Position numbers and translations under genes: made by a program
Shown: piece by piece, positions 1 to 28,940 of the stretch
Numbering within the stretch: position 1 is the first letter of the stretch
How the letters are laid out: each line of letters opens with the position of its first letter
Notes under the pieces: model-generated
Database searches by the model: none
Told to the model about the DNA's origin: nothing
What the model saw: the letters and a program-made list of their open reading frames with translations, nothing else
IMG/VR virus record: IMGVR_UViG_3300031565_000257
Span: 1 to 28,940 of that record
DNA length: 28,940 bases
Strand: one strand, 5' to 3'
Source of the DNA: a virus

Positions 1-3000
1 AGAGCTCCATTCTTGTTGACAGGTTTTATACAAGTTACTCTAGATAAAGTATCAGTATAATTGTTTGGCAAGTAGATCAACCAATTATCGCGACGACCTT
101 CAAATTGAGCTGGTAAAGAATAGATCATTCTTCTTGGTCGATATTGATAACAAGTCTCAGCCAATGTTGGGTCATACTGAGGTTCTTGCATATACCCCCA
201 TGAAACATAATTACTAAAAAGCTTTGTCACGCTTAATGAGTAGTCGTACTTATAGTAATTGTCGGCCTTAATATTATTGGTATCAAACAGAGTTTGAGTA
301 TTGGTAAACCTATAAGGGTCATAATGCTGTTGTGTAATTTCATTACCCCAGTCACGAAGATCTAAATTAATTTCGCTTTCTACAAAGAAATCTCTTACTC
401 CTGAATTAAATAAATAACCCCAAGCATTTTTAACAGATAAGGACAAGGTAGAAAATAAAGAACCATCTAGATTAAAAAACTCACCAGGAGTAATCCAATT
501 ACTTGGGGTAAGTAAATTACCTAAAAACGTACTTGTAAAATCTGAAGTATCAAATTGCTCAAAGTTGGCCCAATATCTAGGATATAATAATGTTCTATGA
601 GTATTATAATCAAATTGAGCTCCGTCAGGCTGACCATATAGCCAGTCATAAAAATAAAAGAAAGTATTCTTTTCAGTATATCTTCCAATATAAGTATCAC
701 CTCCAAACATAACTGGAGTAAAAGATACAGTCTTAGCTACTATAGTAGAAGGAATATTTATCTCTACTATGTTATTAAGCTGACCATATTGATTTCTTAA
801 TCTTTGTTTTAATCCTACATAATGAGAAGAGGCTACTTGATGATTACCTTGATTATTAGTTGGTACAGAACCATTATATCCTGTAGTTCCTGTTATAGTA
901 TAAGAGGTCGGTTTTTTTCTAAAATTAGAATCATTCACATCACCAACCTTATATCTAGAACGATCGCTTACACCCGGGGGTAAAATACCTACTCCTGATT
1001 TTTGAGTTAATTCAATAGATACTGTACTAGCTCTATTTAAGTTATTAACTCTAAATCCTGCTTTAAGATCTACTAATTGTGGACCGATGTATTGTTGATC
1101 ATTAAGTAACCATCTACGTTGAGCAGGAGATGTCGTAGGCTTCATATAATTATTATAAAAAGCATGAGAATCATATCTCAACATATAATCTCTAAATGGT
1201 ACTAAAGCTCTTATTAATTCTAACGTATTATCAGTTCCTTGCGTAAAGTAATTAAAAAACATTGGTACATTTTGAGCTATCCTGATAGGTAATGGTACTA
1301 AACCATAACTACTATCTTCTTGACTAAATTCTGTTCTAGATGTCGCAAATGCATTAGATCCAGCAGCAAGGCCGGTAACTGTACCATTTAATACAGTATA
1401 TAAACTAGCAGGAGAAGCTCCGGCCAATCCTGAAGTAAGAGATGCAGATGCCCAACTATTATTGAATAAACTCATCTGAGTTTGTATCAGTGTATTAATA
1501 GCAGGTATAGCTATAAGATCCGCAACATGAGGAGAGGTTATAATAGGTGCTGAAGTTTTAGTAACAGCTCCCATTATAACATTAGGAGTACCGGGAGGAT
1601 TATTAGTATCACTTATAGCGTAAGTATCGACAATAGGAACCCATTCTGAATCTGAGAATCCAGGAGTTCCTGGTGGAATATAATTAGTAGTTCTCTTTCC
1701 ATTCATAGCTAAGCTAGAAATACCTATACCAGCAACAGCTGAAATAAAGAATGAAAGATTAGTAAGGAGTTTTTCTTTAGGGTGCTCTTCAGATATCCTG
1801 AAGTTACCTTCTACATTACCATATATATTACCATAGACCTTCATCTCTTTAGCATTAAGATAAGGTCTAGTAAAGTTAGTATCTGGAGAATGGAAAGTAT
1901 GAAAGATATCACTATAAGAAGACTGAAGAGTAGCGCCATCATTACCTAAAGCTGCCCCAAAGAAGCTGAACTTTTGACTTGTAGGTGTCGTAGATAAGAA
2001 AGGATCTGCTGTTAAATCATTATATGGATAATTAGGATATAACCCTAAAGTACTTGTATTACCTTCTATACTATAAACACCACCCATATTATTGATAATA
2101 CCTTTAGCAATAATAGTTTTGTTCCCAGTACGGGAACCTCTTAATATTTCATAACCCACTATTCCCGCAATAGGAATACCGTCATTATCTACTGGTGGTC
2201 TAACATTTTCAAACTTAACTCCTAGAATTCTAATCGCGTTTTTATTATTAGGATTAAGTAATTCTACATCAGGATGAAGAGCCTCTTCTGGAAATTTATG
2301 ATGACGTATCTTATTACCACAAATATCATAATCTCCATTAGGGTTTATATTACTTCCCGGATAAATAGGATTGTTAGGTGCTGTCCAAGGATGGTTAGGA
2401 TTATTAGCATCCCATACTTCTGCCTTATCATCAGGATATTGTTCTATAGATTCCCAGTATCCCATATAACCTTCAGCAATTTGAACACCCCCATCTGGTA
2501 ATTGAATCGATTGTGATGTAGCTGTTGTTATTGCGGTATTCTGAGTTTCAAAAAAGAAAGTATCTCCAGAAATTGCTTCTGGTCCCGGGGCTCCTAAATC
2601 ATTAGATAAATATGGATATGAAGGATTACCTATAACCATGGCGGGTCTTCCTGGAATATGATATGATGCAGTCTTATCTCCAGTATTCCAAATATATCGT
2701 ATAAAGAAAGGATACACTTCGTCACGTAGATATCCCGCATTGTTACCACCTTTACGATAGTAATCTGTAGGGTATTCTACAGAAACCCACTTAGTTACTA
2801 TTTGATTAGCTAAAGGTTGATAGTTAAAATTAAGTTTAGAAGTAGGCCCTACTCTTATTAAATAGTCTCCTACATTATACATCGCATCTGACTTATCTAC
2901 AATAGGTGTAATTAAAGGCAATTGCTCAATAGGATATGCTGGCCAAGTTGGAGAAATAATATCAAATGCTAAAAGCTTTTGACGAGTACTGTAAGTTCCA

Positions 3001-3845
3001 ACTTGTCTAGCTACAGTCTGTTGATCAACAACATATAATACTACACAAATAAATTCATCATAATCGGTATCAATACTTTCTATTACAACGTCAAGAGATG
3101 ACGCAGTATTATCATGATTGAAGAGTGCCTGAACATTTGAAGGATACCAATCACTCACCTTTTGACCATTAATAGAATACGCAATAAATACCATGTAAGA
3201 ACCATTAGCTAGTGTTCCACCTGATATACCATTCTGAACTTTAATTTCTGGCTGGCTTACAAGTTTTGCAACCATGATCTTTTCACAGTCTAGTTTATTA
3301 GTATTAGTATATGTAGTACAATTATTAACTGTAGATGATGTAGTAATCCATTTTACAGGGCTATTTGGATTAGTATAAAGATTATTAGTAAAGTCTTCAG
3401 CATCTAAAGAAATAGTACGATCGCTATTCTTTCCATCTGCCCAATATACTTCATAGACACAGTCTCCTGTTGCACGGGAAGTACCTATTATAAGATTGTA
3501 TTTGCTAAATGCAAGACATTCATCTACAACCACTCTCTGGTATTTACACCCATCTTCTTTGAATAATCCTATCTCATGATGATTAAGATCATCTGTAGAA
3601 TAGACAACCCATTTATCAGCTTCTAAATGTATGAAGCCTATGATAGTATGTTCAACGGTAATACATTCTTTGTTACCTGGTTCATTACCTAGTTTACCTA
3701 AATCACCAGTCTTAGAATTATTAATTGCGTTTCTACCATGAGTCCACGAATTCTTAGGAAGATGAAAATCATTAACATCATCGTTAAGCTCTTTATCAAA
3801 TGTACGAGCTTCGGTATTAGAAGTATTTTGTAATCCTTTAGCCAT
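1..3845 (-). CDS. giant conserved tail/virion protein, muzzle- or nozzle-like (3' end outside window)
   Basis: An open frame runs from an ATG at 3845 to the left edge without a stop (about 1,281 codons), so the protein is C-terminally truncated by the window. It begins MAKGLQNTSN. Near residue 30 it has a motif resembling one I remember in large structural proteins of gut Bacteroidota phages (NSWTHGRNAINNSK, then GxLGKLGNEPGN). The rest looks beta-rich, with alternating hydrophobic and Asn/Thr/Tyr stretches and no signal peptide or membrane segment. It follows two connector-like genes, and its ATG overlaps the upstream TAA by one base (TAATG), which suggests coupled translation. In crAss-like phages a protein of this size and place forms the distal tail tube (muzzle). 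That role is inferred from position and remembered resemblance, not shown. The coding frame is certain, the role moderately so. Confidence 0.75.
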   Translation of the reverse strand, partial: MAKGLQNTSNTEARTFDKELNDDVNDFHLPKNSWTHGRNAINNSKTGDLGKLGNEPGNKECITVEHTIIGFIHLEADKWVVYSTDDLNHHEIGLFKEDGCKYQRVVVDECLAFSKYNLIIGTSRATGDCVYEVYWADGKNSDRTISLDAEDFTNNLYTNPNSPVKWITTSSTVNNCTTYTNTNKLDCEKIMVAKLVSQPEIKVQNGISGGTLANGSYMVFIAYSINGQKVSDWYPSNVQALFNHDNTASSLDVVIESIDTDYDEFICVVLYVVDQQTVARQVGTYSTRQKLLAFDIISPTWPAYPIEQLPLITPIVDKSDAMYNVGDYLIRVGPTSKLNFNYQPLANQIVTKWVSVEYPTDYYRKGGNNAGYLRDEVYPFFIRYIWNTGDKTASYHIPGRPAMVIGNPSYPYLSNDLGAPGPEAISGDTFFFETQNTAITTATSQSIQLPDGGVQIAEGYMGYWESIEQYPDDKAEVWDANNPNHPWTAPNNPIYPGSNINPNGDYDICGNKIRHHKFPEEALHPDVELLNPNNKNAIRILGVKFENVRPPVDNDGIPIAGIVGYEILRGSRTGNKTIIAKGIINNMGGVYSIEGNTSTLGLYPNYPYNDLTADPFLSTTPTSQKFSFFGAALGNDGATLQSSYSDIFHTFHSPDTNFTRPYLNAKEMKVYGNIYGNVEGNFRISEEHPKEKLLTNLSFFISAVAGIGISSLAMNGKRTTNYIPPGTPGFSDSEWVPIVDTYAISDTNNPPGTPNVIMGAVTKTSAPIITSPHVADLIAIPAINTLIQTQMSLFNNSWASASLTSGLAGASPASLYTVLNGTVTGLAAGSNAFATSRTEFSQEDSSYGLVPLPIRIAQNVPMFFNYFTQGTDNTLELIRALVPFRDYMLRYDSHAFYNNYMKPTTSPAQRRWLLNDQQYIGPQLVDLKAGFRVNNLNRASTVSIELTQKSGVGILPPGVSDRSRYKVGDVNDSNFRKKPTSYTITGTTGYNGSVPTNNQGNHQVASSHYVGLKQRLRNQYGQLNNIVEINIPSTIVAKTVSFTPVMFGGDTYIGRYTEKNTFFYFYDWLYGQPDGAQFDYNTHRTLLYPRYWANFEQFDTSDFTSTFLGNLLTPSNWITPGEFFNLDGSLFSTLSLSVKNAWGYLFNSGVRDFFVESEINLDLRDWGNEITQQHYDPYRFTNTQTLFDTNNIKADNYYKYDYSLSVTKLFSNYVSWGYMQEPQYDPTLAETCYQYRPRRMIYSLPAQFEGRRDNWLIYLPNNYTDTLSRVTCIKPVNKNGA

Positions 3846-4885
3846 TAGAATCTTGTAATTTGCCCATTAACATTAGCGTTACCAGGGTGCCATGAATATG
3901 AAGCAAACATGTTATAATACTTAGCATACATTGCTTTTCTATTTGTTTCCCACATACGCTTCATCTCAGAGAAGTTAGGAGTATTAACAATACTAAGAGA
4001 TCTTACACGAGCTTCTCTTAATCTAGCTTCTACAATCTGTAGTTTTTGACCAACAGGCTCATCGTTCATAATAAGATTTTCTAGAATTCTTTGCTTGAGA
4101 GCATATTCATAATACTCACTTATCTGATCATGATCTAAGACAAGAAGGTTACCTTCATCATCTTCTAACATCGATTGGAAATTGATATACACTTTACCAT
4201 CTTTAAAGTTGGTATATAAGTATCCGTCTTTTATCCAAGCCTTATTAGGTGTGTTTAAATATAAATTGGGACAATCACAATCTATAGTCTGAGGATTTTC
4301 TAATATTTGAATAGGGTATAATCGCTTATACTCGTGACGAATAGAGTTTACAATTTGAACTAACTCATAACAATCTCCCTTACAATTAAGAAATACTCTA
4401 GGTTTTGTACAATTATCTCCATAAGGAACTAAAGGATTATATGATTCAGAAGAACATGCTGTAGGTATCTGAGGTACAGCACATCCGCATGATGGTGCCG
4501 GCTGCTGACATGTTTGACAGTTAACAGGACCATCTGTACATGTATTTACTACAGAATTAGTTTCTTGATATGGGGGTGTTAACTTTACTTCTTGTATATT
4601 AGTACCTTGTGGTAGGGATTGATTAATCACAACACTGTCACAAATAAGCGCGTAATTAAGAGTATAAAAAGAATCAGGTAATTTTACACGACCTTTCTCT
4701 ACCTCAAGTATTATTTCCTTAGTCATCATAATCCTAAGACCAAGATCGTAGCTGACCTTCTTAGCAACCTTAATAAGTTGTTGAGGCTCTATCATATTCT
4801 GAAGAGATATGTTTTGAAAATCTACTTGGATCTCCGATAAGAGTTGATCAAAGGTTTTGTATTTTGCAGTATAATTATATGACAT
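3845..4885 (-). CDS. conserved ring/tail-tube-like structural protein
   Basis: 346 aa. The N-terminal region (MSYNYTAKYKTFDQLL, then NMIEPQQLIKVAKKVSYDLG at about residues 30-50) and the C-terminal region (QISEYYEYALKQRILENL, then VNTPNFSEM) resemble a family I remember next to the connector gene in gut Bacteroidota phages. Between them, at about residues 110-150, is a Cys/Pro-rich insert (CQTCQQPAPSCGC), followed by scattered Cys pairs that could bind metal or form disulfides. The gene lies between a gp4-like connector candidate and the giant tail protein and overlaps the latter by one base. Upstream, only 4 bases separate it from the 223-aa gene. I read it as a component of the head-tail ring or proximal tail. 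The exact role (ring, hub or tube) cannot be told from sequence alone. Confidence 0.8.
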   Translation of the reverse strand: MSYNYTAKYKTFDQLLSEIQVDFQNISLQNMIEPQQLIKVAKKVSYDLGLRIMMTKEIILEVEKGRVKLPDSFYTLNYALICDSVVINQSLPQGTNIQEVKLTPPYQETNSVVNTCTDGPVNCQTCQQPAPSCGCAVPQIPTACSSESYNPLVPYGDNCTKPRVFLNCKGDCYELVQIVNSIRHEYKRLYPIQILENPQTIDCDCPNLYLNTPNKAWIKDGYLYTNFKDGKVYINFQSMLEDDEGNLLVLDHDQISEYYEYALKQRILENLIMNDEPVGQKLQIVEARLREARVRSLSIVNTPNFSEMKRMWETNRKAMYAKYYNMFASYSWHPGNANVNGQITRF

Positions 4886-4889
4886 CTTA

Positions 4890-5561
4890 TTAGGTTCTTA
4901 AAGGATTCATCTTATCGTCTTGAGTCTCTACTGGAGTTTGTATAAGACCTACTAGTTCAACAAGTACATTTTTCTCTATTTCTGCAAATAGATATTCTGG
5001 AATATGAGTTTGTTCAGATTGTCTAGGTTCACATATATCCCCATCACATAGGAATTCTTGTATACTATCTTCCCATAATCCTTCAATACTAGCAGACTCC
5101 CATTCAACATTAGGAAAGTATAAGTATCCATTAAGATACCAGTAATATTTAGTATTGTTATATTTATAATTAGTACTATTAGCAATAGAAGTATAGGTAG
5201 AAGGGTATGTTTTAAACACCATCTGTGATCCATCTATAGATGAAATGGTACGGAATAAAGGACCATAAGCCCCTTCTAATACTTGAGGGAGTTTCTCCTT
5301 AGTTCTCATAATCTTACAGTTAGATCTAACACCTGAACAACAGGCTTCTATCTTATCTACTTCAATAAGGTCTACACAAGGAAGGGTCTCAAATAAGCTC
5401 TGAAATCTCATGATCTTATTTTCATTATCCTGTCGTCTAATGTAAAGCTTAGCATATTTGATGATAAGACTATATAATAATCGATCTGTAAGGAAGGCAT
5501 CTTCCTTAACACCTTTTACTAAGTTTCTAACTCGTGATATAGTATCGCCAATAGTGGTCAT
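4890..5561 (-). CDS. head-tail connector, P22 gp4-like candidate
   Basis: 223 aa. The first 40 residues are helical and basic (MTTIGDTISRVRNLVKGVKE, then DAFLTDRLLYSLIIKYAKLY), a pattern seen in tail-accessory/connector proteins of the P22 gp4 type, which plug onto the portal and receive the tail. The middle has paired cysteines (about residues 64-76) and an aromatic Tyr/Trp cluster (KYYWYLNGYLYFPNVEW). The C terminus is a helix rich in Glu, Leu and Val. It sits one base after the 192-aa gene and four bases before the ring-like gene, so all are probably on one transcript. Family assignment rests on remembered pattern and synteny with crAss-like phages. Another ring protein is the main alternative. 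Confidence 0.7.
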   Translation of the reverse strand: MTTIGDTISRVRNLVKGVKEDAFLTDRLLYSLIIKYAKLYIRRQDNENKIMRFQSLFETLPCVDLIEVDKIEACCSGVRSNCKIMRTKEKLPQVLEGAYGPLFRTISSIDGSQMVFKTYPSTYTSIANSTNYKYNNTKYYWYLNGYLYFPNVEWESASIEGLWEDSIQEFLCDGDICEPRQSEQTHIPEYLFAEIEKNVLVELVGLIQTPVETQDDKMNPLRT

Positions 5562-5562
5562 C

Positions 5563-6141
5563 TTAATCTATTTTAAATTCATTATAATCTTCAGAAACAG
5601 TAGTATCTCTTTCTAATACATAATACTTCTTAGCAGCTGCTTTATAAACATCCTTGATCTTTGTAAAGTTATCTACCATAATATATCTTTTCCAATTCTT
5701 AGTATACTCTACAGAAGTAGCATTAGTAAAAGACCGATGTCCTTTGAAAGACCACAACTCTCTATCTTTAAATCTAAAGTTATAATTACTATAAAAAATC
5801 TTACATAGATAATTATCAGACTCGAAGTTTCTATGACGTACTCTAGTTTCTAAAGTTATAGATGTTCCAAAATCTACATTATCTTTCTTAGGTCTTTGGC
5901 AGGTACCAATAAACATACATCCTAATTGCTCAGGAAGTTCAACACCATCTCTAGTATTTACAACAGTTTGCCAAATCTCTGTATTAAACGCCTTTATGAT
6001 ATTAGATATCTCAGACAACGTTAATTCAGAATACTCAGGATACTTCTCCTTAAAAGCTTTAACAAACTCCGGAGTCACTAGATGTAGCCTGGAAGGTCGA
6101 TATCTAGGGGCTTTTTTATCTGGAAGTTTAAATGCTTTCAT
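5563..6141 (-). CDS. HU/IHF-like protein candidate, first gene of the tail block
   Basis: 192 aa, strongly basic. After a Lys/Arg/Pro-rich leader (MKAFKLPDKKAPRYRPSRLH) there is a helix-helix region (about residues 23-60) and then a segment resembling the start of the HU arm (VVNTRDGVELPEQLGCMFIG). A basic beta-rich region follows. Crassvirales carry IHF-like subunits beside their gp4-like tail genes, and the neighbour here is such a candidate, which supports the reading. The canonical GRNP tip of HU is not visible and the C-terminal third (KRYIMVDNFTKIKDVYKAAA) is extra, so the fold is inferred. It may bind DNA inside the virion or act as a structural adaptor. It starts a new transcription unit behind the terminator at 6225-6252 and the promoter at 6155-6186. 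Confidence 0.7.
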   Translation of the reverse strand: MKAFKLPDKKAPRYRPSRLHLVTPEFVKAFKEKYPEYSELTLSEISNIIKAFNTEIWQTVVNTRDGVELPEQLGCMFIGTCQRPKKDNVDFGTSITLETRVRHRNFESDNYLCKIFYSNYNFRFKDRELWSFKGHRSFTNATSVEYTKNWKRYIMVDNFTKIKDVYKAAAKKYYVLERDTTVSEDYNEFKID

Positions 6142-6154
6142 AGGTGTACTCTAT

Positions 6155-6186
6155 CTAATATACATATTTTTTATAAAGTTTAAAAA
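6155..6186 (-). promoter_or_regulatory. Bacteroidota-type promoter of the tail block
   Basis: On the minus strand TTTT (6186-6183), a 20-base spacer and TATATTAG (6162-6155) resemble the main-sigma-factor consensus of Bacteroidota (-33 TTTG, -7 TAnnTTTG). The same -7 core and spacer recur at 9551-9582 and 14805-14836. The predicted leader before the ATG at 6141 is very short (about 8 bases). The -33 box has T instead of G, so this is the weakest of the three. Confidence 0.45.
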
Positions 6187-6224
6187 TAAACTTTTATTGT
6201 TTAAGATCCAAATGCGGTTATAGC

Positions 6225-6252
6225 AAAAACCCCGGTATAATTAAACCGGGGT
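6225..6252 (-). terminator. Rho-independent terminator after the fiber block
   Basis: An 8-bp perfect GC-rich stem (6229-6236 with 6245-6252, ACCCCGGT/ACCGGGGT) encloses an 8-base loop. On the minus strand it is followed at once by a T-run. It lies 45 bases after the stop of the 397-aa gene and before the promoter of the next block, as expected for the end of a transcription unit. Confidence 0.88.
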
Positions 6253-6296
6253 CTCTACCTGTTAGCCACGTTTAAACCAACAAACCGTGACGATCT

Positions 6297-7490
6297 TTAC
6301 GGACAAGATGCCCCCGGAGTCACTGACGTTGTACCCGTTGTCGGATTAACCTCTTCTATTAACCATGAGTTATTAACTGCACAGTATACAAAGTTATCTC
6401 CAGGTACTAACGTTACTGTAACTAAGTTTCTTGTAGCACAGTCCGTGTAATAAAATGATGCGTTATCTGTATCTCCGATAGGCTTATCTACCGTAATAGA
6501 CACACAGTCATAACAACATCCTACTTCTAATAATGTATATCCTATTGGTAATACAGGAGCCCCATCAAAACAAGAGTTAAAACTATTTCCTAAAGTAACT
6601 GCTAAAATAGGATCCTTAAGTGAAGCGTCACAATTGAAGTAACCATCTAATGGATCACAAGGAGCCATGATAGCTTCAGCAGTTGCTTGAATTCCACCAC
6701 CAGCAGCAATACTTACACCTGCTATTGCAGAGTATCCCGATCCTGGTGCTGTTAATTGGATATACTGAATTTCTCCAGTGTTAACTGTATCAACAGTAAT
6801 AACCACACCGGCCCCAGTACCACCTAAGTTAGCATTATTAAATTCGAAAGTATCAGTAGGTACATAATCAACACCAGGTGATGCAGCAGCTGCACTTAAT
6901 ACAATCCCTGTAACAACACCAGCTGTTACAGTAACGTCAAATAAACCACCTGTACCGATACCTACTAATGCTACAGCAGGTACATTTAAGAATGTTCCTG
7001 AACCACCGCCATTATAACCGGCACCACCATTAGTAACAGTCCATGTTTTTATACCACCATCACCTACTACTGCAGTTCCTGTAGCTAATGTACCTGTACC
7101 TGTAATAACAACAGCAGGAGGAGCTCCAGGAATATAACCTGAACCAGGATTAGTAATAGTGAATCCTGCAACACCTACGGCGTTACAAGTAATATTATAT
7201 GAATCACAAGTAGGATCTGGAGTAAAGGTTACACTAAAAGGTACTCTACCATTTAGGGATCCTATATCTTCACACTCCGCTTGAACATAACCTTCAAAAG
7301 TTACTTGATCACACGTCTCATTGTCTACCATAATAGCAATGTTGGCTGCGCATGGTGTAGCGCCTCCTAAACAAGCTACTGTTGTAGAACAGTTATAAGG
7401 TCCTGAGTTACCTATTCTCCAGCATACTCTATGCCCACCGGCGTAGTTACTGGTAAAATTTACATTGATTGTTGCTGGAATTGCTGCCAT
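6297..7490 (-). CDS. Cys- and Gly-rich fiber/adhesin-like protein with GSGY repeats
   Basis: 397 aa. Residues 1-100 are Cys-rich and beta-like (VCWRIGNSGPYNC, then CDQVTFEGYVQAECED). Residues 105-280 contain at least three imperfect copies of a Gly-rich unit with the core (N/A)PGSGY or NGGAGY, followed by a Val/Ile/Ala strand rich in Gly (ITGTGTLATGTAVV). Such units are common in marine and gut phage fibers and probably stack as beta structure. Residues 285-397 are again Cys-rich (LEVGCCYDCVSITVDKP). No signal peptide is present. It is the last gene before a strong terminator in the fiber block, so I call it a virion surface or fiber protein. Receptor specificity is unknown. Start: ATG five bases after the upstream TAA. 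Confidence 0.75.
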   Translation of the reverse strand: MAAIPATINVNFTSNYAGGHRVCWRIGNSGPYNCSTTVACLGGATPCAANIAIMVDNETCDQVTFEGYVQAECEDIGSLNGRVPFSVTFTPDPTCDSYNITCNAVGVAGFTITNPGSGYIPGAPPAVVITGTGTLATGTAVVGDGGIKTWTVTNGGAGYNGGGSGTFLNVPAVALVGIGTGGLFDVTVTAGVVTGIVLSAAAASPGVDYVPTDTFEFNNANLGGTGAGVVITVDTVNTGEIQYIQLTAPGSGYSAIAGVSIAAGGGIQATAEAIMAPCDPLDGYFNCDASLKDPILAVTLGNSFNSCFDGAPVLPIGYTLLEVGCCYDCVSITVDKPIGDTDNASFYYTDCATRNLVTVTLVPGDNFVYCAVNNSWLIEEVNPTTGTTSVTPGASCP

Positions 7491-7495
7491 TGGTT

Positions 7496-8029
7496 TTATA
7501 CTTTAGTTTTAATTAATATTATTACTGAATAACAAACACTTGTACATGATGCTTTTACGCGTACATGATAATAAGTATCTGGGGTTAATCCTCCGATTAC
7601 ATCAGAAGTTACTGTATTTGCTACAGCAGGATTTTGATACCAACTACTAGCAGTAGCTTCTTTATATTCTACATTAAATGATGTAGGAGTTCCTGCTAAT
7701 ATCCAAGTGATCTTTGCTGTAGTAGGAGAAATAATAGGTGCTTGTACAAACAACGGAGATCGACAAACAGCATTAATATCTGAACATACAGGATTGGTAA
7801 TATTTAAAACCAACACTTGTAATATCTCAGATAAAGAGTCGCCCTCCATTATTCCAAGATCTACAATACTAGGACCAGTATGGATAACACAATCATCACT
7901 GAATGTCTCTGAACAAGGTTCAGGATTAGGACATGCTAGTGTATCATGTTCACACGATGTGGGTGTAGTAAGACCTTTATCTTCACATCCACACGGTTTC
8001 TTTTTACAGTTATTATTGTTAATGCTCAT
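7496..8029 (-). CDS. fibronectin III-domain virion protein with Cys-rich adaptor
   Basis: 177 aa. Residues 1-50 are Cys-rich (KKKPCGCEDKG, CEHDTLACPNPEPC). Residues 46-80 carry the module DDCVIHTGPSIVDLGIMEGD, also present near the N terminus of the upstream 499-aa protein. Residues about 88-177 form a recognisable fibronectin type III domain: PxIxxxTxxxxxITW, FNVEYKEA near the middle strand, and GLTPDTYYHVRVKAS, the classic end of the fold. FN3 domains on phage particles commonly mediate weak binding to carbohydrates or the cell surface. The gene begins four bases after the upstream stop. Inference: a short fiber or decoration protein that uses the shared module to dock and FN3 to display. 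Confidence 0.8.
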   Translation of the reverse strand: MSINNNNCKKKPCGCEDKGLTTPTSCEHDTLACPNPEPCSETFSDDCVIHTGPSIVDLGIMEGDSLSEILQVLVLNITNPVCSDINAVCRSPLFVQAPIISPTTAKITWILAGTPTSFNVEYKEATASSWYQNPAVANTVTSDVIGGLTPDTYYHVRVKASCTSVCYSVIILIKTKV

Positions 8030-8033
8030 ATTC

Positions 8034-9533
8034 TTATATTATAATTGCTGCTGATATACCGGCTGGAGCAGGACATGCTGCAGTTAATGTAGTAACTGGA
8101 GTGAATGGACAATAAGTATCAACGCTATTAACAGTTACTTTAACTCTTAACTTGTAGCTAGTAGCTATAGATAACCCTAAGAATGTTCCTGCTAATACGG
8201 CAGGTCCAGCTAATAATTGAACTTGACTACTTAATAAAGTATCGCCAGCGTTATTCCAAAGTTCTACAGTATAAGTAGCAGTACCTGAAATAATGTTACC
8301 ACTATAAGTAATGCTACCAGTAGTTTGATTATAAGTCATAGCTGGACAAATAGCGTCATTGATTATTGTTGATTGTAATACTGATTGACAAGTAGAACTT
8401 GTTGAAGCGTTTGTTAAACAGTTATCAATAGTAATGGTAATATTAGCGCTTGTATTAATAGGGGTTCCTGCTAATGGAAGAATGTATCCAGTAGGATTGT
8501 TCAAGAAAGCCACGATATTAAAACGAGTAGTATATGATCCACCAGTAGAATCAGAAACTGTAATTAATACACCAGAAGGATCACATGTTGCGAATCCAGA
8601 AGGTATTGTTCCTGATACATATAATGTTAGGGTGTCACCATTAAGTACTGATTGAAGACTAACTAGTATATCGTCGCATGCTGCAGGACAACAGTTAACT
8701 TGAATATTTCTTACTGCACTTCTTAAATCACAAATGGTTAACCATATATTATTAATAGACGCGGCCAAATTAGTAATGTTATTATCCCATCCTGGAATAG
8801 ATCCCATATTACCTCCGCCACCACCTAAGGTGTCTGACTGAGATAGTGCACTACATTGTTGAGCAATAGCATCGTAAATATCACTAGGTCCACCAGTAGC
8901 TCCAATTAATAAACAGAACTGTTGTTCAAGAGCCATAACCACATTCTCTACTAGAGTAGGATTAGGAGAAAGAACACATTGAGGGGTGATTAATACAGGA
9001 GTTAAGTTATCAATCTGAGCTTGTTGTCCATCTTGAGTTTGCTGAAGTTCTGTAATTTGTGTAGTATGAGTAGCAATAACAGATTGATCAAGACCTAATT
9101 GCTGAACCATATTACATATAGTATTACCTATCGCTGTAACATATTCCTGAATAGTCATCGTAGTAACTAAGTCCCCAAAAGGATTAGTATAATAGAAGCA
9201 TTCTGCAATAGGAACCTGAATATCTTGATTACCTCCTGAGCTAGGTGTTGTAGGATCTATACCCGAAAGAGTGCATATCTTATTAACAAGAAGCTGGATT
9301 AATCCTTGAATATCTACCGGAGTAGCAGTACCTAAATTAAGACAAGATAGATCATAGTTAGAGATGTCTAACTGATCCATGATAGCACATAATTCTGTAG
9401 CTAATTTATAAACTACATCACTTATAGTATCTCCCTTACAAAGCTTGATACATTCAATATCTGGACCTTGCCAAATTACACAATTTGAGGAAATTGGATT
9501 ACATCCTGGAGTATCTGCATTTAATGGCTTCAT
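8034..9533 (-). CDS. fiber protein with docking module, coiled coil and Ig/FN3-like repeats
   Basis: 499 aa. Residues about 10-45 contain a docking-like module (NCVIWQGPDIECIKLCKGDT) shared with the 177-aa neighbour. Residues about 160-180 form a short coiled coil (Gln-rich ITELQQTQDGQQAQIDNL). A glycine hinge (LGGGGGNMG, about 235-243) leads to the segment ICDLRSAVRNIQVNCCPAAC, and from about residue 290 to the end there are two beta-sandwich-like units, the last resembling FN3 (LSIATSYKLRVKVTVNSV). This anchor - coil - hinge - beta-domain layout is typical of trimeric phage fibers. It is the first gene behind the promoter at 9551-9582. The exact partner and receptor are unknown. Confidence 0.78.
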   Translation of the reverse strand: MKPLNADTPGCNPISSNCVIWQGPDIECIKLCKGDTISDVVYKLATELCAIMDQLDISNYDLSCLNLGTATPVDIQGLIQLLVNKICTLSGIDPTTPSSGGNQDIQVPIAECFYYTNPFGDLVTTMTIQEYVTAIGNTICNMVQQLGLDQSVIATHTTQITELQQTQDGQQAQIDNLTPVLITPQCVLSPNPTLVENVVMALEQQFCLLIGATGGPSDIYDAIAQQCSALSQSDTLGGGGGNMGSIPGWDNNITNLAASINNIWLTICDLRSAVRNIQVNCCPAACDDILVSLQSVLNGDTLTLYVSGTIPSGFATCDPSGVLITVSDSTGGSYTTRFNIVAFLNNPTGYILPLAGTPINTSANITITIDNCLTNASTSSTCQSVLQSTIINDAICPAMTYNQTTGSITYSGNIISGTATYTVELWNNAGDTLLSSQVQLLAGPAVLAGTFLGLSIATSYKLRVKVTVNSVDTYCPFTPVTTLTAACPAPAGISAAIII

Positions 9534-9550
9534 CTTAGTTTGTTCTATTA

Positions 9551-9582
9551 TTAATATACATAAATTTTATCAGTCTGGCAAA
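9551..9582 (-). promoter_or_regulatory. Bacteroidota-type promoter for the 499-aa fiber gene
   Basis: On the minus strand TTTG (9582-9579), exactly 20 bases, then TATATTAA (9558-9551). This is a full -33 match and a good -7 match for the Bacteroidota primary sigma factor. It lies in the 62-base gap between the 977-aa and 499-aa genes, about 18 bases before the ATG at 9533. Spacing and sequence equal those at 14805-14836. Confidence 0.65.
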
Positions 9583-9595
9583 TATTTTTAACATG

Positions 9596-12529
9596 CTATC
9601 CACAGGTTCCTAGACTACAATCACCTAAGGTTGTGGCTATTGTATAATCAAAAGGAGAGCATAGAGTAGTCGGTGTTGCTTCAGAACATAAATAATGTGT
9701 CCCAAAAGGTAATACTATATTTTGAATAATACTATCACAATCTACATACTCAAAGTTACACATAGCTGCAGGATTTGTTACATCAATACGATAACATACA
9801 CAGTTCTGAATTGTAGGATTCAATATTAAACCTGAGCTTAAATTTTCTGGAGCTGGGCAATCATCAGGTGGTATTATTATATCAGCTGTAACATCATATG
9901 GCGGCTCACATACTAAGGTAGGATTAAATACTAATATCTCTGCAGTAACTCCACAAGGAGGACAGCATATACTTAAAGTAGACTTACACAACTCAGGATC
10001 GTATAGAGCTCTAAAATCTAATAATGCTTTCTTAATAGCCCACTTCTGTAAATCTTCTTCACAACAAACAGTAATACCATATCTCTTACTAAGCATAGTA
10101 TTATACACCTGTTCTGCAAACTTACAATTAACTTTTTCAGTATACTCAGGAGAACATCCCGCAGTATAATATCCTGGTTTAATTCTTCTTAGATGTAAAT
10201 CTACTGGTATAGGTGGTATAAAAGGAACACATTCAGCACAACTGTCATATACAACAGTAACCGTTGTTCCAGAATCAATAGCACCGTCACAATCAGGGGC
10301 TGAAAAAACCTCCCAACATCTAATTCCTGAATTAGCAAGATTAACAATCTTACCTAAATAAGCACTATAATCATCTGAAACTTTTATTGTCTCTTGAGTA
10401 TCACAGTCTACTAGAAGGTAGCATTCTGGTGTACATTCTTCACATGTAGTATATGATGCTCCAGTTATAGTAACAGGAATAGAACCTTGACATCCTGGGG
10501 CTTCAGACACTAGATAACAAACACCACTTCCTTGAAGTGTTATATAAGATCCTATATAAGTACTAAGATCAGTGTTTGTTAAAATAGAAGAAGTGGCTCC
10601 ACTACAATCGGTTAATAAATAACAACATGGATTATATGGTACTGAATCAGTACAATTACACTCAGGCTCTACTACACCACAAAAATTAATAGTACATCCT
10701 GGATTACAAACATATCCTGTAGTAGTACCACTAGTTACAATCTTACCTGCTAAATTAGCTGTAGAAAATAATATATAAGGTGTTAAAGCAGCAGGGCTTG
10801 CAACAGCTTGTAATTGAGGAAATGTAGCATCATATATCTCAAAAGCTAACCCGTAATTTAAACCGGTATCAAGACCTTCAACTTTAAAGATATTATTTCC
10901 AGCGTTTAGAGTAATAGGAAACAGCGCCCATGAAAAGAATCCAAAAGGACCTGCTGAACTATCTATTAGTAATTGACCATTAATACTTAATTTATACGCG
11001 TCATCAGCAGCAATACCTATTAGGTAGGTTTTAGTAGTAGGAATATTCTGACAGATATCCATTCCCCACCATTCATTAGTAGGTAAACCAGCTGGCCATA
11101 CCCCGGCTTGATTTAATCTACCTGGGTTAAGAGGAATTGGTCCTGTATTATCCCAACCCCAAGTTATATTACCAGATGTAGGGGCTATGGATCCTGTTGA
11201 CACTAATGGTGTTAATAAAGCATCCCTTAATTGTGGATAACTAAAATAGGGAAATACTCCAGATCCTGGAGGGCTTGTAGGAATTCCCGTAGTAGGGCTA
11301 GCAGTAATAGGAAAAGATGCACTTGTAATATCTGGATAAAGTACAGCTCCCCATATAGTATTGTAAGCTGAACCTGTAACGGTACTAGTTAAGGCAATAG
11401 GGTTTGAATTAGTAGCTGGTGTTAATGATGAGGTTTCACAATCTCCTGAAATAGGATTATAAGAATACCCATCAGGACATCCGCAATAATCAGGATCAGG
11501 AGGGTTAGTATCTATCCAGGTCCACGTTGCTTGAATATTATCTAATGTAATATCTTGTAAAATATTAGCTGAGAATAAGTTTATAGAGTGATAAATCTGA
11601 CTTCCTGCAATATCTGTACCACCAATAAATCCTTTAAAAGACTCATAAATATGAGCAGCTAAAAGATCATATCCACCTAATCCACCACCATTATCAATAA
11701 TAAGACCGGGTAAAGTAAATCCTCCTGTACCAGTATATCTAGTACCATCACTGGTTGTTGCTACAGTAGCTCCATTACCATCTGTTAACCAGGTTAAATG
11801 ACGACCCGTCCCCGATAATGTAAAAGGAGAAGTGAAAGTTGCACCTGAATCAATCGATACTACTGGAGCTAGTTCACCTAGAGCACTTACGCTAGTTAGA
11901 TTAGGTAATAATAAAACACCTACGATCTTATCTGCAGGTGTACCTGTTTGACTAAAAGTAAACCCTCCATTAAGTAGGGACCATGTATTACCTCCATCAT
12001 TAGTAAATGCTATACGATCTCTTCCTCCAACAACACCATGTGTAGGTGTAGCAAAATGAATAGACCATGCTTCTGTCATAGAAGGAGGGAGTGACCCGAC
12101 TACTAGGTCAAAGGTCAATCCACCATCTATACTTTTTATAATATACCCCGTTTGTTCGCAGGCATATACAGTATTAGTATCTACCCAGGTTACTTCTGTA
12201 AAAACAGGAATAACACCTAGTCCACTAATCGCAGTTCCATAAGTACCACCTGGAATAGTCCAAGTAACACCTTTATTTAATGATAAAGCTAACCCATAAT
12301 ACAAAGGGTTAATCCCTTGATTTGAATCACCTACAGCTATTACTTTATCCCCGTTAGTAGGATCTGTCTCAATATCATATAATGTAAAGGTAGAACCGCT
12401 GGCAATACCTCCTAATGCTAATGATATATCTACCAGATTAGGATTTACAGAAACAGTTGAAACACCAACTAGATCATCTAATCTTTTTATAGATCCATTA
12501 TTACTACAGAAATAAGTTCTAGCTATCAT
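9596..12529 (-). CDS. large mosaic tail fiber: Asp-box beta-propeller, PA14-like domain, tandem Cys repeats
   Basis: 977 aa with about 42 cysteines. Residues 1-340 contain Asp-box (BNR) motifs SLNKGVTW (83-90), SIDGGLTF (133-140), TNDGGNTW (176-183) and a later SIDSGATF, as in sialidase/Ycf48-like beta-propellers; no catalytic sialidase residues can be identified. An EGF-like Cys stretch follows (YCGCPDGYSYN). Residues about 440-590 look like a PA14/galactose-binding domain (AADDAYKLSINGQLLIDS, then LNAGNNIFKVEGLD). Two tandem copies of a 65-70-residue unit, CYLLxDC...SG..C(Y/W)xV..AP.C.G...C.EC, lie at about 633-698 and 700-768. The last 200 residues are a Cys-rich domain. It ends in TAG, rare in this window. 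I read it as the main host-binding fiber; a carbohydrate ligand is inferred. Confidence 0.8.
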   Translation of the reverse strand: MIARTYFCSNNGSIKRLDDLVGVSTVSVNPNLVDISLALGGIASGSTFTLYDIETDPTNGDKVIAVGDSNQGINPLYYGLALSLNKGVTWTIPGGTYGTAISGLGVIPVFTEVTWVDTNTVYACEQTGYIIKSIDGGLTFDLVVGSLPPSMTEAWSIHFATPTHGVVGGRDRIAFTNDGGNTWSLLNGGFTFSQTGTPADKIVGVLLLPNLTSVSALGELAPVVSIDSGATFTSPFTLSGTGRHLTWLTDGNGATVATTSDGTRYTGTGGFTLPGLIIDNGGGLGGYDLLAAHIYESFKGFIGGTDIAGSQIYHSINLFSANILQDITLDNIQATWTWIDTNPPDPDYCGCPDGYSYNPISGDCETSSLTPATNSNPIALTSTVTGSAYNTIWGAVLYPDITSASFPITASPTTGIPTSPPGSGVFPYFSYPQLRDALLTPLVSTGSIAPTSGNITWGWDNTGPIPLNPGRLNQAGVWPAGLPTNEWWGMDICQNIPTTKTYLIGIAADDAYKLSINGQLLIDSSAGPFGFFSWALFPITLNAGNNIFKVEGLDTGLNYGLAFEIYDATFPQLQAVASPAALTPYILFSTANLAGKIVTSGTTTGYVCNPGCTINFCGVVEPECNCTDSVPYNPCCYLLTDCSGATSSILTNTDLSTYIGSYITLQGSGVCYLVSEAPGCQGSIPVTITGASYTTCEECTPECYLLVDCDTQETIKVSDDYSAYLGKIVNLANSGIRCWEVFSAPDCDGAIDSGTTVTVVYDSCAECVPFIPPIPVDLHLRRIKPGYYTAGCSPEYTEKVNCKFAEQVYNTMLSKRYGITVCCEEDLQKWAIKKALLDFRALYDPELCKSTLSICCPPCGVTAEILVFNPTLVCEPPYDVTADIIIPPDDCPAPENLSSGLILNPTIQNCVCYRIDVTNPAAMCNFEYVDCDSIIQNIVLPFGTHYLCSEATPTTLCSPFDYTIATTLGDCSLGTCG

Positions 12530-12546
12530 TGCTAAATTTTTAAGTT

Positions 12547-12735
12547 TTATCTATGTGGATTAGGAGTGGCGCTAACATTACTAGGTGCTGAAGCAGGTTG
12601 TGCTTTTGCAATCTCTTTAAGACCTAGTTCATATTTACCCACACATTTTGTACATACAGTAGCTCCATTAGAAGCTTTTGTAATTTTAGCCCCTGCACAT
12701 CCTACGCATGGGGTCTTACAGTTTGGACACATCAT
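12547..12735 (-). CDS. 62-aa mini-protein with three CxxC motifs
   Basis: 62 aa. Cysteines lie at 3/6, 10/13 and 28/31, giving three CxxC pairs in the first half, like a small zinc-ribbon or zinc-knuckle module. A helix (GKYELGLKEIAKAQ) follows, then a Pro/Ser/Ala-rich disordered tail. It sits between a 183-aa virion-like gene and the 977-aa fiber with gaps of about 20 bases on each side, on the same strand and probably the same mRNA. It could be a small metal-binding assembly factor or chaperone for the Cys-rich fibers. I do not recognise a named family. The ORF is short, but its regular Cys spacing and close fit in the operon make it credible. Confidence 0.68.
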   Translation of the reverse strand: MMCPNCKTPCVGCAGAKITKASNGATVCTKCVGKYELGLKEIAKAQPASAPSNVSATPNPHR

Positions 12736-12756
12736 ATTATATTGGTTTTAGTTGGT

Positions 12757-13308
12757 TTAACATGTAGTACAGTTCATCTTACCTAATAACTTAATAGCAT
12801 AATTGTAAAGCTCCATGCCTTTATTAGGATTATGACAAAATTCTACTTCAGCCTTAGCTGCTTTTAATAATTGTTCTATGTACCCGATCTGCTCTAATTT
12901 CGCTTTAGTAGAAGCTGGAGGATCGCATGTACCTAGATCAATATCACAATAAACAGCCTGAACCTTATTTAAGGCTGTAGTAATTCTTAAATGGTTATAT
13001 TCTACATATACTGATTCATTAGGAGACACACTATATCTAATAATATAGATACCATCAGCAATATCCCAATACAATGTACCACAATCTGATACTTGCAATC
13101 CTAGATCACAAGCAGTTAAATTAAGAGTAAACCCTACCTGAATATCAGTATCTGTAAAATTAATAGGATATGTAAAACCTGGAGGGGTTATTTGTAATAA
13201 AGGACAAACGGGTGCTGAGTTGGGATTATAGATACTAGTATCTACGACACGTAGAATACATTTGTTTAGTGTATCCGGGGTTTCTAAGCTTAAGACATGT
13301 TGCGCCAT
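12757..13308 (-). CDS. virion protein of the fiber block, adaptor-like
   Basis: 183 aa. Residues 1-120 look beta-rich and contain VDTSIYNPNSAPVCPLLQIT followed by PPGF, a pattern I remember from small structural proteins of Bacteroidota phages. Several Cys are spaced through this part. Residues 120-183 are helical (AKLEQIGYIEQLLKAAKAEV, GMELYNYAIKLLGKM), ending CTTC. It is the first gene after the 460-aa protein's terminator and has its own candidate promoter at 13327-13358. A beta domain plus terminal helices beside fiber genes suggests an adaptor that joins fibers to the particle. This is inference from layout, and no enzymatic motif is visible. Confidence 0.72.
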   Translation of the reverse strand: MAQHVLSLETPDTLNKCILRVVDTSIYNPNSAPVCPLLQITPPGFTYPINFTDTDIQVGFTLNLTACDLGLQVSDCGTLYWDIADGIYIIRYSVSPNESVYVEYNHLRITTALNKVQAVYCDIDLGTCDPPASTKAKLEQIGYIEQLLKAAKAEVEFCHNPNKGMELYNYAIKLLGKMNCTTC

Positions 13309-13326
13309 AATGATAGTTGTAGATTA

Positions 13327-13358
13327 CAAATATAAAAGAAAAAAGGGAGAAGGAGAAA
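13327..13358 (-). promoter_or_regulatory. candidate promoter overlapping the preceding terminator
   Basis: On the minus strand TATATTTG (13334-13327) matches the Bacteroidota -7 element TAnnTTTG exactly. Twenty bases upstream is TTTC (13358-13355), three of four bases of the -33 element, inside the loop of the terminator hairpin. The ATG of the 183-aa gene is 19 bases downstream. Confidence 0.5.
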
Positions 13359-13379
13359 CTATCTTCCCTCTCCCTTTTT
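13337..13379 (-). terminator. Rho-independent terminator after the 460-aa structural gene
   Basis: GGGAGA (13345-13350) pairs with TCTCCC (13369-13374), extended outward by five A-T pairs and inward by GGA/TCC (13352-13354 with 13365-13367). On the minus strand the stem ends in a run of six T. It begins about 18 bases after the TAA of the 460-aa gene. Its G/A-rich stem resembles the terminator behind the major capsid gene. Confidence 0.85.
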
Positions 13380-13396
13380 CTAGATTAAAATTTAGA

Positions 13397-14779
13397 TTAC
13401 GGTGCAGTATCTGGCACAATAACACAAGGTGTACAATCAAATGTCTCAAATTCAACACAATCTGTACAAGCTGATAACCATGTAGTCATAGCCGCTTCAA
13501 ATGCCGCATTAGCTGTATTTGTAATAACCTCATTCATGTAACGGTCGTTATCAAAAGTACCCGATGGGTTGTTGAAACGAGGAACACTATGTAAGATATA
13601 GTAACGAGTATACAATGCATTACGGTTGATAGCGTTAAGGATATCATCTCCTTGAGTGATCTCTCTTACACGAATATCAGTAGCGAAAAAGTTCTGTAAG
13701 TAAGACTCAGCCTTGATCAAGTCACGAACAACTTGCTCACCAAAGCCCATACCTTGAACACCTAAACAATCGTTGTATACACAAACACCTTCGAATACGC
13801 AAGGATCACCATTGTAATCTACTAATGAAGCATAAATTTTAACTGTTTCTTTCTCGAAGAAATCAGTGCATTGAAAAGAGCAGTTACCAAACTTAGTCTC
13901 AACATACGCTCCGAATAAACGAAGACCTGCATCATTTGCATTAGGAAGTGCACTGTTCCAAGCAAGAGCTTGTACAGATGGACCATATTGATCAACACCA
14001 GCAGCTGTAGACCACCATTCTGCAGGAGTTACAGGAGTTGCTGTTCCATCAAGTGTTACAGTAGTTCCTGGAGCATACCAAGCTACACCAGTGTAGTCAT
14101 AAACTACAGGAGCAACTAAGTCTTTTAAATATGCATTTTCAACTAAAGCCTTAGCCCAAGCTAAGTACACTAATGTAGGATCTACTGCAGTTGGAGTAGG
14201 TCCAGAACAACATCCAGTGTAAGCTGATAATGTTTGATAAGCATTATGATTTAAGAAACGTAATGCAGGAGATCCTTTAATATCAATACGCAAGTAGTAA
14301 GTTTCATCACAAAGGTACTCGAAAGCACAGTTACTCTGAAGCGTTGCTCCTTGGAAATTGTTTACAGGTAAATCAGGAATATCAGTCTGAGGTGTATAAC
14401 CTACAGAAACAACCGCTTGTTGAGGAGTACAAGCATCTACACGGTAGAAGTTTTGTACATACTTAGGGTTGATCATCTTAGACTTGTTAGTCTCTTTGTA
14501 TCCACCATGGTAAGCACCAATCTTATCATTAGCTAGTAATGAAGAAGAGGCTAAGTAAACATTACAACAACTATCGAAAGTTGTCTTTAGTAAGTTTGTT
14601 TTAGGGTCGAATAAACCGAAATACCCTGGAGTTAATCTCGAAAGATCAGCTGTTGAAGTACCTGGAGTAGTTAAAAATCCACCTGTTGAAGCTGGATCTG
14701 ATGGTGTAGGAGCACCTGGGGTTCTCGTAGCACCGTTACCAAGAAACATCTTGGTATAAGCATGATTAAAATAAGCCAT
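13397..14779 (-). CDS. putative abundant virion protein (460 aa), separately transcribed
   Basis: 460 aa, no signal peptide or membrane segment. The N-terminal 60 residues are Gly/Pro/Thr-rich (MAYFNHAYTKMFLGNG...). The body is mixed alpha/beta with scattered Cys, including CC pairs. The C-terminal part is helical (VVRDLIKAESYLQNFF), ending in a Cys cluster (CTDCVEFETFDCTPC). It has its own promoter (14805-14836) and a strong terminator (13337-13379). Compared with neighbouring tail genes it uses more C-ended codons (AAC, TAC, TTC) and CGT for Arg, as the capsid gene does, which suggests very high expression. I infer a second major structural protein, for example a tail, collar or cargo protein. 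I do not recognise the family. Confidence 0.78.
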   Translation of the reverse strand: MAYFNHAYTKMFLGNGATRTPGAPTPSDPASTGGFLTTPGTSTADLSRLTPGYFGLFDPKTNLLKTTFDSCCNVYLASSSLLANDKIGAYHGGYKETNKSKMINPKYVQNFYRVDACTPQQAVVSVGYTPQTDIPDLPVNNFQGATLQSNCAFEYLCDETYYLRIDIKGSPALRFLNHNAYQTLSAYTGCCSGPTPTAVDPTLVYLAWAKALVENAYLKDLVAPVVYDYTGVAWYAPGTTVTLDGTATPVTPAEWWSTAAGVDQYGPSVQALAWNSALPNANDAGLRLFGAYVETKFGNCSFQCTDFFEKETVKIYASLVDYNGDPCVFEGVCVYNDCLGVQGMGFGEQVVRDLIKAESYLQNFFATDIRVREITQGDDILNAINRNALYTRYYILHSVPRFNNPSGTFDNDRYMNEVITNTANAAFEAAMTTWLSACTDCVEFETFDCTPCVIVPDTAP

Positions 14780-14804
14780 TGTTTTTTGTTTTTATAAATA
14801 TATA

Positions 14805-14836
14805 ATAATATAACGAATTATCTTGGATATTGCAAA
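14805..14836 (-). promoter_or_regulatory. Bacteroidota-type promoter of the 460-aa gene
   Basis: On the minus strand TTTG (14836-14833), exactly 20 bases, then TATATTAT (14812-14805). This matches the Bacteroidota -33/-7 arrangement and is the same design as at 9551-9582. The leader of about 20 bases before the ATG at 14779 is A-rich (AAAAACAAAAAACA) with no Shine-Dalgarno sequence. Confidence 0.65.
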
Positions 14837-14871
14837 TTTATTTTAGGTATAATAATTTTTTAAATTATTTG

Positions 14872-15405
14872 TTAATCCCCACCCATTTCATTATCTAGGA
14901 ATCTTAAGCCTACTTTATCTTCCCCAAAAGCAGCAAGTTTATCTACCCAAGTTTGGGTTTTATCATGCTCTTCTACTTGTTCTTTTAAGTATCTAAGGCA
15001 AAGTTCATATAACATATGATCACCTTTTTTCATAGCGTCTGTAGCCATAACTTTAATTTGCTTAGTAATCACTATTTCATGTTCAAAAGAAGCTCTGATA
15101 ATTTCAGGTAAACCTTGATAAGTAGAAGGTTGTTTTTCAAGAACAGCTGTTTCAGGAGTTACCCCCATAGATAATAAGTAAGTCCTTGACCAATCAGCAT
15201 GTGTAGCTTCTTCTTTTGAATAAGCTAACCAAAGTTTAGCTGCTCCCATGTATCCTTCATTGTTTAACCACATAGACATGGATAAATAAATTCTAGAAGA
15301 TAAATCTTCTTGTTGTATACGATACTGCAAATATTTAATACAATCTTCACTAATCATTGGATTGTGAGATTTTTTATAAGGTCTTTTTAAAAATTCTTGT
15401 GCCAT
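14872..15405 (-). CDS. phage-encoded bacterial ferritin (FtnA type), ferroxidase-active signature
   Basis: 177 aa. From Met17 onward the protein aligns without shift to remembered E. coli FtnA: Glu33 (FtnA E17), Tyr40 (Y24), Glu66 and His69 in EEATH (E50, H53), Glu110 in FEHE (E94), Gln143 and Glu146 in EQVEEH (Q127, E130). The third iron site also fits: Glu65, Glu142, Glu145. The haem-ligand Met of bacterioferritin is absent, so this is a ferritin. It should oxidise Fe(II) with O2 or peroxide and store Fe(III) in a 24-subunit shell. Residues 1-16 (MAQEFLKRPYKKSHNP) are a basic extension lacking in FtnA. It lies 12 bases after a connector-like gene, on the same strand as the virion genes. Whether it is packaged or acts in the host cell is unknown. 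Start could also be Met17 (15357). Confidence 0.93.
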   Translation of the reverse strand: MAQEFLKRPYKKSHNPMISEDCIKYLQYRIQQEDLSSRIYLSMSMWLNNEGYMGAAKLWLAYSKEEATHADWSRTYLLSMGVTPETAVLEKQPSTYQGLPEIIRASFEHEIVITKQIKVMATDAMKKGDHMLYELCLRYLKEQVEEHDKTQTWVDKLAAFGEDKVGLRFLDNEMGGD

Positions 15406-15417
15406 AATTAATTATAA

Positions 15418-16122
15418 TTAGTTATTTTGTTCTACAGATTGCCCAGCTCTTTGTAATTGATTCATTGATTCAATATCACCAGCTATAATTTTAACAGCCT
15501 CTTCTACAAATAATTCGATTAAGTCTTCCTTAAACTCAGACTGTACATCTGCAGTAGGGGTTATCCCTGTATAAGGATCTGTCACACCGCTAATCTCTAT
15601 TCTCAGAGGCTGACGATAATATGTTAATTGAGTATTTGTTATTTCAAACTCCCCATTAGTGTAGATTTGTATCCTTCCTCCTTTTTGTGTACAAAAAGTT
15701 TCTCCCCACTCATAGCTTGGTTTCTTGTTATTATCTCTAAGTAATTCATCTATGTTAGCTTGTTCTGCCAAATAGATAACAGAAGTTTTTGGCTTCTTAC
15801 AGCAATCCTTAGTCAGTTGAGTAGATACTCTTTTCCACTGTAAATAATTAGCAGGTTTAATATTACTCTCATAAAAAGTCTTACGGTCGGTCATAAATAA
15901 AGGTATGGTAGACAAGAGGACTTCTAAGTCATCAACCCTACGAGTAGACTGTTCGTCACCTTCCTTACTAAGGTTAGTACCGTGTAAGTTTCTACGACAC
16001 CAATCTGTTTGGCCTTTATTAAACGCCTCTACAATTTGCCATGGTTCTATGTTATCATAGTCATTACTGGCTAACTTATTAAGACGTTGTTTTACTTTTA
16101 TTAGAATAGTACTATTAAGCAT
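15418..16122 (-). CDS. conserved ring/connector-like structural protein
   Basis: 234 aa. Residues 1-60 are helical with IEPWQIVEAFNKGQTDWCRR, then HGTN and RRVDDLEVLL. The middle has a KDCCKKPK motif, YLAEQANIDELLRDNNKKPS and an aromatic beta region (LTYYRQPLRIEI, DPYTGITPTADVQSEF). The C-terminal helix (LIELFVEEAVKIIAGDIESM) ends the protein. I remember very similar proteins among head-tail joining genes of gut Bacteroidota phages. The place after the head genes and before the second major structural gene fits a ring or connector protein seated on the portal. Its ATG overlaps the TAA of the 57-aa gene upstream by one base. No catalytic motif is visible. Confidence 0.75.
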   Translation of the reverse strand: MLNSTILIKVKQRLNKLASNDYDNIEPWQIVEAFNKGQTDWCRRNLHGTNLSKEGDEQSTRRVDDLEVLLSTIPLFMTDRKTFYESNIKPANYLQWKRVSTQLTKDCCKKPKTSVIYLAEQANIDELLRDNNKKPSYEWGETFCTQKGGRIQIYTNGEFEITNTQLTYYRQPLRIEISGVTDPYTGITPTADVQSEFKEDLIELFVEEAVKIIAGDIESMNQLQRAGQSVEQNN

Positions 16123-16295
16123 TATTTCTTATTCTTCATTTTAGGAATAGGGGTAGGAAATGTTTGCATGTTGAACTGATCAACAAATTCTACACGACCT
16201 CCGTCTTCTTTCATCTTTCTAAAGACCTCCATGATCTTGTTATTTTTAGCATCCACGTTTTTACTAGGATAGTTTGGGGGTGTGTATTTTTTCAT
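16122..16295 (-). CDS. 57-aa small conserved-looking virion-operon protein
   Basis: I decoded a short frame from ATG at 16295 to TAA at 16122, beginning MKKYTPPNYPSKNVDAKNNK and ending PIPKMKNKK. It is basic and Pro/Asn/Lys-rich at both ends, with one amphipathic helix in the middle (IMEVFRKMKEDGGRVEFVDQ). It overlaps the following connector gene by one base (TAATG) and starts inside the tail of the upstream 58-aa gene. The tight packing and coupled stop/start argue for a real gene despite its length. Function unknown. Confidence 0.55.
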   Translation of the reverse strand: MKKYTPPNYPSKNVDAKNNKIMEVFRKMKEDGGRVEFVDQFNMQTFPTPIPKMKNKK

Positions 16296-16440
16296 GTGTA
16301 TTTGTTTTACCTGTATTTATGATCTCTAATAATTCTTTAAAATTTTCAGATACTGTTTTACCATTATCTTTTATAGCTCTAGTTTCTCCATGAACAAAAG
16401 CAAATAACATATCATCTTCATTATAGATATTCTCTGCCAT
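16264..16440 (-). CDS. 58-aa small protein of the head operon
   Basis: The likely start is the ATG at 16440 (MAENIYNEDDMLFAFVHGET...). An upstream in-frame ATG at 16479 would run 38 bases into the preceding 47-aa gene and adds a Leu/Lys-rich stretch that is simply that gene read out of frame. The protein is acidic at the N terminus, then helical (VSENFKELLEIINTG) with a polar tail. It overlaps the 57-aa gene downstream by about 32 bases and starts one base after the upstream stop codon. It lies in the series of small genes between the 349-aa protein and the connector. No known domain; function unknown. Confidence 0.55.
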   Translation of the reverse strand: MAENIYNEDDMLFAFVHGETRAIKDNGKTVSENFKELLEIINTGKTNTHEKIHTPKLS

Positions 16441-16441
16441 A

Positions 16442-16585
16442 TTACTTCTTTTTAGCCATTTTTTTAAAAGTACGAGCAAGAGCCTTTCTCTTAGGTGTAC
16501 ATGTAGCCTTAGTCATTGGGGTGCAGTAACCCTTATGTGCCGGGTTAACTGCTCCTTTTATCCAATCTTTTTTCTTCTTAGCCAT
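16442..16585 (-). CDS. 47-aa very basic peptide (KDWIKGAV family)
   Basis: I decoded a frame from ATG at 16585 to TAA at 16442: MAKKKKDWIKGAVNPAHKGY, then CTPMTKATCTPKRKALARTF, then KKMAKKK. Nearly one residue in three is Lys or Arg. The core WIKGAVxPxHKGYCTP is a pattern I remember from tiny proteins of many Bacteroidota phages, usually near structural genes. The charge suggests contact with nucleic acid or with an acidic virion surface. The ATG overlaps the TAA of the upstream gene by one base, and the next gene starts right after it. The role is unproven. Confidence 0.72.
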   Translation of the reverse strand: MAKKKKDWIKGAVNPAHKGYCTPMTKATCTPKRKALARTFKKMAKKK

Positions 16586-16794
16586 TACTTCTTTCTTTTA
16601 GCAGGCGTTGCTTTTCTAGGAGTTGGTTTAGTAGATCCACCAAAAGCCATCTTATTAAGATCTACTATTGATTTCTTTACTCCACCCATTAAAAATTTAT
16701 CCTTCTTAATCGCCTCTGCTCTTTGAAGAGTTCTTACTGCATCATCAATTTCCCATTGACGATCAGGTCCTGATATTGTTGTTTTTTTAGCCAT
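16585..16794 (-). CDS. 69-aa small conserved head-operon protein
   Basis: Best start is the ATG at 16794 (MAKKTTISGPDRQWEIDDAV...), 10 bases after the upstream stop. A longer in-frame start at 16827 would only re-read the end of the 349-aa gene in another frame (NNIGINKK). The middle is a helix (DDAVRTLQRAEAIKKDKFLM), and the tail is very basic (TPRKATPAKRKK). Pattern memory places similar short proteins (WE(I/V)xxAxRTLxxAExIKxD) next to head genes in Bacteroidota phages. It overlaps the 47-aa gene by one base (TAATG). It could be a small assembly or DNA-binding factor; function unknown. Confidence 0.68.
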   Translation of the reverse strand: MAKKTTISGPDRQWEIDDAVRTLQRAEAIKKDKFLMGGVKKSIVDLNKMAFGGSTKPTPRKATPAKRKK

Positions 16795-16804
16795 ATTATT
16801 TTTT

Positions 16805-17854
16805 TTATTTATTCCAATATTGTTCAACCTTGTGCATAATATCCATTAGGACATCTTCATTAACCGGGTTCTTTAAGAACTCTACACAATCCGAAGGATT
16901 ACGTCCTAGTCTAGCATTAGATTGTATATGGTATATAAATCCATCAGGTTTATTATTAATAAACTTATAGAAGGTTGCATCCTTGATTAAAGCTTTGAGT
17001 TTTAATGTTTCCATATCTAAAGCAACAGCATCAATGAAAGACTGAGCTGCACGCTTAAGATTAGACTCAATACCTTTACCTGTAATATACTTATCCATGT
17101 TATCATATAAGATATCAATAGGAGTACTCTTCTTATAAAGAGGGCTATTAGCATCTACCACTTTAGCTACATATAAAAGCTTATTAACATTCTGATCAAA
17201 CAACTCTGTTAATTGAGAGATTGCTCTATTACGAAGTTTAGAAACTTCAGTCTTAGTAGACACAGTATCAATATACTTATCTAAGAAGAACTTAGGAGCT
17301 ACAGCTCTACTACGAGCATCTTCAAAACTCTTAGCAATAAGAGAGAATCCACCAGCTTCAATAGCACATAACTTGATGAGATCAAAAGGATCTTTAGCAG
17401 GATCTAATGGAATTATAGCATTTCCACAACGCATTACTATCTTACCCCAGAATTCATCATTCTGTGGTTTTAATAATACTACCTTATCCCAGAAATGTTT
17501 ATCCTCAATATCGATCTCATTAGCAGCAAGTTCTCTTTCTAACTGAGCAACATTAACTCTAATCTCTTTAATTTTAGCAGCTCGTGCATCTAGGTCAGCT
17601 ATAAGCTTCACTTCTGGAGCAAACTCATTTAGACCTGTTACATATCTCTTAACTCCATTACGCTCTATACAAGCTAGCTGTTCTTCATGGAACACGCCGT
17701 CAAATAGGGCAAGACCGTATTTCTCTAATCCTAGGTTTGTACCAGTGGGATCGAAATAGGGTTTAACAGATATGGTACCGCTCTTGCTGGCCACCGGGAC
17801 TTCTACAAGAGTGATTTCATCTTGGATACTCTTTGTTGTAGGTTTCTTACTCAT
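16805..17854 (-). CDS. conserved 349-aa head-region protein, function unknown
   Basis: 349 aa, mixed alpha/beta. Residues 30-75 include GLEKYGLALFDGVFHEEQLA and a basic turn (ERNGVKRYVTG). Residues 85-115 form a charged helix/coiled coil (DARAAKIKEIRVNVAQLERE). The rest is mostly helical with repeated Lys/Asp/Leu. No membrane segment or enzyme motif is visible. It lies downstream of the capsid and decoration genes and starts the run of tiny genes. It probably has its own promoter at 17878-17908. I remember homologues in gut phages of this type, always in the head block and without a defined role. It could be a minor head protein or an assembly factor. Confidence 0.72.
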   Translation of the reverse strand: MSKKPTTKSIQDEITLVEVPVASKSGTISVKPYFDPTGTNLGLEKYGLALFDGVFHEEQLACIERNGVKRYVTGLNEFAPEVKLIADLDARAAKIKEIRVNVAQLERELAANEIDIEDKHFWDKVVLLKPQNDEFWGKIVMRCGNAIIPLDPAKDPFDLIKLCAIEAGGFSLIAKSFEDARSRAVAPKFFLDKYIDTVSTKTEVSKLRNRAISQLTELFDQNVNKLLYVAKVVDANSPLYKKSTPIDILYDNMDKYITGKGIESNLKRAAQSFIDAVALDMETLKLKALIKDATFYKFINNKPDGFIYHIQSNARLGRNPSDCVEFLKNPVNEDVLMDIMHKVEQYWNK

Positions 17855-17877
17855 GATTGTTGGTTTTTTGGTTTATA

Positions 17878-17908
17878 CAAAGATAGGGTTTATTCCCAGA
17901 TCTTCAAT
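17878..17908 (-). promoter_or_regulatory. candidate promoter for the 349-aa gene
   Basis: On the minus strand TATCTTTG (17885-17878) matches the -7 consensus TAnnTTTG exactly. ATTG (17908-17905) lies 19 bases upstream, three of four bases of -33. The -33 part falls inside the end of the 154-aa gene. The ATG at 17854 is about 24 bases downstream after an A-rich leader. Confidence 0.45.
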
Positions 17909-18354
17909 TCTATATAAGTATTTTCTAATAAGTTATCTTCATAAGCTCCTATAGCAATGTTATAAGTCTTAATCAAGAACTCTGTGTTTGATACTTGCTC
18001 TACACCAGCATTATAAAATCCTTCTTTTAAAGAACCTACTATAATGCTAGCTTTGGTAACAGGGTTGCTAACAGTTAAGCTATATACTCCAGAACCAATG
18101 TTTGTAAAAGTAATACAAATACAATCACCATGAGAAACTGTACACTCTGGAGAAGGACACTGTGTCTCAGCAGAAGCACCCACTATTTCAAAAGTGGGAG
18201 AAGATCCTAGGGGATGACTCGCTATAAGATTAATAGAAGAATAGATACCTAATTCATTAACAGTATCTATTACTTCATTAACATCGCGAAGAGTAGCTAA
18301 CTTATTGTTACCATCTGCAAATTCATATGTTACTTGTGGTCTTAATTTTTCCAT
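17890..18354 (-). CDS. beta-rich head-decoration or head-fiber protein candidate
   Basis: 154 aa. The N terminus is a short helix (LATLRDVNEVIDTVNELG). Residues 40-100 are beta-like with a Cys cluster (TQCPSPECTVSHGDCICITF). The last 60 residues (VGSLKEGFYNAGVEQVSNTE, then NTYIELKIWE) resemble C-terminal domains of small capsid-surface or fiber proteins. It comes two genes after the major capsid gene with small gaps, where crAss-like and similar phages place auxiliary capsid or head-fiber proteins. The promoter of the following gene overlaps its 3' end. Function is inferred from position and composition. Confidence 0.6.
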   Translation of the reverse strand: MEKLRPQVTYEFADGNNKLATLRDVNEVIDTVNELGIYSSINLIASHPLGSSPTFEIVGASAETQCPSPECTVSHGDCICITFTNIGSGVYSLTVSNPVTKASIIVGSLKEGFYNAGVEQVSNTEFLIKTYNIAIGAYEDNLLENTYIELKIWE

Positions 18355-18375
18355 TATACTTCTACTTTTCTTCTA

Positions 18376-19035
18376 TTAAGGATTCATTGAACCACTATTT
18401 GATGGATCATTTGTTCCTAATACCATATAATGAGTTAACTCAACAAATGATACATCCATAGATCCTGGATCCGGAGCTCCTATTAAAGCATCAAAGAAAT
18501 TAATAGTTAATTCTGTAGTAACCCCTTCTACTACTTGAGCTGATGCAATAACCCCAGGTCCTGTATTATAAATAGTAGCTACTATTTTTTGAATAGGAGA
18601 GTTAGGATCACTATTTACAGTTGGTGGTAGCTGTGCTACAAAAGAATCTCCAAATGCATTATAATATATGTTAAATATCTCAAAGCAATGTTTACAATTT
18701 ATCTTATTATTAGTTAGGGTAAACGGACTACAAGCACCATAGTTATTAAAAAAGCCAGCATCCCCGCATTTACAAGCTAAACTGGCGCAAGGTGTAATAG
18801 TTCCTCCAACAATACTAGCTGAACCTGATGGATCCCCTTGAATGCTTATTGGTGTAAGTACGGTAACACCTCCTATAATGGCAGGCTTATATAATATTTT
18901 TACAGTACTCCCTAGATAATTATCATTTAAGTTTGTTATTAAGGCGTTTAAATCAGCATAAGTCGCGTTAGCATTATCTGATGCACTAGTTCTTAAGTTA
19001 TTTTTAAGATTATTTATAAAAGATGTAAGTCCCAT
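18376..19035 (-). CDS. head-decoration or fiber protein candidate with Cys cluster
   Basis: 219 aa. Residues 1-40 are an Asn/Leu-rich helix (FINNLKNNLRTSASDN, then ATYADLNALITNLNDNYLG), possibly a trimeric stalk. Residues 45-80 are beta-rich with Gly/Ser/Pro. Residues about 80-125 hold many Cys (CASLACKCGDAGFF, KINCKHCFEIFN) that could form disulfides or bind metal. The C-terminal 90 residues are beta-like and end in a flexible Asn/Ser/Pro tail. It is the first gene after the capsid gene and its terminator, and a structured element (19073-19114) lies in its leader. Helical stalk plus beta head fits a capsid fiber or decoration protein. No homologue can be named. Confidence 0.6.
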   Translation of the reverse strand: MGLTSFINNLKNNLRTSASDNANATYADLNALITNLNDNYLGSTVKILYKPAIIGGVTVLTPISIQGDPSGSASIVGGTITPCASLACKCGDAGFFNNYGACSPFTLTNNKINCKHCFEIFNIYYNAFGDSFVAQLPPTVNSDPNSPIQKIVATIYNTGPGVIASAQVVEGVTTELTINFFDALIGAPDPGSMDVSFVELTHYMVLGTNDPSNSGSMNP

Positions 19036-19072
19036 TTTGCTTAGTTTTTAGTATTTATAATTATTTATTGTC

Positions 19073-19114
19073 CCCTGCTAGAGTTGCGAGCTCTATATTG
19101 GACGCACCGCAGGG
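19073..19114 (-). other. compact nested stem-loop, possible pseudoknotted RNA element
   Basis: On the minus strand an outer 6-bp stem (19109-19114 with 19073-19078, CCCTGC/GCAGGG) encloses a 13-base single-stranded stretch and an inner 5-bp hairpin (19091-19095 with 19079-19083, TAGAG/CTCTA). The inner hairpin abuts the outer stem on one side, allowing stacking. The 7-base inner loop contains CGCA, which can pair with TGCG in the 13-base stretch (19085-19088 with 19103-19106). The element is GC-rich against its AT-rich surroundings and has no coding frame. It lies between the capsid terminator and the next gene. Strand and function are not established. Confidence 0.55.
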
Positions 19115-19118
19115 AAAG

Positions 19119-19149
19119 GAAAAAAGAGGGAAGATAATTCCTCCCTCTT
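19119..19149 (-). terminator. Rho-independent terminator of the major capsid gene
   Basis: AAGAGGGA (19124-19131) pairs perfectly with TCCCTCTT (19142-19149) around a 10-base loop, followed on the minus strand by a run of six T. It starts six bases after the capsid TAA. Such a strong stop directly behind the capsid gene would give a short, abundant capsid mRNA 3' end. Confidence 0.87.
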
Positions 19150-19154
19150 AATTA

Positions 19155-20786
19155 TTAGAATGATCCACCAGTGATTGGATTTCTCATTACAATCTTAAGA
19201 ACCTTGGTAGGATCTTTAACCCAGATAGCTGGCATTGTTTGAGTCATCATTACACGGTAACCATTGAACTGTCCACTAGATTGGAACCCTTGAGTTCTTC
19301 CCATGTAGTCCATAGTACCATTTTGATACCACCACTTTAATTGGTTATCCCAAGATAACTTCAACATAAAGATGTTGTCATTACCAGTGTCAGTAATATC
19401 GAAGATCACGTAGCTATAAGAAGACAACGGATGACCATCGATGATTGGGTTTTCGATATCGTTAGTATGTAAGTTATCAAACGCTGGGTTTAATACAAAC
19501 TTAACATTAGCTAAGAAAGGAATTACATAAGATGTGAATGCGAAACCGAAGTTAAGATCCATACCTTTACCAGTGATCGCTCCGATACCACCACCACCGT
19601 CATTACCGGCGTTGATTACTAATCCAGAGTTAACTGCTTCACGCTTGATAGCTTCGTTAACCATTCTCATTCCACCCATACCGGTCTGAACAATAAGCTG
19701 ACGCTTAGGATCTGGACCTTGGAACTCCACACGACCAGCGTAGAAGTTGTATAATTCACCACGGAATAATTCAAGAGTAAAGTTAGACTTATTGTATACA
19801 CGCTTGAATGAGTTGTCTAATTGTTTCCAAAGACCAACTGATAAACGCATATCATCTGGACCATCTTGCTTGATACGTCCACCATGACCCCACATTAAGT
19901 AAGACTCGATGTCAGTAGCAACCTTGGTTAAGTGAGCTGCTTCCATTGTAGTTAAGAAAGTACGTGATAATGTACCGTTAGCTACAGCTTTCTTTAAGTA
20001 ATCTTTACCCATTGTAGATGCTATACCTTCAATAGTAGAGATTGCTGGATCCATAGATTTGTCGTAATTCTTCCAGATCTCAGTTACAGGAACTGTACCA
20101 TCTGCATTCATACCACCTTTGATCATCATATCAGCACGAGAAGATACTGAATAATGTACGTGAGCTTCTGCACCACCTACGTAGTTATAGAATTCACGGA
20201 ATCCAGCTTTTGTCTGGATATCAGAGAAACGCTCACCATATTCTCCACGGGCAGAACCCTTACGGAAAATCTTAGTTTGGTTAGCTAAGTACTTATTATC
20301 TAAGAACTTATAGTTATCATTGTTTACTAATTGTACAGTGTAGATAAAACCATCACCCATAGGTAAGATATCATCTGCAGTAATGTACATCTCACAACCG
20401 TTATACTTGTCATAAGTGATAATATCACCATGTCCAAATTCACGCTTGTTAAGTTTAATTTTGAAGGTTGTACCATCGATACCTTTTGTAAGGTTACCTG
20501 GTTCAATATCTTCGATGATATATGGTAAGTCTTGACTAACCGGAGTTTGCCATTTGTACTCACCACGAGCGTTATCTACCATGATAACATTTTTACCACC
20601 AAAAGATGATAGTTGGTAAAGAGGCATTTCGACCTTCTGAGTCATTGCCCAAATGTCTACTGGACCCATATCCATAGGTTCTGCGTCTTTCAACATGTTT
20701 ACTAAGTGGTATGAATCGATGTGAGAACTAGCGTTGTAGTTAGTGTCACGAAGGAACATACCATTATTCAATACTGGAGTTGCCAT
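19155..20786 (-). CDS. major capsid protein
   Basis: 543 aa. It should build the icosahedral shell, probably with an HK97-type fold as in all Caudoviricetes. The evidence is its place right after portal and scaffold candidates, its typical length, its codon use (many AAC, TAC, GAC, ATC and CGT codons, unlike most neighbours), an A-rich leader (AATCAAAAACA before ATG) and the strong terminator directly behind it. Sequence landmarks are an early segment on capsid contact (MEMPLYQLSSFGGKNVIMVD-like region near residue 53), GQLTK-like E-loop residues near 90-120, a Gly-rich stretch (NAGNDGGGGIGAITGKGMDL) near residue 395, and a hydrophobic beta C terminus. No protease gene or cleavable delta domain is evident, in line with scaffold-based assembly. 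The family is remembered from gut phages; the fold was not computed. Confidence 0.87.
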   Translation of the reverse strand: MATPVLNNGMFLRDTNYNASSHIDSYHLVNMLKDAEPMDMGPVDIWAMTQKVEMPLYQLSSFGGKNVIMVDNARGEYKWQTPVSQDLPYIIEDIEPGNLTKGIDGTTFKIKLNKREFGHGDIITYDKYNGCEMYITADDILPMGDGFIYTVQLVNNDNYKFLDNKYLANQTKIFRKGSARGEYGERFSDIQTKAGFREFYNYVGGAEAHVHYSVSSRADMMIKGGMNADGTVPVTEIWKNYDKSMDPAISTIEGIASTMGKDYLKKAVANGTLSRTFLTTMEAAHLTKVATDIESYLMWGHGGRIKQDGPDDMRLSVGLWKQLDNSFKRVYNKSNFTLELFRGELYNFYAGRVEFQGPDPKRQLIVQTGMGGMRMVNEAIKREAVNSGLVINAGNDGGGGIGAITGKGMDLNFGFAFTSYVIPFLANVKFVLNPAFDNLHTNDIENPIIDGHPLSSYSYVIFDITDTGNDNIFMLKLSWDNQLKWWYQNGTMDYMGRTQGFQSSGQFNGYRVMMTQTMPAIWVKDPTKVLKIVMRNPITGGSF

Positions 20787-20826
20787 TGTTTTTGATTTTT
20801 GATTTTAGTTTATAATTATTAGTTGT

Positions 20827-22128
20827 TTATCTCTTAAAAAATTGTTTGCTTGGTCTAGGGATCTTTCTACTGGTACCCTTGTCTTCAGCTTCTTCTTGTC
20901 CGCCACTGGCGATCTTTCTACCTTCCTCAGTCTTTAAAGCTCTTACTGTCTTTGCGACTACTTCCTTCTTTTCATTCTCTCTTACCTTAGCTCTATATCC
21001 TTCCGGATCAGATAATAAGTAAAGAGCTTCTGCAATTAGATCATGTCTAGGTTCTTTAAATTGATACTTCTCAAGTAGGTGTCCTAATAGATTTGTATTA
21101 CGACCACTCATTGATGGATAGTTTGGCTTTATTAAACCTGAATATAAAGCTGTTTGTACTTTCTTATCAAGTTTGATACCATTTAACTCTCCGGTAGCTA
21201 AAACATTATATACATTTTCCATATATAATTCTGACTGTTCTTGTTGAGCTGCTCTTAGATCTTCTTGCTTTTTTAATCTTTGAGAAAGTATCTGCTCTTG
21301 CATGCTGTCTAATTTTGGTTTAAACTTATTAGCTTTAGCTTCTAATTCTTCGCGATCCTTATACTCAGTTACTTCTTCTTCGATTTCCTCTGGAGTCCAA
21401 TCTGAATGAGTAGCTGTTAAGTATTCTCTTATGATCTGCTCTTGTCCTGCTTCAGTAGAGATGTCTAAGTCTTTTACCTCTTCTACTCTAGCTAAGTGTT
21501 TAAATAATCCTTTTAGATCTGCACCACCGTCTGCCACATACTTAGCTGCATATTTAAGTTCGTCTGGTAATGCGTCGAAAAATCTTGCGGGTACTTCTTT
21601 CTGTAGCTCTTTTTCTCTTTCTTCGGAGTTAGCCTGGAAAAGATCTTCGAAATCTTGTAAGGTGTATTTATCAATCGGTTTGTCATCATCAAAGGGAACT
21701 AATAGTTTTTTCTCGATCAGCTTATTGGTAAGTTCTACTAATCCACCTGCACGACCTATTTTCTTTTTTTCGTCTGCTGCAGATTCTGGATCATCACCAT
21801 CTTCATCAGAGTTTTCCCCTATGTTAACGATATCAGCTATTTCTTCTGCAGACACCTTAGGTTTTTTAGGATCCTTATTATCACCTTCACCTTTAGGATC
21901 TGCTGCTTTAGGATCTTCTTCTTCTTCTTCTTCCTCCTCTTCATTAGAAGGGGCGTTGTCAAGGAACGATACGTCTACCTGTTTTCTAGAAAAGATGGAC
22001 GGCATCTTCTCAGGCTTTTCTTTTTCTCCGGCGAGCATTACATTATCTGCATCTACCCCTCCGTTTAATACCGCGTCTAGATCTAAGTCTACTTCTTGGA
22101 CGTGGGTTGAATCTTTATTATCACGCAT
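20827..22128 (-). CDS. acidic scaffold-like head assembly protein
   Basis: 433 aa, highly charged. Residues 1-130 are acidic and disordered, with a run of nine Glu near residue 62 and many Asp/Pro/Lys (DPKAADPKGEGDNKDPKKPK). Residues 135-300 are helical and rich in Glu/Lys/Leu, with a likely coiled coil (LDSMQEQILSQRLKKQEDLR). The tail is basic (RKIPRPSKQFFKR). Position between portal and capsid genes, high helix and charge content and a basic C terminus all match scaffolding proteins, whose basic tail docks on the coat protein during procapsid assembly. No protease motif is seen. The Glu run is encoded by a repetitive GAA/GAG stretch near 21,920-21,945. Role inferred with fair confidence. 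Confidence 0.72.
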   Translation of the reverse strand: MRDNKDSTHVQEVDLDLDAVLNGGVDADNVMLAGEKEKPEKMPSIFSRKQVDVSFLDNAPSNEEEEEEEEEDPKAADPKGEGDNKDPKKPKVSAEEIADIVNIGENSDEDGDDPESAADEKKKIGRAGGLVELTNKLIEKKLLVPFDDDKPIDKYTLQDFEDLFQANSEEREKELQKEVPARFFDALPDELKYAAKYVADGGADLKGLFKHLARVEEVKDLDISTEAGQEQIIREYLTATHSDWTPEEIEEEVTEYKDREELEAKANKFKPKLDSMQEQILSQRLKKQEDLRAAQQEQSELYMENVYNVLATGELNGIKLDKKVQTALYSGLIKPNYPSMSGRNTNLLGHLLEKYQFKEPRHDLIAEALYLLSDPEGYRAKVRENEKKEVVAKTVRALKTEEGRKIASGGQEEAEDKGTSRKIPRPSKQFFKR

Positions 22129-22177
22129 ATATTTGTTGGTTTTTTGGTTTTTGTATGACTAACTATTTATAATATAG

Positions 22178-22205
22178 CAAAAATACTTAAATAAACTTTA
22201 AAAAT
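22178..22205 (-). promoter_or_regulatory. weak candidate promoter for the scaffold-capsid unit
   Basis: On the minus strand TATTTTTG (22185-22178) matches the Bacteroidota -7 consensus TAnnTTTG exactly, in the 127-base gap between the portal and scaffold genes. An overlapping TATATTAT also occurs. The -33 region is T-rich but shows no TTTG at the expected distance, so this is a tentative call. The ATG at 22128 is about 50 bases downstream. Confidence 0.35.
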
Positions 22206-22255
22206 GTGCTAGATTGCAGTCTCTAAAAAAAGAAAACTTTCAGTATATCACTAAG

Positions 22256-25027
22256 TTATTTTTTCTTCTTAGACTCTTTCTTTTTAGCTACATCATATTT
22301 GTTTTTATTCTCTTTAGCAATTTGCAAATCTTTATCCTTTAACTGAAGCTGAAGGTTCATCTTTTCTCTTTCTATATTATGCTTATCTTCAGCCATCTTC
22401 ATTTTATTACCCTCTTTAGTTCTATCCATATTCATAGTCTGTTCAAACTCTTGAGTACCTTCCATTCTATCCATAAAGTCTAAGAAATCATTTTGCTGAT
22501 TTTGATTAACATCTTGCATAGCACCATAACCAGCAGCTCTGATCTCAGCAACAAGAATATCTTTTCTTCTATCCTTCTCTTTCTCTAGAACCTCATGATC
22601 TAAGTCCATTTGCTTATCTTTAATACTAGCTTCGATCTCAGCTTGTCTCATACGTTCTTCAGCTTCTCTTGAAGCAGAAGCTTCTTTCTGAGCCTTCTCT
22701 TCTGCAGCTTTCAATACATGATTAAGTTCAGATAATGAATCTGATTGCATAATACTACCAAGATCAAAAATACTTGCACCAGTAGTATTGTTATTCATTA
22801 CTAGTGTTTTCATCTGTTCTACTACCGCTCTATGGTTAGCCTTAGTTGTAGCGAATACATTGATGTCACGAAGTAATAAATCAGTACCGTTAATCTCAAA
22901 GTTAACTTTCTCATCATTAGACGTCATATATTGTAGACGTAATGAAGGTTTAGTAGAATGATAATACTGTGCTAGATCTGTACGCATTTGGTGCACTCTA
23001 GGCATTAAATAATCAGAGTGTTGTATAAAGTACATTTCCGTCTGGGCATAAGATCCTGTAACTGCTTGTTCAATACCTTTAGCTGTCTCTGTCTGTCCTA
23101 TTTGCTGACCTAATCTTTGAGGGGTAATACCAATAGTTTCAAAACACTGTTGTTTAAAATAGTTAGCTAATTGTACTCTAGACATTAATCTACTAGATTG
23201 TTCTAGATCTAATTTCTGAAAAGATTGATTGGCAATTGGATGTTCTGTATTACTAATAGATGTATCTAAAGGTAGAATACCGAAATCTTTCATGGCCACA
23301 TATGCTTTTGCAAAGTTGTTCTTACCCCAATCTTCATCCATTGAATGTCGAGGTAATGAGTTTTGATCTAACATGATTACTGTACCTAGTTCGTCCACTA
23401 GGATATCCGCAATCTGATTGTTAACAATATTATAACCAATTTGGAAAGGTTTCATTAAGTCAACCATAGAGCTAGACTTAGTATTACGATCATTAAATAC
23501 AGCACCTTCTACCGGAAGTTTACAACCATAAAGAGTACTATCACCTTTAAATTGGAACTTAAGAGGACCTATCTTGTTTTGATCAATACCTAAATACATA
23601 GGATTAATACCACCTGGGCTATTCATACCCCAGAAACTTGGTTGATTAGGTCCAATCTTTACACCACCCCATACTTCATTAATATAAATCCAATCGATAT
23701 GTTCTCCTGCTATAAGATTATCTTTAGATTTATTCTTAATAAGAGTTGTATTATAGATAGGTTTATCTGTTACTTTATATTCTTCACTAATAATATCTAC
23801 AATAACCTCACCCTCATCAGTAATCTTAGTAAGGTGTCCAATTTTTCTTTGAGACTTCCAATAAGCTGTAGTTACGCGTAATAAAAAGGCAGCGCCCATA
23901 GGAGCATAATCTTCACTTTCAGACATAATCCACTGTACAATGTCTCCACCATCTTGTATAAAGTTATTATACATAGATGTAAATTGTCTATATGCAAGAC
24001 CTGGCATATCAGTATTCCAATCATGAGACTTAGTAGCATCATAATAAGAACCATCATTTTGATATCCTGTAATAGGATAACCTGCAGATCTTACAGGATA
24101 AATAGCTTCTAAAGACTCTAACTGCTCTTCAGTCATCATATAACCAAACTTATCAATTACATCAGATATAGTCATCATATCTACTTTTCCTATCCAATTA
24201 CCTTGAGAAGTATATCTTACTTCTGGGGACTTGTGGTAGAAAGTAGTCGCTGGGTTCCATAACTCTACTTCATAATCATCTTCCATCATCTTGAAATGCC
24301 AGAACTCTCTATCAGAAATTAACATATCTCTAAAGGCTCTTTCCTCAAGTTCATCCATACCGAATCGGTCTTCGTCAACTTTAAATTGATGGGTGGCCCA
24401 TTGCTCAACTAAACTTCTATAGTCCTTAACAAAAAACTTCTCAATCTCTGGAAGAGATTTAAGATTATCAGGAGCCATTTGCTCTTGCATTTGCTGTTGA
24501 ACCTCTGGACTATTAGGATCTAACCCTTGTTCAATCATACTAGATAACAGCTTTTGCTCAGCTTGTCTAATCAATACCTCTTCTATTTGAGATCTCTTCT
24601 GCTCTAGTAATTCATTATGGGAAAATTCATCCACTCCTCTGAATGTAATCTTCGAATTGCGTTTCGCGAATTCCGAAGTCAACACATTAATAACATTAGG
24701 TATGATAGGATAAAACTTTAACTCTAACGCACTTACATCCTCTTTAGTCAAAGTTTCAACAAGATCCATCATCTCATTATCTTGTTCAAGAATATAATCA
24801 GATTTATCTATTTGACCTTTAGAAAGCTTATAGTTTTTCATAATTCTACGAGCACTCTTACGAAGCTGCTTGAGACCATTCCACTCTAACCAGTCCATAT
24901 TCCAAGCAGTCCACTCTGGATCTTTTTCCTTACGGGGTATGAATTGAATAGGTTGGGTTATAGAACCCATTCTATTATACTCAGCCTTCTTACCTGACTT
25001 GAGCTGCATTGCGTTTAATACTTGCAT
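22256..25027 (-). CDS. portal protein
   Basis: 923 aa, directly after the large terminase (one base between them), the usual place and size of portals in crAss-like phages. It would form the 12-subunit ring at one capsid vertex through which DNA enters and leaves. Residues 30-120 hold the aromatic/basic region typical of the portal clip/wing (DPEWTAWNMDWLEWNGLKQL). Residues 140-190 contain a Gln/Glu-rich helix (SPEVQQQMQEQM). Residues 200-330 show WATHQFKVDEDRFGMDELEE and DREFWHFKMMEDDYEVELWN. From about 765 to the end is a long charged coiled coil (Lys/Glu/Arg/Gln), a C-terminal barrel-like extension inside the head, ending KKKESKKKK. Homology was recognised from memory only. Confidence 0.85.
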   Translation of the reverse strand: MQVLNAMQLKSGKKAEYNRMGSITQPIQFIPRKEKDPEWTAWNMDWLEWNGLKQLRKSARRIMKNYKLSKGQIDKSDYILEQDNEMMDLVETLTKEDVSALELKFYPIIPNVINVLTSEFAKRNSKITFRGVDEFSHNELLEQKRSQIEEVLIRQAEQKLLSSMIEQGLDPNSPEVQQQMQEQMAPDNLKSLPEIEKFFVKDYRSLVEQWATHQFKVDEDRFGMDELEERAFRDMLISDREFWHFKMMEDDYEVELWNPATTFYHKSPEVRYTSQGNWIGKVDMMTISDVIDKFGYMMTEEQLESLEAIYPVRSAGYPITGYQNDGSYYDATKSHDWNTDMPGLAYRQFTSMYNNFIQDGGDIVQWIMSESEDYAPMGAAFLLRVTTAYWKSQRKIGHLTKITDEGEVIVDIISEEYKVTDKPIYNTTLIKNKSKDNLIAGEHIDWIYINEVWGGVKIGPNQPSFWGMNSPGGINPMYLGIDQNKIGPLKFQFKGDSTLYGCKLPVEGAVFNDRNTKSSSMVDLMKPFQIGYNIVNNQIADILVDELGTVIMLDQNSLPRHSMDEDWGKNNFAKAYVAMKDFGILPLDTSISNTEHPIANQSFQKLDLEQSSRLMSRVQLANYFKQQCFETIGITPQRLGQQIGQTETAKGIEQAVTGSYAQTEMYFIQHSDYLMPRVHQMRTDLAQYYHSTKPSLRLQYMTSNDEKVNFEINGTDLLLRDINVFATTKANHRAVVEQMKTLVMNNNTTGASIFDLGSIMQSDSLSELNHVLKAAEEKAQKEASASREAEERMRQAEIEASIKDKQMDLDHEVLEKEKDRRKDILVAEIRAAGYGAMQDVNQNQQNDFLDFMDRMEGTQEFEQTMNMDRTKEGNKMKMAEDKHNIEREKMNLQLQLKDKDLQIAKENKNKYDVAKKKESKKKK

Positions 25028-25028
25028 A

Positions 25029-27227
25029 TTATCTTATATTTTTAAAAGGATTCCTAGGACGCTTTGATCCAGAAGAACCGCTGGTACTTCCAATATTCCG
25101 GAACATACTCTTATTTAATTTATACAAATTTTCTGACTTTTCCAAATGTTTCTTGTCTGTCTTATCTACTCTCTTTTGATATCCACGATTAGCTTGTTGT
25201 ACTTTAGCAAAAGCCACTAATGCTGCTAATGATACTAATCTATCGACATTCAACCCTTCAGTATACTTTTCCATCTCGGTTATGATCATGATATCCGGAA
25301 TTCTTTCTACCCCATATGTAGTTTTAACAACAGTACCATCTTCTTTAGTCTCTTGATCTAACTCTTCTCTTATAAACTCTATCAGATAACTTATCAGATG
25401 GGCCTTAAATAATGTGCCTGTATTTTTCCAACCATACTCCTGGTATACATTCCTATTAGTATTAAGATCTTTTAAGAATAATATCTGATCTTTAGGAACT
25501 AGATACTTCTGTTTCTTTTTAGAAATCATATACATAATAAACAAGGAGATGTTATTCTCGACTATTGTCCATGCATTGTACCATTCTATAATAAGCTCTA
25601 ATCTTTCATGTGTCTTATTAATATCGTCAAATCTACCACACCATGTAGCTACAATCTTATCTTTTTCTATATAGCTTTCAACTTCATGACCGTCTATCTT
25701 AGTAACCTCTATTGGGTTTTTATAGATAATGATAGAGCATAGTGAATCAGAAGTTGTTGTTTTTCCTTCAGATACTGGGTCAATAGATCCATAATAGGTA
25801 CCCCACGGGGCTGTAGCATCTGGTTTTTCATAGACAACCAATACTCCAGATTTATCTTCCATGTTTTTACTGACTGGAAAATCCTTAATAGGTAGTTTAG
25901 TACTTCTTGTAGCCTTGATAGTATTATCAGGCTTTCTCATTAAATCAACATACTCTATAGAATATTCTTTATCTTCTATCTTTCTTTTTTGAGATGCTAC
26001 AAGATGTTGGGGAAATATTGAAACCTCTCTATATGCAAAAGCTTCTGCAATATTACGAGGTCTTTGAGATATTCTTAATTGATATAATTCTGGAGCAAGG
26101 TCTTTCTTCATTTGTATTCTATTCTCATCAAGAGCAGCTAGTGCTTTTTCTACAAGAGAATTTCCAAATTCATCAATATAAGGAGGCATAGACCATTGTT
26201 CAGGAATAAATAATCCAGCTTTTCCTATAGTACCTTTATCATCTATAAGGTTGGTTTCTACAGCATAGATATCATTAACTTCAGGATACTTAATCATATG
26301 CTCTAATGGTTTACATTGATCAAGTTCACCGACTGAACCAGCTGCTGCAAATAATCCTGTAACTATATCTCCCATTTGTAATGCTGGTAGCAAATACTCC
26401 TTGGTCTTATCCATGGTTGGTGCTATACCCGCCTCTTCATAAAAGAATAATCTACAATCTCCACCGACACCTGCTGTAGGATCCTTCTCTAAAGTTACCC
26501 CTTGAATAGTTCCCTTGTTACCAACTAATTCAGGACGACCATTAATAGTCTCTTCAATCTGTTGTTGCCACATTAAAATTTTACTAGGATTCATAGGACG
26601 ATACCATGCAGTCTTACTATTTAAGAATGATCTATACTCGTCTAAAAACTTCCAGGTACCTTTCTCATTAATCTTATCTTTTAAAGATGACCCCATCTTG
26701 ATGATAGGTGTTTCTTCAAACCATATAAGATTGATCATCTTAGCTGCATGAAAATAAGAGGAGGCTATCTGACGTTTCTTAAGAATGGCTACATGTTTAT
26801 AATGTAATTCAGCTAATAACTCATATAATGCCATGTGATACTGAGTATCCCATATTTGAGGAAACGCGAATTTTCTTTTAAGCTTATCATTGATAGGTAA
26901 GAAATTAATCCACATATAGTAATCTCTAGTTAGATACCAGGTCTTACCATTAGCCTTAAAGATTAACCCTCTTCTACACTTATTTTTTTCTTCATCCCAG
27001 AAATCTCTATAGTCTTTTGTTCCTTCTTTAAATCCACAATAGTAACCAAGTTCATTATATTTATTGGCCATAGCACTCCATTCATGAGTACTTTTATCAA
27101 ACTCGTATTTACCAGGCTCTTTAAAGAGAGGTAATACGAAATCTATAAAATCTTCTCTAGTATTAAAGGTAACATTAGACCACACCCCTTCATCATACAT
27201 TGGTACTACTATAAATGGTTCCATCAT
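25029..27227 (-). CDS. terminase large subunit (packaging ATPase-nuclease)
   Basis: 732 aa. It cuts concatemeric DNA and drives it into the head through the portal. The ATPase domain has a non-classical Walker A (KKRQIASS, residues 150-157) and Walker B plus catalytic Glu in CRLFFYEEAG (about 258-267). The nuclease domain has the expected three acids: Asp483 in GSIDPVSEG, Glu557 in TIVENN, and Asp662 in NVDRLVSLA. The N-terminal 110 residues (TWYLTRDYYMWINFLPI) are typical of the long terminases of crAss-like phages. The ATG overlaps the TAA of the 76-aa gene by one base. The first of two adjacent Met codons is taken as start. A separate small subunit is not recognisable; the 171-aa gene upstream is a candidate. 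Confidence 0.92.
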   Translation of the reverse strand: MMEPFIVVPMYDEGVWSNVTFNTREDFIDFVLPLFKEPGKYEFDKSTHEWSAMANKYNELGYYCGFKEGTKDYRDFWDEEKNKCRRGLIFKANGKTWYLTRDYYMWINFLPINDKLKRKFAFPQIWDTQYHMALYELLAELHYKHVAILKKRQIASSYFHAAKMINLIWFEETPIIKMGSSLKDKINEKGTWKFLDEYRSFLNSKTAWYRPMNPSKILMWQQQIEETINGRPELVGNKGTIQGVTLEKDPTAGVGGDCRLFFYEEAGIAPTMDKTKEYLLPALQMGDIVTGLFAAAGSVGELDQCKPLEHMIKYPEVNDIYAVETNLIDDKGTIGKAGLFIPEQWSMPPYIDEFGNSLVEKALAALDENRIQMKKDLAPELYQLRISQRPRNIAEAFAYREVSIFPQHLVASQKRKIEDKEYSIEYVDLMRKPDNTIKATRSTKLPIKDFPVSKNMEDKSGVLVVYEKPDATAPWGTYYGSIDPVSEGKTTTSDSLCSIIIYKNPIEVTKIDGHEVESYIEKDKIVATWCGRFDDINKTHERLELIIEWYNAWTIVENNISLFIMYMISKKKQKYLVPKDQILFLKDLNTNRNVYQEYGWKNTGTLFKAHLISYLIEFIREELDQETKEDGTVVKTTYGVERIPDIMIITEMEKYTEGLNVDRLVSLAALVAFAKVQQANRGYQKRVDKTDKKHLEKSENLYKLNKSMFRNIGSTSGSSGSKRPRNPFKNIR

Positions 27228-27457
27228 TAGATGTTTAAGGCGGTTATCTCATGAATCTTAACTACATCACCTTGGTGATATACAATAAGTTCTTCTAATG
27301 TTTTCTGATATTTACTTCTCAATACATCTTTAGCAATCAGCTTACCATTAAAGTAGTCAGTCATTTGATGTCTTCTAAACGCAGACCATAATTTTGTATA
27401 AGGGTTATAATGAAATAACCAGTCGTGTAATTCTTCCATATTTTTATTGTTGATCAT
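27227..27457 (-). CDS. 76-aa conserved-looking small protein upstream of terminase
   Basis: 76 aa. It contains a striking aromatic motif, ELHDWLFHYNPYTKLWSAFR, at residues 9-28, followed by a basic helix (AKDVLRSKYQKTLEELIVYH). I remember short proteins with a W.FHYNPYT.LW core near the terminase or head genes of Bacteroidota phages, with no assigned role. It overlaps the terminase gene by one base and the upstream 171-aa gene by 14 bases, so translation is probably coupled. A later start at Met7 would remove most of the upstream overlap. It could be a terminase accessory; this is inference. Confidence 0.65.
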   Translation of the reverse strand: MINNKNMEELHDWLFHYNPYTKLWSAFRRHQMTDYFNGKLIAKDVLRSKYQKTLEELIVYHQGDVVKIHEITALNI

Positions 27458-27959
27458 ATGCTATCCTTTTACCACCACGAACACTTATCTTGTGCTCTTC
27501 TATTTCTTGATTTACAACTTTCTCAAGCTGTTTAAATTCTTGTATTGTTTTTCCTATTTTACTTAACTGAGAGTTTAATACTGAAGCATTCCCATCTCTT
27601 CCAGCAGTAACGGTAGCTTCTCTTCCGAACTTACCCATTTTCTCAAGTAGTATTTTGTTATCGAGATAGTATCTATAAGTAGGGCTCATTACTAATGATT
27701 CCATCTTCTCTATAGCTTTTAGCATTACCTCATCTTCAAGAGTATATTCCCCCGGATAATCTAATAGAATAACCTCTTCTTTATCTTCTTCTGGAACATT
27801 ACAATAAGGTCCTTTAGGATAATATCTAAAATGTAAATAAGAAAAAGCAGGTATAGAATCTTTATAGAATTCATAGACTGCTTTAAGTTCTGGTATAAGT
27901 AAAATGTTCTCATTGATAACAACCTTACCATTAGCTAAATCAAATATCTCTGGTATCAT
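27444..27959 (-). CDS. 171-aa helical protein upstream of terminase, small-terminase candidate
   Basis: 171 aa. Residues 1-70 are mixed (MIPEIFDLANGKVVINENIL, FRYYPKGPYCNVPEED). Residues 75-165 are helical, with a likely coiled coil near the C terminus (IQEFKQLEKVVNQEIEEHKI), and the protein ends in a basic patch (SVRGGKRIAYDQQ). It starts one base after the stop of the previous gene and lies two genes before the large terminase. Small terminases are often short helical proteins encoded here and oligomerise by coiled coils, which makes it a candidate. No helix-turn-helix is clear and I do not recognise the family. It could also be a general phage hypothetical. Confidence 0.7.
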   Translation of the reverse strand: MIPEIFDLANGKVVINENILLIPELKAVYEFYKDSIPAFSYLHFRYYPKGPYCNVPEEDKEEVILLDYPGEYTLEDEVMLKAIEKMESLVMSPTYRYYLDNKILLEKMGKFGREATVTAGRDGNASVLNSQLSKIGKTIQEFKQLEKVVNQEIEEHKISVRGGKRIAYDQQ

Positions 27960-27960
27960 A

Positions 27961-28281
27961 TTATCTAGTATAATGTTTATAAAATAACCAAGCCTTGGTA
28001 AAACTCTTCCTAGAAACCTCTACTATAAAACCACCTGACCCTATATCTACAAGACATGCGTTTTTATCAGGGCCTTCATTACCTACAGGATACCAATCTC
28101 TAACACTACACACCTTAGAGAGATCTATAGTTAGATCAGTTTCTAACTCGTCAGCTTCCATACCGGGAATATCAGATAGCATTTCTTTAGTATTATCTAT
28201 TAATATAATTGGTATATATATCAGATCTGGTATAGATTCATCAAGCCATCTTATACCGGGTATTACTGGAAATGTGCTCAT
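27961..28281 (-). CDS. 106-aa hypothetical protein
   Basis: Taken from the ATG at 28281 (MSTFPVIPGIRWLDESIPDL...). It overlaps the upstream stop as ATGA and is preceded by GGAG at a good distance. An in-frame ATG at 28293 would add four residues and a 16-base overlap. The protein is compact and mixed: IYIPIILIDNT, an acidic helix (DELETDLTIDL), then CSVRDWYPVGNEGPD, VDIGSGGFIVEVSRKSF and a basic aromatic end (WLFYKHYTR). No membrane segment or catalytic motif is recognised. It is followed one base later by the 171-aa gene, in the packaging operon. Function unknown. Confidence 0.66.
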   Translation of the reverse strand: MSTFPVIPGIRWLDESIPDLIYIPIILIDNTKEMLSDIPGMEADELETDLTIDLSKVCSVRDWYPVGNEGPDKNACLVDIGSGGFIVEVSRKSFTKAWLFYKHYTR

Positions 28282-28466
28282 CGTTTTCTCCATTTAAAAT
28301 TAATACCTATAAATAATATGCAAATTGTAGCATCTACATAATCTGTCCAAGGGAATGATATTCCTACAACCGCCCCAGGGAAAGTTGTTATTGATATCTT
28401 AAATCTTCTTTTCATATTATATTCTTCACAAAATAATTGTCGTTGTTCATATTCATCATTATTCAT
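28278..28466 (-). CDS. 62-aa hypothetical protein
   Basis: 62 aa from ATG at 28466, eight bases after the nuclease stop, to TGA at 28278. This is the only TGA stop I verified in this window. The first 17 residues are polar and acidic. From Met18 the protein is hydrophobic and beta-like (FKISITTFPGAVVGISFPW, then ATICILFIGINF) with a basic end (KWRKR). A single membrane segment is possible but not convincing. It couples to the next gene by an ATGA overlap. Position and close packing support it as real; no family is recognised. Confidence 0.55.
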   Translation of the reverse strand: MNNDEYEQRQLFCEEYNMKRRFKISITTFPGAVVGISFPWTDYVDATICILFIGINFKWRKR

Positions 28467-28474
28467 ACCACGAT

Positions 28475-28940
28475 CTATGCTTCTGGATTTTCTTTTAAAT
28501 AGTTAATTATTGCTATAACTTCTGATTTCAAATAGGGCATCTCATATGGGACAACCTCTTGAACAATAGGGTCTCCATTAGCATCCTTCTTAAGAATGGG
28601 AGTATCGAATTCATCTTTCCCGTCTTTCTCAAATATTATATGATGTAATATCAACTTTCCAGGTTTATAGATAGGGTTATGTTTTAATACAATATACATA
28701 TAAATACTCAATTGTAAAGCATAATGATTATAATTACAATCATCTAAGTGAGATAATGGATGTAACATCTTTTTAGATATACCTTCCCAATTAATAAAAC
28801 CCTTAGTTTTAATCTCTTCATTAGTCTTATAATCTATAATATCTACCACACCCCCGAGTATTTCTAAGCGATCTAATTGACCACACCATCCAGCTGATTT
28901 TAAGAATACAAAATGCTCAGGATAAATACCCTCAGTAAGT
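28475..28940 (-). CDS. PD-(D/E)XK nuclease, RecB/Cas4-like (5' end outside window)
   Basis: The frame is open to the right edge, so the N terminus is missing; about 154 codons are visible. It reads LTEGIYPEHFVFLKSAGWCG, then QLDRLEILGGVVDIIDYKTN. The Asp of GQLDRLE and the Asp-x-Lys of DYKT are the two core motifs of PD-(D/E)XK nucleases. YALQLSIYMYIVL corresponds to the QxxxY motif typical of RecB/Cas4-type members. The enzyme should cleave or resect DNA with Mg2+, in phage recombination, replication or end processing before packaging. It ends in TAG, and eight bases later the 62-aa gene begins. A nuclease of this kind just upstream of the packaging genes may mark the border between the DNA-metabolism and virion modules. 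Confidence 0.85.
   Translation of the reverse strand, partial: LTEGIYPEHFVFLKSAGWCGQLDRLEILGGVVDIIDYKTNEEIKTKGFINWEGISKKMLHPLSHLDDCNYNHYALQLSIYMYIVLKHNPIYKPGKLILHHIIFEKDGKDEFDTPILKKDANGDPIVQEVVPYEMPYLKSEVIAIINYLKENPEA

Follow-up and report, generated by a model that had tools for sequence, protein, structure and literature searches.

A ferritin gene in the virion operon of a crAss-like phage alternates with a Dps-like gene behind a shared N-terminal tail

A ferritin gene located within the head and tail operon of a crAss-like phage was found to occupy a fixed slot that, in related phages, has been swapped repeatedly with genes of the DUF5856 family behind the same short N-terminal tail, a pattern suggesting that iron chemistry contributes to the making or the protection of the virion. 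The sequence analysed here (the window, meaning the whole stretch of 28,940 nucleotides) is a linear virus record of 28.9 kb and carries a head/tail operon of crAss-like type. An earlier note on this DNA had recognised an FtnA-type protein with an intact site in a virion operon, and that part of its interpretation stood; the sharing of the slot with a Dps-like protein bearing the same tail had been missed.

The ferritin gene is a complete frame on the minus strand, an orientation left unstated in the earlier note:

14872..15405, minus strand, FtnA-type ferritin of 177 aa, with ferroxidase A and B sites and third site complete

The deduced protein matched the Pfam Ferritin family PF00210 above its curated cut-off (E=1.5e-19), and a PDB sequence search returned bacterial FtnA-type chains as the closest solved ones (V. 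cholerae 3qz3, 2.6e-20; E. coli FtnA 1eum, 3.5e-18). The AlphaFold2 model (mean pLDDT 87) consists of a four-helix bundle plus helix E, with helices at residues 20-50, 53-79, 99-127, 130-160 and 164-176, and it fitted the V. cholerae structure 3qz3 with TM values of 0.88/0.94 and an rmsd of 1.0 Å (superposition; Foldseek). The metal-site residues are E33, Y40, E65, E66, H69, E110, E142, Q143, E145 and E146; the A/B di-iron ligands and the third (C) site match those of E. coli FtnA, and all ten residues were invariant in the 54 distinct phage ferritin homologues (54/54). The phage protein thus shares with the FtnA proteins of E. coli and V. cholerae the five-helix fold, the di-iron ligands, the third site and the equivalent of Tyr40, whereas it differs from them in being only 28-34% identical to the best cellular proteins found, in its extra N-terminal tail and in being encoded by a virion-operon gene.

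Purifying selection on the gene was evident from a median dN/dS of 0.077 in 43 pairs of phage ferritins with at least 80% identity, and this value, together with the invariant metal sites, rules out a relic gene. A chimeric or contaminating origin was also discarded because many independent crAss-like contigs of IMG/VR show the ferritin gene in the same place, after the connector gene and before that of the 460-aa protein. Altogether, the window gene is, by its sequence and predicted fold, an FtnA-type ferritin, catalytically competent as judged from its intact predicted sites, and would be expected to form a 24-subunit shell with ferroxidase activity. These results agree with what the earlier note had proposed, namely a complete FtnA-type ferritin (now recognised by Pfam, PDB sequence search and predicted fold) with all the di-iron ligands, the third site and Tyr40 at the positions given there, and probably an active ferroxidase and not a relic (dN/dS ~0.08). 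The note had also named three findings that would speak against it, a fold other than a four-helix ferritin, loss of the ligands in relatives and a contig chimeric at this gene; the predicted fold is that of a ferritin, the ligands are kept in all 54 relatives, and the same gene order is repeated in many contigs.

The genomic context of the ferritin gene is that of a crAss-like virion operon, whose features in the window are as follows:

25029..27227, minus strand, terminase large subunit (phrog_6681, 1.3e-57)
22256..25027, minus strand, portal protein (phrog_6547, 3.2e-93)
19155..20786, minus strand, crassvirus major capsid protein (MCP), used as tree marker (PF23898 Crass_capsid, 6.7e-30)
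15418..16122, minus strand, conn, a connector/tail-barrel ring-like virion protein (phrog_29507, virion structural protein)
14807..14836, minus strand, promoter-like element of p460, TTTGCA-N18-TATATT (consensus match)
13397..14779, minus strand, p460, a 460-aa protein downstream of the slot (synteny in 237 loci)
4890..5561, minus strand, tail ring protein 2 (PF25702, 1.9e-19)
3845..4885, minus strand, tail ring protein 1 (PF24228, 1e-7)

The genes are arranged in the order TerL, portal, scaffold-like protein, Crass_capsid MCP, conn, ferritin, p460, further structural genes, ring 2 and ring 1. Ring 1 is followed, at the left end of the window, by a long open frame in the position of the muzzle gene of crAss001. 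The presence of MCP, portal, TerL and several tail rings, in an order collinear with that of phi4:1 and crAss001, places the window in the Crassvirales. The conn gene lies 12 bases upstream of the ferritin gene and is the invariable upstream neighbour of the slot. Its product gave hhalign probabilities of 97-99% with phi4:1 gp062, with the 'ring protein' of csAssE-Sib and with its counterpart in Lbo-JY46. In Cellulophaga phage phi4:1, mass spectrometry confirmed both the orthologue gp062 and gp061, encoded by the following gene, as virion proteins. By gene order, conn corresponds to the crAss001 tail-barrel ring proteins gp34/gp35, and p460, which follows conn, holds the position of phi4:1 gp061 and of the crAss001 capsid auxiliary protein gp36 (position only). 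These crAss001 assignments rest on gene order because the profiles do not prove them: the hhalign comparisons of conn with gp34/gp35 (E 0.015 and 0.002; probability 3% and 14%) are suggestive only, and p460 was linked by profile solely to its Lbo-JY46 counterpart (hhalign 92.6%), with no link to gp36. Searches by sequence found no solved homologue of conn or p460. The earlier placement of the ferritin between a connector-like gene and a second structural gene is consistent with this arrangement. As for other elements of the operon, sequences like TTTGCA-N18-TATATT are kept before p460 in relatives; the Bacteroidota-type promoter box TAnnTTTG was enriched, in comparison with shuffled sequences, upstream of p460, the scaffold gene and p192; and the p192 family (window 5563-6141) occupies the place that the IHF-like gp42 has in crAss001.

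Four query proteins (ferritin, conn, MCP and DUF5856) were used to gather relatives of the window from IMG/VR. The ferritin gene was found directly between conn and p460 in 99 of the 100 loci having both ferritin and conn. When ferritin is absent, the same gap of ~450-590 bases is usually filled by a DUF5856 gene, a few phages carry both genes in tandem within the slot, and in some the slot is empty, with 73-98 bases. Among the loci with p460 in reach, the occupant was ferritin in 86, DUF5856 in 149, both in 3 and none in 13, figures that do not measure prevalence, the loci having been fetched with those four queries and some contigs being repeated.

The slot DUF5856 proteins belong to PF19174 (1e-13 to 1e-18) and phrog_858. 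They showed a profile match to Dps/NapA proteins in the PDB (2.6e-5), and their model is a four-helix one whose best matches are Dps proteins, with a weak Foldseek E value of 5e-3. Residues H49, H61, D76 and E80, with the spacing of the Dps ferroxidase site (H-x11-H-x14-D-x3-E), were invariant in 56 of 56 distinct sequences. On sequence and model grounds, the alternative occupant is thus a predicted Dps-like mini-ferritin, a different ferroxidase from FtnA. This family is already known from phages, since T4 rI.-1/MobD.6 and LIMEstone1 ORF78 (PF19174/phrog_858) are also phage-encoded members of the ferritin superfamily, and it is its crAss-like members that fill the slot of the ferritin; in contrast to the window ferritin, PF19174/phrog_858 is another family, of mini-ferritin type. 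Neither the LKR tail described below in DUF5856 proteins outside the slot nor an exchange with FtnA in known isolates was seen. In phages, phrog_858/PF19174 proteins are widely named 'starvation-inducible transcriptional regulator', a misleading name for a Dps-like ferroxidase family (T4 rI.-1/MobD.6), and the present result corrects this annotation of DUF5856. The neighbourhood of these genes is recurrent: other crAss-like lineages carry ferritin and/or DUF5856 directly after the portal gene (loci L022 and L044-L047), and so does, with DUF5856, the unrelated Manatee Spring podovirus MW202483.1 (L239:4034-4396).

The place among virion genes, fixed in all but one of the ferritin and conn loci, could also indicate that the ferritin fold is a structural decoration of the particle with incidental metal sites. 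We consider this very unlikely, as the metal sites are invariant in both occupants, 54/54 for the ferritins and 56/56 for the Dps-type site of DUF5856, and the slot alternates between two folds whose cages are expected to differ in symmetry. Cages of 24 subunits (ferritin) and of 12 (Dps type) are unlike in size and symmetry and hardly fit one rigid structural site; therefore, what the slot keeps would be the tag and Fe(II) oxidation, and not a structural brick.

In 7 of the 139 distinct phages the slot was empty and no PF00210 or PF19174 match occurred elsewhere in the record, and the function would therefore be dispensable in some hosts. No Mn-catalase, rubrerythrin or other ferritin was found in the same records of the empty-slot phages (records that may be fragments), and Mn-catalase was likewise absent from 19 records of the crAss-like clade. 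Rubrerythrin matches regarded as candidates for compensation turned out to be the ferritins themselves.

The history of the exchange was followed on a tree of 139 distinct MCPs with four slot states. The distribution of these states needs 27 changes on the tree, and the strongly supported branches alone force 12-13 of them. In sister phages with unlike occupants the DNA similarity runs from the end of conn across the start codon and the tail codons, disappears in the core and returns in the AT-rich leader of p460. The conservation of tail and leader on both sides of a divergent core indicates that the exchangeable unit is the core, whose right-hand border is the promoter-like element at 14807..14836; the AT-rich leader is common to ferritin- and DUF5856-bearing sister phages.

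The tail that precedes the core in the window ferritin comprises the following features:

15358..15405, minus strand, ferritin N-terminal tail, MAQEFLKRPYKKSHNP, residues 1-16; outside the ferritin fold and modelled with low confidence
15379..15390, minus strand, core of the tail motif L-K-R-P, residues 6-9; shared with the slot DUF5856 proteins

Cellular FtnA proteins begin at about residue 17 of the window ferritin, and residues 1-8 of its AlphaFold2 model have pLDDT <50. In both occupants the motif consists of a hydrophobic residue, K-R and one further residue, usually P, N, D, T or E; the linker behind it varies in sequence and length (~5 to 45 aa). Of the distinct proteins encoded directly after conn, 37 of 47 ferritins and 91 of 93 DUF5856 proteins carried the motif, the remaining 10 of the 47 slot ferritins having only degenerate tails. 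The motif was found in 0/10 distinct phage homologues placed elsewhere, either next to portal or terminase or second in a tandem, and in 7 of 1286 distinct N-termini from the other gene families of the window. The p192 family has a conserved N-terminus of its own, (F)-K-K/R-P-D-x-x-A-P-R-F-R, which is faintly LKRP-like.

A shared tail at the edge of a recombining core may have no function at all and be a homologous 5′ end retained because recombination takes place just past the start codon. The sister pairs, in which the DNA similarity ends just behind the tail codons, are compatible with this possibility, and so is the preferred spelling of the tail, TTAAAAAGA, which exceeds the codon-usage bias of the genome, most of all in DUF5856 genes. 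However, the motif stays while the linker behind it changes, it is lost from genes that stand elsewhere than behind conn, and its synonymous spellings in the ferritin genes are numerous (CTCAAAAGA, CTAAAGCGC, TTGAAGCGA and others). The diversity of spellings argues for selection acting on the peptide, and we regard a functionless tail as unlikely. In the DUF5856 genes, the more uniform spelling may reflect a DNA- or RNA-level element.

These observations led us to propose that the slot encodes an exchangeable ferroxidase cage, made with the virion genes and docked through its tail to the virion or to an assembly partner, which removes Fe(II) and peroxide and protects the phage DNA, a proposal for which we see about even chances. 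The ferritin would be made late, together with the virion proteins, and would assemble into a 24-subunit cage with its N-termini outward. In ferritin and Dps cages the N-termini lie on the outside of the shell, so the tail could dock the cage to a partner; the hydrophobic-K-R-P/N/D motif and its flexible linker would then bind the cage to the virion or to an assembly partner; the likeliest target is a protein encoded by a neighbouring gene, the ring-like conn or p460. The docked cage, which could thereby be present in the virion, would oxidise and sequester Fe(II) with O2 or peroxide, and hydroxyl radicals would be kept from forming beside the phage DNA during packaging or in the particle. In other members of the clade the same need would be met by the 12-mer-type DUF5856 protein behind the same tail. 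Proteins of this superfamily have been detected in virions of other phages: the DUF5856 homologue ORF78 of LIMEstone1 by mass spectrometry, with 3 peptides and 28% coverage (PMC3296691), and a ferritin-like protein in CsCl-purified virions of the Vi01-like phage Sajous1 (PMC10892097). LIMEstone1 is an unrelated myovirus whose DUF5856 gene does not adjoin a ring protein. The Sajous1 virion 'ferritin', gp217, is a ferritin-like protein but, unlike the window ferritin, it was identified by Phyre2 at 22% identity, comes from a myovirus and is not FtnA (PMC10892097).

An antioxidant role confined to the infected cell has to be weighed against docking. Free ferritin would store iron and lower Fenton chemistry late in infection, its place in the virion operon would serve merely for late expression, and the tail would direct localisation or bind DNA, in the manner of the basic N-terminus of E. 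coli Dps. The detoxification of Fe(II) is common to FtnA and Dps, the tail of the window protein is basic (LKRPYKK), and T4 and most T4-like phages carry their DUF5856 homologue (rI.-1/MobD.6) outside the virion gene block; in addition, DUF5856, Dps-like proteins and Mn-catalases of other phages have been read in this way (PMC8008677). On the contrary, the short motif depends on position, being confined to the gene behind conn and lacking in homologues at other places in related phages, many DUF5856 tails are of mixed charge and no polycation, and a DUF5856 homologue is present in LIMEstone1 virions. We therefore give this alternative substantial but minority credence.

The earlier note had also raised the 'Ferrojan horse' idea, in which an iron-loaded cage on the particle engages host iron uptake, as well as iron starvation of the host by the cage. 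Such a reading has been put forward for phages whose virions contain a ferritin-like protein, although infection by Vi01-like phages of this kind was independent of TonB or FeoB (PMC10892097). Furthermore, ferritin iron lies inside a closed shell and ferritin is no siderophore ligand, the slot adjoins genes of head/tail-barrel type and no fibres, and a receptor ligand would fit the exchange with a 12-mer Dps-type protein less well than Fe(II) oxidation does. The idea found no support here and is extremely unlikely in our opinion.

If the tail does dock the cage, it may act as a cargo-loading peptide, with an FtnA- or Dps-type nanocage loaded into or onto the HK97-fold head or the tail barrel, in parallel to encapsulin and ferritin; this more specific version is tentative and somewhat unlikely. 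Encapsulin systems consist of an HK97-fold shell and a ferritin-like cargo with a short targeting peptide. No encapsulin gene was found here, and the tag is N-terminal, whereas that of encapsulin cargo is C-terminal; the likeness is a resemblance and no membership, and loading into a capsid is hypothetical in this phage. Known crassvirus particles contain large cargo zones in capsid and tail (PMC10172136).

Regarding the origin of the gene, a quick tree placed all the phage ferritins on one side of a fully supported branch with respect to 86 cellular or contaminating sequences. A mixed-profile scan of genome contigs retrieved only relatives of 28-34% identity, mostly from Gammaproteobacteria, and the phage profile, scanned against genome contigs, gave no match. 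The distance of these cellular relatives and the supported phage branch rule out a recent acquisition from a host, and the capture would therefore be old; its exact cellular origin is unsafe to read from a sequence tree with long branches.

No true phage homologue of the window ferritin was found among 50,697 phage records, nor was FtnA described in crassviruses in the literature searched, in line with the earlier statement that no characterised case was known. Two GenBank entries from human faeces labelled 'Bacteriophage sp.', MT838721.1 (L243) and MT836766.1 (L244), carry a ferritin with bacterial-looking flanks and were discarded as probable bacterial chromosome fragments. The literature on phage relatives covers Dps and Mn-catalase in gut phages: those of 'Gratiaviridae' and other gut phages of Bacteroides are also oxidative-stress enzymes of the ferritin superfamily but, unlike the window ferritin, the 'Gratiaviridae' ones are described as metabolic, with no FtnA, virion slot or tag (PMC8008677). 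Phage-encoded proteins of the ferritin superfamily are thus already known, and the novelty lies in the FtnA lineage, in a slot that is fixed, in its exchange with DUF5856 and in the tag common to both. Such genes are usually classed as metabolic extras of phages. Two ferroxidase families that trade one virion-operon slot behind one tag, with their catalytic residues kept, allow the testable claim that virion assembly or survival in this large phage group intrinsically requires the oxidation and storage of iron, with a peptide linking enzyme to particle. If this is true, a catalytic cage would be added to the known crassvirus cargo, as an independent viral counterpart of encapsulin-ferritin compartments.

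With respect to the host, Shine-Dalgarno-like sequences preceded only 31 of 1310 gene starts in the clade, a near-absence that is usual for Bacteroidota, and a Bacteroidota host is plausible on this sequence evidence. Judged by portal, MCP and TerL scores, the closest isolate was Leptolyngbya phage Lbo-JY46 (PP438436.1, L240), a crAss-like phage deposited with a cyanobacterial host that has Shine-Dalgarno-like sequences at 1 of 32 starts in the region checked; it may in fact infect a Bacteroidota bacterium accompanying the cyanobacterium in culture. The gut-anaerobe setting assumed earlier was not supported, as no gut crassvirus record carries the ferritin gene and nothing ties the gene to the gut. 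Finally, the 135.9-kb record IMGVR_UViG_3300042526_000402 (L282, L314) contains two DUF5856 genes, near both of its ends, which may represent a terminal repeat, an assembly overlap or two real copies.
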